NCBI RefSeq assembly: GCF_008691045.1
Contig: NZ_VMSO01000003.1
Location: forward strand, 124,001 to 188,000
DNA from: Mediterraneibacter catenae
Lineage (GTDB): Bacteria; Bacillota; Clostridia; Lachnospirales; Lachnospiraceae
Reading direction: 5' to 3'
Length of the DNA stretch: 64,000 bases
A program made the translations under genes and the position numbers. Under the pieces are notes generated by a model. It searched no databases. It worked only from the letters and a program-made list of their open reading frames with translations, and was not told where the DNA came from. Within the stretch, counting starts at the first letter, position 1. Every line of letters starts with the position of its first letter. This document shows positions 1-64,000 of this stretch, in pieces.

Positions 1-270
1 GGGATGGATATGGTAAAACTGGAAAAATTCCAGGGATTTTCCGCAGATCTTGCGGGCGCGGTATGTCTGCTGCTTTCCAGTGTGTTCGGTATCCCGGTAT
101 CAACGACACATACGAAGACGAGCGCGATTATGGGTGTGGGCGCCGTGAAACGGCTCTCTGCAATCAATTTCGGTGTTGTGAAGGACATGATGCTGACCTG
201 GATCTTTACATTCCCGGGATGTGGCCTGATAAGTTTTGTGGTTGCGAAAATTTTTATTACGATTTTTTAG
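1..270 (+). CDS. PiT-family inorganic phosphate permease, C-terminal part
   Basis: This is the 3' end of a gene that begins outside the window; about 89 residues are visible. The piece has two hydrophobic segments and the motif GIPVSTTHTKTSAIMG, which matches the second inverted repeat of PiT (PF01384) sodium- or proton-coupled phosphate transporters. It would sit in the cytoplasmic membrane and import phosphate. Its stop lies 12 bases before a DUF47 gene, the usual partner of PiT permeases, so the two are very likely cotranscribed. The start and the first repeat cannot be judged here. Confidence 0.9.
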   Translation, partial: GMDMVKLEKFQGFSADLAGAVCLLLSSVFGIPVSTTHTKTSAIMGVGAVKRLSAINFGVVKDMMLTWIFTFPGCGLISFVVAKIFITIF

Positions 271-282
271 GAGGAAAAAACA

Positions 283-906
283 GTGGCGAAGAAACAGGAT
301 GCATTTTATTTTGAGAATTTCGTGGCATGTGCAGAGGATTCCTGCCGTGCGGCACAGATGTTAAAAGAAGCGCTTGAAAATTTCGAACCGGAGAGTCTAA
401 AAGAACGGCTTGACAGTATCCATGAGGTAGAACACAGTGGAGATGCAAAAAAGCATGAGATGCTGGATCATCTGGCGAAAGAGTTCCTGCCTCCCATCGA
501 GCGTGAGGATATCGTCTCCCTGAGTCAGAATATTGATAATGTAACGGATAAAGTAGAAGATGTCATGCTCAGGATATATATGAATAATGTACAGAAGATT
601 GAGCCGAACGCACTGAAAATGACGGATGTGGTAATTCAGTGCTGTGGTGCGGTGAGAGATCTTCTTGTAGAGTTTAAAAATTTTAAACGCTCTAAAAATC
701 TTAAACAGCTTGTAATCCGCATAAATGATCTGGAGGAAGAGGCTGATAAATTGTTTATGCAGAGTATAAGAGGACTCTATACAGAATCCGAAGATCCGAT
801 CAGAGTTATCGCGTGGAGAGATATTTATATCTATCTTGAAAGATGTGCGGATGCATGCGAGCATGTGGCGGATGTGGTAGAGAGTGTGATTATGAAGAAT
901 TCATAA
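283..906 (+). CDS. DUF47 family (PhoU-like) protein
   Basis: A 207-residue, mostly helical, charged soluble protein of the DUF47/PhoU-like family (PF01865). Family members are usually encoded next to PiT permeases and are thought to modulate phosphate uptake. The GTG start follows a good AGGAGG site by 7 bases. Length and the motif VTDKVEDVMLRIYM near residue 85-98 fit the family, as does the closing helix with ERCADACEHVADVVE. The adjacency to the PiT fragment supports a phosphate-transport role. The exact biochemical action of DUF47 proteins is not settled. Confidence 0.9.
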   Translation: MAKKQDAFYFENFVACAEDSCRAAQMLKEALENFEPESLKERLDSIHEVEHSGDAKKHEMLDHLAKEFLPPIEREDIVSLSQNIDNVTDKVEDVMLRIYMNNVQKIEPNALKMTDVVIQCCGAVRDLLVEFKNFKRSKNLKQLVIRINDLEEEADKLFMQSIRGLYTESEDPIRVIAWRDIYIYLERCADACEHVADVVESVIMKNS

Positions 907-949
907 CTGATTCGGACATATTGAGGAAAAAGAAGAGGTTATTATAACA

Positions 950-995
950 GGAAGAACCGGCGGCAGAGTGACCGACCGGTTCTTCCCAGTTTTAT
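950..995 (+). terminator. Rho-independent terminator after the PiT-DUF47 operon
   Basis: A perfect 11-bp stem, GGAAGAACCGG (950-960) with CCGGTTCTTCC (976-986), encloses a 15-base loop and is followed by a short T-rich stretch. It ends the phosphate transport operon before the GGDEF-EAL gene. Confidence 0.75.
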
Positions 996-1120
996 CTTGC
1001 ATTTTCAGTTAGCCTATACTACAATAAAAATGCCTTGTGAAATGCGATAAAACAATATTTTTATATATTTGTTGTAAACGAAAAAGTTTATTTAGATTGA
1101 AAGACAGGGGAGAGAAAGAA

Positions 1121-2740
1121 ATGAGTGAAAGTTACAAACCGCGTTCTCTTGTAGATATCATGAACGATGTTTTAAGTACGATTCGTGATTATTATGACTC
1201 GGAATACGCCTATTATATTGAGAAAGAACAGGGCGATATCGAGACAATCTATGAGTGGTGCGCCGAGAATGTTGAGTGGCAGCGCGATCGTCTGAAACTT
1301 CTGCCAGAAGACCAGCAGCCAAAGTGGATGAGGATGGAAATCACAGATACTACTTCAGATGATTACAGCGTGTTCAGACAGATCAGCGAGGATACGACAG
1401 CTATTCTGGCGGTTGCAGGGGTGCACCGGGGAGGATGTACACTGGATCTGATGAGAGCACTTCTCCCTTATATCCCGCAGGCAATCGCACTTCAGAAGAT
1501 GCAGAAGCAGCAGGAGTATCTCAGTTATCACGATGATCTGACAGGACTGTTGAACAGGAACAGTCTGGTGGATTATCTGGATCATGTAAATAACAAAGAA
1601 CTCAAGTCTCTTGGAGCGCTTTCTATTGATATTAACGGACTGAAAAATTTTAACAAAGAGTTCGGCCGGGATTATGGTGATGAGGTGATTATCCGCATTG
1701 GAGAAGTACTGCAGGAGTATTTCCATAGCGGAGAGGTCTACCGTCTGACGGGTGATCAGTATCTTGTCCTTGTGGAGAATACGACATATGAAGACTTTAC
1801 AAAGCAGATATATGCTGCCCATACCAAGCTTGACAATATCAGTCTCGGACTTGCATCAATGGGGTATGCCTGGGAGAAGGTAGATATTGATGTTGAGAAA
1901 CTGGTGAATAATGCGGAAGTCATGATGCGCGAGGAGAAGAAGAAATATTATAAAAACCTTAAAAGAGGACATCATGAACCTATTATCAAGAAGGATCTTC
2001 TGGAAGATCTGGAACACCGCAACTTTATCGTCTGCCTCGTGCCTAAGGTAGATACTGCTACAGGACGGGTTGCCGAAGCTGAGGCGGTGGTAAGATATCA
2101 TCATAAAGATCTGGGAATTGTAGATCCGGGAAGATATATCAATCTTCTGGAGGAGACGAAACTCTCACATTATCTGGATCTTTATGTATTTGAGGAAGTG
2201 TGCAAGACTCTTCACAAATGGGAGCTGGAAGGGATCCCGCTGATTCCGATCGCGGTGAATTTTGCCGGAGCTACACTGAAGCAGGAGAGCATTGCAGAGA
2301 AGATGCTGCACCTGATTGAAAAATATCATGTGAGATGCGAGTACCTTGAAGTGGAAGTGTCGGAATCCGGAAGCGATATGAACCAGGAGATGCTTGCAGA
2401 GACGAGCAGCAAGATACGCAAGGCAAATGTGCGCGTGATCCTGGATCATTTCGGTGCGAAAGATTCCAGTTTCTCCATACTTTCATTGATGGAGTTTGAC
2501 GGGCTGAAACTGGATAAGAGTCTGATCACGAACATTGTAGGAAATACACGAAGCCGCATTGTTGCACAGGCTGTAATAGATATCTGCCGTCAGTTAGGAG
2601 CATTTGTCCAGGCGTCGGGTGTGGAGACTCAGGACCAGCTCAATGTGCTGAAAGAGCTGGGATGTGACTACGCCCAGGGTACATTGTTTAATAAACCGAT
2701 TACAATTGAGACATTTGAAGTCAGATATATGAAAGGGTAG
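1121..2740 (+). CDS. GGDEF-EAL domain protein with degenerate active sites
   Basis: A 539-residue protein. An N-terminal region of about 140 residues is unassigned, followed by a GGDEF-like domain (about 145-300) and an EAL-like domain (about 310-535). The GGDEF signature reads TGDQY, so diguanylate cyclase activity is doubtful. In the EAL domain the EAL signature reads EAV and the usual DDFG reads DHFG, while the late catalytic-type lysine (LKLDKSL), glutamate (GVETQ) and glutamine (YAQG) remain. I infer a c-di-GMP-binding or purely regulatory protein rather than an enzyme. I chose the ATG at 1121 because GGGGAGAG precedes it; an upstream ATG at 1037 has no good site. It is nearly adjacent to the next gene. 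Confidence 0.85.
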   Translation: MSESYKPRSLVDIMNDVLSTIRDYYDSEYAYYIEKEQGDIETIYEWCAENVEWQRDRLKLLPEDQQPKWMRMEITDTTSDDYSVFRQISEDTTAILAVAGVHRGGCTLDLMRALLPYIPQAIALQKMQKQQEYLSYHDDLTGLLNRNSLVDYLDHVNNKELKSLGALSIDINGLKNFNKEFGRDYGDEVIIRIGEVLQEYFHSGEVYRLTGDQYLVLVENTTYEDFTKQIYAAHTKLDNISLGLASMGYAWEKVDIDVEKLVNNAEVMMREEKKKYYKNLKRGHHEPIIKKDLLEDLEHRNFIVCLVPKVDTATGRVAEAEAVVRYHHKDLGIVDPGRYINLLEETKLSHYLDLYVFEEVCKTLHKWELEGIPLIPIAVNFAGATLKQESIAEKMLHLIEKYHVRCEYLEVEVSESGSDMNQEMLAETSSKIRKANVRVILDHFGAKDSSFSILSLMEFDGLKLDKSLITNIVGNTRSRIVAQAVIDICRQLGAFVQASGVETQDQLNVLKELGCDYAQGTLFNKPITIETFEVRYMKG

Positions 2741-2742
2741 AT

Positions 2743-3369
2743 ATGGTAAAAGCATGGATTGCGGATGTTACATCACTTCTGGAGAAGGAATGTTATGAAA
2801 GGTATTACAGGAAGGTTCCTGATTTTCGGAAGAAAAAGGCAGACGTGCTCCGGCTGGATCAGATGAAAGCGCAGAGTGTGGGCGTGTGGGCATTGTGGCA
2901 GAAGATACAGACAGAGTACCATCTGCCGGAGAATGCAGCCTTTAATTTTTCGCATTCGGGCAATTACGTTATGTGTGCAGCGTGTATGGACGGTGAAAAC
3001 ATTCAGGTCGGCTGCGATATTGAAAAGACAGGAGAGCTTAAAATGAAACTTGCCCGGCGCTATTTCTGTCGGGAAGAATATGATACCATTGCAGCGGCTG
3101 AGACGGATGATGAGAAAACGGATCTTTTTTTCCGGTACTGGGTGCTTAAAGAGAGTTTTATGAAAGCGACGGGCAGAGGAATGGCGCTGCCGGTCAATTC
3201 TTTCTGCATCCGTATGGGAGAACCGCCTGACCTTATCAGGCAGCCGGCTGAGTTTGCGCAGAAGTATTATTACAGAGAATACCGCATCGAAGGACTGGCG
3301 TATAAAATGGCGGTATGTTCTACAGATAAGGATATTGATACGGAATTACATACAGAGTTGACATTATGA
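2743..3369 (+). CDS. 4'-phosphopantetheinyl transferase superfamily protein
   Basis: A 208-residue protein of the Sfp/ACPS superfamily, which moves the phosphopantetheine arm of coenzyme A to a serine of carrier proteins. The metal-binding signature GCDIEK lies near residues 90-95 and the second motif WVLKESFMKATGRG near 132-145. The N-terminal half is short, as in Sfp-type enzymes. It starts 2 bases after the GGDEF-EAL gene and overlaps the following carboxypeptidase by 4 bases, so the three are probably cotranscribed. No polyketide or peptide synthetase is visible nearby, so the carrier protein it serves is unknown. Confidence 0.9.
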   Translation: MVKAWIADVTSLLEKECYERYYRKVPDFRKKKADVLRLDQMKAQSVGVWALWQKIQTEYHLPENAAFNFSHSGNYVMCAACMDGENIQVGCDIEKTGELKMKLARRYFCREEYDTIAAAETDDEKTDLFFRYWVLKESFMKATGRGMALPVNSFCIRMGEPPDLIRQPAEFAQKYYYREYRIEGLAYKMAVCSTDKDIDTELHTELTL

Positions 3370-4163
3370 TAAAATTTGACATTGACAGACATAAGATAAA
3401 GACATTGGGAGCGGGGGCAGCAGCGGGGCTCGCAGCCGGAATTCTGATTACTTTTCTGGGAGCTTATTGTGTTATCTCAGAGGACAGATTGGCAGCGGCA
3501 GCAAAAGAGGAACAGCTGACGCAGGAAAATGAGCAGCTTGCAGAGGAACTTAAGAAAGAACGCGCAGTGCAGGAAAATACCGAGACGCTTGCCGGTGATG
3601 AAGACGGCTGGCAGCTCATTCTTGTGAATGAAGATCATCCGCTGGATTCTTCCTACGAACCGGAGAAGCTGACAGAGATATCGCCGGGATATGAGGTGGA
3701 TAACCGGATAGTTTCGGATCTTCGGCAGATGCTGGATGACGGAGCGGCAGAGGGGCTGAGCATGTATGTGACGTCAGCTTACCGGTCTTACGAACAGCAG
3801 ACTCAGACATTTAACGCATCGATGCAGAATCGCCTGAACCAGAAGATGACTCCTCTTGAAGCTTATCAGGAGACAAGCATGTCTGTTGCGCTTCCGGGGA
3901 CGAGCGAACATGCGACCGGCCTTGCCGTGGATATCATTTCTACGGAGTATGCAGCTCTTGATGACAGGCAGGGGGATACGGAGGAACAAAAATGGCTTAT
4001 GGAACATTGCTGGGAATATGGGTTTATTCTGCGATATCCGCCGGAAAAGTCTGATATTACCGGCATCATTTATGAACCTTGGCATTATCGGTATGTAGGA
4101 AAGGACGCGGCCAAAGAGATAACAGAACAGGGGATTACCCTGGAAGAGTACCTCGGCCAGTAA
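3366..4163 (+). CDS. M15B-family D-alanyl-D-alanine carboxypeptidase (VanY-like)
   Basis: A 265-residue protein with one N-terminal membrane segment (about residues 14-37), a short coiled stretch, then an extracellular peptidase domain. Family motifs are present: TSAYRSYEQQ, SEHATGLAVDI (zinc-binding SxHxxGxAxD type) and EPWHYRYVG (ExWH). It should trim the terminal D-alanine of peptidoglycan stem peptides outside the membrane. The ATG overlaps the end of the transferase gene in an ATGA-type junction, which suggests coupled translation. No vanA/B-type ligase or dehydrogenase is nearby, so a role in ordinary wall maturation is more likely than glycopeptide resistance. Confidence 0.9.
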   Translation: MIKFDIDRHKIKTLGAGAAAGLAAGILITFLGAYCVISEDRLAAAAKEEQLTQENEQLAEELKKERAVQENTETLAGDEDGWQLILVNEDHPLDSSYEPEKLTEISPGYEVDNRIVSDLRQMLDDGAAEGLSMYVTSAYRSYEQQTQTFNASMQNRLNQKMTPLEAYQETSMSVALPGTSEHATGLAVDIISTEYAALDDRQGDTEEQKWLMEHCWEYGFILRYPPEKSDITGIIYEPWHYRYVGKDAAKEITEQGITLEEYLGQ

Positions 4164-4255
4164 CGAACAGGAAAGTATAGAACGGCAGGAATACAGGTGC
4201 CTGCCGGCTGAGAATAATCAGTGGGGAATATAGGAAATACGTAAGGAGGAAAACC

Positions 4256-5290
4256 ATGGAAGATTTAACATTCGGGGAACAGGTCAAGATCATTCTGGGG
4301 AGAAAAGGCATGACGATCAAGCAGCTTGCAGAGCTGATTGAAGTTCGGACAGGTAAGAAGATGTCCAGGCAGAACCTGACACAACGTCTTGGCAGGGATA
4401 ATTTTCAGGAGCAGGATATGCGTATGATAGCAGGAATCCTTGATTGTCCGTTCCATCTGAGTATTATGTCGGAGATGCCGGCGCAGCCGCGCAGTACGGC
4501 GGCTCTTGAGAAGGCGGCAATTGCACGGACTGAAGCTGTAGAGAAGAAGCAGGCTGAGGAAGCAGAGCAGAATGAGACAGTTCTGATGAGTGACGAAGTC
4601 ATGGGACAGGATTTGACTGAAGAGACGGCGGAGACGGCAGATGAACAGACGGTGCCCGAAGAGACGGTTACCTCAGATGAGCGGGATATGACGATCGGCG
4701 AGCTCTACGAAATCCATAAGGAGCTGTCCGAACTCGAGGAGAATGCAAAAGCCGGAGAACCAGTGGAGGAGATAAAAAAAGAGCTTGAAAAGCCCAAGAA
4801 GGACCGCTTCCGTACAGGAGGAATCTTCCTGCGCAGAAAACGCCGCAATGAGGCTGAGGAGAGCAGAAAAGAAGAAATATGGTCTGCAGACAGGGAGCAG
4901 AAAGCGGATGAAGTTCGGACAGAGGAAGAAGTTCAGCCTGCAGAGGAAGCTTATCAGGGAGAACTGACAGATGAGCCGGAAACCCTGTATACAGCGCCGG
5001 AACAGCAGGAGTTTGAGTCTGCATCAGATAAAAGAGATGATTTTGAACCGGTTATTACGCATGATGACGTAGAAGAGGACAGGGAAGCAGGGGAAATCAA
5101 TCCATATACCGGAAGAGAGTATCAGTCGAACAGCGTGCGCATGCATCCTACCCGGATTGGGTATGTGCAGGTATATGACCGTACGATCCACAAGTGGACG
5201 GATATGACTGAATGGGCGTTCCTCGGTCTTCAGGAGCGGAAGAAAGCCCTGCTTGGAAAGGCATATGAGCCGCCGATTTATCTGGATTGA
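4256..5290 (+). CDS. XRE-type helix-turn-helix protein with long acidic tail
   Basis: A 344-residue protein I cannot assign to a named function. Residues about 5-72 look like an XRE/lambda-repressor fold (GMTIKQLAELIEVRTGKK, then SRQNLTQRLGR). A long region rich in Glu, Gln, Ala and Lys (about 85-270) is probably disordered. A conserved-looking C-terminal block from about 283 starts YTGREYQSN and ends PPIYLD. A strong AAGGAGG precedes the ATG by 6 bases. It stands alone before the dNTPase gene, and a hairpin without a T run at 4183-4206 lies in the upstream gap. It could bind DNA, but targets are unknown. Confidence 0.75.
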   Translation: MEDLTFGEQVKIILGRKGMTIKQLAELIEVRTGKKMSRQNLTQRLGRDNFQEQDMRMIAGILDCPFHLSIMSEMPAQPRSTAALEKAAIARTEAVEKKQAEEAEQNETVLMSDEVMGQDLTEETAETADEQTVPEETVTSDERDMTIGELYEIHKELSELEENAKAGEPVEEIKKELEKPKKDRFRTGGIFLRRKRRNEAEESRKEEIWSADREQKADEVRTEEEVQPAEEAYQGELTDEPETLYTAPEQQEFESASDKRDDFEPVITHDDVEEDREAGEINPYTGREYQSNSVRMHPTRIGYVQVYDRTIHKWTDMTEWAFLGLQERKKALLGKAYEPPIYLD

Positions 5291-5353
5291 GTTTTTTAGG
5301 GCGGGAACATGTACATGAGAGTCCGCGCGGACTGACGAAAGGGGAAGGACACG

Positions 5354-6760
5354 ATGGAGTGGAGAACGCTGTTGTCCCCGAGACGGGAGCGTGAGAGCTC
5401 GGGAAGATCAAAATCTGCAGATCTCCGAAGTGAATTTGAAAAGGATTACCACAGGATTATAGGAAGTGCGTCGTTTCGGCGGCTGCAGGATAAGACGCAG
5501 GTATTTCCTCTGGATAAGAGCGATTTTATTAGAACAAGACTGACCCATTCCCTTGAGGTCTCGTCTCTGGGAAAGTCTCTTGGACAGAATATCGGAGAGA
5601 ATATTCTGAAGTTCCGCAGAAACTCAGGATTTACCCCTCAGATGAAAGAAGATATTTCACATATACTTGAATGTGCGGGGCTGATCCACGATATAGGAAA
5701 CCCGCCGTTCGGGCATTTCGGAGAAATAGCAATACGTGAATGGTTCGCGGGGAATTTACCTGAGCTGTCTTTTGGCGGCCGGCGTGTAGAAGATATGCTG
5801 AGCGAGCAGATGAAACAGGATTTTTATCATTTCGAGGGCAATGCCCAGGCTCTCCGCCTTGTGACGAAACTGCACTATCTGGTGGACGAGCACGGAATGA
5901 ATCTGACATATGCGCTGCTCAACACCATTATCAAATATCCTGTTCCTTCCACCGGAATCCGTATGGACAGTGGGAACATCAAGGATAAGAAGATGGGATA
6001 TTATCTTGCGGATGAGGAGATATTCCGCAAGGTGACAGAAACGACAGGGGCGGGGAATAACAGACATCCGCTGACCTACATTCTTGAAGCAGCGGATGAT
6101 CTGGCATACAAGACTGCAGATATCGAAGATGCATTTGTAAAAGGTTTCATCACTTATTATACTCTGGAGAGGGAACTGGCGCCTCTGGAACAAAATTATC
6201 CGGAGTCGCCGTTCAAACCGCTGGAAAAGCTGCGTAAGCTCTATGAGCGGGGGCAGAAGAAAGGCGTAAGCAATCCGGAGTCATATGCAGTGAAGAACTG
6301 GATAGTAAGTGCCCAGGGCTTTCTGATAAGCTGCGCCACATTTGGCTTTACATCCAACTATGAAAGTATCATGGCGGGGACATTCGGTCATGATCTGTTT
6401 CATGGAACATACGGAGAAAAGCTGATGGATCTGCTCGGGGACATGGCATACCGCCGGGTATTTTCCTCTATGGAGATCTATAAGATGGAAGTGGCGGAAT
6501 CAGCCATCCTGGATAATCTGATGAACAAACTGGTGAGAGCAGTGCTGTATTACGACACCGATGTCAGGCAGGATACAATAGATAAGAGAGTAGTGTCTTT
6601 TATTTCGGATAATTATAAGAATGCATACAGACTGCAGGCGAAAGGAAAGAGCGAAGCGGAGAAACTGTATCTCCGCCTGCTCCTTGTGACTGATTATGTG
6701 TGCGGCATGACAGACAGCTATGCCAAACGTCTTTATCAGGAGATGAACGGGATTATATAG
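5354..6760 (+). CDS. dgt: Deoxyguanosinetriphosphate triphosphohydrolase-like protein (HD domain)
   Basis: A 468-residue HD-superfamily phosphohydrolase. The metal ligands lie in RLTHSLEVSS and LIHDIGNPPFGHFGE, with a later aspartate in ADDLAYKTADIEDAF. Family members split dNTPs into deoxynucleoside and triphosphate and help set nucleotide pools. The length is close to that of Dgt proteins, and the HDIGNPPFGHxGE motif is characteristic. AAAGGGG precedes the ATG. Its last 8 bases overlap the end of the convergent DUF6128-like gene. Substrate preference cannot be read from sequence. Confidence 0.9.
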   Translation: MEWRTLLSPRRERESSGRSKSADLRSEFEKDYHRIIGSASFRRLQDKTQVFPLDKSDFIRTRLTHSLEVSSLGKSLGQNIGENILKFRRNSGFTPQMKEDISHILECAGLIHDIGNPPFGHFGEIAIREWFAGNLPELSFGGRRVEDMLSEQMKQDFYHFEGNAQALRLVTKLHYLVDEHGMNLTYALLNTIIKYPVPSTGIRMDSGNIKDKKMGYYLADEEIFRKVTETTGAGNNRHPLTYILEAADDLAYKTADIEDAFVKGFITYYTLERELAPLEQNYPESPFKPLEKLRKLYERGQKKGVSNPESYAVKNWIVSAQGFLISCATFGFTSNYESIMAGTFGHDLFHGTYGEKLMDLLGDMAYRRVFSSMEIYKMEVAESAILDNLMNKLVRAVLYYDTDVRQDTIDKRVVSFISDNYKNAYRLQAKGKSEAEKLYLRLLLVTDYVCGMTDSYAKRLYQEMNGII

Positions 6761-7637
6761 TTCCTACACAGCGGCACCAGTGCCCGAAGTCTGCTGTATC
6801 ATTGCGTTCTCCTTCTGATAGATTTAATACCGGGACATATGCGCGCGTGAACCGCGGGAAGCCGAACAGATCGGCAGCGCGGGCCTCGCGCGTATCGTAT
6901 ATACCGGGGACTCCAAGCCATCTTCTGCCGCCTTCTTCGATGAGTACGAGATGGTTATAATTATGGTACCCGTGAAGAAGGAAACTGTTGTTGGCAAGCG
7001 GCCAGAATTTCCGGGGTAAAAGTGTCAGGTCTTCACGGCTGATTTTCTTTGCCTGGGTCAGCTCTTTTGCCTCGGCGGACTCCAGCGCAGGCTCTCTCGG
7101 CGGATCAGAAGAATTCTCTGCATCAGGGCCAGACTCCGCTTCAGACGAATCCTCCGTTTCAAGAACAGACGCTGCTTCAGGAACTGGGGACGGCTCGGTT
7201 ATATCGGCTGGTGCGGCTTCAGTCTCAGGCTCAGGTACATCTTCAGGTACATCGGGCCTGATCATGTCAGGATGGATATCAAAGAAGAAGGAGGAAGCCA
7301 TCCATAAGATTACGGCATTACTTTCCGGAGACTGCAGCAGAAATCCGTCAATCTGCTGAAGAGAACGCATTCCTGGAAAATGCGTCTCAGATACCGGAAG
7401 TCGGATTGAGATGTTTCTGCCGCAGGAGTTCAGTTCCGCAATCTGCGAAGTGACCATCTGATCATGGTCGCAGAAGAAAGCATACAGGTTGAGAGTGCTT
7501 CCTGTTCTGAGCGGGATACCTCTGGCGTGGATCTGAAGGATGCATGACTGATAATGGCGGGAGACTTTGATAAAGCCTACATTCCGCCTGCGTTTATAAT
7601 TTTCGTATTCATATAGATAAAAGGTGCCGGGATTCAT
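6753..7637 (-). CDS. Uncharacterised protein, DUF6128-like
   Basis: A 294-residue protein on the minus strand. It has an N-terminal block (about 1-120, beginning MNPGTFYLYEYENYKRRRNVGF), a low-complexity middle rich in Glu, Pro, Ser and Ala (about 125-200), and a conserved-looking C-terminal block. That last block contains SFLLHGYHNYNHLVLIEE and WLGVPGIYD. This layout resembles the lachnospiral family I recall as DUF6128; that assignment is from memory and not checked. No enzyme motif or signal peptide is evident. It is convergent with dgt and divergent from tadA. Function unknown. Confidence 0.7.
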   Translation of the reverse strand: MNPGTFYLYEYENYKRRRNVGFIKVSRHYQSCILQIHARGIPLRTGSTLNLYAFFCDHDQMVTSQIAELNSCGRNISIRLPVSETHFPGMRSLQQIDGFLLQSPESNAVILWMASSFFFDIHPDMIRPDVPEDVPEPETEAAPADITEPSPVPEAASVLETEDSSEAESGPDAENSSDPPREPALESAEAKELTQAKKISREDLTLLPRKFWPLANNSFLLHGYHNYNHLVLIEEGGRRWLGVPGIYDTREARAADLFGFPRFTRAYVPVLNLSEGERNDTADFGHWCRCVGTI

Positions 7638-7720
7638 AGAATTAACCTCTGGTCTTGTCTCTTTTCATTCCAGTCTATTCAGAGAGGCAGGTAAAAAGAA
7701 CAGAGACAGAAAGGAAAATT

Positions 7721-8254
7721 ATGTCTGAAGAAAGAATTGATATCTGCGAAGAGCAGAAAAAGATCGACGAAAAATATATGAGAGAGGCGATTCGTCAGGC
7801 GAAGAAAGCTTATAAACTCGATGAGACGCCGATCGGCTGCGTGATCGTCCATGAAGGTAAGATCATAGGCAGGGGGTATAACCGGAGAAATACGGATAAG
7901 AGTCCTCTCGCCCATGCGGAGATCACAGCGATTAAGAAAGCGAGCAAAAGACTCGGCGACTGGAGACTTGAAGAGTGTACGCTCTATGTGACGCTGGAGC
8001 CGTGCCAGATGTGTGCCGGAGCGATCATACAGTCTCGTCTGACCCGCGTAGTGGTGGGCTGCATGAACCCGAAAGCAGGTTGTGCGGGTTCGGTCCTTAA
8101 CCTGCTGGATGTGAAAGCGTTCAATCACCAGGCGGAGCTTACAACAGGAGTGCTCGAAGAAGAGTGCAGCACGCTGATGACAGGATTCTTCCGCAATCTG
8201 AGGGAGCGGAAGAAGATGCAGAAGAAAGCTGCTATATCTTCTTCTCTTCCCTGA
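7721..8254 (+). CDS. tadA: tRNA-specific adenosine deaminase TadA
   Basis: A 177-residue zinc deaminase that converts adenosine to inosine at the wobble position of tRNA-Arg(ACG). The catalytic HAE motif is at residues 65-67 and the second zinc motif PCQMC has Cys95 and Cys98. I chose the ATG at 7721, preceded by AAAGGAAA, over an upstream ATG at 7655 whose extra 22 residues are not family-like. An essential housekeeping function is expected. It lies just upstream of the SRP RNA region, as seen in several Firmicutes (recalled, not checked). Confidence 0.95.
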   Translation: MSEERIDICEEQKKIDEKYMREAIRQAKKAYKLDETPIGCVIVHEGKIIGRGYNRRNTDKSPLAHAEITAIKKASKRLGDWRLEECTLYVTLEPCQMCAGAIIQSRLTRVVVGCMNPKAGCAGSVLNLLDVKAFNHQAELTTGVLEEECSTLMTGFFRNLRERKKMQKKAAISSSLP

Positions 8255-8366
8255 AATCTTCAATGTACAGAAATGCGGTCTGCAGAGAGCAGCCCGAGAT
8301 CTTGTGAAGCGATGATACCGATGTTATCGGGGGTATCCGCATCCATTACGGAAAAGTTCCTGGAAA

Positions 8367-8873
8367 CTATGTGCGGCTGTGGGGCGTAAAAGCTGATTCT
8401 GTGCACCTGTGTGAAGAGAAACGGAATATCTGTCTGAACAGAAAACGGACAAACGGTCCGGCATATAATATCTGCCAGAAGAATGCCATCGGGAAGTTCA
8501 GCGCGACAGTCTGCAGCCATACAGCAATAAACTGGCTTCCGGCATCTTTGAATAATATTGTCGCTGCGAGGCTCATGAGCGGGCACATCCATGCGACAGA
8601 TACGGCAGAAATCGCAAGAACAAGATGGAATGGATTCTCCCTTTTCGGATTCACGATGCAAAATGCCGTTTTCTTTGCGATGTGTCCTACAAAAAAGAAA
8701 TCGAGTACAAAAGCGACCGGCGCCATGATCACAAATTCATGAAGTGCTGACAGAAACACGCTGTTGTTCATACCGCCTATATTTAAGGCAATATTATAGC
8801 AGATCATCATATAGACCATGACAAATACCATCAGAATGGTAAAAATTATTTCCTGAAATTTAGTTTTGGGCAT
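8367..8873 (-). CDS. DUF2798 family membrane protein
   Basis: A 168-residue protein on the minus strand with about four hydrophobic segments. It opens with MPKTKFQEIIFTILMVFVM, which matches the DUF2798 pattern of paired transmembrane helices that appear duplicated here. AAGGAGG lies 7 bases before the ATG (8881-8887 on the plus strand, read in reverse). Function is unknown; it would be an integral cytoplasmic membrane protein. It is convergent with tadA and downstream of the SRP RNA gene on the same strand. Confidence 0.85.
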   Translation of the reverse strand: MPKTKFQEIIFTILMVFVMVYMMICYNIALNIGGMNNSVFLSALHEFVIMAPVAFVLDFFFVGHIAKKTAFCIVNPKRENPFHLVLAISAVSVAWMCPLMSLAATILFKDAGSQFIAVWLQTVALNFPMAFFWQILYAGPFVRFLFRQIFRFSSHRCTESAFTPHSRT

Positions 8874-8975
8874 AAAAAATCCTCCTTAATGATAGTAAAC
8901 AGAAAAATGTGTTGTTCGTTATCATTCAGGAGAATGTGCGTTTCCAATAAGACCAAAATCCGTTATTCTTTTTTA

Positions 8976-9235
8976 CGTGCATTGCGCTTCGAACATGATC
9001 CACAGGCGTTACCCCGGCAGTTGACTCAGCCCAGGCACCCTCACGGCACCCGGGAGCTCCTGCTTAGTGCTGCTCCGTTCCCGACCTGACACGGTTCACA
9101 GGTTCCCGTCGCGTGAGACCCAGACATCAACATCACTTACCGGGGGCAGCCCTGCAGACTGCCGCCCTCTGCGCAATATCACCCCTGCTATAGCGGATTG
9201 CAGGTTCAAGGTACCGCTAACACCCCGGCTGCACG
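8976..9235 (-). ncRNA. ffs: Signal recognition particle RNA, large (Alu-containing) type
   Basis: Read on the minus strand, the region holds the conserved SRP domain IV core (GTCAGGTCGGGAACGGAGCA, then GCACTAAGC) and the flanking GGTGCCGTGAGGGTGCCTGG seen in Bacillus-type scRNA. The 5' part contains an Alu-like domain. The ends pair: CGTGC at the 5' end with GCACG at the 3' end, giving about 260 nt. This RNA joins Ffh to form SRP, which targets nascent membrane and secreted proteins. The exact ends are inferred from pairing and the promoter position. Confidence 0.93.
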
Positions 9236-9242
9236 AGTCTTT

Positions 9243-9271
9243 AGTTTACATGGTTTTTGCAGAAATGTCAA
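9243..9271 (-). promoter_or_regulatory. Sigma-A promoter of the SRP RNA gene
   Basis: On the minus strand, TTGACA (9266-9271) and TAAACT (9243-9248) are separated by 17 bases. The mapped RNA end at 9235 is about 8 bases past the -10 box, which fits a start site there. Confidence 0.85.
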
Positions 9272-9351
9272 TGGATGGCGGGGAAAGAAATTGCCGAAAT
9301 TGATAATTGGTGCTAGAATAAACAGAACTTATGAAGAAACGGAGTGCGCAG

Positions 9352-11088
9352 ATGAACATCCTTTTAGCAGCGATCAACGCAAAATATATTCATGCTAATC
9401 TTGCAGTGTACAGTCTGAGGGCTTATGCCTGCAAATATATTGAAGAAATTGAAATCGCGGAATACACGATTAATCAGCCGGTGGATGATATCCTTATGGA
9501 TATCTATACGCACCGGCCGGATATTTTGTGCTTTTCCTGTTATCTGTGGAATATAAGTTATGTGGAACAGCTTATCAGGGAGATACCGAAGATACTGCCT
9601 GATACGAAGATATGGCTGGGCGGGCCGGAGGTCTCTTACAATGCAAAGGATATGCTGAGAGATTATCCCGGTCTGGCAGGCATTATGTGTGGGGAAGGTG
9701 AGGGGACTTTCCTGGAACTTATGGAATATTATCATGCGGGAACGGATGTGCCAGAGGGAGCTTCCCTTTCTCAAATTCCCGGGATTGTATACCGGGAAAG
9801 TGAAGGGAATATCCAGGATACACCGCCCCGTCCGGTTCTTGACCTGAGCACCGTTCCGTTTGTATATGAACATATCGAAGATTTTCGTAACCGGATCATC
9901 TATTACGAGTCAAGCAGAGGCTGTCCGTTCTCTTGCAGTTATTGCCTTTCTTCTATTGACAAGTGTCTCCGGTTCCGCGACCTTGAGCTTGTGAAAAGTG
10001 AGCTGCAATTTTTTATCGATCATGAAGTGCCGCAGGTGAAATTTGTGGACCGGACATTTAACTGCCGCCATGATCACGCTATGGCAGTGTGGAGATATAT
10101 CAAAGAACACGACAGAGGCATTACGAACTTTCATTTTGAGATAGCAGCGGATCTTCTGAATGAGGAGGAGATCAGTCTGATCCGCAGTATGCGCCCGGGA
10201 CTCATCCAGCTAGAGATCGGCATCCAGTCCGCAAATGAGGAGACGATACGTGAGATCAGGAGAAAGATGGATCTGGACAAGGTAGAACACATTGTGGCAG
10301 AAGTGAGAGAGAACAGAAATGTGCATCAGCATCTTGATCTGATAGCGGGGCTTCCGTATGAAAATTATGACAGTTTCACGAAGTCTTTTGACCGCGTATA
10401 CAGTATGAGACCGGATCAGCTCCAGCTCGGGTTCCTGAAAGTACTGAAGGGTTCACTCATGCACGAGAGGACGAGGGAATACGGGTTAGTTTACCAGAAT
10501 CGGCCGCCCTATGAAGTCCTTTCAACAAATTGGCTGTCTTATGCTGATATAGTCCGGCTTAAAAAGGTTGAGGAGATGGTAGAAGTCTATTACAACAGCG
10601 GACAGTTCAGAAATACAGTAGGGCATATGGAGAAAGAATTTACCGGTGCGTTTGCTATGTACAGCACTCTGGCGGATTATTATGACAGAAACGGTCTGTT
10701 CAGGGTCAGTCATTCGCGGATCTCAAGATATGAGATTCTGTTCCGATTTCTGGAAGAACATACCGGAAGGCCGGACGAATATGTACAGTGGTTGACATTA
10801 GACCTGTATCTGAGGGATAATGTGAGAAACCGTCCGCAGTTTCTGCCGGAGAATAAAGTGAGTTCAGATGAAGCAGCTGCTTTTTATAAGTCAGAAGAAG
10901 AGGAACGTCGTTATCTGAAGTCATATACGGGATACGACAGAAGACAGATGCGCAAGATGACACATCTGGAGCGGCTGTCCGGAAGTCTGTTCCTGTTTGA
11001 TTACCGGGAGAGAGACCCGCTCAGCGGTGATGCAAAATTATATATAATAGAAGATCAGGAAAGGAAGATCGACAATGAATTTTCATGA
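9352..11088 (+). CDS. B12-binding-domain radical SAM protein (DUF4080 type)
   Basis: A 578-residue protein. Residues about 1-130 form a cobalamin-binding-like fold opening MNILLAAINAKYIHANLA. A radical SAM core follows with the cluster motif CPFSCSYC (CxxxCxxC) near residue 190, and a C-terminal DUF4080-like part. Such proteins use a 4Fe-4S cluster and S-adenosylmethionine; the substrate of this subfamily is unknown to me. I chose the ATG at 9352 because ACGGAG precedes it by 7 bases; the ATG at 9331 lacks a site. The gene overlaps the following 33-codon gene by 14 bases. Confidence 0.88.
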   Translation: MNILLAAINAKYIHANLAVYSLRAYACKYIEEIEIAEYTINQPVDDILMDIYTHRPDILCFSCYLWNISYVEQLIREIPKILPDTKIWLGGPEVSYNAKDMLRDYPGLAGIMCGEGEGTFLELMEYYHAGTDVPEGASLSQIPGIVYRESEGNIQDTPPRPVLDLSTVPFVYEHIEDFRNRIIYYESSRGCPFSCSYCLSSIDKCLRFRDLELVKSELQFFIDHEVPQVKFVDRTFNCRHDHAMAVWRYIKEHDRGITNFHFEIAADLLNEEEISLIRSMRPGLIQLEIGIQSANEETIREIRRKMDLDKVEHIVAEVRENRNVHQHLDLIAGLPYENYDSFTKSFDRVYSMRPDQLQLGFLKVLKGSLMHERTREYGLVYQNRPPYEVLSTNWLSYADIVRLKKVEEMVEVYYNSGQFRNTVGHMEKEFTGAFAMYSTLADYYDRNGLFRVSHSRISRYEILFRFLEEHTGRPDEYVQWLTLDLYLRDNVRNRPQFLPENKVSSDEAAAFYKSEEEERRYLKSYTGYDRRQMRKMTHLERLSGSLFLFDYRERDPLSGDAKLYIIEDQERKIDNEFS

Positions 11089-11176
11089 TAAACGGTTCAG
11101 ACGTATTGTTTCTATTATTATCCTGCTTTTGATAGCAGCGATGGTGCTGACAATGGTACTGCCGTACATTATATGA
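11075..11176 (+). CDS. 33-residue single-pass membrane peptide
   Basis: A short open frame with sequence beginning MNFHDKRFRRIVSII: a basic start followed by one hydrophobic helix to the C-terminus (ending VLPYII). AGGAAAGGAAG precedes the ATG by several bases. The start overlaps the end of the radical SAM gene and its TGA overlaps a possible ATG of the next gene, the packing typical of real small genes in operons. It resembles in layout the tiny membrane proteins of Firmicutes such as Prli42, but I cannot claim homology. Function unknown. Confidence 0.65.
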   Translation: MNFHDKRFRRIVSIIILLLIAAMVLTMVLPYII

Positions 11177-11220
11177 CGGTTACGGTTTTTACAGGAAAGA
11201 TACAGGAGAGACAGCAGGCA

Positions 11221-12270
11221 ATGTCAGAGAAAGATGGAATGAGGATCGGAAAGATCACGCAGACCGCATGGCAGCGGACTGTCAGAAAACAGCTGCATAC
11301 AGAAGATAAAAGAACGCTGTTCGGCGCATCTCCGTGGGAGACGTGCTCCGGTTTCGAAACGGAGGGAGGCGGCGGATATGTGTGGGCGGATGCCTGTGCA
11401 GCAGGAGATGACGGCAGAACAGGATATTATGCCGTATATCACGCGGCCGGTGATCTTGCAGCCCGCGGTGTAAGCGCGGAAGGAGCGGCAGTGCGTATCC
11501 TGCTCCCGACGGGAAGCAGTGAGGAGAAGCTTGGCTTGCTTGCTGCCGGCGTGGACCTCGCATGCAGGGAATTGAATATACAGGCGTCAAGTTTTCAGGC
11601 AGAGGTGTCGGGCGCAGTGCGACAGACAGTAGTATTTGTGAGTGCGGCAGGGAAGTTGTACAGCCGGCCGGCAGGGCGGAAACGGGGACAGGAAAAACAC
11701 GATGCGGTGCAGACTGTGCAAAAGGGGGAGATGCACCGGGAGATCGTTCAGTGCGGATATGCTGGGCTTGAAGGGACACTGCGCGTCCTCGGTGAAGCCC
11801 GTGAGGAGCTGGAGACAAGGTTTGTCTCTACGTTCCTCGATCAGGCAGAAGAGATGACAAATGAACTGGTAAGACCGGTGCAGCTTCTGAACATTTATGA
11901 ATGTGACGGAGCGGCGGAGGTGTGCCAGATAGGGAGCGGCGGCATACTGGCAGCTCTGTGGCAGCTATCGGAGACCGCGCACACAGGGTTTGAGATCGAT
12001 ATGCCTCAGATCGCCCTGAAGCAGGAGACTGTGGAGATCTGTGAATTCTATCGGCTGAATCCGTATCTTATGACATCGGCCGGGAGCTATCTTATCCTGA
12101 CCTCAGAGGCGGAGTCTGTCATCCGGGAGCTCGAAGAGGCAGGAGTATGTGCGGTCAGACTCGGTGTGGCAAGAGACGGGAATGCAAAAGTAATCCGGAA
12201 TGGCGAAGAAGTCAGGTATCTGGACAGACCGGCGTCGGACGAGCTGGAACGCTGGATGGCTGAGCGGTGA
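11221..12270 (+). CDS. AIR synthase-related / HypE-like protein
   Basis: About 349 residues with the two-part PurM/HypE (AIRS) layout. The N-terminal half includes AAGDLAARGVSAEGAAVRILLP and the C-terminal half opens near QLLNIYECDGA. HypE and PurM relatives bind ATP; some Clostridia annotations call this type hydrogenase maturation factor. No other hyp genes are nearby, so that name is doubtful. Starts at 11173 (overlapping the preceding TGA), 11221 and 11239 are possible; I prefer 11221 because AGGAGAG lies 10 bases upstream. It sits directly before an Lrp-type regulator. Confidence 0.7.
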   Translation: MSEKDGMRIGKITQTAWQRTVRKQLHTEDKRTLFGASPWETCSGFETEGGGGYVWADACAAGDDGRTGYYAVYHAAGDLAARGVSAEGAAVRILLPTGSSEEKLGLLAAGVDLACRELNIQASSFQAEVSGAVRQTVVFVSAAGKLYSRPAGRKRGQEKHDAVQTVQKGEMHREIVQCGYAGLEGTLRVLGEAREELETRFVSTFLDQAEEMTNELVRPVQLLNIYECDGAAEVCQIGSGGILAALWQLSETAHTGFEIDMPQIALKQETVEICEFYRLNPYLMTSAGSYLILTSEAESVIRELEEAGVCAVRLGVARDGNAKVIRNGEEVRYLDRPASDELERWMAER

Positions 12271-12294
12271 TATATAATATCGGGAGGGAGAAAG

Positions 12295-12798
12295 ATGAGC
12301 GATAATAAAGAAGCTTTGAGGATTGAAATACTCAAATATCTGGAGAAACACAGCAGGGTTGACTTAAGTGAACTGGCTGCCCTTATGGGGGCGGAGGAGA
12401 CGGAAGTCGCGAATGAAATGGCCGAGATGGAGAAAGAAAAGATCATCTGCGGCTATCATACGCTGATCGACTGGGATAAGACCGGTGTTGAGATGGTGAC
12501 TGCCCTGATCGAAGTGCGTGTAACGCCCCAGAGAGACCGGGGATTCGACCGCCTTGCAGAGCGGATTTATAACTATCCGGAAGTCTATGCTGTCTATCTC
12601 ATTTCCGGAAGCTATGACCTGCTTGTGACGCTCGAAGGGAAAAGCCTGAAAGAAGTTTCCCGTTTTGTCTCGGAAAAGCTGTCTCCGATTGAGGGCGTGC
12701 TCAATACTGCGACACACTTTATCCTGAAAAAGTATAAAGACCATGGAACGGTCATGATACCGAAGAAAGAGCCGGAAAGGATGCTGGTGATGCCGTAA
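12295..12798 (+). CDS. Lrp/AsnC family transcriptional regulator
   Basis: A 167-residue regulator with an N-terminal winged helix (about 8-55, LEKHSRVDLSELAALMGAEE) and a C-terminal RAM/AsnC ligand domain (about 65-150) containing VYLISGSYDLLVTLEG. Family members bind amino acids and control amino acid metabolism. GGGAGGGAGAAAG precedes the ATG. The stop overlaps the start of the aminotransferase by one base (TAATG), so the two are translated together; it may respond to a substrate or product of that enzyme. Confidence 0.92.
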   Translation: MSDNKEALRIEILKYLEKHSRVDLSELAALMGAEETEVANEMAEMEKEKIICGYHTLIDWDKTGVEMVTALIEVRVTPQRDRGFDRLAERIYNYPEVYAVYLISGSYDLLVTLEGKSLKEVSRFVSEKLSPIEGVLNTATHFILKKYKDHGTVMIPKKEPERMLVMP

Positions 12799-13976
12799 TG
12801 AGAAGTCCATTATCAAAGAAGATCATAGATATACAGCCGTCAGGGATACGAAAGTTCTTTGATGTAGCAAATGAGATGAAAGATGCTATTTCTTTAGGCG
12901 TCGGGGAACCTGATTTTGACACGCCATGGCGGATCAGAGATGAAGGAATTTTTTCGCTGGAGAAAGGCAGGACATTCTATACGTCAAATGCGGGACTGAA
13001 AGAACTGCGTCAGGAGATATGCAGGTATCTTGAACGGAAAATTCATGTGTCATACAATCCGATGAAGGAGACGCTGGTCACGGTAGGTGGGAGTGAGGCT
13101 ATCGATGTAGGACTGCGCTGCATGCTCGATCCGGGGGATGAAGTACTTATTCCTCAGCCGAGTTATGTCTCCTATCTGCCGTGTACTGTTATGGCGGATG
13201 GCGTACCGGTGGCAGTCCCGCTCAAGAATGAAAATGAGTTCAAGCTGACTGTGGAAGATCTGGAGAAATATACGACGCCGAAGACAAAAATACTGATCAT
13301 GCCATTTCCGAATAATCCGACCGGTTCCATTATGACAAGAGATGACCTTGAGCCTGTTGCAGACTTTGTAAAAGAACATGATTTGTATGTGATATCTGAT
13401 GAGATCTATTCTGAACTCACTTACCAGACAGAACATGTCTCTATCGCGAGTCTGCCGGGTATGAGAGAGAGAACAGTTGTGATCAACGGTTTTTCCAAGG
13501 GATTTGCCATGACAGGATGGAGACTGGGGTACTGCTGCGGACCGGAAGAAATCATAGAGCAGATGACAAAGCTTCATCAGTTTGCTATCATGTGCGCGCC
13601 TACGACGAGCCAGTACGCAGCGGTTGAGGGTTTGAAGAACTGTGAAGACGAAGTGGAGGAAATGCGCAGATCGTATAATCAGAGACGGCGTTTCCTTATG
13701 CATGAGTTCAGACGGATGGGACTGGAGTGTTTCGAACCGTTCGGAGCATTCTATGTGTTCCCGAGTATAAAAGAGTTCGGTATGAGTTCTGAAGAGTTCG
13801 CCACACGGCTGCTGCAGGAGGAAAAAGTGGCTGTCGTTCCGGGAACTGCGTTCGGGGAATGCGGAGAGGGATTCCTGAGGATCTCGTATGCATATTCTCT
13901 GGATGACCTGAAAGAGGCGCTGGGACGGGTAGAGAGATTCATCACCAGACTGAGAGAAAAAACGGGAGATAAGTAA
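12798..13976 (+). CDS. PLP-dependent class I/II aminotransferase
   Basis: A 392-residue fold-type I aminotransferase. The Schiff-base lysine is Lys234 in NGFSKGFAMTGWRLGY, with the PNNPTG motif at 171-176 and SDEIYSELTY near 200-209. It transfers an amino group between an amino acid and a 2-oxo acid in the cytoplasm. The pairing with an Lrp regulator suggests a role in aromatic or branched amino acid metabolism, but specificity cannot be read directly. It starts within the stop of lrp (TAATG) and ends 1 base before the trmL ATG. Confidence 0.93.
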   Translation: MRSPLSKKIIDIQPSGIRKFFDVANEMKDAISLGVGEPDFDTPWRIRDEGIFSLEKGRTFYTSNAGLKELRQEICRYLERKIHVSYNPMKETLVTVGGSEAIDVGLRCMLDPGDEVLIPQPSYVSYLPCTVMADGVPVAVPLKNENEFKLTVEDLEKYTTPKTKILIMPFPNNPTGSIMTRDDLEPVADFVKEHDLYVISDEIYSELTYQTEHVSIASLPGMRERTVVINGFSKGFAMTGWRLGYCCGPEEIIEQMTKLHQFAIMCAPTTSQYAAVEGLKNCEDEVEEMRRSYNQRRRFLMHEFRRMGLECFEPFGAFYVFPSIKEFGMSSEEFATRLLQEEKVAVVPGTAFGECGEGFLRISYAYSLDDLKEALGRVERFITRLREKTGDK

Positions 13977-13977
13977 A

Positions 13978-14472
13978 ATGTTGAATATCGTACTTCTTGA
14001 GCCGGAAATCCCGGCAAATACGGGAAATATAGGGAGGACATGTGTGGCGTCCGGCACCAGACTCCATCTGATCGAGCCCCTGGGCTTCAGCCTGAGCGAA
14101 AAAGCGCTGAAGCGCGCGGGAATGGATTACTGGAAGGATCTGGACGTGACGACTTATATTGATTACCAGGATTTCCTGGACCGGAATCCGGGAGCAAAGA
14201 TATACATGGCGACAACAAAAGCCCGCAAAATATACACAGAAGTCTCCTATGAAGATGACTGCTACATCATGTTCGGAAAGGAGAGCGCAGGAATTCCCGA
14301 AGAAATCCTCGTTCAGAATCAGGAGAACTGCATCCGGATCCCGATGATGGAGAAGATCCGTTCTCTGAATCTCGGAAATTCGGCTGCGATTGTGCTGTAT
14401 GAGGCACTGCGGCAGAACGGGTTTGCGGGGCTGGAACGGGAAGGTAAGCTGCACAGGCTTTCGTGGCAGTAA
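13978..14472 (+). CDS. trmL: tRNA (cytidine(34)-2'-O)-methyltransferase TrmL
   Basis: A 164-residue SPOUT-class enzyme that methylates the 2'-O of the wobble base in tRNA-Leu. Family motifs are clear: LLEPEIPANTGNIGRTC at the start, FGKESAGIPEE near residue 100, and IPMMEKIRSLNLGNSAAIVLYE near the C-terminus, which forms part of the trefoil knot. The length equals the usual minimal TrmL. It is the last gene of the run that starts with lrp. Confidence 0.95.
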   Translation: MLNIVLLEPEIPANTGNIGRTCVASGTRLHLIEPLGFSLSEKALKRAGMDYWKDLDVTTYIDYQDFLDRNPGAKIYMATTKARKIYTEVSYEDDCYIMFGKESAGIPEEILVQNQENCIRIPMMEKIRSLNLGNSAAIVLYEALRQNGFAGLEREGKLHRLSWQ

Positions 14473-14512
14473 ATTATGGTCAAAATTACATATAACAAGT
14501 CTTGGAAAAGAG

Positions 14513-14572
14513 CTCCGATGATATGGTAAATTTTATCATTTACATCACCGGGGCATTTATTTTGAATGAAAA
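14513..14572 (+). terminator. Possible imperfect terminator after trmL
   Basis: GCTCCGATGAT followed by ATGGTAAA can pair, with a bulge, with TTTATCAT and TTACATCACCGGGGC, and a T-rich ATTTATTTT follows. The stem is imperfect, so this is tentative. The rest of the gap to the ATPase operon is AT-rich and holds the promoter. Confidence 0.4.
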
Positions 14573-14629
14573 ATGCACGATATTTTCAGATATGCTAATG
14601 AACAGTTATGAAACATGCTAATAAATGTT

Positions 14630-14658
14630 TTGAATAATCACTGAGTATGTTATATAAT
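14630..14658 (+). promoter_or_regulatory. Sigma-A promoter of the V-type ATPase operon
   Basis: TTGAAT (14630-14635) and TATAAT (14653-14658) are separated by exactly 17 bases, about 110 bases before the first ATPase gene. No other comparable promoter is seen upstream of the nine genes, so it probably drives the whole operon. Confidence 0.8.
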
Positions 14659-14767
14659 GATCACAAGATCGTGTTAAAATTGTGTTAAAAACCATTCTCT
14701 GTATGAAGAAGGAAGTAATGGAAAAACTAAGGAAACAGAAATGATCGTGGAAGGTGGTGGATAAAAT

Positions 14768-15076
14768 ATGGTAGAAGAGACGATCAGGACGGTCCGCGAG
14801 ACTGAGAAACAGGCGCAGGAAATCGTGGATAATGCCCGCCTGGAGAGTGAACGCACGATAAAAGCGGCGAAGGAACGCTCAGAGGCTCTCAGAGAAGAAA
14901 TCCTCGGGAAAGCGTATGCAGAGGCGGCGGCTGAAGCTGAGAAAGCGCAGCAGGCGGGAGCAGAGACAGAGCGCAGGGCGAAAGCCGAATGTGAGGAAGA
15001 GACGGCGAAGCTTAAGACTTCTGCCGGGGAGAAAGAAAAAGAGGCAGTAGAGATGGTGATCTCGCTGCTGGCGTAG
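14768..15076 (+). CDS. V-type ATPase G/H-like peripheral stalk subunit
   Basis: A 102-residue highly charged coiled coil with long runs of Ala, Glu and Lys. It pairs with subunit E to form the peripheral stalk of V/A-type ATPases; Enterococcus hirae calls the equivalent NtpF. The sequence is low in complexity, so the call rests on length, composition and its position as first gene before subunit I. AAGGTGGTGG precedes the ATG. Confidence 0.8.
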   Translation: MVEETIRTVRETEKQAQEIVDNARLESERTIKAAKERSEALREEILGKAYAEAAAEAEKAQQAGAETERRAKAECEEETAKLKTSAGEKEKEAVEMVISLLA

Positions 15077-15165
15077 TCAATGACAGTTACTGATCACAGT
15101 AACTGACAGTAAAACAGAAAAGAAAGTGGCATATAAGTGTCATGCGGCAAAGGAGGGATATATAA

Positions 15166-17660
<2,495 letters not shown>

Positions 17661-17746
17661 ACCGGGAAGATACGGATATGTGATTTGTATATCCGCGAAG
17701 AGACAGTGAAACATAAGAGACCAGAAACAAGAAGGAGAGCGAGGAA

Positions 17747-18340
17747 ATGAGTGGACTGGATAAAATGAAAGCCCGGATTCTCGAAGAGGCGCAGAGCACC
17801 GCACAGGAGATTACCGACAAGGCGAAAGCGGACGCGGATGCGGCGGTTCAGGCCGCACGGGAGTCAGCCGAGGCCGAGGCGGCAAAGATCCTCGAGCGTG
17901 CGAAGCGCGACGCGGCAGATTATGCGGCTCGAGTGGATTCCTCGATGGATATGCAGAGAAAGCAGGCTGTCCTTGCCGCAAAGCAGGAAGTGATCGGCGG
18001 CGTGCTCGATAAGGCATATGATGCGGTAATGAATCTGGACGATGAGAAATATTTTGAAATGCTTGAGAAGATGCTGGAGAAACATGTTCTGGCCGAAGAA
18101 GGTGTGATCTGCTTCTCGGCAAAAGATCTGGAACGGATGCCGGAAGGCTTCCCGGAGAAGGTTAAGAGCATTGCCGAATCAAAGGGCGGAAAACTTACTC
18201 TCTCCGAGAAACCGGAGAAGATGGACGGAGGTTTCCTGCTTGTGTACGGCGGCATTGAAGAAAACTGTACGATCAGCGCAGTGTTTGCTTCCAGGCGGGA
18301 AGAATTATCAGATCAGGTGAACAGGCTGCTGTTCGGATAA
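17747..18340 (+). CDS. ntpE: V-type ATP synthase subunit E (peripheral stalk)
   Basis: A 197-residue stalk subunit. The N-terminal half is a long coiled coil (DKMKARILEEAQSTAQEITD and following Ala/Glu-rich repeats), and the C-terminal half is globular, with GGFLLVYGGIEENCTISAVF. It links subunit A/B to subunit I together with the G/H-like subunit. AAGGAGAGCGAGG precedes the ATG. It lies between ntpK and ntpC, the standard order. Confidence 0.93.
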   Translation: MSGLDKMKARILEEAQSTAQEITDKAKADADAAVQAARESAEAEAAKILERAKRDAADYAARVDSSMDMQRKQAVLAAKQEVIGGVLDKAYDAVMNLDDEKYFEMLEKMLEKHVLAEEGVICFSAKDLERMPEGFPEKVKSIAESKGGKLTLSEKPEKMDGGFLLVYGGIEENCTISAVFASRREELSDQVNRLLFG

Positions 18341-18364
18341 AGCGCAGATGTTAGGAGGGTTAAC

Positions 18365-19336
18365 TTGAGTAATACAAAATATACTTATGCGGTCGCGCGC
18401 ATCCGCGCACTGGAAGTATCCCTGTTCTCAGATGCATTTATCGAGCAGCTCTTAGCGTGCAAGAGCGCGGAGCAGGTCCTGCAGTCCGTAGTCGAAAAAG
18501 GCTGGGGCGATATGGACACCGAGCATGATGCGGAAGCGGTATTAAAGCGAGAGGAAGAGAAGGCATGGGCGGTCATCCGTGACGTGGCTCCGGATATGAG
18601 CGTCTTCGACGTGCTCTCTTACCCGAAGCTGTACCATAATCTGAAAGCGGCAGTCAAAGAAGTGTGCACGGGTGTGAAGAATCCGGCAATGTTCTATGAC
18701 GACTGCCCCATCCCCGGAGAGGAGATGTATCAGATCATAGAGAGCAGAGAGTTCTCCAGGCTCCCGGGCAATATGTCACGGACGGCACAGGAGGCGCTGG
18801 ATACACTTCTGCATACAGGGGACGGACAGCTCTGTGACATCATTGTAGACAGGGCGGCGCTGGAGGCTATCGAAGAGGCAGGGAAGAAGTCGGGGGAACC
18901 GATCATGGAAAACTATGCGGACACGACAGTTGCCATCGCTGACATCAAGATTGCCGTGCGCTCCCAGAAGACGGGCAAGAGTGCGGAGTTCATGAGAAGC
19001 GCCATGGCGGAGTGTGATAGTTTAAGTCTTGATCAGCTTATCCGCGCAGCGCTCTCAGGCGCAGAGGAGATCGCCCAGTATCTCGAGGGCACATCCTATG
19101 CCGGGGGCGCGGACGCTTTAAGAGAGTCCCCGTCTGCATTTGAGCGCTGGTGCGACAACCGTATGATCGAGACATTGAAATCTCAGAAATATGAGACATT
19201 TTCTGTAGGGCCCCTGCTGGGGTATCTGATCGCAAGGGAGAATGAGATCAAGACGGTGCGGATCATTCTGACCGGGAAGCAAAACGGATTCACGGACGAC
19301 GCGATCCGGGAAAGGATAAGGGAGATGTATGTATAA
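18365..19336 (+). CDS. ntpC: V-type ATP synthase subunit C
   Basis: A 323-residue subunit of the central shaft base, homologous to eukaryotic subunit d, which connects the rotor ring to subunits D and F. It starts at a TTG following TAGGAGGGTTAAC. The helical sequence starting YTYAVARIRALEVSLFSDAFIEQLL and ending in a LxGYLIARENEIKTVRIILTGK block is typical. Its last 8 bases overlap the subunit F gene. Confidence 0.93.
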   Translation: MSNTKYTYAVARIRALEVSLFSDAFIEQLLACKSAEQVLQSVVEKGWGDMDTEHDAEAVLKREEEKAWAVIRDVAPDMSVFDVLSYPKLYHNLKAAVKEVCTGVKNPAMFYDDCPIPGEEMYQIIESREFSRLPGNMSRTAQEALDTLLHTGDGQLCDIIVDRAALEAIEEAGKKSGEPIMENYADTTVAIADIKIAVRSQKTGKSAEFMRSAMAECDSLSLDQLIRAALSGAEEIAQYLEGTSYAGGADALRESPSAFERWCDNRMIETLKSQKYETFSVGPLLGYLIARENEIKTVRIILTGKQNGFTDDAIRERIREMYV

Positions 19337-19652
19337 GATTGCAGTGGTCGGCGATTACGACAGTATCTACGGTTTCGCCACATTGGGGCTTAGCATCTGC
19401 CCTGTGAGGAACCGGGAGGAAATACGTGACAGGCTCCGCAGTCTCGCGGAGGAGGACTATGGCATCATCTATATCACGGAAGCGGCTGCCGCTGAAGTGA
19501 GTGATGAGTTGGAAATGTATCGTGAGAAGACTCTGCCGGCGATCATCCAGATACCCGGCGTATCCGGCAATACCGGAGCAGGCGTCGAGAATGTGAAGAA
19601 GACGGTGGAACAGGCGGTCGGATCAGATATTCTGTTTGGAGGAGTAAGCTAA
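19329..19652 (+). CDS. ntpG: V-type ATP synthase subunit F (NtpG in Enterococcus naming)
   Basis: A 107-residue shaft subunit with a Rossmann-like fold opening [20 protein letters not shown] and a flexible C-terminal helix. It sits on subunit D and takes part in regulating rotation. Start and end overlap the neighbouring ntpC (8 bases) and ntpA (1 base), which indicates tight translational coupling. Confidence 0.93.
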
Positions 19653-21418
19653 TGAGCACAGGAGTGATTAAAAAAGTCGCAGGACCTCTTGTCATTGCGG
19701 AGGGAATGCGTGATGCAAATATGTTCGATGTGGTCCGTGTGTCGAATCAGCGTCTGATCGGTGAGATCATCGAGATGCACGGAGACGAAGCATCGATCCA
19801 GGTATATGAGGAGACATCGGGATTAGGACCGGGCGAGCCGGTGGAATCCATGGAAGTTCCGATGTCCGTCGAGCTGGGACCGGGACTGATCACGAGTATC
19901 TATGACGGTATCCAGAGACCGCTCGATGATATCATGAAGATCTCGGGAAATAACTTAAAGCGTGGTGTAGAAGTACCGTCCTTAAAGAGAGATCTGAAAT
20001 GGGAGTTCGTTCCCACGGTGAAAGCCGGCGATGAGGTGGAAGCCGGAGATGTGATCGGTACAGTTCAGGAGACTGTACTCGTACAGCAGAAGATCATGGT
20101 TCCGTATGGCATGAAGGGAACCATAAAGGAGATCAAAGCAGGAGACTTTACAGTTGAGGAAGTGGTTGCCATCCTTGAGACTGCGGAGGGCGATAAGGAA
20201 CTGACACTGATGCAGAAGTGGCCGGTGCGCCGCGGACGTCCGTACCAGAAGAAACTTCCGCCGGAGATGCCGCTTGTGACAGGGCAGAGAGTCATCGATA
20301 CATTCTTCCCCATCGCAAAGGGCGGCGTGGCTGCAGTGCCTGGACCGTTCGGAAGCGGTAAGACTGTCATCCAGCATCAGCTCGCGAAATGGGCGGAGGC
20401 TGATATCGTCGTCTATATCGGCTGTGGTGAGCGCGGCAATGAGATGACGGACGTTCTGAACGAGTTCCCGGAACTGAAAGACCCGAAGACAGGACAGCCC
20501 CTGATGCAGAGGACAGTTCTGATCGCAAATACTTCGGATATGCCTGTGGCTGCCCGTGAGGCGTCCATTTACACAGGTATCACCATTGCTGAATATTTCC
20601 GTGATATGGGATATTCTGTGGCGCTGATGGCAGACTCCACATCCCGCTGGGCGGAGGCATTAAGAGAGATGTCCGGACGTCTCGAGGAGATGCCCGGTGA
20701 GGAAGGTTACCCGGCATATCTGGGAAGCCGTCTGGCACAGTTCTACGAGCGTGCGGGACATGTGATCTCGCTGGGAAAAGAAGGACGTGAGGGAGCCCTC
20801 TCCGTTATCGGTGCGGTATCCCCTCCGGGCGGTGATACGTCAGAGCCTGTATCTCAGGCGACACTTCGTATCGTGAAAGTGTTCTGGGGACTGGATTCGG
20901 CTCTCGCGTACAAGAGACATTTCCCGGCTATCAACTGGCTGAACAGCTATTCTCTGTATCTGGATGATATGGAAAAATGGTTCAACGGAAATGTAGCTCC
21001 GGACTGGATGGAAGGACGTCAGAAGATGATGACCCTCCTTCAGGAAGAGGCAGAACTGGAAGAGATCGTGAAGATGGTCGGTATGGACGCGCTCTCACCG
21101 GGCGACCGGCTGAAGATGGAAGCAGCGCGATCCATTCGTGAAGACTTCCTGCATCAGAACTCTTTCCATGAGATCGACACTTATACGTCACTCAAGAAAC
21201 AGCACATGATGATGCTCCTTGTAAATGCATTCTACGACAGGGCTGTAAAGGCTCTCTCAGAAGGGGCGTCCCTGCAGAAGCTGATCTCCATGTCTGTGAG
21301 GGAGCAGATCGGACGTTTCAAATATGTGCATGAGGATGCACTTGACGAGGAATATAAGAAAGTAGACGAGGAGTTGACCGCTCAGATCGCCAATGCATTT
21401 GTAAAGGAGGGCCGCTAA
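19652..21418 (+). CDS. ntpA: V-type ATP synthase catalytic subunit A
   Basis: A 588-residue catalytic subunit. The P-loop GPFGSGKT lies at residues 231-238, followed by the GCGERGNEM segment with the catalytic-type glutamate and the [16 protein letters not shown] block. The non-homologous insert of about 90 residues that marks subunit A versus beta precedes the P-loop. Three A and three B subunits form the ATP-hydrolysing head. Stop and next start abut (TAAATG). Confidence 0.97.
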
Positions 21419-22801
21419 ATGCCAAAAGAGTACAGAACCATACAGGAAGTAGCCGGACCGCTGATGCTCGTGCGCGGCGTGGAAGGCGTGACATACGATG
21501 AGCTCGGAGAGATCGAGCTTGCCAGCGGCGAGACAAGGCGATGCAAGGTGCTCGAGGTAAACGGAAGTGACGTGCTCGTACAGCTCTTCGAGAGTTCTAC
21601 AGGAATCAACCTGTCCAACAGCAAGGTACGTTTCCTTGGACGGAGCATGGAGCTTGGTGTATCCGAGGATATGCTTGGCCGTGTCTTTGACGGTCTGGGC
21701 CGTCCGATCGACGACGGGCCGGAGATCCTGCCGGAAGCGCGCATGGATATCAACGGCCTGCCCATGAATCCGGCAGCCAGAAGCTACCCGGAGGAGTTCA
21801 TCCAGACCGGAGTATCAGCAATCGACGGACTGAACACACTGGTAAGGGGACAGAAGCTTCCGATCTTCTCGGCATCCGGACTTCCGCACGCACAGCTTGC
21901 CGCACAGATCGCGAGACAGGCAAAGGTGCTTGGAAAAGATGAGAACTTCGCCGTTGTATTTGCCGCAATGGGGATCACTTTCGAGGAATCAAACTTCTTC
22001 ATAGAGAGTTTTCGTGAGACAGGAGCGCTGGATCGTACTGTCCTGTTTATTAATCTGGCGAACGATCCGGCCATCGAGCGTATCGCAACACCGAAGATGG
22101 CGCTGACAGCGGCAGAGTATCTTGCATTTGAGAAAGACATGCATGTGCTCGTCATCCTGACCGATATCACGAACTACGCGGACGCGCTCCGCGAAGTGTC
22201 TGCCGCACGAAAAGAAGTGCCCGGACGCCGCGGTTACCCGGGATATATGTACACGGATCTTGCGTCCATCTATGAGAGAGCAGGACGTCAGAACGGTAAA
22301 AAGGGAAGCATCACTATGATCCCGATCCTGACTATGCCTGAGGACGACAAGACCCATCCGATCCCTGACCTGACAGGATATATCACAGAGGGACAGATCA
22401 TTCTGAGCCGTGAACTTTACCGCAAGGGTATTACGCCTCCGATCGACGTACTGCCATCGCTCTCCCGTCTGAAGGACAAGGGAATCGGCGAAGGAAAGAC
22501 CCGCGCAGACCACTCCAACACCATGAACCAGCTCTTCGCCGCGTATGCCCGCGGAAAAGACGCAAAAGAACTCATGGTCATCCTTGGAGAAGCGGCGCTG
22601 ACCGAGATCGACCTGATGTACGCGAAATTCGCGGATGCATTTGAGAAAGAATACGTTTCTCAGGGATATAACACCGACCGTGGTATCGAAGAGACACTGG
22701 ATATCGGCTGGAAACTGCTGAGAATGCTGCCGAGAACCGAACTCAAACGAATCGACGATAAATATCTGGATATGTACTACGGGACTGGCCCCGAAGCGTA
22801 A
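21419..22801 (+). CDS. ntpB: V-type ATP synthase non-catalytic subunit B
   Basis: A 460-residue subunit that alternates with A in the head; the P-loop is replaced by [20 protein letters not shown] as usual for [35 protein letters not shown] is conserved. The C-terminus is odd: after YLDMYYG the last codons (TGPEA and stop) belong to the first of three 58-bp direct repeats that follow, so the natural end appears replaced. GGAGGGCCGCTAA precedes the ATG. Confidence 0.96.
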
Positions 22802-22946
22802 GCGCAGCGGGCCTGTCCCGGAAGCCGGAGGCAAGAAAATGACTGGCCCCGAAGCGTAAGCGTAGCGGGTCTGTCCCGGAAGCCGGAGGCAAGAAAATGA
22901 CTGGCCCCGAAGCGTAAGCGCAGCGGGCCTGTCCCGGAAGCCGGAG
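22783..22946 (+). repeat. Three tandem copies of a 58-bp repeat across the ntpB end
   Basis: Copies start at 22783, 22841 and 22899 with a constant 58-base period; the third stops after CCGGAG at 22946. They differ at only a few bases (for instance GCGCAGCGGGCC against GCGTAGCGGGTC). Each contains GGCCCCGAAGCG and CAGCGGGCC, which can fold back into a GC-rich hairpin. The first copy overlaps the last five codons and stop of ntpB; the rest fills the gap before ntpD. There are no spacers, so it is not a CRISPR array. Confidence 0.93.
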
Positions 22947-22988
22947 ACAGTATTAGTATTCAGATAAATCGATGAAGGAGGTGGCGTT

Positions 22989-23645
22989 TTGGCGGCAAAA
23001 CAGGTGAACCCGACCAGAATGGAGCTGACGCGTCTGAAGAAGAAGCGGATCACCGCGATCCGCGGTCACAAACTGTTAAAAGACAAGCGAGACGAGCTGA
23101 TGCGTCAGTATCTAGATCTGGTCCGTGAAAATATGGAAGTGCGCAAGAAGGTCGAGGCTGGTATCAAGTCTGCAAACCGCAACTTTGTCATCGCAAAGGC
23201 CGGAATGTCAGAAGCGGCGCTTAACACCGCTCTCATGGCGCCCAAACAGGAGATCAGCCTGGAGGCCGGAGAAAAGAATGTTATGAGCGTCGATATCCCG
23301 ACTTTTGAATATAAGACAAGGACTGCGGACGAAAATGATATCTATTCTTATGGTTTTGCGTTCACATCAAGCGATCTGGATGGAGCAGTGAAATCGCTTG
23401 CGGATGTCCTTCCTGATATGATCCGTCTCGCTGAATGCGAGAAGGCATGCCAGCTCATGGCGGCGGAGATCGAGAAGACAAGACGGCGTGTCAATGCGCT
23501 GGAGCATGTGATCATACCGGAGACAGAGGAGAGCATCAAATATATTACGATGAAGCTGGATGAGAACGAGAGAAGTACCCAGATCCGTCTGATGAAGGTA
23601 AAGGATATGATGCTTGAAGACGCGCATCATTACAGCGAGAAATAG
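22989..23645 (+). CDS. ntpD: V-type ATP synthase subunit D (central shaft)
   Basis: A 218-residue coiled-coil shaft subunit that turns inside the A/B head. The opening NPTRMELTRLKKKRITAIRGHKLLKDKRDEL is typical of subunit D, and the C-terminal helix returns with RRRVNALEHVIIPETEESIKYI. It starts at a TTG 6 bases after AAGGAGGTGG. It is the last gene of the operon and is set apart from ntpB by the repeat block. Confidence 0.95.
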   Translation: MAAKQVNPTRMELTRLKKKRITAIRGHKLLKDKRDELMRQYLDLVRENMEVRKKVEAGIKSANRNFVIAKAGMSEAALNTALMAPKQEISLEAGEKNVMSVDIPTFEYKTRTADENDIYSYGFAFTSSDLDGAVKSLADVLPDMIRLAECEKACQLMAAEIEKTRRRVNALEHVIIPETEESIKYITMKLDENERSTQIRLMKVKDMMLEDAHHYSEK

Positions 23646-23755
23646 ATTAAAATCTACTGATCACGGAGAGCCGGGAAGTAAATGGAACAGAGTTTTTCCT
23701 GGTGTTCATAGGAAAAAGAAAGAAAATATAAAGAAGATCTTAGCATTTGCGGTGC

Positions 23756-23797
23756 TGCCGGCAGAGATTTTATTAAATTTCTGCCGGCAGTCTTGTT
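23756..23797 (+). terminator. Terminator after the V-type ATPase operon
   Basis: CTGCCGGCAG (23756-23765) pairs with CTGCCGGCAG (23782-23791), a self-complementary stem extended by AGAT/ATTT, and is followed by TCTTGTT. It lies about 110 bases after ntpD. Confidence 0.8.
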
Positions 23798-23883
23798 GCG
23801 GCCTTTGTGGCATGATAGAATAAGTAAATGTCAGAAATGGCAATACTTAATTGTATAACGGACATCCTGACTGAGGAGGCAAT

Positions 23884-25101
23884 ATGAATCTTGACAATGA
23901 AAGTATAAAAAAACTGAGACAGCTTATTCTTTTTACGATAGTCCTGCTCATCGCTTTATGGAACTATGCGATCATCTTTGAGTGGATCGGAGTTGCGTTC
24001 GGGATTATTTTTCCGTTCCTGCTGGGGGGAGCGATTGCTTTCGTATTAAATGTACCGATGAGTTTCCTGGAAGAGAAGATATTCCGGAACAGATACCTGA
24101 AAGGAAAGAAAGTTGCCGAACGTCTCGCGAGACCGGTGTGCCTCGTGCTTACGATCGCGATTGTGATAGGCGTTGTAGTTCTGGTCATGTTTGTTGTAAT
24201 CCCGGAACTGACTACAACGGTGATTTCGCTCGGAAAGACAATCCGGGATTTTATACCGGCTGCACAGAGGTTCCTTGAGGATGTGTTTGCAGATAACAGT
24301 GAGATCAGTAAGTGGCTTAATGGTCTGAACCTGAATGTGGACAGAATCATAGAAAGCGCTGTGGCATTCTTCCAGAACGGCGCCGGGGATGTATTGAATT
24401 CGACAATGTCCGCCATCGGATCGATTGTGAGCGGAGTGGCGACGTTTGTTATTGCATTTGTTTTTGCATGTTATGTCCTGCTCCAGAAAGAAAAACTGCG
24501 TGTGCAGGTTACAAAAGTGCTGTATGCATTCCTGCCGGAGAAACGCGTTGGTTGGTGCCTTGAGGTGTGTTCACTGACTGCAAAGTCATTTTCAAGCTTT
24601 CTGACGGGACAGTGTGTGGAGGCGCTGATTCTCGGAATGATGTTCTTCATTGTTATGAGTATACTGAATATGCCGTACACGCTGCTTGTAGCTGTGCTGA
24701 TCGCATTTACGGCTCTGATCCCGATCTTCGGAGCGTTTATTGGATGTTTCATAGGAGCCTTCCTGATTTTGATGGTAGATCCGCTCCAGGCGTTGATCTT
24801 CGTGATCATGTTCCTTATCCTGCAGCAGATCGAGGGCAATCTGATTTATCCGAAGGTTGTAGGGGCATCCGTGGGACTTCCATCAATTTGGGTGCTGGCT
24901 GCGGTGACGATTGGCGGCAATCTGCTGGGAATCGTAGGTATGCTGATCTTTATACCGATCGTGTCAGTAGTATATACACTGTTCAGGGCGAGCGTGTATA
25001 AGAGACTGAAAAAGAAGCACAGGGACCTGAAGACAGGCAGGATGGAGAAACCAGAATCTCCAGTAGAGAATGATGAAAGAGGCACTACTGCTAAAAAATA
25101 G
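23884..25101 (+). CDS. AI-2E family transporter
   Basis: A 405-residue membrane protein of the AI-2E transporter family (PF01594) with about eight helices. Typical segments are FPFLLGGAIAFVLNVPMSFLEE in the first third and IFVIMFLILQQIEGNLIYPKVVGASVGLPSIWVLAA near residues 300-335. Family members include AI-2 exporter TqsA and sodium/proton antiporters, so the cargo cannot be named. The C-terminal tail is charged and cytoplasmic. TGAGGAGGCAAT precedes the ATG. It stands alone between two terminators. Confidence 0.93.
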   Translation: MNLDNESIKKLRQLILFTIVLLIALWNYAIIFEWIGVAFGIIFPFLLGGAIAFVLNVPMSFLEEKIFRNRYLKGKKVAERLARPVCLVLTIAIVIGVVVLVMFVVIPELTTTVISLGKTIRDFIPAAQRFLEDVFADNSEISKWLNGLNLNVDRIIESAVAFFQNGAGDVLNSTMSAIGSIVSGVATFVIAFVFACYVLLQKEKLRVQVTKVLYAFLPEKRVGWCLEVCSLTAKSFSSFLTGQCVEALILGMMFFIVMSILNMPYTLLVAVLIAFTALIPIFGAFIGCFIGAFLILMVDPLQALIFVIMFLILQQIEGNLIYPKVVGASVGLPSIWVLAAVTIGGNLLGIVGMLIFIPIVSVVYTLFRASVYKRLKKKHRDLKTGRMEKPESPVENDERGTTAKK

Positions 25102-25107
25102 AAGGAA

Positions 25108-25172
25108 GACCTTGACTTACATCCACTCGCCGTGGTATACTACTACGGCGAATGGAAGTAGGTCTTTTTTTT
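25108..25172 (+). terminator. Terminator hairpin after the AI-2E gene, containing a promoter
   Basis: GACCT at 25108-25112 pairs with AGGTC at 25160-25164, and the inner CTCGCCGT pairs with ACGGCGAA, with small bulges; eight Ts follow. The same DNA contains a good sigma-A promoter, described separately. Confidence 0.8.
25112..25141 (+). promoter_or_regulatory. Sigma-A promoter for rpmG-secE-nusG, inside a terminator stem
   Basis: TTGACT (25112-25117) and TATACT (25136-25141) are 18 bases apart. Both boxes lie within the hairpin that ends the upstream gene, so transcripts from here would carry only the 3' arm and escape termination. Confidence 0.65.
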
Positions 25173-25243
25173 ATGCCTAAAAATCGATGGCTTCGCAACC
25201 ATCAGTAACACGTAGTGAATAAGTTAAAAGCGAGGTGGAAGTT

Positions 25244-25393
25244 GTGCGCACAAGAATTACACTGGAGTGTACGGAATGCAAAAACCGTAACTACAACATG
25301 ACAAAGGACAAGAAAGCTCATCCGGAACGCATGGAGACCAAGAAATACTGCAGATTCTGCAAATCACACACACTGCACAAGGAAACGAAGTAG
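25244..25393 (+). CDS. rpmG: 50S ribosomal protein L33 (zinc-binding form)
   Basis: A 49-residue ribosomal protein beginning with GTG ([17 protein letters not shown]). Both zinc CxxC pairs are intact (Cys9/Cys12 and Cys36/Cys39), so this is the zinc-containing C+ form rather than the zinc-free paralogue many Firmicutes also have. GCGAGGTGG lies upstream. Position before secE-nusG is standard. Confidence 0.95.
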
Positions 25394-25414
25394 TCGCCGG
25401 AAGGAAGTGGACAA

Positions 25415-25612
25415 ATGAGTGATAAGGCAAAAACTCAGAAGAAGAGCTGGTTTAAGGGGCTTCAGGCGGAGTTCAAGAAAGTTATCTGGCCAGACAAGAA
25501 GACACTTGCAAGACAGACCACGGCGGTAGTTGCTGTCTCTGTAGTTCTCGGAGTGATCATCGCAGTGATCGACGCACTTCTGAGCTACGGGATCAAATTT
25601 TTGGTAGGATAG
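25415..25612 (+). CDS. secE: Preprotein translocase subunit SecE
   Basis: A 65-residue single-span membrane subunit of the SecYEG channel. The cytoplasmic amphipathic part contains WFKGLQAEFKKVIWPDKKTL, the family signature, followed by one transmembrane helix (about 36-58). GGAAGTGG precedes the ATG. It lies between rpmG and nusG as in most bacteria. Confidence 0.95.
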   Translation: MSDKAKTQKKSWFKGLQAEFKKVIWPDKKTLARQTTAVVAVSVVLGVIIAVIDALLSYGIKFLVG

Positions 25613-25637
25613 TTGACCGCAGCAGAAAGGTGATTTT

Positions 25638-26156
25638 ATGTCAGAGGCAAAATGGTATGTAGTTCATACTTATTCAGGGTATGAAAACAAAGTGAAAGCG
25701 AACATTGACAAGACGATCGAGAACCGTCATCTGGAAGACCAGATTCTTGAAGTCCGCGTTCCCATGGAGGAAGTGACAGAGCTCAAGAACGGAGTCCAGA
25801 GAGCTGTACAGCGTAAGATGTTTCCGGGATATGTCATGATCCATATGATCATGAATGACGATACCTGGTATGTGGTCAGGAATACCCGAGGTGTGACCGG
25901 GTTCGTCGGACCGGGATCCAAGCCGGTTCCGCTGGAGGAGAGCGAGATGGAGAATCTCGGCATCAAACGAGATAATGTTGTTGTCAACTTCGGCGTAGGT
26001 GATACGGTTGTTGTGCTCAGCGGCGCATGGGAGGGAACTGTCGGCGTAGTGCAGAGCATGAACGATCAGAAGAAGAGCCTGTCTATCAATGTTGAGCTGT
26101 TTGGCCGCGAGACACCGGTTGAACTTGGTTTTTCAGAAGTGAAGAAAATGGATTAA
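25638..26156 (+). CDS. nusG: Transcription termination/antitermination factor NusG
   Basis: A 172-residue transcription factor with an N-terminal NGN domain (EAKWYVVHTYSGYENKVKANI) and a C-terminal KOW domain (VGDTVVVLSGAWEGTVGVV) separated by a linker near residue 115. It binds RNA polymerase and affects pausing and Rho-dependent termination. AAAGGTGA precedes the ATG. The next features are the L1-type leader and rplK. Confidence 0.97.
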   Translation: MSEAKWYVVHTYSGYENKVKANIDKTIENRHLEDQILEVRVPMEEVTELKNGVQRAVQRKMFPGYVMIHMIMNDDTWYVVRNTRGVTGFVGPGSKPVPLEESEMENLGIKRDNVVVNFGVGDTVVVLSGAWEGTVGVVQSMNDQKKSLSINVELFGRETPVELGFSEVKKMD

Positions 26157-26162
26157 AGATGA

Positions 26163-26192
26163 GTGGGAGGGGCATGGCCCCGTAAGTACCAC
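26163..26192 (+). promoter_or_regulatory. L1-binding-site-like mRNA hairpin before rplK
   Basis: GTGGGAGGGGC pairs with GCCCC and TACCAC in a stem with an asymmetric internal loop. The elements GTGGGAGG and TACCAC match the known L1 site of 23S rRNA helices 76-77 (as I recall it for E. coli). The hairpin ends directly next to AAGGAGGT, the rplK ribosome binding site, so bound L1 could block it. Confidence 0.75.
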
Positions 26193-26207
26193 AAGGAGGT
26201 AATTGAA

Positions 26208-26633
26208 ATGGCAAAAAAAGTAGAAGGTTATATCAAATTACAGATTCCTGCCGGCAAGGCAACTCCGGCACCACCGGTTGGTCCTGCACTTGGACAGCAC
26301 GGTGTAAATATCGTTGAATTTACAAAGCAGTTCAACGCAAGAACAGCAGACCAGGGCGACCTGATCATCCCGGTTGTAATCACTGTATACAATGACAGAA
26401 GCTTCAGCTTCATTACAAAGACACCACCGGCAGCAGTTCTGATCAAGAAAGCATGCAAGATCCAGTCCGGTTCAGGCGTGCCGAACAAGAACAAAGTTGC
26501 AACGATCACAAAAGCTCAGCTTCAGGAGATCGCAGAGATGAAGATGCCTGACCTGAATGCAGCATCAGTAGAGGCTGCTATGAGCATGGTAGCAGGAACA
26601 TGCCGTTCCATGGGTGTTGTTGTAGAGGAGTAG
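26208..26633 (+). CDS. rplK: 50S ribosomal protein L11
   Basis: A 141-residue protein of the GTPase-associated centre that binds 23S rRNA helices 43-44. The proline-rich opening [21 protein letters not shown] is typical. I chose the ATG at 26208, 7 bases after AAGGAGGT; an upstream GTG frame at 26163 runs through the regulatory hairpin and is not a start. It is followed by rplA. Confidence 0.97.
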
Positions 26634-26693
26634 AGCATTTGGCGGTACATCGGGCGCCAGAGCGCGGGTGTATCTTCGTATAGGTAAACAGAA

Positions 26694-26723
26694 GTGGGAG
26701 GGGCACGTTCCCGCCAATACCAC
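26694..26723 (+). promoter_or_regulatory. Second L1-binding-site-like mRNA hairpin, before rplA
   Basis: GTGGGAGGGGCACGTTCCCGCC followed by AATACCAC has the same layout as the rplK leader: GTGGGAGG on the 5' side, TACCAC on the 3' side, and AAGGAGGT touching the 3' end. The two leaders differ in the loop and lower stem, so selection rather than recent copying appears to keep the shape. Confidence 0.7.
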
Positions 26724-26740
26724 AAGGAGGTTATTGTAAA

Positions 26741-27433
26741 ATGAAACGAGGAAAAAAATATATTGAAGCTGCGAAACTGATCGAGAGAGGAAATCTCTAC
26801 GACAAAGAAGAAGCAGTGGCACTTGTTAAGAAAGCAGCAGTAGCAAAGTTTGACGAGACAATCGAAGCTCACATCAGAACAGGATGTGACGGACGCCATG
26901 CAGATCAGCAGATCCGTGGTGCGGTTGTGCTTCCGCACGGAACAGGTAAGAAAGTCCGCATCCTTGTGTTCGCTAAGGACGCAAAGGCTGAGGAAGCAAA
27001 AGCAGCAGGAGCTGATTTTGTAGGCGGAGATGAGCTGATCCCGAAGATTCAGAATGAAGGATGGCTTGACTTCGATGTAGTTGTTGCAACACCGGATATG
27101 ATGGGCGTTGTAGGACGTCTCGGACGTGTACTCGGACCGAAAGGCCTTATGCCGAACCCGAAGGCCGGAACAGTTACAATGGACGTAACAAAGGCTATCA
27201 ACGAGATCAAAGCTGGTAAGATCGAGTACAGACTTGACAAGACAAACATTATCCATGTACCGATCGGTAAAGCTTCCTTTACCGAAGAGCAGTTAGCGGA
27301 CAACTTCCAGACGCTTATCGATGCAATCAACAAGGCAAGACCGGCAGCGGTTAAGGGACAGTACCTGAAGAGCATCACTCTTACATCTACAATGGGCCCT
27401 GGCGTAAAGGTTAATCCTCTGAAGCTTGCATAA
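26741..27433 (+). CDS. rplA: 50S ribosomal protein L1
   Basis: A 230-residue protein of the L1 stalk that guides deacylated tRNA out of the ribosome. The opening [24 protein letters not shown] and the block [17 protein letters not shown] are conserved. As in other bacteria it may repress its own operon through the leaders noted here. AAGGAGGT precedes the ATG by 9 bases. A terminator follows at once, separating it from rplJ. Confidence 0.97.
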
Positions 27434-27449
27434 TTTTAGATGAATATAA

Positions 27450-27489
27450 GATCCTCATGCTATGCAAATGGTATGGGGGTCTTTTTTTT
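27450..27489 (+). terminator. Terminator after rplA
   Basis: GATCCTCATGCTAT (27450-27463) pairs, with G-U pairs, with ATGGTATGGGGGTC (27468-27481), and eight Ts follow. It cleanly ends the rplK-rplA transcript before the condensin operon. Confidence 0.85.
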
Positions 27490-27524
27490 GTCCTGTTTTC
27501 ATCCCCGGGCCGGGATGCGGCGGC

Positions 27525-27554
27525 TTTACACTTCGTGAATGCGCGTGGTATAAT
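27525..27554 (+). promoter_or_regulatory. Sigma-A promoter of the jetABC-like operon
   Basis: TTTACA (27525-27530) and TATAAT (27549-27554) are 18 bases apart, 54 bases before the jetA-like ATG, just after the rplA terminator. Confidence 0.75.
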
Positions 27555-27607
27555 TATCGCGCACCCTGCGGCTTTGCCGTACGACGGTGGAATGACAGGA
27601 GGATATA

Positions 27608-29011
27608 ATGAGTCTGATCAACAGAATTCCCCATGATTTCTATAAATTATTCACAAGTAAATATACAGAGTATTATATGACCTTCCTTGTGGCGATCTAC
27701 GATGCCATGGAGCAGTCCTACTCGGTGCTTGGCCTGACGGAGAAGGAGTGCAGGGCCGTGATGAATGAAAGAATTGCTTCGGCGGCGATTTTGTGGGACG
27801 CGGAGAATTACGATGAAGACGGAGTGTTCCTCACGCGGTCTAATATGGCGTCCGTCTGTCTGAAGCACTTTGAAGACTGGGGCTGGCTTAAGCAGGACTA
27901 TGACGAGACGCTGAACAGCTATGTGGTCACATTTCCTGAGTACAGTCAGATGTATGTGGAACTTTTTGCACGCCTGCTGGACGAGAGCGACAGCCAGGAA
28001 CGGGAGAGCGTCCTTGCGATTTACAGTTATCTATATACATACAGTGTAGATGCGGAAAAGAACAATGAGATTTTGAAAAGTGCGCTGAATGCATCCAAAA
28101 GGCTGGTGCGTATGCTGGTCAATATGCAGGACGGCATGAGGGAATATTTTGATGAACTTTCCCGCCAGAAGGATTTTAAGGGAATACAGGATGTGCTTGT
28201 CAAAGAGATCAATAACAGCGACAGCCGCAAGTATGCGATCCTTACGACAACGGACAGTTTTTACCGGTATAAGGAAGCGGTCAGGGAACTGATCGTGAAA
28301 AATCTGGATGAAAATGAAGCGCGCAGAAGGCAGAAAGAAAGAGAACTGACCGCTCTGGAGCCGGGGACGCCGCCTTTTGTGAGGTGCAGCCGTGCGATAG
28401 GGCTCTGCGACGAAGCGGCGGATATCATGTTCCGGATCGAGCGGCAGTCGGACGTGATTGAGAGAAGATACAATAAGCTGATCGAGCAGAAGACTGTGTT
28501 TGCGGGACGGGCGGCGGCGCGCATTCGTTATATTATGCAGGAGGGGGCCGATGGCGATGACCGCACGGCTGTTTTTGTCAGTCTCCTGGGCAGGAGCGGC
28601 AGGAAAGATGAGATTGTGGAAGCGTTGGCGGAGCGTGTAGGAATAAGCGCTCCGCATCATCTCATGTCACCGGACAGCCTGTATATGAGAAGAGCATCCG
28701 GCAGGGAGGAGTTTGCGCCTCGGGCTGTGGAGCAGGAGAGCGGAGCCGGACCGGAAGAGATGGATTCGTTTATCCTGAAGCCCCTTTATACCCGCAGAGA
28801 AATTGACACATTCCGCAAAAAAAATGAGACGGACGGCGTGTTCCGGGTGAATGCTGATACCGTGCGCAGTGTGGAGGATCTGGAGAAACTGTTCTTTGTG
28901 TGGCAAGAGGCAACCGAGAAGGCTGAGAGCGGCGGAGATATCGAATTGGGAGAGGAACAGGAAAACAGTTCCGGCTTCAGGTACTCTTCGCTGACCATCC
29001 GCGGCGGATGA
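27608..29011 (+). CDS. JetA-like kleisin subunit (DUF5716 family, Wadjet/Mks type)
   Basis: A 467-residue, mostly helical protein. I recognise it by layout and by the opening SLINRIPHDFYKLFTSKYTEYYM as the family called DUF5716 or JetA, the kleisin (MukF/MksF-like) of Wadjet-type condensins. A winged-helix N-terminal region (about 1-140) and a C-terminal segment after a charged linker fit a kleisin that bridges two SMC heads. ACAGGAGGATATA precedes the ATG. It is the first gene of a three-gene operon between rplA and rplJ. Homology is from memory and not checked by search. Confidence 0.75.
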   Translation: MSLINRIPHDFYKLFTSKYTEYYMTFLVAIYDAMEQSYSVLGLTEKECRAVMNERIASAAILWDAENYDEDGVFLTRSNMASVCLKHFEDWGWLKQDYDETLNSYVVTFPEYSQMYVELFARLLDESDSQERESVLAIYSYLYTYSVDAEKNNEILKSALNASKRLVRMLVNMQDGMREYFDELSRQKDFKGIQDVLVKEINNSDSRKYAILTTTDSFYRYKEAVRELIVKNLDENEARRRQKERELTALEPGTPPFVRCSRAIGLCDEAADIMFRIERQSDVIERRYNKLIEQKTVFAGRAAARIRYIMQEGADGDDRTAVFVSLLGRSGRKDEIVEALAERVGISAPHHLMSPDSLYMRRASGREEFAPRAVEQESGAGPEEMDSFILKPLYTRREIDTFRKKNETDGVFRVNADTVRSVEDLEKLFFVWQEATEKAESGGDIELGEEQENSSGFRYSSLTIRGG

Positions 29012-29070
29012 ACGAAGAGCTGACAGGCCGGGACAGAGGAATATCCGGTGGACTATGAAAGGAAAAGGTT

Positions 29071-29709
29071 ATGTTTACATATCTGGAAGAACTGACAGTA
29101 ACAGAGGCAGAGCAGGTGAGGAAGACTGTGCAGGCGCTGTTCCGGCAGAGCTGCATCCTGCAGGTGAAGTATGATCCGGCCACACTGACGCCAAGGGACA
29201 ACCCGCAGTATGAGATCTGCGCAAGACACAGAGTGTTTATTGAAAATTATATCGAAGTGCTCGGATGCGAACTGGTTCATGACGCGCAGGAACATGTTTT
29301 CCGTCTGACCGGCGAGCATATGCCCAAAGAGAAACTGAGCCTTACAAGTACAGTGATCCTGCTTCTTGTAAAACTGATTTATAGAGACCGGATCATGGGC
29401 GAAGGACTGAATGCCCCGGTCACAACTTTGAAAGAAATCCGTGAATATGGAAAGAACACGAATCTGATCACGGAAAAGCTGACGCAGGCGCAGTGGAGGG
29501 AAGCGCTCTATCTGATGCGGATGCATCAGGTCATAGATCTGCCCGGCGCGGTGAGGGATGTAGAGGATGAGACTCCGATCTATATCTACAGTACCGTCAA
29601 CCTTTATGTGACGGCAGCGGATATCAACGCGCTGATTGAGGAATACAGAGGAGAGGGGGAAGAGGATGAGGCAGCCGAAGAAATTATTTACCAGAATTCT
29701 GATCAATAA
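29071..29709 (+). CDS. JetB-like MukE/KITE-type subunit (DUF4194)
   Basis: A 212-residue protein of the type that bridges a kleisin in Mks and Wadjet condensins (MukE, MksE, JetB; DUF4194). Features are winged-helix-like segments such as SLTSTVILLLVKLIYRDRIMG and a conserved-looking central block around residues 75-150, then an acidic end (EEYRGEGEEDEAAEE). AAAGGAAAAGG precedes the ATG. Its 3' end overlaps the SMC gene by 44 bases. The call depends strongly on gene order. Confidence 0.72.
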   Translation: MFTYLEELTVTEAEQVRKTVQALFRQSCILQVKYDPATLTPRDNPQYEICARHRVFIENYIEVLGCELVHDAQEHVFRLTGEHMPKEKLSLTSTVILLLVKLIYRDRIMGEGLNAPVTTLKEIREYGKNTNLITEKLTQAQWREALYLMRMHQVIDLPGAVRDVEDETPIYIYSTVNLYVTAADINALIEEYRGEGEEDEAAEEIIYQNSDQ

Positions 29710-32700
29710 CTGGGGCGGGATCAGCCATAAGATCCTCGATCTGAACGAGTATGTGAACCTTTTCAGTGGAAAGAGCGGATCTGGAAAATCCACCGTCATG
29801 GATGCGATACAGGTTGTGCTCTACGGCAGTGTATCCGCCAGCTTTCTGAATAAGGCGGCGGATGATTCGAAAAACAAACGAAGCGTGCTCAGCTATCTCA
29901 GAGGGGCTCAGAAAGACGGGAGTGTGAACAGAGCGGGTATGGATTTCTGTTCCCAGATTGTGATGGAGATCGAGGATACGGGGACGCGTATTGCGACCTG
30001 TATCGGAGCTGCGTTTGAGGTCGGACGGAATGATTCGGAGCTGAGGCGCTACAATTTTTTCAGTCATTCCGGACGGATGCCGGAGGATGAATATCTGGCG
30101 GACGGCGTGCCCTATACCATCGATCAGATACGAAAGCTGGCGAAAGAACGCTCTGTCAGCGTGGATAACAGAGGACACGGGGATGTAAACCGTGTTTATC
30201 CGTCAAAGGAAGCCTATCTGAATACACTTTATGAAGTGATTTTCGGCTGCGTAGAGCCGGGGCGGATGATCACCATGGAAAAGAGCGCGATTGCGTTGCG
30301 GATGTCAAATGGCACAGGGCAGTTTATCCGGGATTATATGTTTCCGAAGAGCAGGGAGAATACTGTGGCCGTGATCAGCGAGCAGCTGGGAGCTTACCGG
30401 GAGATCCGGGAACGCGTGGAGGATCTGGAGAAACGCATCGGGATGCTGGATGCGGTTCATGCGGCAGATCTGGAGCTTACCGGCGTCAGGGCGGATAAAC
30501 TGCATTCGGAGACTATTCTCAGATACATCGACATTGAGGGCTGCAGAGCAAAGCTTGCCTCCCGCGGCGATGATCTGGAACGGGCGAAAGAAGCCTCGGT
30601 ACGGGCGCAGCAGAGACAGGCCGGTGTTCAGGAAGAACTGACAGCTCTAAGAAACCGCCTTATCGATGTGAAAGCGGAGCTTAAGAATAGTGATTATGGT
30701 CAGAAGCAGCAGGAGCTTCAGGAAATGGAGCATACGATTCAACTGCTTGCAGACAGTTCGGCGGACTGGCGCAGGATTATAAACGGGCTGAAATGTTGGG
30801 AGGAAGATGAAACCGCGACCGATTATGTGAGTAACCGCGCTCTGCAGCTGATTGATGATTTTGCACGGGGCGAGGTGACAGAAGAAGCCTGCGGCGAATT
30901 GCGGACTCATCTGAAAGCGGCGATGGACAACATCTCAGAAGAACTGGCAGATACGGCGGTGTCGATCCGGGAGACGACAAAAGAACTCCGGGAAAAAGAA
31001 GAAGCGCTGGAAGATATGAACAACGACAGGAAGCCTTATCCGAAAGAGCTGAAGGAAGCGAGGCAGCTGCTCCAGAGCGCGCTGAGCGACCGGTATGGCA
31101 GAACGATCCATGTACATATCCTTGCTGATCTTTTTGATATTACTGATGAAAAGTGGAAGAACGCAGTGGAGGGCCGGCTTGGCCGGCTGAAAAAAAGCAT
31201 GATCACCGAACCGGCCTATGCGCTGGATGCGGCGAAGATCTTCCGGAAGATGAAGCGGTATGAGGAGGCGGATCTGATCAACAGCGCCGCAATAAAAAGA
31301 GAGTCGCCTGCGGCAGAGAAAAACTCTCTGTACGAGGCGGTGCATACGGATCTGGACTATGTGGACTGGTGTCTGAAACGGTATCTCGGCAAGATCCGGA
31401 AATGTGAGACGGTGGAAGAACTGGACAGTGTGCGGGATGGTGTAACGCCGGACTGTTACTCTTACAGCAACTATATATTCCGTCATCTGCGCAGCAGAGA
31501 TTACAGAAAAGGCGCCTGCATCGGGACAAGGATATCGAAAGCCAGATTAAGGGAACTGGCGGATGAGATTGAGAGTCTCCAGGAGCATCTGATCGGCGAG
31601 CGCCAGAGGGAGGCGTCTCTGAAGGATGCCCAGAAGTATGAGGCATTGAGCCAGGATACCGGACAGATACTGAGACTTTCCTCGGCTGCGGATGAACTGG
31701 AGGAATATTACCGGAAGCAGGAGAAACTCCGGAGAGAATTGCGGGAACTGGAAGACGGAACAAGGACTGCCGAGCTGAAGAACGAACAGGAAAAGCTGGA
31801 AACGGATGTTGCAGAGAAAGAAAAAAACGCCAGGGATATTCAGAAAGAGCAGATCCGCCTTGGCGGAGTCGTTGAGGCGGCGGAGCGCGATATTCAGGAT
31901 CTGAAGTCGAAGCTGGATGAACTTACGACCGGATTTGTAGAAAATGAGAAATTGACGGAAGAGGTAACCGCGGAGATCGCAAAACGTTCGGAGGCGTCTT
32001 ACCGGCAGTCGGTGAAAGCGCAGTTTGACCGTCTCTCTGAAAGAGAGGAAGAACTTGTTGATGAACGGACCATTGCGAGAAATCATTTCAACAGAGAATA
32101 TCCGGCGTACGGTTTCACCGGCGTAGAGCATTCCAACGAAGTATACGATCAGGTGCTGGAGCGCTGCCGGAAGGATTTCGAGCCGAAGTATAAAGAAGAA
32201 TTCCGGAAGCAGTATGAGCTTGTCTATCATTCCCTGAGGGACAATGTAATCGCCACTATACACGGGGAGATCAAGGCGGCTTACCGGCACAGGAGAGACA
32301 TCAACCGCATGCTCTCGAAGATTCGTTTCTCAGACAGTATCTACCAGATTGATATTCTTCCAGCCAGAAATGAGAATGGTCAGTTCTATGATATGCTGAT
32401 GGCTCAGGAACTGGACAGCAAGGTAATCGACAATGACGGTATAGACGGTCAGATGAGCCTGCTGGAGGATGATTTCTTCCGGAAATACGAGCAGAAGATC
32501 CGGCTGCTCACGGAGAAGTTTATGCCTCTGAGAGAGGAGGACAGCCAGAACCGTGAGAAACACCGGCAGGAGATGGAGAAGTTCGCCGATTACCGGAATT
32601 ATCTTACTTTCAGTATGTATGAGCAGGTGATCGATGAAAACGGAGTTGAGAAAAAGAATTATGTGGACGATATGGCGGGCGTAGACTCGGGAGGAGAAGG

Positions 32701-33046
32701 ACAGAACCCGAAATATGTGGCGCTGCTCGCGGGATTTGCCATGCTGTATATGCAGCAGACCAGCCGCGATCCGAAGATCCGGCTTGTACTCCTCGACGAG
32801 GCATTTTCCAAGATGGATAAGGAGCGAAGCGAGGTGTGTCTGCGGTATGCCAGAGAACTGGAACTTCAGCTTATTGTCTGTGTGCCGGACGAGCGTCTCC
32901 AGTCGCTGATTCGTAATGTGGACAGTGTCTACGGATTCCGGCGGTTTAAGAATCAGATCAGTATGATGCATATCGATAAAGGACATTATCTTGAGATGAT
33001 AGAGGGAGATGATACAGATGGAGAGCCTGCTGCCTGTAAAAAGTGA
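29666..33046 (+). CDS. JetC-like SMC ATPase (MukB/MksB type)
   Basis: A 1126-residue SMC-like ATPase. The Walker A loop FSGKSGSGKST lies near residue 32-42, long coiled coils occupy the middle with a hinge-like break around 490-600, and the C-terminal head has the signature DSGGEGQNPKYVALLAGF and Walker B RLVLLDEAFSKMD. This is the Wadjet/Mks pattern rather than classical SMC. I prefer the ATG at 29666 (after GGGGGAAGAGG) over 29636. With the two preceding genes it should form a DNA-loop-extruding complex; no jetD nuclease follows. Confidence 0.85.
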   Translation: MRQPKKLFTRILINNWGGISHKILDLNEYVNLFSGKSGSGKSTVMDAIQVVLYGSVSASFLNKAADDSKNKRSVLSYLRGAQKDGSVNRAGMDFCSQIVMEIEDTGTRIATCIGAAFEVGRNDSELRRYNFFSHSGRMPEDEYLADGVPYTIDQIRKLAKERSVSVDNRGHGDVNRVYPSKEAYLNTLYEVIFGCVEPGRMITMEKSAIALRMSNGTGQFIRDYMFPKSRENTVAVISEQLGAYREIRERVEDLEKRIGMLDAVHAADLELTGVRADKLHSETILRYIDIEGCRAKLASRGDDLERAKEASVRAQQRQAGVQEELTALRNRLIDVKAELKNSDYGQKQQELQEMEHTIQLLADSSADWRRIINGLKCWEEDETATDYVSNRALQLIDDFARGEVTEEACGELRTHLKAAMDNISEELADTAVSIRETTKELREKEEALEDMNNDRKPYPKELKEARQLLQSALSDRYGRTIHVHILADLFDITDEKWKNAVEGRLGRLKKSMITEPAYALDAAKIFRKMKRYEEADLINSAAIKRESPAAEKNSLYEAVHTDLDYVDWCLKRYLGKIRKCETVEELDSVRDGVTPDCYSYSNYIFRHLRSRDYRKGACIGTRISKARLRELADEIESLQEHLIGERQREASLKDAQKYEALSQDTGQILRLSSAADELEEYYRKQEKLRRELRELEDGTRTAELKNEQEKLETDVAEKEKNARDIQKEQIRLGGVVEAAERDIQDLKSKLDELTTGFVENEKLTEEVTAEIAKRSEASYRQSVKAQFDRLSEREEELVDERTIARNHFNREYPAYGFTGVEHSNEVYDQVLERCRKDFEPKYKEEFRKQYELVYHSLRDNVIATIHGEIKAAYRHRRDINRMLSKIRFSDSIYQIDILPARNENGQFYDMLMAQELDSKVIDNDGIDGQMSLLEDDFFRKYEQKIRLLTEKFMPLREEDSQNREKHRQEMEKFADYRNYLTFSMYEQVIDENGVEKKNYVDDMAGVDSGGEGQNPKYVALLAGFAMLYMQQTSRDPKIRLVLLDEAFSKMDKERSEVCLRYARELELQLIVCVPDERLQSLIRNVDSVYGFRRFKNQISMMHIDKGHYLEMIEGDDTDGEPAACKK

Positions 33047-33104
33047 AACTGTTCGGAAAAAAGGATGTTACGAAAAAACGGAAAAAAATGTAGAAAATAC
33101 TTGA
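33018..33104 (+). pseudogene. 28-codon open frame overlapping the jetC end; possible jetD remnant
   Basis: An ATG after GAGGGAGATG starts a 28-residue frame (opening MESLLPVKSETVRKKG) inside the end of the SMC gene and stops at the rplJ promoter -35 box. The overlap and spacing are what one expects for a coupled fourth gene. It shows no clear JetD similarity and is far too short for the 350-400-residue TOPRIM subunit. It may be a decayed start, or chance. Confidence 0.25.
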
Positions 33105-33129
33105 CAAAATAAACTTCGGGTGTTATTGT
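33101..33129 (+). promoter_or_regulatory. Sigma-A promoter of rplJ-rplL
   Basis: TTGACA (33101-33106) and TATTGT (33124-33129) are 17 bases apart, directly after the condensin operon and before the L10 leader. Confidence 0.85.
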
Positions 33130-33134
33130 AATAC

Positions 33135-33259
33135 AGCAACTGCCGAAGACAGTAGGTGCTGTAAAGCGTAAGGGTCAAAACGCCTACCGAGGAGAGTCAG
33201 ATTTATTACGAAAGTATGAATTTACAAACCTCTGTGTCTTTGCGGCGCAGAGGTTTTTT
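33135..33259 (+). promoter_or_regulatory. L10-type ribosomal protein leader with attenuator
   Basis: The transcript start region has the L10(L12)4-binding leader pattern: CTGCCGAAGACAGTAGGTG, then GCCTACCGAGGAG, which pair around a kink-turn-like part. It ends in an intrinsic terminator: CCTCTG (33229-33234) pairs with CAGAGG (33248-33253), followed by TTTTTT. Excess L10-L12 would stop transcription ahead of rplJ. A second hairpin without T run follows at 33281-33314 (TGTAACAG with CTGTTACA). Confidence 0.88.
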
Positions 33260-33343
33260 ACTTTGGCAGTACACGCACTATGTAACAGCTCCCCCTGATG
33301 GCTGAACTGTTACAGCAAAATTTATAAGGAGGTGTACCAGAAA

Positions 33344-33910
33344 GTGGCAAAAGTTGAATTAAAACAGCCGATCGTAGAGGCAATCGCAGAAGAGATCAAA
33401 GACGCTCAGTCAGTTGTGCTTGTTGATTACCGCGGACTTACGGTAGCTCAGGATACAGAGCTTCGTAAACAGCTCAGAGAAGCCGGCGTGGTATACAAGG
33501 TATACAAGAACACGATGATGAAGAGAGCTTTTGAAGGAACTGAATTCGAAGGCCTTGAGAGCTGTCTGGAAGGACCGAGCGCTATCGCGGTATCCAAAGA
33601 TGATGCGACAGCACCGGCAAGAATCCTGTGCAATTTCGCTAAGGACGCACCGGCACTGGAACTCAAAGGCGGCGTTGTGGAAGGAAATGTCTATGACGTA
33701 GCAGGACTTACAGAACTGTCCAAGATCCCGTCAAGAGAAGTACTTCTCTCCAGACTGCTTGGAAGCATGCAGTCACCGATTGCAAACTTTGCGCGTGTTA
33801 TTAAGCAGATCGCTGAGAAAGACGGCGAGGCGGCACCGGCAGAGGAAGCTGCAGCTGAGACAGCAGAAGCTCCGGCAGCTGAAGCAGCAGAGGCACCGGC
33901 GGCAGAATAA
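33344..33910 (+). CDS. rplJ: 50S ribosomal protein L10
   Basis: A 188-residue stalk base protein that binds L11-region rRNA and holds the L7/L12 dimers through its C-terminal helix. The body VVLVDYRGLTVAQDTELRKQLREAGVVYKVYKNT is conserved. The C-terminus carries an Ala-Glu-Pro-rich extension (about 165-188) beyond the standard fold. I chose the GTG at 33344, 10 bases after AAGGAGGT; an in-frame GTG at 33332 sits inside the binding site. Confidence 0.96.
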   Translation: MAKVELKQPIVEAIAEEIKDAQSVVLVDYRGLTVAQDTELRKQLREAGVVYKVYKNTMMKRAFEGTEFEGLESCLEGPSAIAVSKDDATAPARILCNFAKDAPALELKGGVVEGNVYDVAGLTELSKIPSREVLLSRLLGSMQSPIANFARVIKQIAEKDGEAAPAEEAAAETAEAPAAEAAEAPAAE

Positions 33911-34024
33911 GCGCGGACGCGCATATGGATGTGTACAGAACTGTGCATGACATGAATATCGGCAGGGTGAAAACCTGCAAAACAAAATGATATGAGAAAA
34001 TAAGAAAAATGGAGGATATCAAAA

Positions 34025-34402
34025 ATGGCTAAATTGACAACAGCTGAAATGATCGAAGCGATCAAAGAGTTATCAGTATTAGAGTTAAACGAGCTTGTAA
34101 AAGCTTGTGAAGAAGAGTTCGGCGTATCTGCAGCAGCAGGCGTTGTAGTTGCAGCAGCAGGCGGAGACGGAGCTGCAGCAGCAGAAGAGAAAGATGAGTT
34201 TGATGTAGAGCTTGTATCTGCAGGTTCTTCCAAGGTTAAAGTTATCAAGGCTGTACGTGAGATCACAGGTCTTGGACTGAAAGAGGCTAAAGAGCTCGTA
34301 GACAACGCTCCGAAGGTAGTGAAAGAGGCTGTTTCCAAGGCTGAGGCTGAGGAGATCAAAGCTAAACTTGAGGAGCAGGGTGCTGAGGTTAACCTGAAAT
34401 AA
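34025..34402 (+). CDS. rplL: 50S ribosomal protein L7/L12
   Basis: A 125-residue acidic stalk protein. The N-terminal dimerisation part [26 protein letters not shown] is followed by an Ala/Gly-rich hinge (about 40-55) and the C-terminal factor-binding domain with [22 protein letters not shown]. It recruits translation GTPases. GGAGGATATC precedes the ATG. It lies 114 bases after rplJ. Confidence 0.97.
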
Positions 34403-34447
34403 TCAGTCTGAAAATCATTCGGGCATGTGTGTCTGAGATGAAGAGAT

Positions 34448-34489
34448 ATGCGGGGCCGTGGAAGAAAACAAACTTCTGCTGCCCCGTAT
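34448..34489 (+). terminator. Possible partial terminator after rplL
   Basis: ATGCGGGGC (34448-34456) pairs with GCCCCGTAT (34481-34489) around a loop that can pair further, but only GTTATT and As follow. It could allow partial termination between rplL and rpoB. The rest of this 287-base gap holds the rpoB promoter. Confidence 0.45.
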
Positions 34490-34555
34490 GTTATTAAAAA
34501 AGGCGTATGATATCATATCTGCCGAAAAATGTCAAGAAAAAAACAAAAATACTTG

Positions 34556-34585
34556 TTGACAACAAAAAGAGCTTTGTGATATAGT
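34556..34585 (+). promoter_or_regulatory. Sigma-A promoter before rpoB
   Basis: TTGACA (34556-34561) and TATAGT (34580-34585) are 18 bases apart, about 105 bases before rpoB, giving the polymerase genes a promoter apart from rplJ-rplL. Confidence 0.75.
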
Positions 34586-34689
34586 AAAAAATGCACTATT
34601 ATGGAAAGGTATGCCATATTAGCGGGGAGTATTACTTTCACATGGCTCTTTTCATATTTGTATAGATTAACAAGAGGAGTGAAACGTCA

Positions 34690-37600
34690 ATGGAGAAAAA
34701 CAGGATCCGTCCCATTAAAACCGGAAACAGCTTCCGCATGAGCTATTCCAGGCAGAAGGAAGTATTGGAGATGCCCAATCTCATTGAAGTTCAGAAAGAT
34801 TCCTACCAGTGGTTTCTTGATGAAGGTCTCAAAGAGGTGTTCGATGATATTTCCCCGATCTCAGATTTCAGCGGTCATCTGAGTCTGGAATTTGTGGATT
34901 TCACACTCTGCGAAGATGATGTGAAATACACGATAGACGAGTGCAAAGAGCGCGATGCGACTTATGCGGCACCCTTAAAAGTAAGGGTGAGGCTCCACAA
35001 CAAAGAGACTGATGAGATCAATGAACATGAAATCTTCATGGGAGATCTCCCGCTGATGACTAAGACTGGAACTTTTGTCATTAACGGGGCAGAGCGTGTC
35101 ATCGTCAGCCAGCTTGTGCGTTCCCCGGGTATCTATTATGGCATTGCCCATGATAAGCTCGGAAAGAAACTCTATTCGGCGACTGTCATCCCGAACAGAG
35201 GTGCATGGCTTGAGTATGAGACTGACTCCAATGACGTTTTTTATGTACGTGTAGACCGGACGAGAAAGGTGCCGATCACAGTGCTGATCCGTGCCCTCGG
35301 TATCGGGACAAACGCGGAGATCGTGGAGCTGTTCGGAGAGGAACCGAAGATTCTGGCAAGCTTCGGAAAGGACACTGCTGAGAACTATCAGGAGGGTCTT
35401 TTAGAGCTGTACAAAAAGATCCGTCCCGGCGAGCCGCTGGCAGTGGACAGCGCAGAAAGCCTGATCAACAGTATGTTCTTTGATCCGAGACGTTATGATC
35501 TGGCGAAGGTAGGACGTTATAAATTTAATAAGAAACTGATGCTCAGGAATCGTGTGACGGGACGCATCCTGGCAGAAGATGTCGTAAGCCCGCTGACAGG
35601 CGAAGTGGTGGCAGAAAAAGGGACAAAGATCACCCGTGAGATCGCAGATCAGATCCAGAATTCTGCTGTGCCGCATCTGTGGGTAGAAGGAGAGGATGCT
35701 TCCAGAAATATCAAGATCCTTTCCAATATGATGGTAGACCTTCAGGCGGTCGTAGATATTGACCCGAAAGAGGTCGGTGTGACAGAGCAGGTTTACTATC
35801 CGGTACTTGCAGGAATCATCGAGGAATCCGCGGGAGATATCGACGAGATGAAGCGCATGATCAAACGCGACATCCATGATCTGATTCCGAAGCATATTAC
35901 AAGGGAAGACATTCTTGCTTCCATTAACTATAATATCCATCTTGAGTATGGCATCGGAAATGATGATGATATCGACCATCTGGGCAACCGTCGTATCCGT
36001 GCGGTGGGCGAGCTGCTCCAGAATCAGTACAGGATCGGTCTGTCCAGACTTGAGAGAGTCGTACGCGAGCGTATGACGACGCAGGATCAGGAGGGAATCT
36101 CACCGCAGTCACTGATCAATATCAAACCGGTGACGGCAGCAGTGAAAGAGTTCTTCGGATCTTCCCAGCTGTCCCAGTTCATGGACCAGAACAACCCGCT
36201 GGGCGAGCTGACACACAAGAGACGTCTCTCCGCTCTCGGACCGGGAGGTCTTTCAAGAGACCGTGCGGGATTCGAGGTGCGTGACGTTCACTATTCCCAC
36301 TACGGAAGAATGTGTCCGATCGAGACTCCTGAGGGTCCGAACATCGGTCTGATCAACTCTCTTGCATGCTACGCAAGGATCAATCAGTACGGATTTATCG
36401 AGGCTCCGTACCGCAAAGTAGATAAGACAGATCCGCAGAATCCGCGAGTTACGGATGAAGTTGTTTATATGACAGCGGACGAGGAAGATAACTATCATGT
36501 GGCTCAGGCGAATACGCCTCTGGATGAGGAAGGACATTTTGTCCACAAAAATGTATCCGGTCGTTACCGCGAAGAGACACAGGAATATGAAAGAAATAAA
36601 TTTGATTACATGGATGTATCCCCGAAGATGGTATTTTCCGTGGCTACAGCCCTGATCCCGTTCCTGCAGAACGACGATGCGAACCGTGCCCTCATGGGAT
36701 CAAACATGCAGCGCCAGGCCGTGCCGCTTCTTACAACAGAAGCTCCGGTAGTCGGAACAGGTATGGAAGTAAAAGCTGCTGTTGACTCCGGTGTATGCGT
36801 GGTTGCAGAGCAGGCGGGAACTGTTGAGAGCTCCACATCCAAGGAGATCGTGATCCGCCATGAGGACGGAACAAAGCAGTCCTATAAACTGACAAAATTC
36901 CAGAGAAGTAACCAGAGCAACTGCTACAACCAGAGACCGATCGTCAACAAAGGCGATGTGGTAGAGGCAGGACAGGTTATCGCTGACGGACCGTCTACTT
37001 CCGGCGGAGAGATGGCTCTCGGAAAGAACCCGCTCATCGGATTTATGACATGGGAAGGTTACAACTACGAGGATGCCGTTCTCTTAAGTGAGAGACTGGT
37101 ACAGGATGATGTTTATACTTCTGTTCATATTGAAGAGTATGAGGCAGAGGCAAGAGATACAAAGCTCGGACCTGAGGAGATCACAAGAGATATCCCGGGC
37201 GTGGGTGATGATGCGCTGAAAGATCTGGATGAGAGAGGTATCATCCGTATCGGTGCAGAAGTGCGCGCAGGAGATATCCTTGTCGGAAAGGTAACTCCGA
37301 AGGGAGAGACAGAGCTGACAGCAGAGGAAAGACTGCTCCGTGCGATCTTCGGCGAGAAGGCGCGCGAGGTAAGGGATACTTCCCTGAAAGTGCCGCACGG
37401 CGAATATGGTATTATCGTGGACGCGAAAGTGTTTACAAGGGAGAACGGAGACGAACTCTCACCGGGAGTAAACCAGTCAGTCCGCATCTATATCGCACAG
37501 AAGAGAAAGATCTCCGTTGGAGATAAGATGGCCGGTCGTCACGGTAACAAGGGTGTCGTTTCCCGCGTGCTTCCGGTAGAGGATATGCCGTTCCTTCCGA

Positions 37601-38553
37601 ACGGACGTCCGCTCGATATCGTGCTTAACCCGCTGGGCGTGCCGTCACGTATGAACATCGGACAGGTACTTGAGATCCACTTAAGTCTTGCGGCAAAAGC
37701 ACTTGGATTTAATATTTCCACTCCGGTATTCGACGGGGCGAACGAGGTAGATATCATGGATACCCTCGACCTGGCGAATGACTATGTAAATCTTGAGTGG
37801 GATGAGTTTGAGAAGAAACACGGAGAAGAACTTCTTCCGGAAGTGCTCCAGTATCTCTCTGACAACAGAGAGCACAGGAAACTGTGGAAGGGAGTGCCGC
37901 TTTCAAGAGACGGAAAAGTTCGCTTAAGAGACGGACGTACCGGCGAGTTCTTCGACAGCCCGGTTACGATCGGACACATGCATTACCTGAAACTGCATCA
38001 CCTTGTCGATGACAAGATCCATGCACGTTCCACCGGCCCGTACTCACTTGTCACACAGCAGCCGCTGGGTGGTAAGGCACAGTTCGGAGGACAGCGTTTC
38101 GGAGAGATGGAGGTGTGGGCTCTCGAGGCTTACGGTGCATCTTATACACTGCAGGAGATCCTGACAGTGAAGTCCGACGATGTTGTAGGACGTGTGAAGA
38201 CTTACGAGGCGATCATCAAGGGCGAGAATATCCCTGAACCGGGAATTCCGGAGTCCTTCAAGGTGCTCTTAAAAGAGCTGCAGTCACTGGCTCTCGATGT
38301 CCGTGTACTGCGCGATGACAATACAGAAGTTGAGATCATGGAAAATGTAGATTATGGCGAGACAGATCTGCGCCATATCATCGAGGGTGACAGAAAGTAC
38401 CGCGATGAGAATGAGTCCTTTGGCGATCACGGTTTCACAGAGCAGGAATTCGTGGGAGAAGAGCTGGAGGATGTTGAGCCCGAAGAAGAGCCGGATGACA
38501 GTGAACTCGATGCGATCGAATTTGACGAGTATTCCGGTTATGATGAAAACTAA
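34690..38553 (+). CDS. rpoB: DNA-directed RNA polymerase subunit beta
   Basis: The 1287-residue beta subunit forms one half of the catalytic cleft. The rifampicin region is present in [20 protein letters not shown] and the residues equal to E. coli Asp516, His526 and Ser531 are the sensitive-type ones. The C-terminal switch region [24 protein letters not shown] is intact, followed by an acidic tail of about 60 residues. AGAGGAGTG precedes the ATG. It is 17 bases from rpoC. Confidence 0.98.
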
Positions 38554-38570
38554 TGGGAGGAGCCATATCT

Positions 38571-41500
38571 ATGCCAAATAACAATGAACAACAATATCAG
38601 CCGTTAACATTTGATGCGATCAGAATCGGGCTGGCTTCACCGGAGAAGATCATGGAGTGGTCCAGAGGCGAGGTCACAAAGCCGGAGACGATCAACTACA
38701 GGACATTAAAGCCTGAGAAGGACGGTCTGTTCTGTGAGAGGATCTTCGGACCGAGCAAAGACTGGGAGTGTCACTGCGGTAAGTATAAAAAGATCCGTTA
38801 CAAAGGTGTTGTATGTGACCGGTGCGGGGTTGAAGTCACAAAGTCAAGCGTGCGCCGTGAGCGTATGGGACACATTGCTCTTGCGGCTCCTGTATCACAT
38901 ATCTGGTATTTTAAGGGAATTCCCAGCCGCATGGGCCTGATCCTTGATATTTCTCCGAGAACACTGGAGAGAGTGCTCTATTTCGCTTCCTATATTGTGC
39001 TGGACAAAGGCGAGACGGATCTGCAGAACAAGCAGATCCTCTCGGAGGCAGAGTATCAGGAACAGAGAGAAAAATGGGGCAGCGGTGCATTTCGTGTAGG
39101 CATGGGCGCTGAGGCGATCAAAGAACTCCTCGAAGCGATCGATCTTGAGAAAGAGTGCGATGAGCTTCAGAAAGCGCTGGAGAATGCAACAGGACAGAAA
39201 CGTGCCAGAATCGTAAAGAGACTGGAAGTTGTCGAGGCGTTCCTCGAGTCCGGCAACCGTCCGGAGTGGATGATCCTTACAGCAATCCCGGTAATCCCGC
39301 CGGATCTGCGCCCGATGGTACAGCTCGACGGAGGACGTTTTGCTACGTCTGACTTAAATGATCTGTACAGAAGGATCATCAACAGAAACAACCGTCTGAA
39401 GAGACTGCTGGAGCTGGGGGCGCCGGATATCATCGTGCGCAATGAGAAACGTATGCTCCAGGAGGCGGTAGACGCACTGATCGACAACGGACGCCGCGGC
39501 CGTCCGGTCACAGGACCGGGAAACAGAGCGCTGAAGTCCCTGTCCGACATGCTGAAAGGTAAATCCGGACGTTTCCGTCAGAACCTGCTCGGAAAACGTG
39601 TTGACTACTCCGGACGTTCCGTTATCGTCGTAGGACCGGAGCTTAAGATCTACCAGTGCGGTCTTCCGAAAGAGATGGCGATCGAGCTGTTCAAGCCGTT
39701 TGTTATGAAAGAGCTTGTGGCAAACGGTACAGCCCATAATATAAAGAATGCAAAGAAGATGGTTGAGAGACTTCAGCCGGAGGTATGGGATGTGCTCGAG
39801 GAAGTTATCAAAGAGCATCCGGTTATGCTGAACCGTGCCCCCACGCTTCACAGACTTGGTATCCAGGCATTTGAGCCGATCCTTGTAGAAGGTAAGGCGA
39901 TCAAGCTTCATCCGCTCGTATGTACCGCTTACAACGCGGACTTCGATGGTGACCAGATGGCTGTCCATGTACCGCTGTCTCAGGAAGCACAGGCTGAGTG
40001 CCGTTTCCTTCTCCTGTCCCCGAACAACCTGCTGAAACCGTCTGACGGTGGTCCGGTGGCTGTTCCGTCGCAGGATATGGTCCTTGGTATCTACTACCTG
40101 ACACAGGTAAGACCGGGTGCCAAGGGAGAGGGAATGTTCTTCCGCAGCGTGAGCGAGGCGATCCTTGCTTACGAGAACGGATACATTACCCTGCATTCAC
40201 AGATCAAAGTACGTGTCTCCAAGACAATGTCGGACGGAACTGTGAAGACAGGAACTATCGATGCAACGCTGGGACGCCTGCTCTTCAATGAAATCATTCC
40301 GCAGGACCTTGGTTTTGTCGACAGAGAGGTTCCGGGCAATGAGCTGAAGATGGAGATTGATTTCCATGTAGGCAAGAAGCAGTTAAAACAGATCCTCGAG
40401 AAAGTTATCAACACACACGGCGCTACACAGACAGCGGAAGTACTCGATGATGTAAAATCTATCGGATACAAATACTCCACAAGAGCTGCCATGACCGTAT
40501 CTATTTCGGATATGACAGTGCCGCCGCAGAAGCCGCAGATGATCGAGGAAGCTCAGAACACTGTGGACAGGATCACAAAGAACTACAAGCGTGGTCTTAT
40601 CACAGAGGAAGAGCGTTACAAAGAAGTCGTAGAGACATGGAAGGCAACCGATGATAAGCTGACAGACGCTCTGCTTTCCGGTCTTGATAAATATAACAAC
40701 ATCTTCATGATGGCGGATTCCGGAGCCCGTGGTTCCGATAAGCAGATCAAACAGCTTGCCGGTATGCGTGGTCTTATGGCTGATACGACAGGACGTACTA
40801 TCGAGCTGCCGATCAAGTCCAACTTCCGTGAAGGTCTGGACGTACTGGAATACTTCATGTCCGCCCATGGAGCGCGTAAAGGTCTGTCTGATACGGCTCT
40901 GCGTACGGCCGATTCCGGTTACCTGACAAGACGTCTGGTAGACGTATCCCAGCAGCTGATCATCCACGATACAGACTGTGTGGGACCGGATGAGGAGATC
41001 CCGGGAATGTATGTACACGCATTCACAGACGGAAACGAAGAGATCGAGAGCCTGCAGGATCGTATCACAGGACGTTTCTCCTGCGAGGATATCAAAGACA
41101 AAGACGGCAATGTGCTCGTGAAGAAGAACCACATGATCACACCGCGCCGTGCAGAGCGCGTGATCAAGAAGGGTGTGGATGAGAGCGGAGAACCGATCAG
41201 CAAGGTTAAGATCCGTACGATCCTTACCTGCCGCTGCAAGGACGGCGTATGTGCGAAATGCTATGGTGCCAACATGGCGACCGGCGAAGTCGTACAGGTC
41301 GGAGAGGCTGTCGGTATCGTGGCTGCACAGTCTATCGGTGAGCCGGGTACACAGCTTACCATGCGTACGTTCCATACCGGTGGAGTTGCCGGTGATGACA
41401 TCACACAGGGTCTTCCCCGTGTCGAGGAGCTTTTCGAGGCAAGAAAGCCGAAAGGACTTGCGATCATCACAGAGTTCGCTGGAAAGGCTACGATCAGCGA

Positions 41501-42311
41501 CACGAAGAAGAAACGCGAAGTTATCGTCACAAACGACCAGACAGGCGAATCCAAAGCATACCTCATCCCGTACGGATCACGTATCAAGATTCAGGACGGC
41601 GATATGCTTGAGGCCGGTGATGAGCTTACAGAAGGTAGCGTGAATCCGCATGATATCCTGAAGATCAAAGGGCTCCGTGCAGCTCAGGATTACATGCTCC
41701 GCGAGGTACAGCGTGTATACCGTCTCCAGGGTGTTGATATCAATGATAAGCATATCGAGGTCATTGTACGCCAGATGCTCAAGAAAGTCCGTGTGGAGGA
41801 GAAGGGCGATTCCGAATTCCTTCCGGGAACGATGGTAGATGTGCTTGAATTTGAAGATGTGAACAAGCAGCTCGAGGCAGAGGGCAAAGAGCCGGCAGTG
41901 GGAGAGCAGATCATGCTCGGTATCACAAAGGCTTCTCTCGCTACAGATTCCTTCCTGTCTGCAGCATCCTTCCAGGAGACGACGAAGGTACTGACAGAGG
42001 CGGCGATCAAGGGTAAAGTAGACCACCTGATCGGATTGAAGGAGAATGTCATCATCGGTAAGCATATTCCGGCTGGTACGGGTATGAAGAAATACCGTGA
42101 TGTTACTTTGAATACAGATGCCAATATGGAGCAGGAGCTGAATCTGGATGATGAGCTGGAGATCGACCTCGAAAGCGATTTTGAGGGAGATGCAGCAGAT
42201 GAGACAGCAGCAGATACAGTTTCAGACGCTGTGACAGCAGAAGAAAGTGAAGAGACTGTTGAGATGCCGGAAGAGACGGCAGAGGATACTGTTTCAGATA
42301 CAGAAGAATAA
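38571..42311 (+). CDS. rpoC: DNA-directed RNA polymerase subunit beta'
   Basis: The 1246-residue beta' subunit. The zinc site near the start ([20 protein letters not shown]), the catalytic magnesium motif [12 protein letters not shown], and the second zinc site ([13 protein letters not shown]) are all present. The final 60 residues are an acidic, threonine-rich tail outside the conserved core. I chose the ATG at 38571 after TGGGAGGAG, rather than the frame-opening ATG at 38553. A GC-rich hairpin follows. Confidence 0.98.
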
Positions 42312-42331
42312 ATCCTGATTCATTTATAAAG

Positions 42332-42367
42332 AGGCGCCTGCCGGATTGATTGTCCGGCGGGCGCCTT
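42332..42367. terminator. Bidirectional terminator between rpoC and the kdpE-like gene
   Basis: AGGCGCCTGCCGGA (42332-42345) pairs with TCCGGCGGGCGCCTT (42353-42367), a very stable stem between two convergent genes. T runs are poor on the plus side; on the minus strand it lies just past the kdpE-like stop. Confidence 0.65.
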
Positions 42368-42385
42368 GCGTATAAGACTTACTAT

Positions 42386-43093
42386 TTATTCTTCTTCATC
42401 TTCAGCCATCCGGTATCCTACTCCGACTTCGGTAAAGATATATTTCGGCTGCGCAGGATCATCCTCGATCTTGCGGCGGATATTCGCCATATTTACGCGC
42501 AGGATTTTATTGTCGTCATCTGCATAAGGTCCCCAGACATTAGAAAGGATAGAAGCATAAGTGATTACTTTCCCGGAGTTCTGGGCCAGATATGCTACGA
42601 TTTTGTATTCAATGGGGGTCAGATGTATCTCCTCGCCGTTCACCTTGAGCAGACGTCTGGCAAAATCAAGAGTCATACCGTCGTGCCTGTAAGGCCGGAT
42701 GTAGAATGTACTGTCGGTCCTCAGTCTGTTGCTGTGTCGAAGAGAAGCCCGCATGCGCGCAAGCAGTTCGGAGGTGCCGAAAGGTTTTGTAATATAATCG
42801 TCTGCTCCAAGGTCCAGGGCCAGTACTTTTTCCCGTTCGGCTGTGCGTGCTGAAATGACGATGATCGGGGTGCTGGTCCATGTTCTGACTTCACTGATAA
42901 GATCGTCACCGTTCATGTCCGGAAGACCAAGATCCAGAAGGATGATATCCGGGCACTGGGATCGGATCATCTCAAGTCCCTGAGCTCCTGTATCAGCGCA
43001 GAAAACGCGATAATCGTGCCGCTTGAGTACTTTGCCCATAAAGGCCTGTATGTTTTTTTCATCTTCTATGATAAGGACTGAGCACTTAGGCAT
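42386..43093 (-). CDS. KdpE-like OmpR-family response regulator
   Basis: A 235-residue regulator with a receiver domain (phosphoacceptor Asp54 in IILLDLGLPDMNG) and an OmpR-type winged helix (about 135-230, ending VGYRMAEDEEE). The closest recognisable type is KdpE, which controls potassium uptake genes. It overlaps the kinase gene by 8 bases on the minus strand. No kdpFABC genes lie in the window, so its targets are elsewhere. Confidence 0.88.
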   Translation of the reverse strand: MPKCSVLIIEDEKNIQAFMGKVLKRHDYRVFCADTGAQGLEMIRSQCPDIILLDLGLPDMNGDDLISEVRTWTSTPIIVISARTAEREKVLALDLGADDYITKPFGTSELLARMRASLRHSNRLRTDSTFYIRPYRHDGMTLDFARRLLKVNGEEIHLTPIEYKIVAYLAQNSGKVITYASILSNVWGPYADDDNKILRVNMANIRRKIEDDPAQPKYIFTEVGVGYRMAEDEEE

Positions 43094-44165
43094 TGTTAAG
43101 ATCCTCCTTTTCTTTTGGAAGAGTAAAGGTGAACTCTGCTCCGTTGGAATGATTTGCAGCCGTGATCATACCGTCGTGAGCCCGGATGATTGTCTTACAG
43201 ATGGACAGCCCGATGCCGATCCCTTTATGGCCGTCGGCGGTTTCTGACATTGTCTGCTGCCCTTCAAAGATATAAGGGAGCTGCTTTTCACTGATACCTT
43301 TACCGTAATCCCGTACTGTAAATGAGATATATTTCGGATATTCAGTTATCACCAGATCGATCGGCTCACAGCTTCCGGAGTGAACACGGGCATTTTCCAG
43401 AAGGTTGATCAGTACCTGTTCAATGAGAGTAGGATCCATGGAAAGCATAAGAAAATTATTTGGCATATTTACCCGGACTTTTATATCTGGCAGTCTTTTT
43501 TTTAGACGCAGTATTGCTTCCGAGACAACTTCCTCTACAACTTCAGGAGATTTTTTGACTTTATCTGTATCATTATCCTTGATGCGTGTGACTGTGAGCA
43601 GATTTTCTACCATATTAAGGAGCCACTGGGAGTCCTCCTTGATATTAGCTACAAGTTCTGTGCGTTCCTCTTCGGTAAGCTCCGGAGAGTTTTCCAGATA
43701 GGATGAAGAGGAGCCGATAATGCTCGTTAGAGGAGTCCTCAGATCATGTGATACGGCGCGCAGCAGATTAGCACGCAGTTTTTCGCGGTCTGCCTCGGCG
43801 AGCTCCTTTTCACGTTCGGCAATAGCCTGGCGCTGTTGTTTAAGTGCAGTAGTGGTTGCGCTTGTGATCAGTGAGATCGCCAGCATGCCGATAAAGGTGA
43901 CAGGATATCCGCTCAGGGAGAAATTGATTCTGAAGTACGGATAAGAAAAGAAATAATTTACTGCAATCACACAGAAGAGTGAAGCGATGATTCCGAACAG
44001 GTAGCCTGATGTGTAGAGCGCTGTCAGGATAAGTGCCAGTGTATAGACAATAGTAATATTTGCCACATTTTTATTGCCGAGATAAAAAAAGCCAAAAGAT
44101 ATGGCAGTTGCGGCTGCCAGCATAAGTATGGTAAATGCAGTCTCGGATATAAGTCGTTTTTTCAT
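43086..44165 (-). CDS. KdpD-like sensor histidine kinase lacking the N-terminal sensor
   Basis: A 359-residue kinase that begins straight at the four-helix DUF4118 membrane domain of KdpD (about 10-110), then HisKA with His140 in AVSHDLRTPLTSIIGS and a HATPase domain (NLLENARVHSG, GIGIGLSICKTI). The KdpD and universal-stress domains of full KdpD (about 400 residues) are absent. The ATG lies just before the prs-like gene end. It pairs with the kdpE-like regulator and may sense the membrane or ions directly. Confidence 0.88.
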   Translation of the reverse strand: MKKRLISETAFTILMLAAATAISFGFFYLGNKNVANITIVYTLALILTALYTSGYLFGIIASLFCVIAVNYFFSYPYFRINFSLSGYPVTFIGMLAISLITSATTTALKQQRQAIAEREKELAEADREKLRANLLRAVSHDLRTPLTSIIGSSSSYLENSPELTEEERTELVANIKEDSQWLLNMVENLLTVTRIKDNDTDKVKKSPEVVEEVVSEAILRLKKRLPDIKVRVNMPNNFLMLSMDPTLIEQVLINLLENARVHSGSCEPIDLVITEYPKYISFTVRDYGKGISEKQLPYIFEGQQTMSETADGHKGIGIGLSICKTIIRAHDGMITAANHSNGAEFTFTLPKEKEDLNNA

Positions 44166-44238
44166 AATCGTATGATAATCAGAGCGCGCTTTGTCTCAGC
44201 GCGCCCGGGAAATATAATATATTCAGAAGCTTATTGTT

Positions 44239-45423
44239 TTATACAGGTTCGCCGCTTTTGTATTTGCGGAGTACATTCTGGATTCTCTCATTCGGGCTCA
44301 GGATAGAGCTGATTGAACCGTCATGATTCAGAGTGTCGATGATAAGGGCGATATATTTGCTCATATCACAGTTGATATAATAAGGTTTGGAAAGAAGCTC
44401 CGGAGTCTGATAGATCAGATTAGTTGTCAGTATACCGGTAATGATTCCTTCTTCATATGCCTTGTCGAATTTTTCCATTCCGTTCGTAAACAGACCGAAT
44501 GTAGCTGCTGCAAAGATCCTGTTGGCTTTTCTGCGTTTCAGTTCTGTTGCGACATCAATAATGCTGTCCCCGGATGAAATCATATCATCTATGATGATCA
44601 CGTCTTTTCCTTCTACAGAACTTCCGAGAAATTCGTGAGCGACAATAGGATTACGTCCGTTTACTATTCTTGTATAGTCACGGCGTTTGTAAAACATACC
44701 CATATCAAGCCCCAGTACATTTGCAAGATAGACAGCACGGTTAGTACCGCCTTCATCCGGGCTGATTGCCATCATGTGCTCACTGTCGATCTTCAGATCT
44801 TTTACTGTGCGGAGAAGACCTTTGATGAACTGGTAGGTAGGAGACACTGTTTCAAAACCGCTCAGAGGTATTGCGTTCTGGACTCTGGGATCATGAGCAT
44901 CGAATGTAATGATATTCTCAACGCCCATCCGCACAAGTTCCTGGAGTGCAAGTGCACAGTCCAGAGATTCACGGGAACTTCTCTTGTGCTGGCGGCTTTC
45001 GTAAAGGAACGGCATAATGACATTGATTCGCCTGCCCTTCCCGCCGATTGCTGCTATGATTCTCTTTAAGTTCTGGAAATGATCATCAGGAGACATATGA
45101 TTAGTTTGTCCGGTCAGTGAATAGGTGACACTGTAATTGCATACGTCCACCATCAGATACAGATCTTTGCCGCGGACAGATTCTCCGATGATTCCCTTAG
45201 CCTCACCGGAACCGAAACGCGGAACTTTTGCATTGATCAGATAAGTATCCTTTTCATATCCGGAAAATGCGATGTCATCCTTATATTCGTGCGCGCTTTC
45301 GTGACGCCATTTTACAAGATAATCATCTACCTTTTTACCGAGCTCCTCGCATCCGGTCAGTGAGATAAGTCCGAGACTTCCGACGGGTATGTTTTCTAAA
45401 ATTCGTTCTGTTCGGCGTACCAT
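44239..45423 (-). CDS. Divergent ribose-phosphate pyrophosphokinase-like protein
   Basis: A 394-residue protein of the PRPP synthetase type, longer than the usual 310-320. The phosphoribosyl loop reads DVIIIDDMISSGDSI, and the pyrophosphate region PDEGGTNRA differs from the common PDVGGVVRA. The catalytic loop region reads FLYESRQHKRSSRE. Canonical enzymes make PRPP from ribose 5-phosphate and ATP; the changes leave open an altered activity. It adjoins the helicase-loader gene, with stop and start overlapping at 45423. Confidence 0.8.
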   Translation of the reverse strand: MVRRTERILENIPVGSLGLISLTGCEELGKKVDDYLVKWRHESAHEYKDDIAFSGYEKDTYLINAKVPRFGSGEAKGIIGESVRGKDLYLMVDVCNYSVTYSLTGQTNHMSPDDHFQNLKRIIAAIGGKGRRINVIMPFLYESRQHKRSSRESLDCALALQELVRMGVENIITFDAHDPRVQNAIPLSGFETVSPTYQFIKGLLRTVKDLKIDSEHMMAISPDEGGTNRAVYLANVLGLDMGMFYKRRDYTRIVNGRNPIVAHEFLGSSVEGKDVIIIDDMISSGDSIIDVATELKRRKANRIFAAATFGLFTNGMEKFDKAYEEGIITGILTTNLIYQTPELLSKPYYINCDMSKYIALIIDTLNHDGSISSILSPNERIQNVLRKYKSGEPV

Positions 45424-46421
45424 TAATGTTCCTCCCTGTGTTCTAACTTTTTTCTGATACGTATATCATCACCGATAATCTTCAACAATGCATAATTACT
45501 TGTGATTCTGGAAAAGGACCGCTCCGTATAGAGATTGGCAATTGATTCCAGAGACAGGTTTGTTGAGATGATCGTTGATTTCCTGTGTATGAGTCTTTCG
45601 TTGATACATGTAAAAAACTGTGCTGTGATAAATGCGTTTGTGTATTCGCTGCCCAGATCGTCAATGATCAGAAGATCACAGTTATATATATAGTCTGTCA
45701 TATTTCTGGCGTCTACATCGCTCTTGTCAAACTTTGTCTGGGCAAGCGTGTTAAAAAGCTGCGGTGCTGAAAAATAGACGACAGAAAATTCTTTTTCCAT
45801 GATTTCACGGGCGATACATGTAGAAAGAAAGGTCTTTCCGACACCAACACTGCCATAGAAAAACAGATTCTGAAATTCTTTGCCGAATGTATCAATAAAA
45901 CGGTGGCAGATTCTCAGTGTGTCTTCCATCATAGCACGGGCACTTCTCCCGGTTGTTTTATCATAAAGTGCAGAGGGATAAAAATCAAGTCTGAAATGTT
46001 CGAAAGATGCCTCGGTCGGGAACTCCTTAATATTCGACTGGTCATATAACAGTTGTATGATGGCCTGCTTAAAGCAGTGACATTTCTGATTCCCGATGTA
46101 TCCGGTGTCTTTGCAGTCCGGGCAGTCATAGATCGGTTTAAGATAATCCTCCGGAAATCCTGCGGAGATAAGCAGCTGCTTTTTGCTGCTGCGCAGGATT
46201 TCCAGTTCTTCTTTTAATGATGACAGAGCGCTTTTATCTCCGTTTAAAAGCTTTTTGCCGTATTGGACGGAAAGGATAGAGATTGATTCGTCCAACGACT
46301 TAAATTCGGGAAGCTTTGTGTACACTTCTTCGTAGCGGGCAGTCTGAATATCATGATTCTTCTGGCGGATCTTTTCATATTCACGCATGATCGCATAATA
46401 TTGTGAGTTCTTAAGTGCCAT
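45423..46421 (-). CDS. DnaC/DnaI-like replicative helicase loader (AAA+ ATPase)
   Basis: A 332-residue AAA+ protein. A zinc-type cluster, CPDCKDTGYIGNQKCHC (about 107-123), is followed by the AAA+ core with Walker A FYGSVGVGKTF and Walker B LLIIDDLGSE. This is the DnaC/DnaI/IstB type; the zinc region and the DnaD partner next door point to DnaI-like loading of DnaB helicase rather than a transposon IstB. It lies 12 bases after the DnaD-like gene. Confidence 0.85.
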   Translation of the reverse strand: MALKNSQYYAIMREYEKIRQKNHDIQTARYEEVYTKLPEFKSLDESISILSVQYGKKLLNGDKSALSSLKEELEILRSSKKQLLISAGFPEDYLKPIYDCPDCKDTGYIGNQKCHCFKQAIIQLLYDQSNIKEFPTEASFEHFRLDFYPSALYDKTTGRSARAMMEDTLRICHRFIDTFGKEFQNLFFYGSVGVGKTFLSTCIAREIMEKEFSVVYFSAPQLFNTLAQTKFDKSDVDARNMTDYIYNCDLLIIDDLGSEYTNAFITAQFFTCINERLIHRKSTIISTNLSLESIANLYTERSFSRITSNYALLKIIGDDIRIRKKLEHREEH

Positions 46422-46433
46422 GGATACGCTCCT

Positions 46434-47489
46434 TTAATTGCTGTTCAATAACTGTTCCTCAAGTGAATCCATATCATAATTACGGCGTTCAAAGTTATTG
46501 AGATTTTTAGTCACAGTCCGGGACCTTATGGCAGTTTTCCCGGAACTGCGCTCTTTCTGGTATTCTTCATCCAGGGATGAAACGTCCTTGAGATGACGGA
46601 TATTTCTGCCGTGCCATTTTGTCAGAATCTTGTCCGCATATTCAAAACTGGGCTGATGAGTCGCTGCAATTGTGCGACGGCAGGCTTCTTCTATAATATC
46701 TGGTGCAAAACCATACTCTTCCGCCCATTTTTTTATGTAAGTGAGCTCGGAAGCAGCAGGACCGCGGTTCTTGATTCCGAAAGCATTAAGTACGGTATAG
46801 CAGTTTCTGCTGTAGAGTGCAGACTGTTCTTTTGCCTGAGAAATTGTCTCAATACCTGCTTCTGCCCAGGAAAAAGCTACCTTCTGTATATAGTGCATAC
46901 TTTTATGTCCGTTTTCGACACAGGATTCCAGCAGGTATTCGATCAGATCTGCTGACATGTGCAGTGTATCATAAAAATAGGTAATTGTCTCCATCTCAGT
47001 GTGTGTCAGCGTTTTTCCGAGATACTGTTCTGCTATGAAAAGGAGAGATTTGATCTCTTTTTGCGCGCGGAAAGAATCGATAGGAACGGCTTTGCTTTTT
47101 GCTCTGGGGGCAGCGGGAGCCTTCCGGGCCGGCGCGGCTGTCTCCTGCGGTGTGTCAGCGGCGGGCTCGGCAACAGAAGTCCTGCCCGGTCTTGCAGTTT
47201 TCTGCATTTCCAGTCCTGTGATCCTTCCGTCAGCATCACGCTCAACACAGAGCAGTCCTGCGTTTTCCCAGTAGCGAAAAGCACGCAGAATATCATTTTC
47301 GGTATTATTAAGGCAGTCTGCGATCGTGGAGATCGTAATCGAAGAACACGGATCGTCCAGATGGCGGAGCAGAAAGAGATAGACTTTTACGAATTCTCCG
47401 TTTGCATCGATCATGTAGTTATCTATAAAATCATTCGGCAGTAAAGTCGCGTTCGTCTGGAATCTGTTCTTCAATGTCAATGTCTTCAT
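46434..47489 (-). CDS. DnaD-domain replication protein
   Basis: A 351-residue protein. The N-terminal winged-helix domain (about 15-85, with FRYWENAGLLCVERD) is followed by a proline/alanine-rich linker (about 100-145) and two DnaD_C (DDBH2-like) domains (about 145-320) with LTHTEMETITYFYDTLHMSADLIEYLL and YIKKWAEEYGFAPDIIEEACRR. It should act with the adjacent loader at replication initiation or restart. The upstream gap carries two DnaA boxes. Confidence 0.87.
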   Translation of the reverse strand: MKTLTLKNRFQTNATLLPNDFIDNYMIDANGEFVKVYLFLLRHLDDPCSSITISTIADCLNNTENDILRAFRYWENAGLLCVERDADGRITGLEMQKTARPGRTSVAEPAADTPQETAAPARKAPAAPRAKSKAVPIDSFRAQKEIKSLLFIAEQYLGKTLTHTEMETITYFYDTLHMSADLIEYLLESCVENGHKSMHYIQKVAFSWAEAGIETISQAKEQSALYSRNCYTVLNAFGIKNRGPAASELTYIKKWAEEYGFAPDIIEEACRRTIAATHQPSFEYADKILTKWHGRNIRHLKDVSSLDEEYQKERSSGKTAIRSRTVTKNLNNFERRNYDMDSLEEQLLNSN

Positions 47490-47542
47490 AATACGTTTAT
47501 CCTACTTTCTTTTATGTTACGGCATTTTAAGAGTTTAAAATA

Positions 47543-47569
47543 GAAAGCGGACTGGATGAATCCGCTTTC
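47543..47569 (-). terminator. Hairpin between murC and the DnaD-like gene
   Basis: GAAAGCGGA (47543-47551) pairs with TCCGCTTTC (47561-47569). On the minus strand it is followed by TATTTTAAAC, so it may act as a terminator for upstream transcription or shape the DnaD leader. Confidence 0.45.
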
Positions 47570-47640
47570 CTTGCTTAACTAATAATAGCATTTTATTACC
47601 GGTATAAAAAGAACTTTTTCGTGGGTAAGTCTCCCTTTTT

Positions 47641-47672
47641 TGTAGATAACTATGTGCAGAAAGTGTGGATAA
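47641..47672 (-). promoter_or_regulatory. Two DnaA boxes upstream of the DnaD-loader operon
   Basis: Read on the minus strand, TTATCCACA (47664-47672) is a perfect DnaA box and TTATCTACA (47641-47649) is a near-perfect one in the same orientation, 23 bases apart start to start. They are 150-180 bases upstream of the DnaD-like start. Confidence 0.6.
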
Positions 47673-47744
47673 CTTCTGTAACGCCGGTAAACACGGTGTT
47701 TTTTTCACCGGGTGCGGCTAATTCTTTTATGCAGTAAAATCCTT

Positions 47745-49121
47745 TTAGCTGAGAAGATCTTCTCCTACGTTCACGATGTCCCCTGCGCCCATGGTGATAA
47801 GCAGATCACCGGGTTTGCAGTTCTCTTTTAAAAATGTTTCGATTTCTCCAAAACTCGGGAAATAATGAGTATCTGTGCCGAGCTTTTTTACTTCTTCCGC
47901 CAGATCCGCCGAGGAGACGCCCAGTGTGTCTGTCTCGCGGGCAGCATAAATATCAGCCAGCACGAGATGGTCGGTATGGGAGAGCGCTTCGGCAAATTCG
48001 TGGAAAAATGCTTTGGTACGTGTGTAAGTGTGAGGCTGGAAAACGCACCATACTTTATCGTGTGGATAATGTTTTGCAGCTTTGAGTGTTGCCGCGATCT
48101 CAGTCGGATGGTGTGCATAGTCGTCAACAACCGTGACCCCGTTGAACTCCCCTTTATATTCGAAGCGGCGGTCTGTTCCGGAGAAGGAAAGCAGCCCCCT
48201 TTTTGTCACATCCATCGGAATATCCAGCAGGTCTGCCACAGCGATAGCGGACAGCGCGTTGGATACATTGTGATCTCCGGTTACAGACAGTACGATATGA
48301 TCTGTGTGTTCGCCATGCTTTATCAGGTCGAATGAAACATGGCCTTTTTCATCATAAGTGATATTGTCGGCACTGTAATCAAAGCCGGCCAAAGAGCCGT
48401 AAGTTACAACATTGCAGTTAAGCCCGCTGAAGATCTCCTCATAATCTTTAATATCCCCGTTGATGACAAGCGTACCGTCTTCAGGAAGCAGCCCGGCGAA
48501 CTGATGGAAAGAGTGACGGATATCCTCCAGATCTTTAAAGAAGTCAAGATGATCTTCTTCAATATTTAAGATCACACTGATCTTAGGGAAAAAATGAAGG
48601 AAACTGTTTGTGTATTCACATGCTTCAGTGATAAAAGTCTCCGAGTTTCCGACCCGGATATTGCCGCCGATCGCTTTCAGGATGCCGCCTACGGAAATAG
48701 TGGGATCCATATTGCCTTCAAGGAGGATATGGGAAATCATTGAAGTTGTCGTTGTCTTGCCGTGAGTACCGGATACTGCGATCGGCGTGTCATAGTTTTT
48801 CATGAGCTGTCCCAGCAGTTCCGCGCGTGTCAGCATAGGAATCTTCTGTGCTACAGCCTCAATGAGTTCGGGATTGCTCCGGCTGATTGCTGCTGTGTAA
48901 ACGACACAGTCTATATCAGGAGTGATATTCTCTGCTTTCTGTCCGTAAGCGATGCGTGCGCCTTCGGATTCCAGCTTTTTGGTGAGCGGAGATTCCTTTG
49001 AATCTGAGCCGGATACTGTAAATCCTTCTTCCAGGAGAATTTCGGCCAGTCCGCTCATACTGATTCCGCCGATCCCGATAAAATGAATATGAATAGGTTT
49101 TTCAAAATCAATCTTATACAT
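47745..49121 (-). CDS. murC: UDP-N-acetylmuramate--L-alanine ligase
   Basis: A 458-residue cytoplasmic Mur ligase that adds L-alanine to UDP-MurNAc with ATP. The N-terminal Rossmann signature IHFIGIGGISMSGLAEILL, ATP loop SGTHGKTTTTSM (near 110), and the metal/ATP segment around EEDHLDFF are present. I chose the ATG at 49121, after AGAAGAGGAATA, over a frame opening 36 bases upstream. It is the first gene of the minus-strand stretch and is divergent from glgC. Confidence 0.96.
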   Translation of the reverse strand: MYKIDFEKPIHIHFIGIGGISMSGLAEILLEEGFTVSGSDSKESPLTKKLESEGARIAYGQKAENITPDIDCVVYTAAISRSNPELIEAVAQKIPMLTRAELLGQLMKNYDTPIAVSGTHGKTTTTSMISHILLEGNMDPTISVGGILKAIGGNIRVGNSETFITEACEYTNSFLHFFPKISVILNIEEDHLDFFKDLEDIRHSFHQFAGLLPEDGTLVINGDIKDYEEIFSGLNCNVVTYGSLAGFDYSADNITYDEKGHVSFDLIKHGEHTDHIVLSVTGDHNVSNALSAIAVADLLDIPMDVTKRGLLSFSGTDRRFEYKGEFNGVTVVDDYAHHPTEIAATLKAAKHYPHDKVWCVFQPHTYTRTKAFFHEFAEALSHTDHLVLADIYAARETDTLGVSSADLAEEVKKLGTDTHYFPSFGEIETFLKENCKPGDLLITMGAGDIVNVGEDLLS

Positions 49122-49216
49122 AGGTATTCCTCTTCTCTTTTTTATTCCCGCAGGCAACGAGCCTGGCGGGCATGCGTATTTGACGTTAATAGTTATAAAA
49201 TACCTCAGCCTACTAT

Positions 49217-49222
49217 ATTATA
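49217..49222 (-). promoter_or_regulatory. Possible -10 element for murC
   Basis: On the minus strand TATAAT lies about 95 bases before the murC start. A matching -35 is weak (CTTTAA at 17 bases), so this is tentative. Confidence 0.4.
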
Positions 49223-49310
49223 CTATATACAGCTGAAATTTAAAGTGGTTCTTTTTTGGGCAAAATCAATAAAAAGTTAAAAAAAAACAAGAAAAAATTG
49301 TAAATAATTA

Positions 49311-49338
49311 TTTTCTAAAGACAAATATATGGTATAAT
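49311..49338 (+). promoter_or_regulatory. Promoter of glgC-glgD with extended -10
   Basis: TGGTATAAT (-10 at 49333-49338 with the extended TGn) is preceded at 16 bases by TTTTCT, a poor -35. It lies in an AT-rich stretch 31 bases before the glgC ATG. Confidence 0.7.
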
Positions 49339-49369
49339 AGACGCATATAACTAGAAATGAGGTGACGCA

Positions 49370-50644
49370 ATGTTTAAAAAGGAAATGATTGCCATGCTGT
49401 TGGCGGGCGGACAGGGCAGTCGACTCGGGGTTCTTACGGCAAAAGTCGCAAAACCTGCAGTGGCTTTTGGCGGCAAATACAGAATCATTGATTTTCCGCT
49501 GAGCAACTGTATTAACTCGGGAATCGATACAGTGGGTGTACTGACACAGTATCAGCCCCTGCGATTGAACACACATATCGGCATTGGTATCCCCTGGGAT
49601 CTGGACCGGAATGTGGGAGGTGTATCGATCTTGCCGCCCTATGAGAAGAGCTCCAACAGTGAGTGGTATACAGGAACGGCAAATGCGATTTATCAGAATC
49701 TGAATTATATGGAAACATATAACCCGGATTATGTACTGATCCTGTCGGGTGATCATATCTATAAGATGGATTATGAAGTTATGCTGGATTTCCATAAGGC
49801 TAATAAGGCAGATGTTACGATTGCGGCAATGCCGGTTCCGATAGAGGAGGCAAGCCGTTTTGGTATCGTTGTCACGGACAATGACAGCCGGATCACGGAA
49901 TTTGAGGAGAAACCGGAGAAGCCGAGCAGTAATCTTGCTTCTATGGGAATCTATATTTTCAGCTGGCCAGTACTTAAGGAAGCACTTATTAAACTGAAAG
50001 ACCAGCCGAATTGTGATTTTGGAAAACATATCATCCCCTACTGCCACGAGAAGGGGGACAGGCTGTTTGCCTATGAATACAATGGTTACTGGAAAGACGT
50101 AGGAACACTGAGTTCATACTGGGAAGCTAATATGGAACTGATCGATATTATTCCGGAATTTAACCTGTACGAAGAATTTTGGAAGATCTACACAAACAGC
50201 GCGAATATCCCACCTCAGTATGTCGCGGAGCAGGGGGTAGTGGACCGCTGTATTATAAGTAACGGTTCAGAGATCTATGGTGAAGTACACAGCTCGGTTC
50301 TGGGGGGAAGCGTATCGGTCGGCAAAGGAAGCGTGGTACGTGACTCCATCATTATGCAGGGAGTGACGATCGGAGAGAACTGCGTGATAGAAAAAGCGAT
50401 TATTGCAGAAGATACAGTGATCGGCGATAATGCGGTAATAGGTATCGGAAGCGATGTCCCGAATAAGTCAAAGCCGAATATCTACAGCGGCGGTCTTGCA
50501 ACGATCGGAGAGAACTCCGTGATACCTGCCGGAGTACAGATCGGCAAGAATACCGCGGTCAGTGGTATAACTGTTGCAGAGGATTATCCGGGCGGTGTGC
50601 TTGAAAGCGGAGAGACATTGATAAAGGCAGGTGACAGAGTATGA
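49370..50644 (+). CDS. glgC: Glucose-1-phosphate adenylyltransferase GlgC
   Basis: A 424-residue nucleotidyltransferase that makes ADP-glucose for glycogen. The N-terminal catalytic domain begins [18 protein letters not shown] and contains the [12 protein letters not shown] segment. The C-terminal left-handed beta helix (about 290-400) has hexapeptide repeats such as [31 protein letters not shown] precedes the ATG. It overlaps glgD by 4 bases. Confidence 0.97.
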
Positions 50645-51759
50645 GAGCAGTTGGAATTATCCTTGCAGGCGGAAACAGCAGGAAGATGCATGAACTGACC
50701 GCGAAGCGCGCGGTTGCGGCAATGCCTATAGCGGGCAGTTACAGGGCTATCGATTTCGCACTCAGCAATATGACAAATTCTCATATTCAGAAAGTCGCAG
50801 TGCTGACACAGTATAATGCGAGGTCGCTGAATGAGCATCTGAATTCTTCCAAGTGGTGGGACTTCGGCAGAAAACAAGGCGGATTGTTCGTATTTACACC
50901 GACGATTACTGCCGATAATGGTTACTGGTACAGAGGAACAGCGGATGCTATCTATCAGAACCTTGATTTTTTAAGAAAATGTCATGAACCTTATGTGATC
51001 ATTACATCCGGTGATGCAGTATACAAGCTGGATTACAATAAGGTTCTTGAGTATCATATTGCAAAGAAAGCTGATATCACAGTTGTGTGCAAAGAACTCG
51101 ACCCGAATGAGGATGCCACACGGTTCGGCACGATCCGCATGAATGAAAGCGCAAGGATTGAAGAATTTGAAGAAAAGCCGATGGTGGCACATTCACAGAC
51201 TGTTTCCACCGGAATCTATGTGATCCGCAGGAGACAGCTCATTGATCTTGTAGAGCACTGCGCTGAGGAAGAAAGACATGATTTTGTAACCGATATCCTG
51301 ATCCGGTATAAGAACCTGAAGAAGATATATGGTTATAAAATAAACAGCTACTGGAGTAACATCTCAACAGTAGACGCGTATTATCAGACAAATATGGATT
51401 TCCTGAAACCGGAAGTCCGCAATTACTTCTTTAAAGAACTTCCGAGTGTTTACTCAAAAGTAAGCGATCAGCCCCCGGCAAAATATAATCCCGGCGCGGT
51501 TGTAAAGAACAGTCTTGTAGGCAGCGGAAGTATCATCAACGGAACGGTAGAAAATTCCGTGATCTTCAAGAAAGTATTTGTAGGAAATAACTGTGTGATC
51601 AAGAATTCCATTATTCTGAATGATGTATACCTTGGAGATAATACTTACATTGAGAACTGCATCGTTGAAAGCCGTGATACTATCAGGGCAAACACAAGGC
51701 ACGTCGGTGAAAATGGTGTGAAAGTCGTAGTTGAAAAAAATGAACGATATGCATTATGA
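50641..51759 (+). CDS. glgD: GlgD, glucose-1-phosphate adenylyltransferase second subunit
   Basis: A 372-residue GlgC homologue of Firmicutes that usually supports or modulates GlgC. The usual GGGxGxRL start reads [13 protein letters not shown], so the catalytic loop is changed, as is normal for Glg[20 protein letters not shown] and the C-terminal hexapeptide repeats ([20 protein letters not shown]) remain. The ATGA overlap with glgC indicates joint translation of a GlgC-GlgD complex. Confidence 0.95.
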
Positions 51760-51887
51760 CCCTGTACTGACAGAGGAGGGCGGCAGGGCCGTAAGGGAGG
51801 ATTTGGGACTAGACATTTGAGACTTGACATATATAAAACAAACAGGCCCCGCGAAGTAATGCAATAGAGAAAGGAGACCTGGAGAGT

Positions 51888-52175
51888 ATGCAGATCACAG
51901 ATGTACGTGTACGCAAAGTTGCGAAAGAGGGGAAATTAAAAGCCGTGGTATCTATCACGATCGATGATGAGTTCGTGGTACATGATATTAAAGTGATAGA
52001 AGGGGAAAAGGGAATGTTCATCGCTATGCCGAGTAAAAAAGCTCTGGACGGTGAATATCGTGATATCGCACATCCGATCAATTCCGGTACACGGGAAAGA
52101 ATTCAGTCCACGATACTTGCAAAGTATGAAGAATCGCTGGAAGATGAAGATTCTATCGTCGTTGACGAGATGTAG
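51888..52175 (+). CDS. spoVG: SpoVG family regulator
   Basis: A 95-residue DNA/RNA-binding protein. The opening [36 protein letters not shown] and the [21 protein letters not shown] block are conserved across SpoVG. It influences septation, sporulation or virulence genes in different Firmicutes. AAAGGAGACCTGG precedes the ATG by some distance. A sigma-H-like AGGATTT occurs at 51798-51804 upstream but lacks a good partner. Confidence 0.95.
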
Positions 52176-52233
52176 ATGAAAACTGACAGGTAAATATTGA
52201 AAGTGAAAATGGAGCTGCTGCAGGCAGCTCCAT

Positions 52234-52905
52234 TCATTTTTCCGGTAATTCAAATATCATTTCTTTTCCATTGCCGGGATGTTTGAATTCAAGGCGATAT
52301 GCACATAATCTCAGAGACTCAGAGGTTTTCCTGTTTTCCGGCATGCTGCCGGTTGGTTGCCCATACTTCCTGTCTCCGACGAGAGGGCAGCCAAGATGTG
52401 CCATCTGCACCCGGATCTGGTGATGACGCCCGGTGTCTAATCTAATCTTTACGACTGATGTGACAGGCGGGACATCTTCACAGACTTTTTCTACCCGGTA
52501 GTGAAGCCTGGCGAGTTTTGCGCCGGGAGTGTCCTTTGTGCAGACGCGGGACGTATTGGCGCGTCCGTCCTTTATCATATAGTCTTCCAGTGTTCCCTCG
52601 AACGGATCAGGGACGCCTGTGACGACGGCGCGGTAATATTTCCCAAATCCGGAGGTGGTGAGCTGGCGGTTCAGCTCCCTCGCGGCAGCAGGAGTTTTTG
52701 CAAATACAAGCAGCCCTTCTACCGGCTGATCCAGTCGGTGGATGACCGCCAGATAAGGGTTACGGGAAGCAAGATGCGTCTTCAGAAGACTTGCCATGTC
52801 GGGCGTGCCGATCTTTGCGCTTTGGGTCGGCACGCCTGACGGTTTATGACAGACGATGATATAGGGGTCTTCATATATGATAAGCGAGTTGATATCCGGT
52901 TTCAT
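52234..52905 (-). CDS. RluA-family pseudouridine synthase
   Basis: A 223-residue RNA pseudouridine synthase on the minus strand. The catalytic aspartate lies in HRLDQPVEGLLVFAKT (motif II), followed by YRAVVTG and DTGRHHQIRVQMAHLG. The S4 domain found in larger RluD types is missing, so this is the short RluA/RluC-like form acting on rRNA or tRNA. The target base cannot be set from sequence. It is convergent with spoVG. Confidence 0.9.
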   Translation of the reverse strand: MKPDINSLIIYEDPYIIVCHKPSGVPTQSAKIGTPDMASLLKTHLASRNPYLAVIHRLDQPVEGLLVFAKTPAAARELNRQLTTSGFGKYYRAVVTGVPDPFEGTLEDYMIKDGRANTSRVCTKDTPGAKLARLHYRVEKVCEDVPPVTSVVKIRLDTGRHHQIRVQMAHLGCPLVGDRKYGQPTGSMPENRKTSESLRLCAYRLEFKHPGNGKEMIFELPEK

Positions 52906-53046
52906 AAGTATACTCCTTTTAAAGCTTAAAGTGTTATGTTTTTGCTGCCCGATCAGGGCGGGATTTCTTGACTTTTATAAGGGCAGCGGCTAAACTGATT
53001 ATCATATAAAAGAATTTTGCGGTCAAGCTTTTTAAGGAGGCATTTC

Positions 53047-54330
53047 ATGATAAATAACGACTGGGAAAGGTTTGGAGACGAGATACGCAGGACAATACAG
53101 GATGCGGTGGACAACCGGGATTTCAGCAGGCTGAACCAGACTGTTTCAGATACACTCGGCAGAGCGATGGACAATGTGTCGCGGGGAATGCGGAACGGGG
53201 GCTGGTACAGGGATAATCCGCTGCAGAAGGGCCGGGCAGATCAGCCGGGCGGAAATATGAATGGCGGATACGGGGCAGGAGCTCCAGGGGGCGGGTTTAA
53301 TCCTGATCCACAGAAAGCGGCAGAAGGACAGCGGATGCAGAGGCAGTCAGCGCGGCCGGCAAAGAAACTACTGTATCTGAAAGGCACTTCGACAAAGATC
53401 GGCGGTATTTTCCTGGCGGTGACAGGATATGTATTTACCGTCGGAACAATTATATTTCTGCTGCTTCTGACGCTGGGAGCGGCGGCTACGGGATGGGATC
53501 TGGTCATGCAGATCGGTATGGGAATCTTCGGATTATTCGGACTCGCTTTTGTTATCATGGCTCTGGCGGGTACGAATATGGTATGTTCCGTAGGCCGATT
53601 CCGGAAATATGTGAACATTATAAAAGACAGAGAATATTGCGATGTAAAAGAGCTTGCACAAAAAACCGGGCGCTCTGCAAAAGCAGTTTTGAAGGACCTG
53701 AAAAAGATGATCAAAAAGGGCTGGTTCTGTCAGGGACACCTGGATGAGAAAGAGAGCTGTCTGATGGTCAGCGACGCGGCATACGGCCAGTATACAGGTC
53801 TGATGGAGCGGATGCGCAGGGAGAAAGCCGAGCGGGAGGCAGCGGCTGAAAAACAGCAGCAGGAATTTTCGAAACTTTCCCCGGAAGTACAGAAGATCGT
53901 CAGAGCCGGGGAGGAATACGTGAGGAAGATCCGTGCGGCAAATGACGCGATTCCGGGGGAAGAGATATCGGCAAAGATATCGAGGATGGAAATGCTTGTA
54001 GACCGTATATTTGACCGGGTGGAAGAACATCCTGAGTCAATAACTGACATACGAAAGCTGATGGAATATTATCTTCCGACGACGATCAAGCTGCTTGATG
54101 CGTACGAAGAGCTTGATGCGCAGCCCGTGCAGGGGGAGAATATCATCTCTTCAAAACGGGAGATCGAGAAGACGATAGATACACTCAATACCGCATTTGA
54201 GAAGCTGCTGGACGATCTGTTCCAGGATACGGCGTGGGATTTGTCTTCCGATATATCCGTGCTTCATACGATGCTGGCGCAGGAAGGCCTGACAGAAGAT
54301 GGATTAAAGAGTGCCGGAAAGAAAAACTAA
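53047..54330 (+). CDS. XpaC-like protein (5-bromo-4-chloroindolyl phosphate hydrolysis family)
   Basis: A 427-residue protein with a soluble N-terminus, a Gly/Pro-rich linker (about 75-105), two membrane helices (about 115-180), a winged-helix-like stretch (DVKELAQKTGRSAKAVLKDLKKM) and a helical C-terminal XpaC domain with ISRMEMLVDRIFDRVEEHPE. XpaC neighbours TelA in many Firmicutes. I chose the ATG at 53047 after TTAAGGAGGC. Its function is not known beyond that association. Confidence 0.83.
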   Translation: MINNDWERFGDEIRRTIQDAVDNRDFSRLNQTVSDTLGRAMDNVSRGMRNGGWYRDNPLQKGRADQPGGNMNGGYGAGAPGGGFNPDPQKAAEGQRMQRQSARPAKKLLYLKGTSTKIGGIFLAVTGYVFTVGTIIFLLLLTLGAAATGWDLVMQIGMGIFGLFGLAFVIMALAGTNMVCSVGRFRKYVNIIKDREYCDVKELAQKTGRSAKAVLKDLKKMIKKGWFCQGHLDEKESCLMVSDAAYGQYTGLMERMRREKAEREAAAEKQQQEFSKLSPEVQKIVRAGEEYVRKIRAANDAIPGEEISAKISRMEMLVDRIFDRVEEHPESITDIRKLMEYYLPTTIKLLDAYEELDAQPVQGENIISSKREIEKTIDTLNTAFEKLLDDLFQDTAWDLSSDISVLHTMLAQEGLTEDGLKSAGKKN

Positions 54331-54348
54331 TAAATGGAGGTAATGAAG

Positions 54349-55488
54349 ATGAGCAATGATTTTCAGGATATGAGCACAGCACCTACTCTGACGCTGGATC
54401 CGTTTCAGACGCAGGGACAGAAGCAGCCGCCGGTGGAACAGCCTAAGGAAGAACCGGCACTGGACGAGAGCATACTTACAGACGAAGAGCGCAGGACGGT
54501 AGATGCATTTGCGCAGCAGATCGATCTGACGAATTCAACTCTGGTGCTCCAGTATGGTGCGGGGACGCAGAAGAAGATGGCAGACTTCTCGGAGGATGCC
54601 CTCAACAATGTACGGTCCAAAGATCTGGGAGAAGTAGGTGACCTTCTGAGCGGTGTTGTAAAGGAACTGAGAGGATTTGACGAGGAAGAGGAAAAAGGAT
54701 TCTTCGGGATCTTCAAGAAAGCTTCCAATAAGATCGAAACCATGAAAGCGAAATATGCCAAGGCCGAGGCAAATGTAAATGAGATCGTGAAAGTTCTGGA
54801 GAAACATCAGGTACAGCTCATGAAAGATTCGGCTCTGCTGGACAAGATGTACGAACTGAACCTGACTTACTTTAAAGAATTGTCCATGTATATCCTTGCC
54901 GGCAAGAAGAAACTGGCGGAAGTGAGGAATACCCAGTTAAAAGAGCTCCTTGATAAAGCAATGCTGTCCGGACTTCCGGAGGATGCACAGGCGGCGAAAG
55001 ATCTGGATTCTATGTGCAATCGTTTTGAGAAGAAGATCCATGATCTGGAGCTCACAAGGATGATCTCAATCCAGACTGCTCCCCAGATCCGTCTTGTACA
55101 GAATAACGATACTCAGATGGTGGAGAAAATCCAGTCAACTATCGTGAATACGATCCCTTTGTGGAAGAGTCAGATGGTACTTGCTCTCGGAGTAGAACAT
55201 TCCGCACAGGCGGCAGCCGCCCAGCGGGAGGTTACGGACATGACCAATGAGCTGCTCAGGAAGAATGCGGAGAAGCTCAAGATGGCAACGATCGAGACAG
55301 CAAAAGAGTCTGAACGCGGCATTGTCGATATGGAGACACTCAAGGCGACGAACGAATCTCTGATCTCTACACTTGACGAAGTGATGAACATCCAGAGGGA
55401 AGGACGCCAGAAGAGGGCGGAGGCGGAGGAAGGCCTGCGCAGCATGGAGCAGGAGCTTAAAGCGAAGCTCTTGGAGATACAAGGATAA
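54349..55488 (+). CDS. Toxic anion resistance protein TelA
   Basis: A 379-residue, almost entirely helical TelA-family protein (PF05816). Typical segments are EEEEKGFFGIFKKASNKIETMKAKYAKAEANVNEIVKVLE and VALGVEHSAQAAAAQREVTD. Family members are linked to tellurite, envelope-drug and bacteriocin tolerance. I chose the ATG at 54349, 9 bases after GGAGGT. It follows the XpaC-like gene by 18 bases, a recurrent pair. Mechanism unclear. Confidence 0.9.
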   Translation: MSNDFQDMSTAPTLTLDPFQTQGQKQPPVEQPKEEPALDESILTDEERRTVDAFAQQIDLTNSTLVLQYGAGTQKKMADFSEDALNNVRSKDLGEVGDLLSGVVKELRGFDEEEEKGFFGIFKKASNKIETMKAKYAKAEANVNEIVKVLEKHQVQLMKDSALLDKMYELNLTYFKELSMYILAGKKKLAEVRNTQLKELLDKAMLSGLPEDAQAAKDLDSMCNRFEKKIHDLELTRMISIQTAPQIRLVQNNDTQMVEKIQSTIVNTIPLWKSQMVLALGVEHSAQAAAAQREVTDMTNELLRKNAEKLKMATIETAKESERGIVDMETLKATNESLISTLDEVMNIQREGRQKRAEAEEGLRSMEQELKAKLLEIQG

Positions 55489-55497
55489 ATCCGCGGG

Positions 55498-55526
55498 TTG
55501 ACATGCCCGGTGATTTCGGTTAAAAT
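55498..55526 (+). promoter_or_regulatory. Sigma-A promoter of the proS T-box leader
   Basis: TTGACA (55498-55503) and TAAAAT (55521-55526) are 17 bases apart, just after the telA stop and immediately before the T-box RNA. Confidence 0.85.
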
Positions 55527-55530
55527 CACA

Positions 55531-55773
55531 GTTACGAACAGCGATGAACGGGATTAGTATATATGAGGGAATGCCACAGAGAGAAGGCGGATGGTGCGAG
55601 CCTTTTGCAGGACTGTATAGAACCGGCCCGGGAGCTTCTGCATGAAAATGCAGCGTACGTTCCGCGTTAAGGACGTAAGAGTGAACCGCGCATAAGTGCA
55701 GTTAATTAGGGTGGTACCGCCGGGATATCCGGTCCCTTGTTTTGAGGGACTTAAGATGTCCCGGCGTTCTTTT
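55531..55773 (+). promoter_or_regulatory. T-box leader controlling proS
   Basis: The leader has the stem I features (ATTAGTAT, AGAGAGAAGG), a likely specifier CCG at 55623-55625 after GAA, and the T-box AGGGTGGTACCGCC (55708-55721). Its TGGT would pair with the ACCA end of uncharged tRNA-Pro. The terminator stem CGCCGGGA (55718-55725) with TCCCGGCG (55759-55766) precedes TTCTTTT. Uncharged tRNA-Pro would open the path into proS. The specifier is inferred, not proved. Confidence 0.9.
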
Positions 55774-55819
55774 ATGTATGAAAGAGCGCATTTAGAAAAA
55801 TGTGTAAAGGAGAAGAAAG

Positions 55820-57262
55820 ATGGCAAAGGAAAAGAAACTGGTACAGTCGATCACTTCGAGAGACGAAGATTTCGCACAGTGGTACACGGATGTCGTGCGC
55901 GAGGCGAAGTTGTGTGATTATTCGGGAGTAAAAGGATGCCTGAATTATCTGCCGAACGGCTATGCGCTGTGGGAGAATATTCAGGCGGATCTCGACAAAC
56001 GTTTTAAAGATACAGGTGTGGAGAATGTATACCTTCCGGTGCTGATCCCGGAGAGCCTTCTCCAGAAGGAGAAAGACCATATCGAGGGCTTTGCCCCGGA
56101 GGTGGCATGGGTGACGCACGGCGGCATGGAACAGCTTCAGGAGCGTTTCTGCATCCGTCCTACATCCGAGACGCTGTTCTGCGATGTGTGGAGCAAGACA
56201 GTGCAGTCCTACCGCGACCTGCCGAAAGTATGGAATCAGTGGTGTTCTGTCCTCCGCTGGGAGAAGACGACGAGACCGTTCCTCCGCTCCAGAGAGTTCT
56301 TGTGGCAGGAGGGGCACACGATCCACGCAACATACGAGGAAGCGGAAGAGCGCACAAAGATGATGTGGGAAGTGTATAAGAACTTTGTGGAAGAAGACCT
56401 TGCGATCCCGGTCGTGGCAGGGCGCAAGACAGAGAGCGAGAAGTTCGCCGGAGCACAGGATACCTATACGATCGAGGCGCTGATGCACGACGGACAGGCG
56501 CTGCAGTCCGCGACGAGCCATTTCTTCGGAAATTCCTTCCCGGATGCGTTCAATATCAAATATGCAGATAAGAACAACGAACTGCACAGTGTATATGAGA
56601 CTTCCTGGGGATTATCCACCAGAATCATCGGCGCGATCATCATGGTACACGGCGATGACAGCGGCCTGGTGCTTCCGCCGAGGATCGCTCCGGTGCAGAC
56701 GAGAGTAATTCCGATCGCACAGCATAAAGAAGGCGTGCTCGACAAAGCAAATGAACTTCTGGAAGCACTGAAGGCAGCAGGCTACCGTGCGAAGATCGAT
56801 GATTCTGAGAAGAGCCCGGGATGGAAGTTCAGTGAGCAGGAGATGCTTGGTATCCCGACTCGTATCGAGATTGGCCCGAAGGATATTGAGAACGGTCAGG
56901 TCGTAGTTGTCCGCCGCGATACGAGAGAGAAGATTGTTGTTTCCATCGATGAGATTGCGACAAAGCTGGGAGAGATTCTTGAGACGATCCAGAAAGATCT
57001 CTACACAAAAGCAAAAGCATTTCTGGATGACCATATCAGCACAGCGACAACGATCGAAGAAATGAAGGACGCTGTCCAGAATAAGAAAGGATTCGTTAAA
57101 GCGATGTGGTGCGGCGAGGAAGCGTGCGAGGATGAGATCAAGGCGCAGGCAGGCGGCGTAACATCGAGGTGTATTCCAATGAAAGAAGAGCATCTGTCCG
57201 ATGTATGCGTATGCTGTGGCAAACCGGCGAAACACATGGTTTACTGGGGAAGAGCCTATTAA
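55820..57262 (+). CDS. proS: Prolyl-tRNA synthetase, short archaeal/eukaryal type
   Basis: A 480-residue class II synthetase that charges tRNA-Pro. Motif 2 ([28 protein letters not shown]) is clear. The editing insertion of bacterial-type ProRS is absent, and a C-terminal zinc-type domain with MWCGEEAC and [18 protein letters not shown] is present, which marks the archaeal-type form found in many Clostridia. AAAGGAGAAGAAAG precedes the ATG. It is controlled by the T-box. Confidence 0.97.
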
Positions 57263-57275
57263 ACAACACCTGAGT

Positions 57276-57314
57276 ACCTCTGTGCAACCGAGTTGAATTG
57301 CACAGAGGTCTTTT
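57276..57314 (+). terminator. Terminator after proS
   Basis: ACCTCTGTGCAA (57276-57287) pairs perfectly with TTGCACAGAGGT (57298-57309), followed by CTTTT. Confidence 0.85.
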
Positions 57315-57401
57315 GCATAACGTAGTATAATAGTGTGATGATGCCTCGGGCAAAAGTCATGTGATCAGTTAACAGTTATTCAGAAAGGCGTGGAAACAAC
57401 A

Positions 57402-58331
57402 GTGATCTACAATAATATTTTAGAAGCAATGGGAAATACACCGCTGATCCGTCTGGAGCGGATGGCAGAGAAAGGGAGCGCCCAGATCCTTGTAAAGTTC
57501 GAGGGACTTAATGTGGGCGGCTCCATCAAGACAAGGACCGCCTATAATATGATACGCGACGCTGAAGAAAAAGGGCTCATCAAGGAAGATACTATCATTG
57601 TTGAACCTACCAGCGGGAACCAGGGGATCGGGCTTGCACTCGTAGGGGCGGTGCGCGGGTACAAGACACGGATCATCATGCCCGATTCCGTCAGTGAGGA
57701 GCGCAGGAAGCTGATGAAGCATTACGGGGCGGAAGTGGTGCTGATCCACGATGCGGGCAATATCGGCGAATGTATCGAAGAGTGTTTGAACACGGCGCTT
57801 AAGATGGCGGAGGAAGATCCGAGAGTCTTCGTGCCCCAGCAGTTTGAGAACCCGGCGAATCCGGCGGTCCACAGATCGAGGACAGCGATCGAAATCCTGG
57901 AGCAGGCAGACTGCAAGATCGACGGGTTCTGCTCAGGCATCGGGACGGGCGGAACGATTACCGGGATCGGTGAAGTGCTCAAAGAGAAGAATCCGGATAT
58001 GGAGATCTGGGCGGTAGAGCCGGAACACGCGGCGATCCTCTCCGGCGGTTCCATCGGAACACATCTGCAGATGGGCATCGGGGACGGACTGATCCCGGAG
58101 ATACTGAACACACAGATCTACGACGATATCTGTATCGTGACAGATGAGGAAGCCATTCAGACATCGCGTGAACTGGCTTCAAAGGAGGGGATCATGTGCG
58201 GGATCTCTTCCGGGACGAATGTGGCAGCGGCGATCAAGCTGGCGAGAAAGTTAGGAGCAGGAAAGACTGTGGTTACAGTCCTTCCGGATACTGCGGAACG
58301 GTATTTCTCCACACCGCTGTTTGAAGAATAA
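57402..58331 (+). CDS. Cysteine synthase family protein (PLP-dependent)
   Basis: A 309-residue fold-type II PLP enzyme like CysK, which makes cysteine from O-acetylserine and sulfide. The start MIYNNILEAMGNTPLIRLER is typical. The PLP lysine motif reads VGGSIKTRTA rather than PGGSVKDR, and the substrate loop PTSGNQGIG has Gln where CysK has Thr. FCSGIGTGGTITGIGEVLKE binds the phosphate. I prefer the GTG at 57402 over that at 57390. The changes leave room for a different sulfur or amine donor. Confidence 0.85.
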   Translation: MIYNNILEAMGNTPLIRLERMAEKGSAQILVKFEGLNVGGSIKTRTAYNMIRDAEEKGLIKEDTIIVEPTSGNQGIGLALVGAVRGYKTRIIMPDSVSEERRKLMKHYGAEVVLIHDAGNIGECIEECLNTALKMAEEDPRVFVPQQFENPANPAVHRSRTAIEILEQADCKIDGFCSGIGTGGTITGIGEVLKEKNPDMEIWAVEPEHAAILSGGSIGTHLQMGIGDGLIPEILNTQIYDDICIVTDEEAIQTSRELASKEGIMCGISSGTNVAAAIKLARKLGAGKTVVTVLPDTAERYFSTPLFEE

Positions 58332-58349
58332 AAGTATTTCTGCCCGCGT

Positions 58350-58487
58350 CATTCGCAAAGGCGCACGGACGTGCTTACCGCGGCAATGCCGCTTCTTTGC
58401 TCATATACGGGCGCTCAGTACATCTGAGTGTCAGTCGCCGGATTCTTATGCAAGCATAAATCCGCCTCCTGACATCAGATGGCTGAA
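58350..58487. repeat. First copy of a 138-bp repeat (degraded)
   Basis: This block (from CATTCGCAAAGGCGCAC to GGCTGAA) repeats 166 bases later with a handful of changes. It lacks the outer inverted ends of the second copy. It contains small palindromes such as GCGGCAATGCCGC and CTCAGTACATCTGAG. Confidence 0.9.
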
Positions 58488-58492
58488 ACGAT

Positions 58493-58664
58493 TAAGAAAA
58501 CAGTTCAGCGCGCGCCATTCGCAAAGGCGCACTGACGTGCTTACCGCGGCAATGCCGCTTCTTTGCTCATATACGGGCGCTCAGTACATCTGAGTGTCAG
58601 TTGCCGGATCTTTATGCAAGCATAAATCCGTCTCCTGACATCAGATGGCTGAACTGTTTTCTTA
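58493..58664. mobile_element. MITE-like element with 17-bp terminal inverted repeats
   Basis: TAAGAAAACAGTTCAGC (58493-58509) and GCTGAACTGTTTTCTTA (58648-58664) are perfect inverted repeats around the second copy of the 138-bp block (58516-58653). The 172-bp unit codes for nothing and is full of short palindromes, including TTTATGCAAGCATAAA. This layout fits a non-autonomous transposable or REP-like element. No clear target duplication is seen. The 505-base gap between the cysteine synthase gene and rpsL otherwise holds only the degraded copy, the rpsL promoter and its leader. Confidence 0.65.
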
Positions 58665-58683
58665 TAAATTCTTGTAAAATCCC

Positions 58684-58712
58684 TTGACTTTCCAATATAA
58701 ACGTAATAAACT
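58684..58712 (+). promoter_or_regulatory. Sigma-A promoter of rpsL-rpsG-fusA
   Basis: TTGACT (58684-58689) and TAAACT (58707-58712) are 17 bases apart, about 125 bases before rpsL and just past the MITE-like element. Confidence 0.85.
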
Positions 58713-58836
58713 AGTCTAGCGTGCACGAAAAGGCATCGTTCTTTTGGTGCGCCAAAAAGGATAACGACAAGATTATCCGCAGCCCCTCGCGGAATGACCT
58801 GCGAGGAAACGAATAATTCATAGGAGGTGAAAAGGA

Positions 58837-59259
58837 ATGCCAACATTTAACCAGTTAGTTAGAAAAGGACGTCAGACTTCTGAGAAAAAGTCTACAGCAC
58901 CGGCACTTCAGAAAGGATACAACTCTCTGAGAAAACGTGCGACAAACACATCTTCACCGCAGAAGAGAGGTGTCTGCACAGCCGTTAAGACTGCTACACC
59001 GAAGAAGCCTAACTCAGCTCTGAGAAAGATCGCCAGAGTTCGTCTTTCTAACGGAATCGAAGTAACAAGCTACATCCCGGGCGAGGGACACAACCTTCAG
59101 GAGCATAGCGTTGTTATGATCCGTGGAGGAAGAGTTAAAGACCTGCCTGGTACAAGATACCACATCATCCGTGGTACACTTGATACAGCAGGTGTTGCGA
59201 AGAGACGTCAGGCGCGTTCAAAATACGGCGCTAAGAGACCGAAAGACGCAAAGAAATAA
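58837..59259 (+). CDS. rpsL: 30S ribosomal protein S12
   Basis: A 140-residue decoding-site protein. The conserved [15 protein letters not shown] and [25 protein letters not shown] blocks are intact, including the lysines whose change causes streptomycin resistance in E. coli. TAGGAGGTGAAAA precedes the ATG. It leads the str-type cluster with rpsG, fusA and tuf. Confidence 0.97.
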
Positions 59260-59414
59260 GTAACTGATAGTTAAATCGTATCACAAACAGAACTATGATT
59301 ATCGTAAGGTTGCGGATCAATCTTTAATTGATAAAAGTCCCGCGGCCGCGAGCACATGAAATGCGATTCCATAGAAAGACACATGTGAGTACCGATGAAT
59401 TAATCCCGGTTTGA

Positions 59415-59915
<501 letters not shown>

Positions 59916-59935
59916 TTATCTAGGAGGAAAAAACC

Positions 59936-62053
59936 TTGGCTGGAAGAGAATATCCATTAGAGAGAACCAGAAATATCGGTATCATGGCGCATATCGATGC
60001 GGGTAAGACAACGCTTACAGAGCGTATTCTCTACTATACCGGTGTTAACTACAAGATCGGTGATACTCATGAAGGTACTGCTACCATGGACTGGATGGAA
60101 CAGGAGCAGGAGAGAGGTATCACGATCACTTCAGCCGCTACGACATGTCACTGGACTCTGGAAGAGAAAACGAAACCGAAACCGGGTGCTCTGGAGCATC
60201 GTATCAATATCATCGATACTCCGGGACACGTTGACTTTACCGTAGAGGTTGAGCGTTCACTCCGTGTACTGGACGGCGCTGTAGGCGTTTTCTGTGCAAA
60301 GGGCGGTGTTGAGCCTCAGTCAGAGAACGTATGGCGTCAGGCAGACACATACAATGTACCGAGAATGGCATTCATCAACAAGATGGACATTCTTGGAGCT
60401 GATTTCTACAATGCAGTAGATCAGATCAAGACAAGACTTGGCAAAAATGCTATCTGTCTTCAGCTTCCAATCGGAAAAGAAGACGAATTCAAGGGAATCA
60501 TCGACCTGTTCGAAATGCAGGCTTACATCTACAACGATGATAAGGGTGATGACATCACAGTATGCGACATTCCGGAAGAAATGCAGGATGAAGCAGAGCT
60601 GTATCACACAGAGTTGGTGGAGAAAATCTGCGAGCTGGATGATGACCTGATGATGGAGTACCTCGAGGGAGAAGAGCCGTCAGTTGATGCTATGAAAGCT
60701 GCGCTGAGAAAAGCTACCTGCGAGTGTACGGCAGTACCGGTTTGCTGCGGTTCTGCTTACAGAAATAAAGGTGTCCAGAAGCTTCTGGATGCAGTTCTTG
60801 AATTTATGCCTGCTCCGACAGACATCCCGGCTATCAAGGGTGTTGATGAGGACGGTAATGAGGTTGAGAGACATTCTTCAGATGAAGAGCCGTTCTCAGC
60901 TCTCGTATTCAAGATCATGACAGACCCGTTTGTAGGTAAGCTTGCTTACTTCAGGGTTTACTCAGGTACTATGAACTCCGGTTCTTATGTACTGAATGCA
61001 ACTAAGAATAAGAAAGAGCGTGTCGGACGTATCCTTCAGATGCACGCAAATAAGCGTGAGGAGCTGGATAAGGTGTACTCAGGAGATATCGCTGCTGCGA
61101 TCGGTTTCAAGATCTCTACAACAGGTGATACAATCTGTGACGAGCGGCATCCTGTAATCCTTGAGTCCATGGAATTCCCGGATCCGGTTATCGAGCTTGC
61201 TATCGAGCCGAAGACAAAGGCATCTCAGGGCAAACTCGGTGAATCTCTTGCAAAACTTGCAGAGGAAGACCCGACATTCCGCGCTCATACAGATCAGGAG
61301 ACAGGACAGACGATTATCGCCGGAATGGGAGAACTCCATCTGGAGATCATCGTTGACAGACTTCTGCGTGAGTTTAAGGTAGAGGCTAATGTAGGTGCAC
61401 CGCAGGTTGCTTACAAAGAGACGATTACCAAAGCTACGGACATCGACAGCAAGTATGCAAAACAGTCCGGTGGACGTGGACAGTACGGACACTGTAAAGT
61501 TAAGTTTGAGCCAATGGATGCAAATGGTGAGGAGACATACTCCTTCGAGTCCACTGTTGTCGGCGGATCTATCCCGAAAGAGTATATCCCGGCTGTAGAC
61601 GAGGGTATCCAGGACGCAATGAAGTCCGGTATCCTTGGCGGATTCCCGGTAGTGGGTGTTCATGCAAACTGCTACGACGGATCCTATCATGAGGTCGACT
61701 CTTCCGAGATGGCGTTCCACATCGCAGGTTCTCTGGCATTTAAAGATGCTATGAAACAGGGTGCTCCGGTACTGCTTGAGCCTATCATGAAGGTTGAGGT
61801 AACAATGCCTGAAGAATATATGGGTGATATCATCGGAGACCTGAACTCTCGCCGTGGACGTATCGAGGGTATGGACGACCTTGGCGGCGGAAAGATCGTA
61901 CGTGCATTTGTTCCGCTTTCCGAGATGTTCGGATACTCTACAGACCTTCGTTCCAGAACACAGGGACGTGGTAACTACTCAATGTTCTTCGAGAGATATG
62001 AGCAGGTGCCGAAGTCTGTACAGGAAAAAGTATTATCCAATAAAAATGCGTAA
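59936..62053 (+). CDS. fusA: Elongation factor G
   Basis: A 705-residue translation GTPase that drives translocation. The G1 loop [20 protein letters not shown]3 [17 protein letters not shown] and NKMD are present. Domains IV and V are intact with [12 protein letters not shown] and [13 protein letters not shown]. It starts at TTG after TAGGAGGAAAAAA. Its length is normal for EF-G. Confidence 0.97.
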
Positions 62054-62068
62054 ATCGCATAAAAAGGC

Positions 62069-62109
62069 TTGAAAAACGGCTAAGTATGAAATATAATCAA
62101 ACTTAGCCG
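62069..62109 (+). promoter_or_regulatory. Promoter before tuf, overlapping a hairpin
   Basis: TTGAAA (62069-62074) and TATAAT (62092-62097) are 17 bases apart. The same DNA folds: CGGCTAAGT (62077-62085) pairs with ACTTAGCCG (62101-62109). The -10 box sits in the loop. This could give tuf extra transcription apart from fusA. Confidence 0.65.
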
Positions 62110-62171
62110 AGTAAAATCGAAACCATAAAATGCCCGCAAAACCGGGCGCAGATTTAAGGAGGATATTCAAA

Positions 62172-63365
62172 ATGGCAAAAGCTAAATTTGAAAGAACAAA
62201 ACCGCATTGTAATATCGGTACTATCGGCCACGTTGACCATGGTAAAACAACACTGACAGCGGCTATCACAAAGACTCTGTCTCACAGAGTTGCTGGTAAC
62301 GCAGCAGTTGATTTCGAGAACATTGACAAGGCTCCGGAGGAGAGAGAGCGTGGTATCACAATTTCTACAGCACACGTTGAGTATGAGACAGAGAAACGTC
62401 ACTATGCACACGTTGACTGCCCGGGACATGCTGACTACGTTAAGAACATGATCACTGGTGCTGCTCAGATGGACGGTGCTATCCTTGTAGTTGCTGCAAC
62501 TGACGGTGTTATGGCTCAGACAAAAGAGCACATCCTTCTTTCCCGTCAGGTTAACGTTCCGTACATCGTTGTATTCATGAACAAATGTGACATGGTAGAC
62601 GATGAGGAGCTGCTTGAGCTTGTAGAGATGGAGATCCGTGAGGTTCTCAACGAGTATGAGTTCCCGGGAGATGACACACCGGTTATTCAGGGTTCTGCTC
62701 TGAAAGCTCTTGAGGATCCGGACGGAGAGTGGGGAGACAAGATCATGGAGCTCATGGACGCTGTTGATGAGTGGATCCCGACTCCTGAGCGTGACACAGA
62801 CAAACCGTTCCTGATGCCGGTAGAGGACGTATTCTCTATCACAGGACGTGGTACTGTTGCTACAGGTAGAGTAGAGCGTGGTACTCTTCACATTTCTGAC
62901 GAAGTTGAAATCATCGGTATCCACGATGATGTTAAGAAGACAGTTGTAACTGGTATCGAGATGTTCCGTAAGCTGCTCGACGAGGCTCGTGCAGGTGATA
63001 ACATCGGTGCTCTTCTTCGTGGTGTTCAGAGAACAGAGATCGAAAGAGGACAGGTTCTTATCAAACCAGGTACAGTTACATGCCATACAAAATTCACATG
63101 CCAGGTTTACGTCCTGACAAAAGATGAGGGTGGCCGTCATACACCGTTCTTCAACAACTATCGTCCGCAGTTCTACTTCAGAACAACAGACGTAACAGGT
63201 GTTTGCGAGCTTCCGGAAGGCACAGAGATGTGCATGCCTGGAGATCACGTTACAATGACAGTTGAACTGATCCACCCGGTAGCTATGGAGGAAGGTCTGA
63301 GATTCGCTATCCGTGAAGGTGGCCGTACAGTAGGATCTGGTACAGTAGCATCTATCATCGAGTAA
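62172..63365 (+). CDS. tuf: Elongation factor Tu
   Basis: A 397-residue GTPase that brings aminoacyl-tRNA to the ribosome. The G1 loop [30 protein letters not shown] and NKCD are intact, and the C-terminal domain ends with [16 protein letters not shown] chose the ATG at 62172 after AAGGAGGATATTC; the frame opens at 62130. Codon use is strongly biased, as expected of a very highly expressed gene. Confidence 0.98.
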
Positions 63366-63401
63366 TTTTCGCGTTGGCAATGAGCCGTGCGATAAAATAA
63401 G

Positions 63402-63445
63402 AGAAGACCCGCAGGAAGTGCTTGCATTTCCCCGCGGGTCTTCTT
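63402..63445 (+). terminator. Terminator after tuf
   Basis: AGAAGACCCGC (63402-63412) pairs with GCGGGTCTTCT near 63434-63444 around a loop that can extend the stem, with T-rich sequence after it. The following 200 bases show no gene. Confidence 0.85.
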
Positions 63446-63534
63446 TTATTTTGTAATAGAGCGAAGCCCGCAAGCTAAATGAAGCGGAATTGAGAAGATT
63501 TTCATGTTCTTTCTGCAGGTAAGAGCTGTTTTGA

Positions 63535-63563
63535 TTTACAGTATTATTGGAGCAGTATATAAT
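63535..63563 (+). promoter_or_regulatory. Sigma-A promoter of the gene at the right edge
   Basis: TTTACA (63535-63540) and TATAAT (63558-63563) are 17 bases apart, 118 bases before the start of the last gene. Confidence 0.75.
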
Positions 63564-63681
63564 GAAAAAAAGGAGTAAAAATCATAAATCTTCAGACAGT
63601 GCCAATGCATAGAAACAGTTAAAGTTTCAGAAGTTTTAAAGTGCGGCGGAGAAATTGCCGTGTAGGAGCAGGAGGTACGAT

Positions 63682-64000
63682 ATGATTTTATATATAGCTA
63701 TCGCGGTCGCCCTGATTATTAATATTATAAATCCCCGAATTCTGTGGCGTATCGATTCATGGAAGTATAAGAATGCCTCAAAAGCAGAGCCTTCACCCTT
63801 ATATCTTTTCTTATGCAGGGGATTATCACTGCTGGGGGTGGTCATTCTAATTATGGCCGTTTATTTTCGTCCGATGAATTTGACGGATCTTGTCGATTGG
63901 AATTCTAAGCTTCGGATTACGCAGCAGTATATGGGGGTAAAAAACGGCGAACCATATATCGATTCCGAAGGCTATAATGAACTGTCAGAAGAGCAGCTGG
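63682..64000 (+). CDS. Small membrane protein, DUF6199-like (cut by the window end)
   Basis: An open frame of at least 106 codons that runs off the window. It opens MILYIAIAVALIINIINPRI (first membrane helix), followed by LWRIDSWKYKNASKAEPS and a second helix (LLGVVILIMAVYF), then a soluble part. The block WRIDSWKYKNASKAEPS resembles DUF6199 small membrane proteins, an assignment from memory. GGAGGTACGAT precedes the ATG. Function unknown. Confidence 0.7.
   Translation, partial: MILYIAIAVALIINIINPRILWRIDSWKYKNASKAEPSPLYLFLCRGLSLLGVVILIMAVYFRPMNLTDLVDWNSKLRITQQYMGVKNGEPYIDSEGYNELSEEQL

Follow-up and report, generated by a model that had tools for sequence, protein, structure and literature searches.

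In the gut bacterium Mediterraneibacter catenae, three genes of a type I Wadjet system stand between two ribosomal protein genes, and the fourth gene of the system, jetD, is missing. This raises the question of whether jetD was lost or never present, and of what a Wadjet core might be kept for when its nuclease is gone. "The window" below means the whole stretch of DNA that was analysed (64,000 nucleotides), and all features named in it lie on the forward strand.

Identity of the operon

Positions 27608-33046 encode JetA, JetB and JetC of a type I Wadjet system without JetD. The MukF/kleisin-like JetA (27608..29011) has 467 aa, the MukE/KITE-like JetB (29071..29709) has 212 aa, and the SMC ATPase JetC (29666..33046) has 1126 aa counted from its ATG; the jetC open reading frame opens upstream of it, at 29636. 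The jetB and jetC genes overlap by 44 nt. The PADLOC models JetA1, JetB1 and JetC1 matched with 719, 350 and 1466 bits, identifying a type I Wadjet core. In Pfam, JetA matched its own family (PF18982) with 267.9 bits (cut-off 26.2), and a DUF4194 match (PF13835) in the operon reached 43.3 bits (cut-off 32.7). JetC scored far above the cut-offs of SbcC_Walker_B and AAA_29, and its Walker A, SGGEGQ signature and Walker B motifs are all intact. These profile matches bear out the kleisin, MukE-type and SMC trio of Wadjet/Mks kind that a preliminary description had proposed.

The predicted JetA fold gave weak multi-domain matches to MukF and Wadjet chains, and the predicted JetB fold matched MukE and one Wadjet chain. 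In searches of the PDB the JetC profile matched the JetC chain of 8dk1 (E 6.9e-8). The same database yielded no Wadjet chain for the JetA or JetC sequence taken singly or for the JetD1 profile, and nothing useful for the JetA profile.

Other SMC families fit less well. The gene order is that of type I Wadjet (JetABCD, also MksBEFG or EptABCD), from which the window genome differs in having no JetD1. Pseudomonas aeruginosa MksBEF is similar in being a three-gene kleisin-KITE-SMC core with no nuclease gene beside a normal Smc, but it belongs to another sequence family (Pfam MksE PF21980: 16 bits, cut-off 27). The likeness to MukBEF is limited to the MukF and MukE folds and a MukB_N match barely above its cut-off (24.0 bits against 23), while NCBIfam MukB (NF003422) gave 18.8 bits against a cut-off of 699, its model being 1486 residues long. 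JetC is also unlike the SMC of Smc-ScpAB (SMC_prok_B TIGR02168: 28.9 bits, cut-off 567), and a housekeeping Smc is present in the genome (G000:C24, 1100 bits).

As the preliminary description had noted for the locus, no jetD is found between jetC and rplJ in the window, where a single contig spans jetC, the L10 leader and rplJ. The JetD1 profile also found nothing at E 0.1 in the whole genome (3.18 Mb, 63 contigs, 100% complete, 0.26% contamination). As a positive control, the same profile recovered JetD in all five control relatives. The jetABC operon therefore lacks its own means of cleaving DNA. Apart from the JetD2 of a complete type II Wadjet system on another contig, the genome yielded no JetD-like protein.

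Loss of jetD among relatives

The window was compared with 39 related loci, many of them from metagenome-assembled genomes. A full-length jetD adjoins the operon in 18 of the 39 (17 after jetC, one before jetA), and in two more it lies elsewhere, in L036 on a different contig, next to the 3' half of jetC, and in L048 about 9 kb off. Two loci have a broken jetD and 17 have none (18 counting the window). Close relatives carry JetD1 at the same site, directly after jetC, and among 17 loci from other JetC branches of the class, 16 have JetD after JetC.

Remnants of jetD are found in four relatives; in L059 the gene is split, and in G204 a remnant of 35 residues carries a stop. Compared by eye, the remnants or junctions differ between the window, L067, L039, L037, L064 and L042. 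Two pairs, L054-L065 and L061-L070, each have a jetD-less junction in common by sequence. In the window itself, ATGGAGAGCCTG (33018..33029), in another frame inside the end of jetC, resembles ATGGAGTGTCTG, the start of jetD in L033, and may be a vestige of the jetD start; this comparison with jetD-bearing relatives was made by eye, and it is weak by itself since the same bases encode the JetC C-terminus.

The window's jetD is, as judged from these sequence comparisons, lost rather than never present: close relatives have it at the same spot and some keep remnants of it. Many relatives apparently lost it independently of one another. The number of independent losses is an estimate from the JetABC tree, which gives 12 if JetD is ancestral, 11 with weak nodes collapsed, and 10 changes under equal-cost parsimony.

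No substitute effector common to the jetD-less loci was seen 3' of jetC on inspection, the downstream genes varying by lineage. The genus also has a second JetABC lineage, in which jetD is absent in 7 of 11 genomes; these loci were picked mostly for lacking jetD, so that the figure gives no polarity of loss. At this second locus yfcE- and NYN-like genes recur after jetC, and they are also found beside jetD in L197.

Selection on JetABC and its possible function

In lineages without jetD, JetABC is nonetheless under strong purifying selection. In six jetD-less pairs dN/dS was 0.053-0.086 for JetC, 0.060-0.134 for JetA and 0.025-0.075 for JetB. The values for the two pairs with a common jetD-less junction (dS 0.57-2.5) fall within these ranges. 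In five jetD-bearing pairs the values were 0.035-0.052, 0.031-0.119 and 0.038-0.123, respectively, so JetC is slightly higher without jetD and the JetA and JetB ranges overlap. For the mixed pair L040-L064 dN/dS was 0.30 in JetA and 0.59 in JetB, where it did not differ from 1, both values coming from very few changes (dS 0.02-0.03). Of the 45 pairwise values at the second locus most were saturated (dS above 3) and excluded; in the seven jetD-less pairs with dS below 3, JetC dN/dS was 0.062-0.080. Since jetD may have gone only recently from the window, selection after its loss cannot be isolated there.

As many relatives dropped jetD but still carry an intact motor, this motor probably serves a second purpose, perhaps chromosome organisation. 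The explanation we consider probable is that a type I Wadjet SMC core was retained after the loss of jetD and is kept for a JetD-independent job, most likely on the host chromosome. With jetD lost in this lineage, the JetC ATPase, JetA kleisin and JetB KITE subunits would remain as an ATP-driven core, which selection would keep for some task that needs no JetD. Loading on DNA and loop extrusion are most likely preserved. Its substrate would be the host chromosome, with JetABC acting as a second condensin beside the housekeeping Smc, like P. aeruginosa MksBEF.

In P. aeruginosa MksBEF acts in chromosome segregation (PMC7485682), and a review proposes that it arose from JetABCD by loss of JetD (PMC10586767); four-gene mksFEBG operons also occur in Pseudomonas species (PMC10123090). 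On the best reading, the retained nuclease-free motor would resemble MksBEF by a route already proposed. The loci described here differ in the large number of losses, some with remnants still in place, and a chromosomal function for them would be by analogy.

Could jetABC instead be a decaying remnant, in which the costly DNA-cutting nuclease went first and the rest is now neutral and disappearing? In 15 overlapping triplets JetABC evolved faster without jetD in eight (p<0.005) and in two more (p<0.05), with no difference in the remaining five and none significantly slower, and the slightly raised JetC dN/dS points the same way. Against this, dN/dS stays at 0.03-0.13 in the six jetD-less pairs, all 20 copies that lack an intact jetD have intact ATPase motifs, and the JetA, JetB and JetC frames are open in the window and the other jetD-less loci over the sequence available, except that L058 JetA stops eight codons short of the match end. 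The jetC frame of G181 (L037) is open across its match, and a G229 stop three codons from the match end is not a break. The two internally broken jetC genes seen in the set of 39 loci, those of L047 and L048, both come from jetD-bearing genomes. Decay is unlikely, and as the main explanation it is rejected on the dN/dS values, motif conservation and open frames.

It is also doubtful that JetABC borrows a nuclease in trans, JetD2 or another JetD, and goes on cleaving plasmids. The preliminary description had offered a nuclease encoded elsewhere, a lost weapon and a role in chromosome layout. The window genome does hold a complete JetABCD2 system (G000:C34), a second SMC defence system, and some JetD-like match occurs in 10 of the 17 jetD-less relatives: strong DUF2399 matches of JetD2 length (L037, L045, L067, L058, L070), JetD_C proteins of another kind (L057, L065) and weak JetD_C matches (L055, L060, L069). 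However, JetD2 sits in its own operon of other families (DUF2397, DUF2398, JetC2, DUF3323-DUF2399), with a different N-terminal family (DUF3323). A JetD elsewhere, which for the window might still be JetD2, is unsupported as a general answer in the other seven of the 17 genomes (L042, L064, L054, L056, L061, L062, L063; mostly draft metagenome assemblies), where no JetD_C or DUF2399 match was found. The lost weapon is the option that the close relatives uphold, with jetD at the same spot and remnants of it in some; chromosome layout fits the purifying selection on JetABC without jetD, and the role itself stays a proposal.

An improbable third alternative is that JetABC would act on plasmids without cutting them, sequestering small circles or disturbing their replication or partition. 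The published mechanism places shape and size sensing in JetABC (PMC10586767), which is the part the window retains. Finally, an assembly artefact is very improbable: many relatives are metagenome assemblies and L056 and L069 end soon after jetC, but the window has jetC, the L10 leader and rplJ in succession on a single contig, the remnants in L067, L039, L059 and G204 have internal deletions or splits, and jetD is also absent on long contigs of cultured strains (L060, L063).

A wider form of the retained-core explanation is put forward tentatively: one type I Wadjet branch in Lachnospiraceae may repeatedly and independently have turned from plasmid killer into an SMC motor without a nuclease, kept for a cellular and probably chromosomal function, and at least one lineage would have regained the nuclease or received a replacement from a different lineage. 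If true, the transition from defence to housekeeping proposed for MksBEF would be caught many times in progress. There are sister species with and without jetD, and the core is conserved in both. Among those without jetD, two are represented by named cultured strains (L060, L063); Schaedlerella arabinosiphila DSM 106076 and Dorea phocaeensis Marseille-P4003 are cultured species of this kind. With such species one can ask directly if JetABC acts on the host chromosome, and if the shedding of a nuclease is how a defence system turns into a chromosome organiser. Surveys that call Wadjet from JetABC alone would overcount defence.

The ribosomal insertion site

The order around the operon is nusG, rplK, rplA, then jetABC, then rplJ and rplL. 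The neighbours were identified with Pfam as rplA (L1, 26741..27433; Ribosomal_L1, 252.8 bits) and rplJ (L10, 33332..33910; Ribosomal_L10, 107.2 bits), which confirms the described insertion between them. The rplJ gene is preceded by an L10 leader (RF00557, 33125..33268; Rfam 80.6 bits, gathering 44), with a promoter-like TTGACA-17-TATTGT at 33101..33129 (10/12 consensus matches). A terminator-like hairpin follows rplA (27448..27483), and a promoter-like TTTACA-18-TATAAT (27525..27554, 11/12 matches) precedes jetA. The scan of the region found 3 promoter-like sites against 5.5 expected by chance, so these calls rest on position and near-consensus match; on those grounds the operon has a putative promoter of its own after the terminator-like hairpin, as described. 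A similar promoter-like motif stands 5' of jetA in L032, L045 and L067.

The case for stable vertical inheritance suggested from this position was weakened. The site is common to one group of species, since rplA and/or rplJ adjoin the operon in 19 of the 39 related loci; in the other 20 no rpl gene lies within the fetched flanks. Of 30 rplA loci read in the genus, six have contiguous rplA-rplJ gaps and 15 have other sequence 3' of rplA. In one relative, moreover, jetD apparently came from another lineage. The slot is an insertion hotspot, and the ribosomal position therefore says little in favour of vertical inheritance.

jetD in the window's genome and its relatives

The preliminary description had claimed that the operon (jetA 27608-29011, jetB 29071-29709, jetC 29666-33046, plus strand) lacks jetD, and this was borne out. 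Nothing JetD-like was found between jetC and rplJ, and a search of the window's genome with a profile built from 18 JetD1 (type I) proteins of relatives (A1) gave no match at E 0.1. The sole JetD_C match in this genome is a JetD2 (PADLOC, 399.7 bits), which belongs to a type II Wadjet operon, complete with JetA2, JetB2, JetC2 and JetD2, on a different contig from the window (G000:C34, locus L139 999-9494). The genome also encodes a normal Smc (1100 bits).

Among the species genomes scanned, the same JetABC occurs at 39 named loci (40 with the window) in Mediterraneibacter, Faecalicatena, Dorea, Schaedlerella, Ruminococcus and further Lachnospiraceae, among others. In the survey of jetD across relatives, proposed in the preliminary description, a full-length jetD is adjacent in 18/40, and JetD of this type is absent from both locus and genome in 18/40, window included. 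The adjacent gene directly follows jetC in 17 loci; in L068 (2786-3976) it lies before jetA, upstream rather than downstream of the core. In L036 the full-length gene and the 3' half of jetC are neighbours on a separate contig, in L048 a full-length jetD lies at a distance of about 9 kb, and L039 and L059 carry a truncated or split version of the gene.

The A1 search of relatives covered 25 genomes. The five expected to be JetD+ (L033, L036, L049, L051, L068) all matched (E < 1e-180), as did L048 (E 6e-154). The L039 genome has a full jetD copy on another contig in addition to a broken one, and a broken copy was found in that of L059. Among 17 jetD-less relative genomes no match was found in 15, and the remaining two (L057, L065) gave only weak matches, to other proteins. 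In a genus survey of 58 genomes, this JetC (at least 62% identity) was present in 24 and this JetD in 16, all of them JetC+. One of the 8 genomes with JetC but without JetD (G204) carries a 35-residue jetD remnant containing a stop. The earlier suggestion that the complex "lost its weapon" is supported: jetD is kept at the same locus in many relatives and remnants persist in some, which we read as repeated loss.

Losses, junctions and an apparent regain or replacement

On the JetABC tree (37 rows, without the partial or broken L036, L047 and L048, and with L039 and L059 treated as lacking jetD), 12 losses are counted if JetD is ancestral, or 11 after collapsing weak nodes; equal-cost parsimony gives 10 changes. 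Read by eye, the former jetD junctions differ between loci. In L067 the first jetD codons are fused to a piece from the C-terminal end, jetD of L039 is missing an internal stretch, and L037, L064 and L042 are clean, yet each has different ends. All that may be left in the window is a vestige of the start codon at 33018. Judging from these sequences, jetD was lost many times. In L040, JetD groups with L046 (support 100) and JetABC with L064 (support 100). Because the two place differently, jetD there (L040 15450-16685) was apparently regained, or exchanged for one of an L046-like lineage, with jetABC left in place.

Selection on the core and its putative function

Pairwise codon models were applied to 17 pairs. 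Six jetD-less pairs (L055-L056, L054-L065, L058-L070, L061-L070, L055-L060, L037-L064), drawn from within jetD-less or mostly jetD-less clades, gave dN/dS of 0.053-0.086 for JetC, 0.060-0.134 for JetA and 0.025-0.075 for JetB. The window and L067, whose jetD losses look separate, gave 0.047, 0.075 and 0.096, and five jetD+ pairs 0.035-0.052, 0.031-0.119 and 0.038-0.123, respectively. The mixed pair L040-L064 had higher values (JetA 0.30, JetB 0.59), but on too few changes to carry weight (dS 0.02-0.03). L054 and L065 have both flanks in common, and L061 and L070 the sequence starting directly after jetC; each of these pairs therefore most likely diverged after losing jetD. L058 and L070 have only the upstream flank in common, and L055 and L060 neither flank.

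None of the 20 JetC copies without intact jetD has a damaged Walker A, signature core or Walker B. Among the loci, jetC is internally broken in L047, by a stop near codon 49, and in L048, by a frameshift; both genomes have jetD. Relative-rate counts complicate the picture: of 15 overlapping triplets, the jetD-less member changed faster in 10 (p<0.005 in 8, p<0.05 in 2), 5 showed no difference, and in none was it significantly slower; this faster change likely reflects some relaxation or adaptation. The operon is judged a genuine Wadjet core, under selection and with no nuclease of its own.

The preliminary description had also proposed a nuclease encoded elsewhere. The window's JetABC possibly borrows a JetD-like nuclease in trans: its genome does have JetD2, in its own type II operon. 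Borrowing cannot easily be the general answer for jetD-less genomes. Of the 17 jetD-less relatives, 5 have a protein that matches DUF2399 strongly and is as long as a JetD2, 2 have a JetD_C protein of another kind and 3 a weak JetD_C match, but neither JetD_C nor DUF2399 was matched in 7 (L042, L064, L054, L056, L061, L062, L063).

For the nuclease-free core, a chromosome role is the likeliest function, though putative. Published work states that Pseudomonas MksBEF is proposed to come from JetABCD by JetD loss (review, PMC10586767), that MksBEF has a part in P. aeruginosa chromosome segregation (PMC7485682), and that MksB contributes to long-range contacts in Borrelia, which is without MksE and MksF (PMC10406323). 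Four-gene mksFEBG operons are also described in Pseudomonas, and in Corynebacterium plasmid stability MksG loss equals MksB loss (both in PMC10123090). The phrase "incomplete Wadjet" is used by PMC11680222. Searches of open-licence literature turned up nothing on repeated loss of JetD or on the operons described here.

Genomic position and the wider family

In the genus, rplA was matched in 47/58 genomes and the best 30 of the 47 loci were read. In this survey of the rplA-rplJ gap, likewise suggested earlier, 6 loci have rplJ next to rplA at a distance of 263-442 nt, in 9 jetA follows rplA within the flank, and in 15 other sequence follows. Of these 15, G182, G189 and G230 carry the jet operon on the far side of an insert, and the L164 sequence stops shortly past rplA. 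Given this variety, the interval is a hotspot for insertions within the genus. The ribosomal position had been taken to suggest stable vertical inheritance; the operon does occupy the slot in 19/39 named loci, but a hotspot weakens that argument. The other 20 have no rpl gene in the flanks examined, some of which are short. Across species the interval (window 27434-33331; L149-L177) variously holds transposase-, AAA ATPase-, PfkB/PTS-, phosphoesterase- and glycosidase-like genes, with names taken from inspection of the translations.

JetA was matched in 33 of 150 genomes of the family, and these matches were compared manually with the outcome of searching those genomes for JetD_C. In 15, JetD_C shares the contig and lies no more than about 12 kb away (one being the broken L059 copy), 14 have none nearby, and 4 (G009, G010, G029, G065) were left unclassed. 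The regions of 12 of the 14 were inspected; jetABC was present with no jetD match.

The window's genus has another JetABC lineage, whose JetC is about 30% identical, in 11 genomes. JetD is present in 4 of them; no jetD was found in the regions of the other 7. Its JetC dN/dS is 0.062-0.080 (7 jetD-less pairs with dS <3). The adjoining genes (L190-L197) are presumably yfcE- and NYN-like, as named from motifs. In the jetD+ control L197, jetD lies between jetC and the yfcE-like gene; in 5/7 jetD-less copies the stop of jetC and the start of the yfcE-like gene overlap.

In a class sample of 293 genomes, 24 had a JetC match. The four scoring highest against the profile (window, G440, G254, G283), grouped after scores were seen, lack JetD within 1.5 kb downstream of jetC, versus JetD there in 16/17 other assessable loci (Fisher p = 0.0008, uncorrected for relatedness). 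In this count L202 (jetD in two pieces) was scored JetD+ and L212 (820 bases available) JetD-, and the contig-end loci L207, L218 and L221 were dropped. Outside the window's JetC branch, JetD is the rule. Since JetD was found after jetC in such distant loci, the JetD profile detects far more distant JetD than those sought here.

The window also contains a Large SRP RNA (8975-9236, minus strand) and a T-box leader (55535-55740, plus strand).
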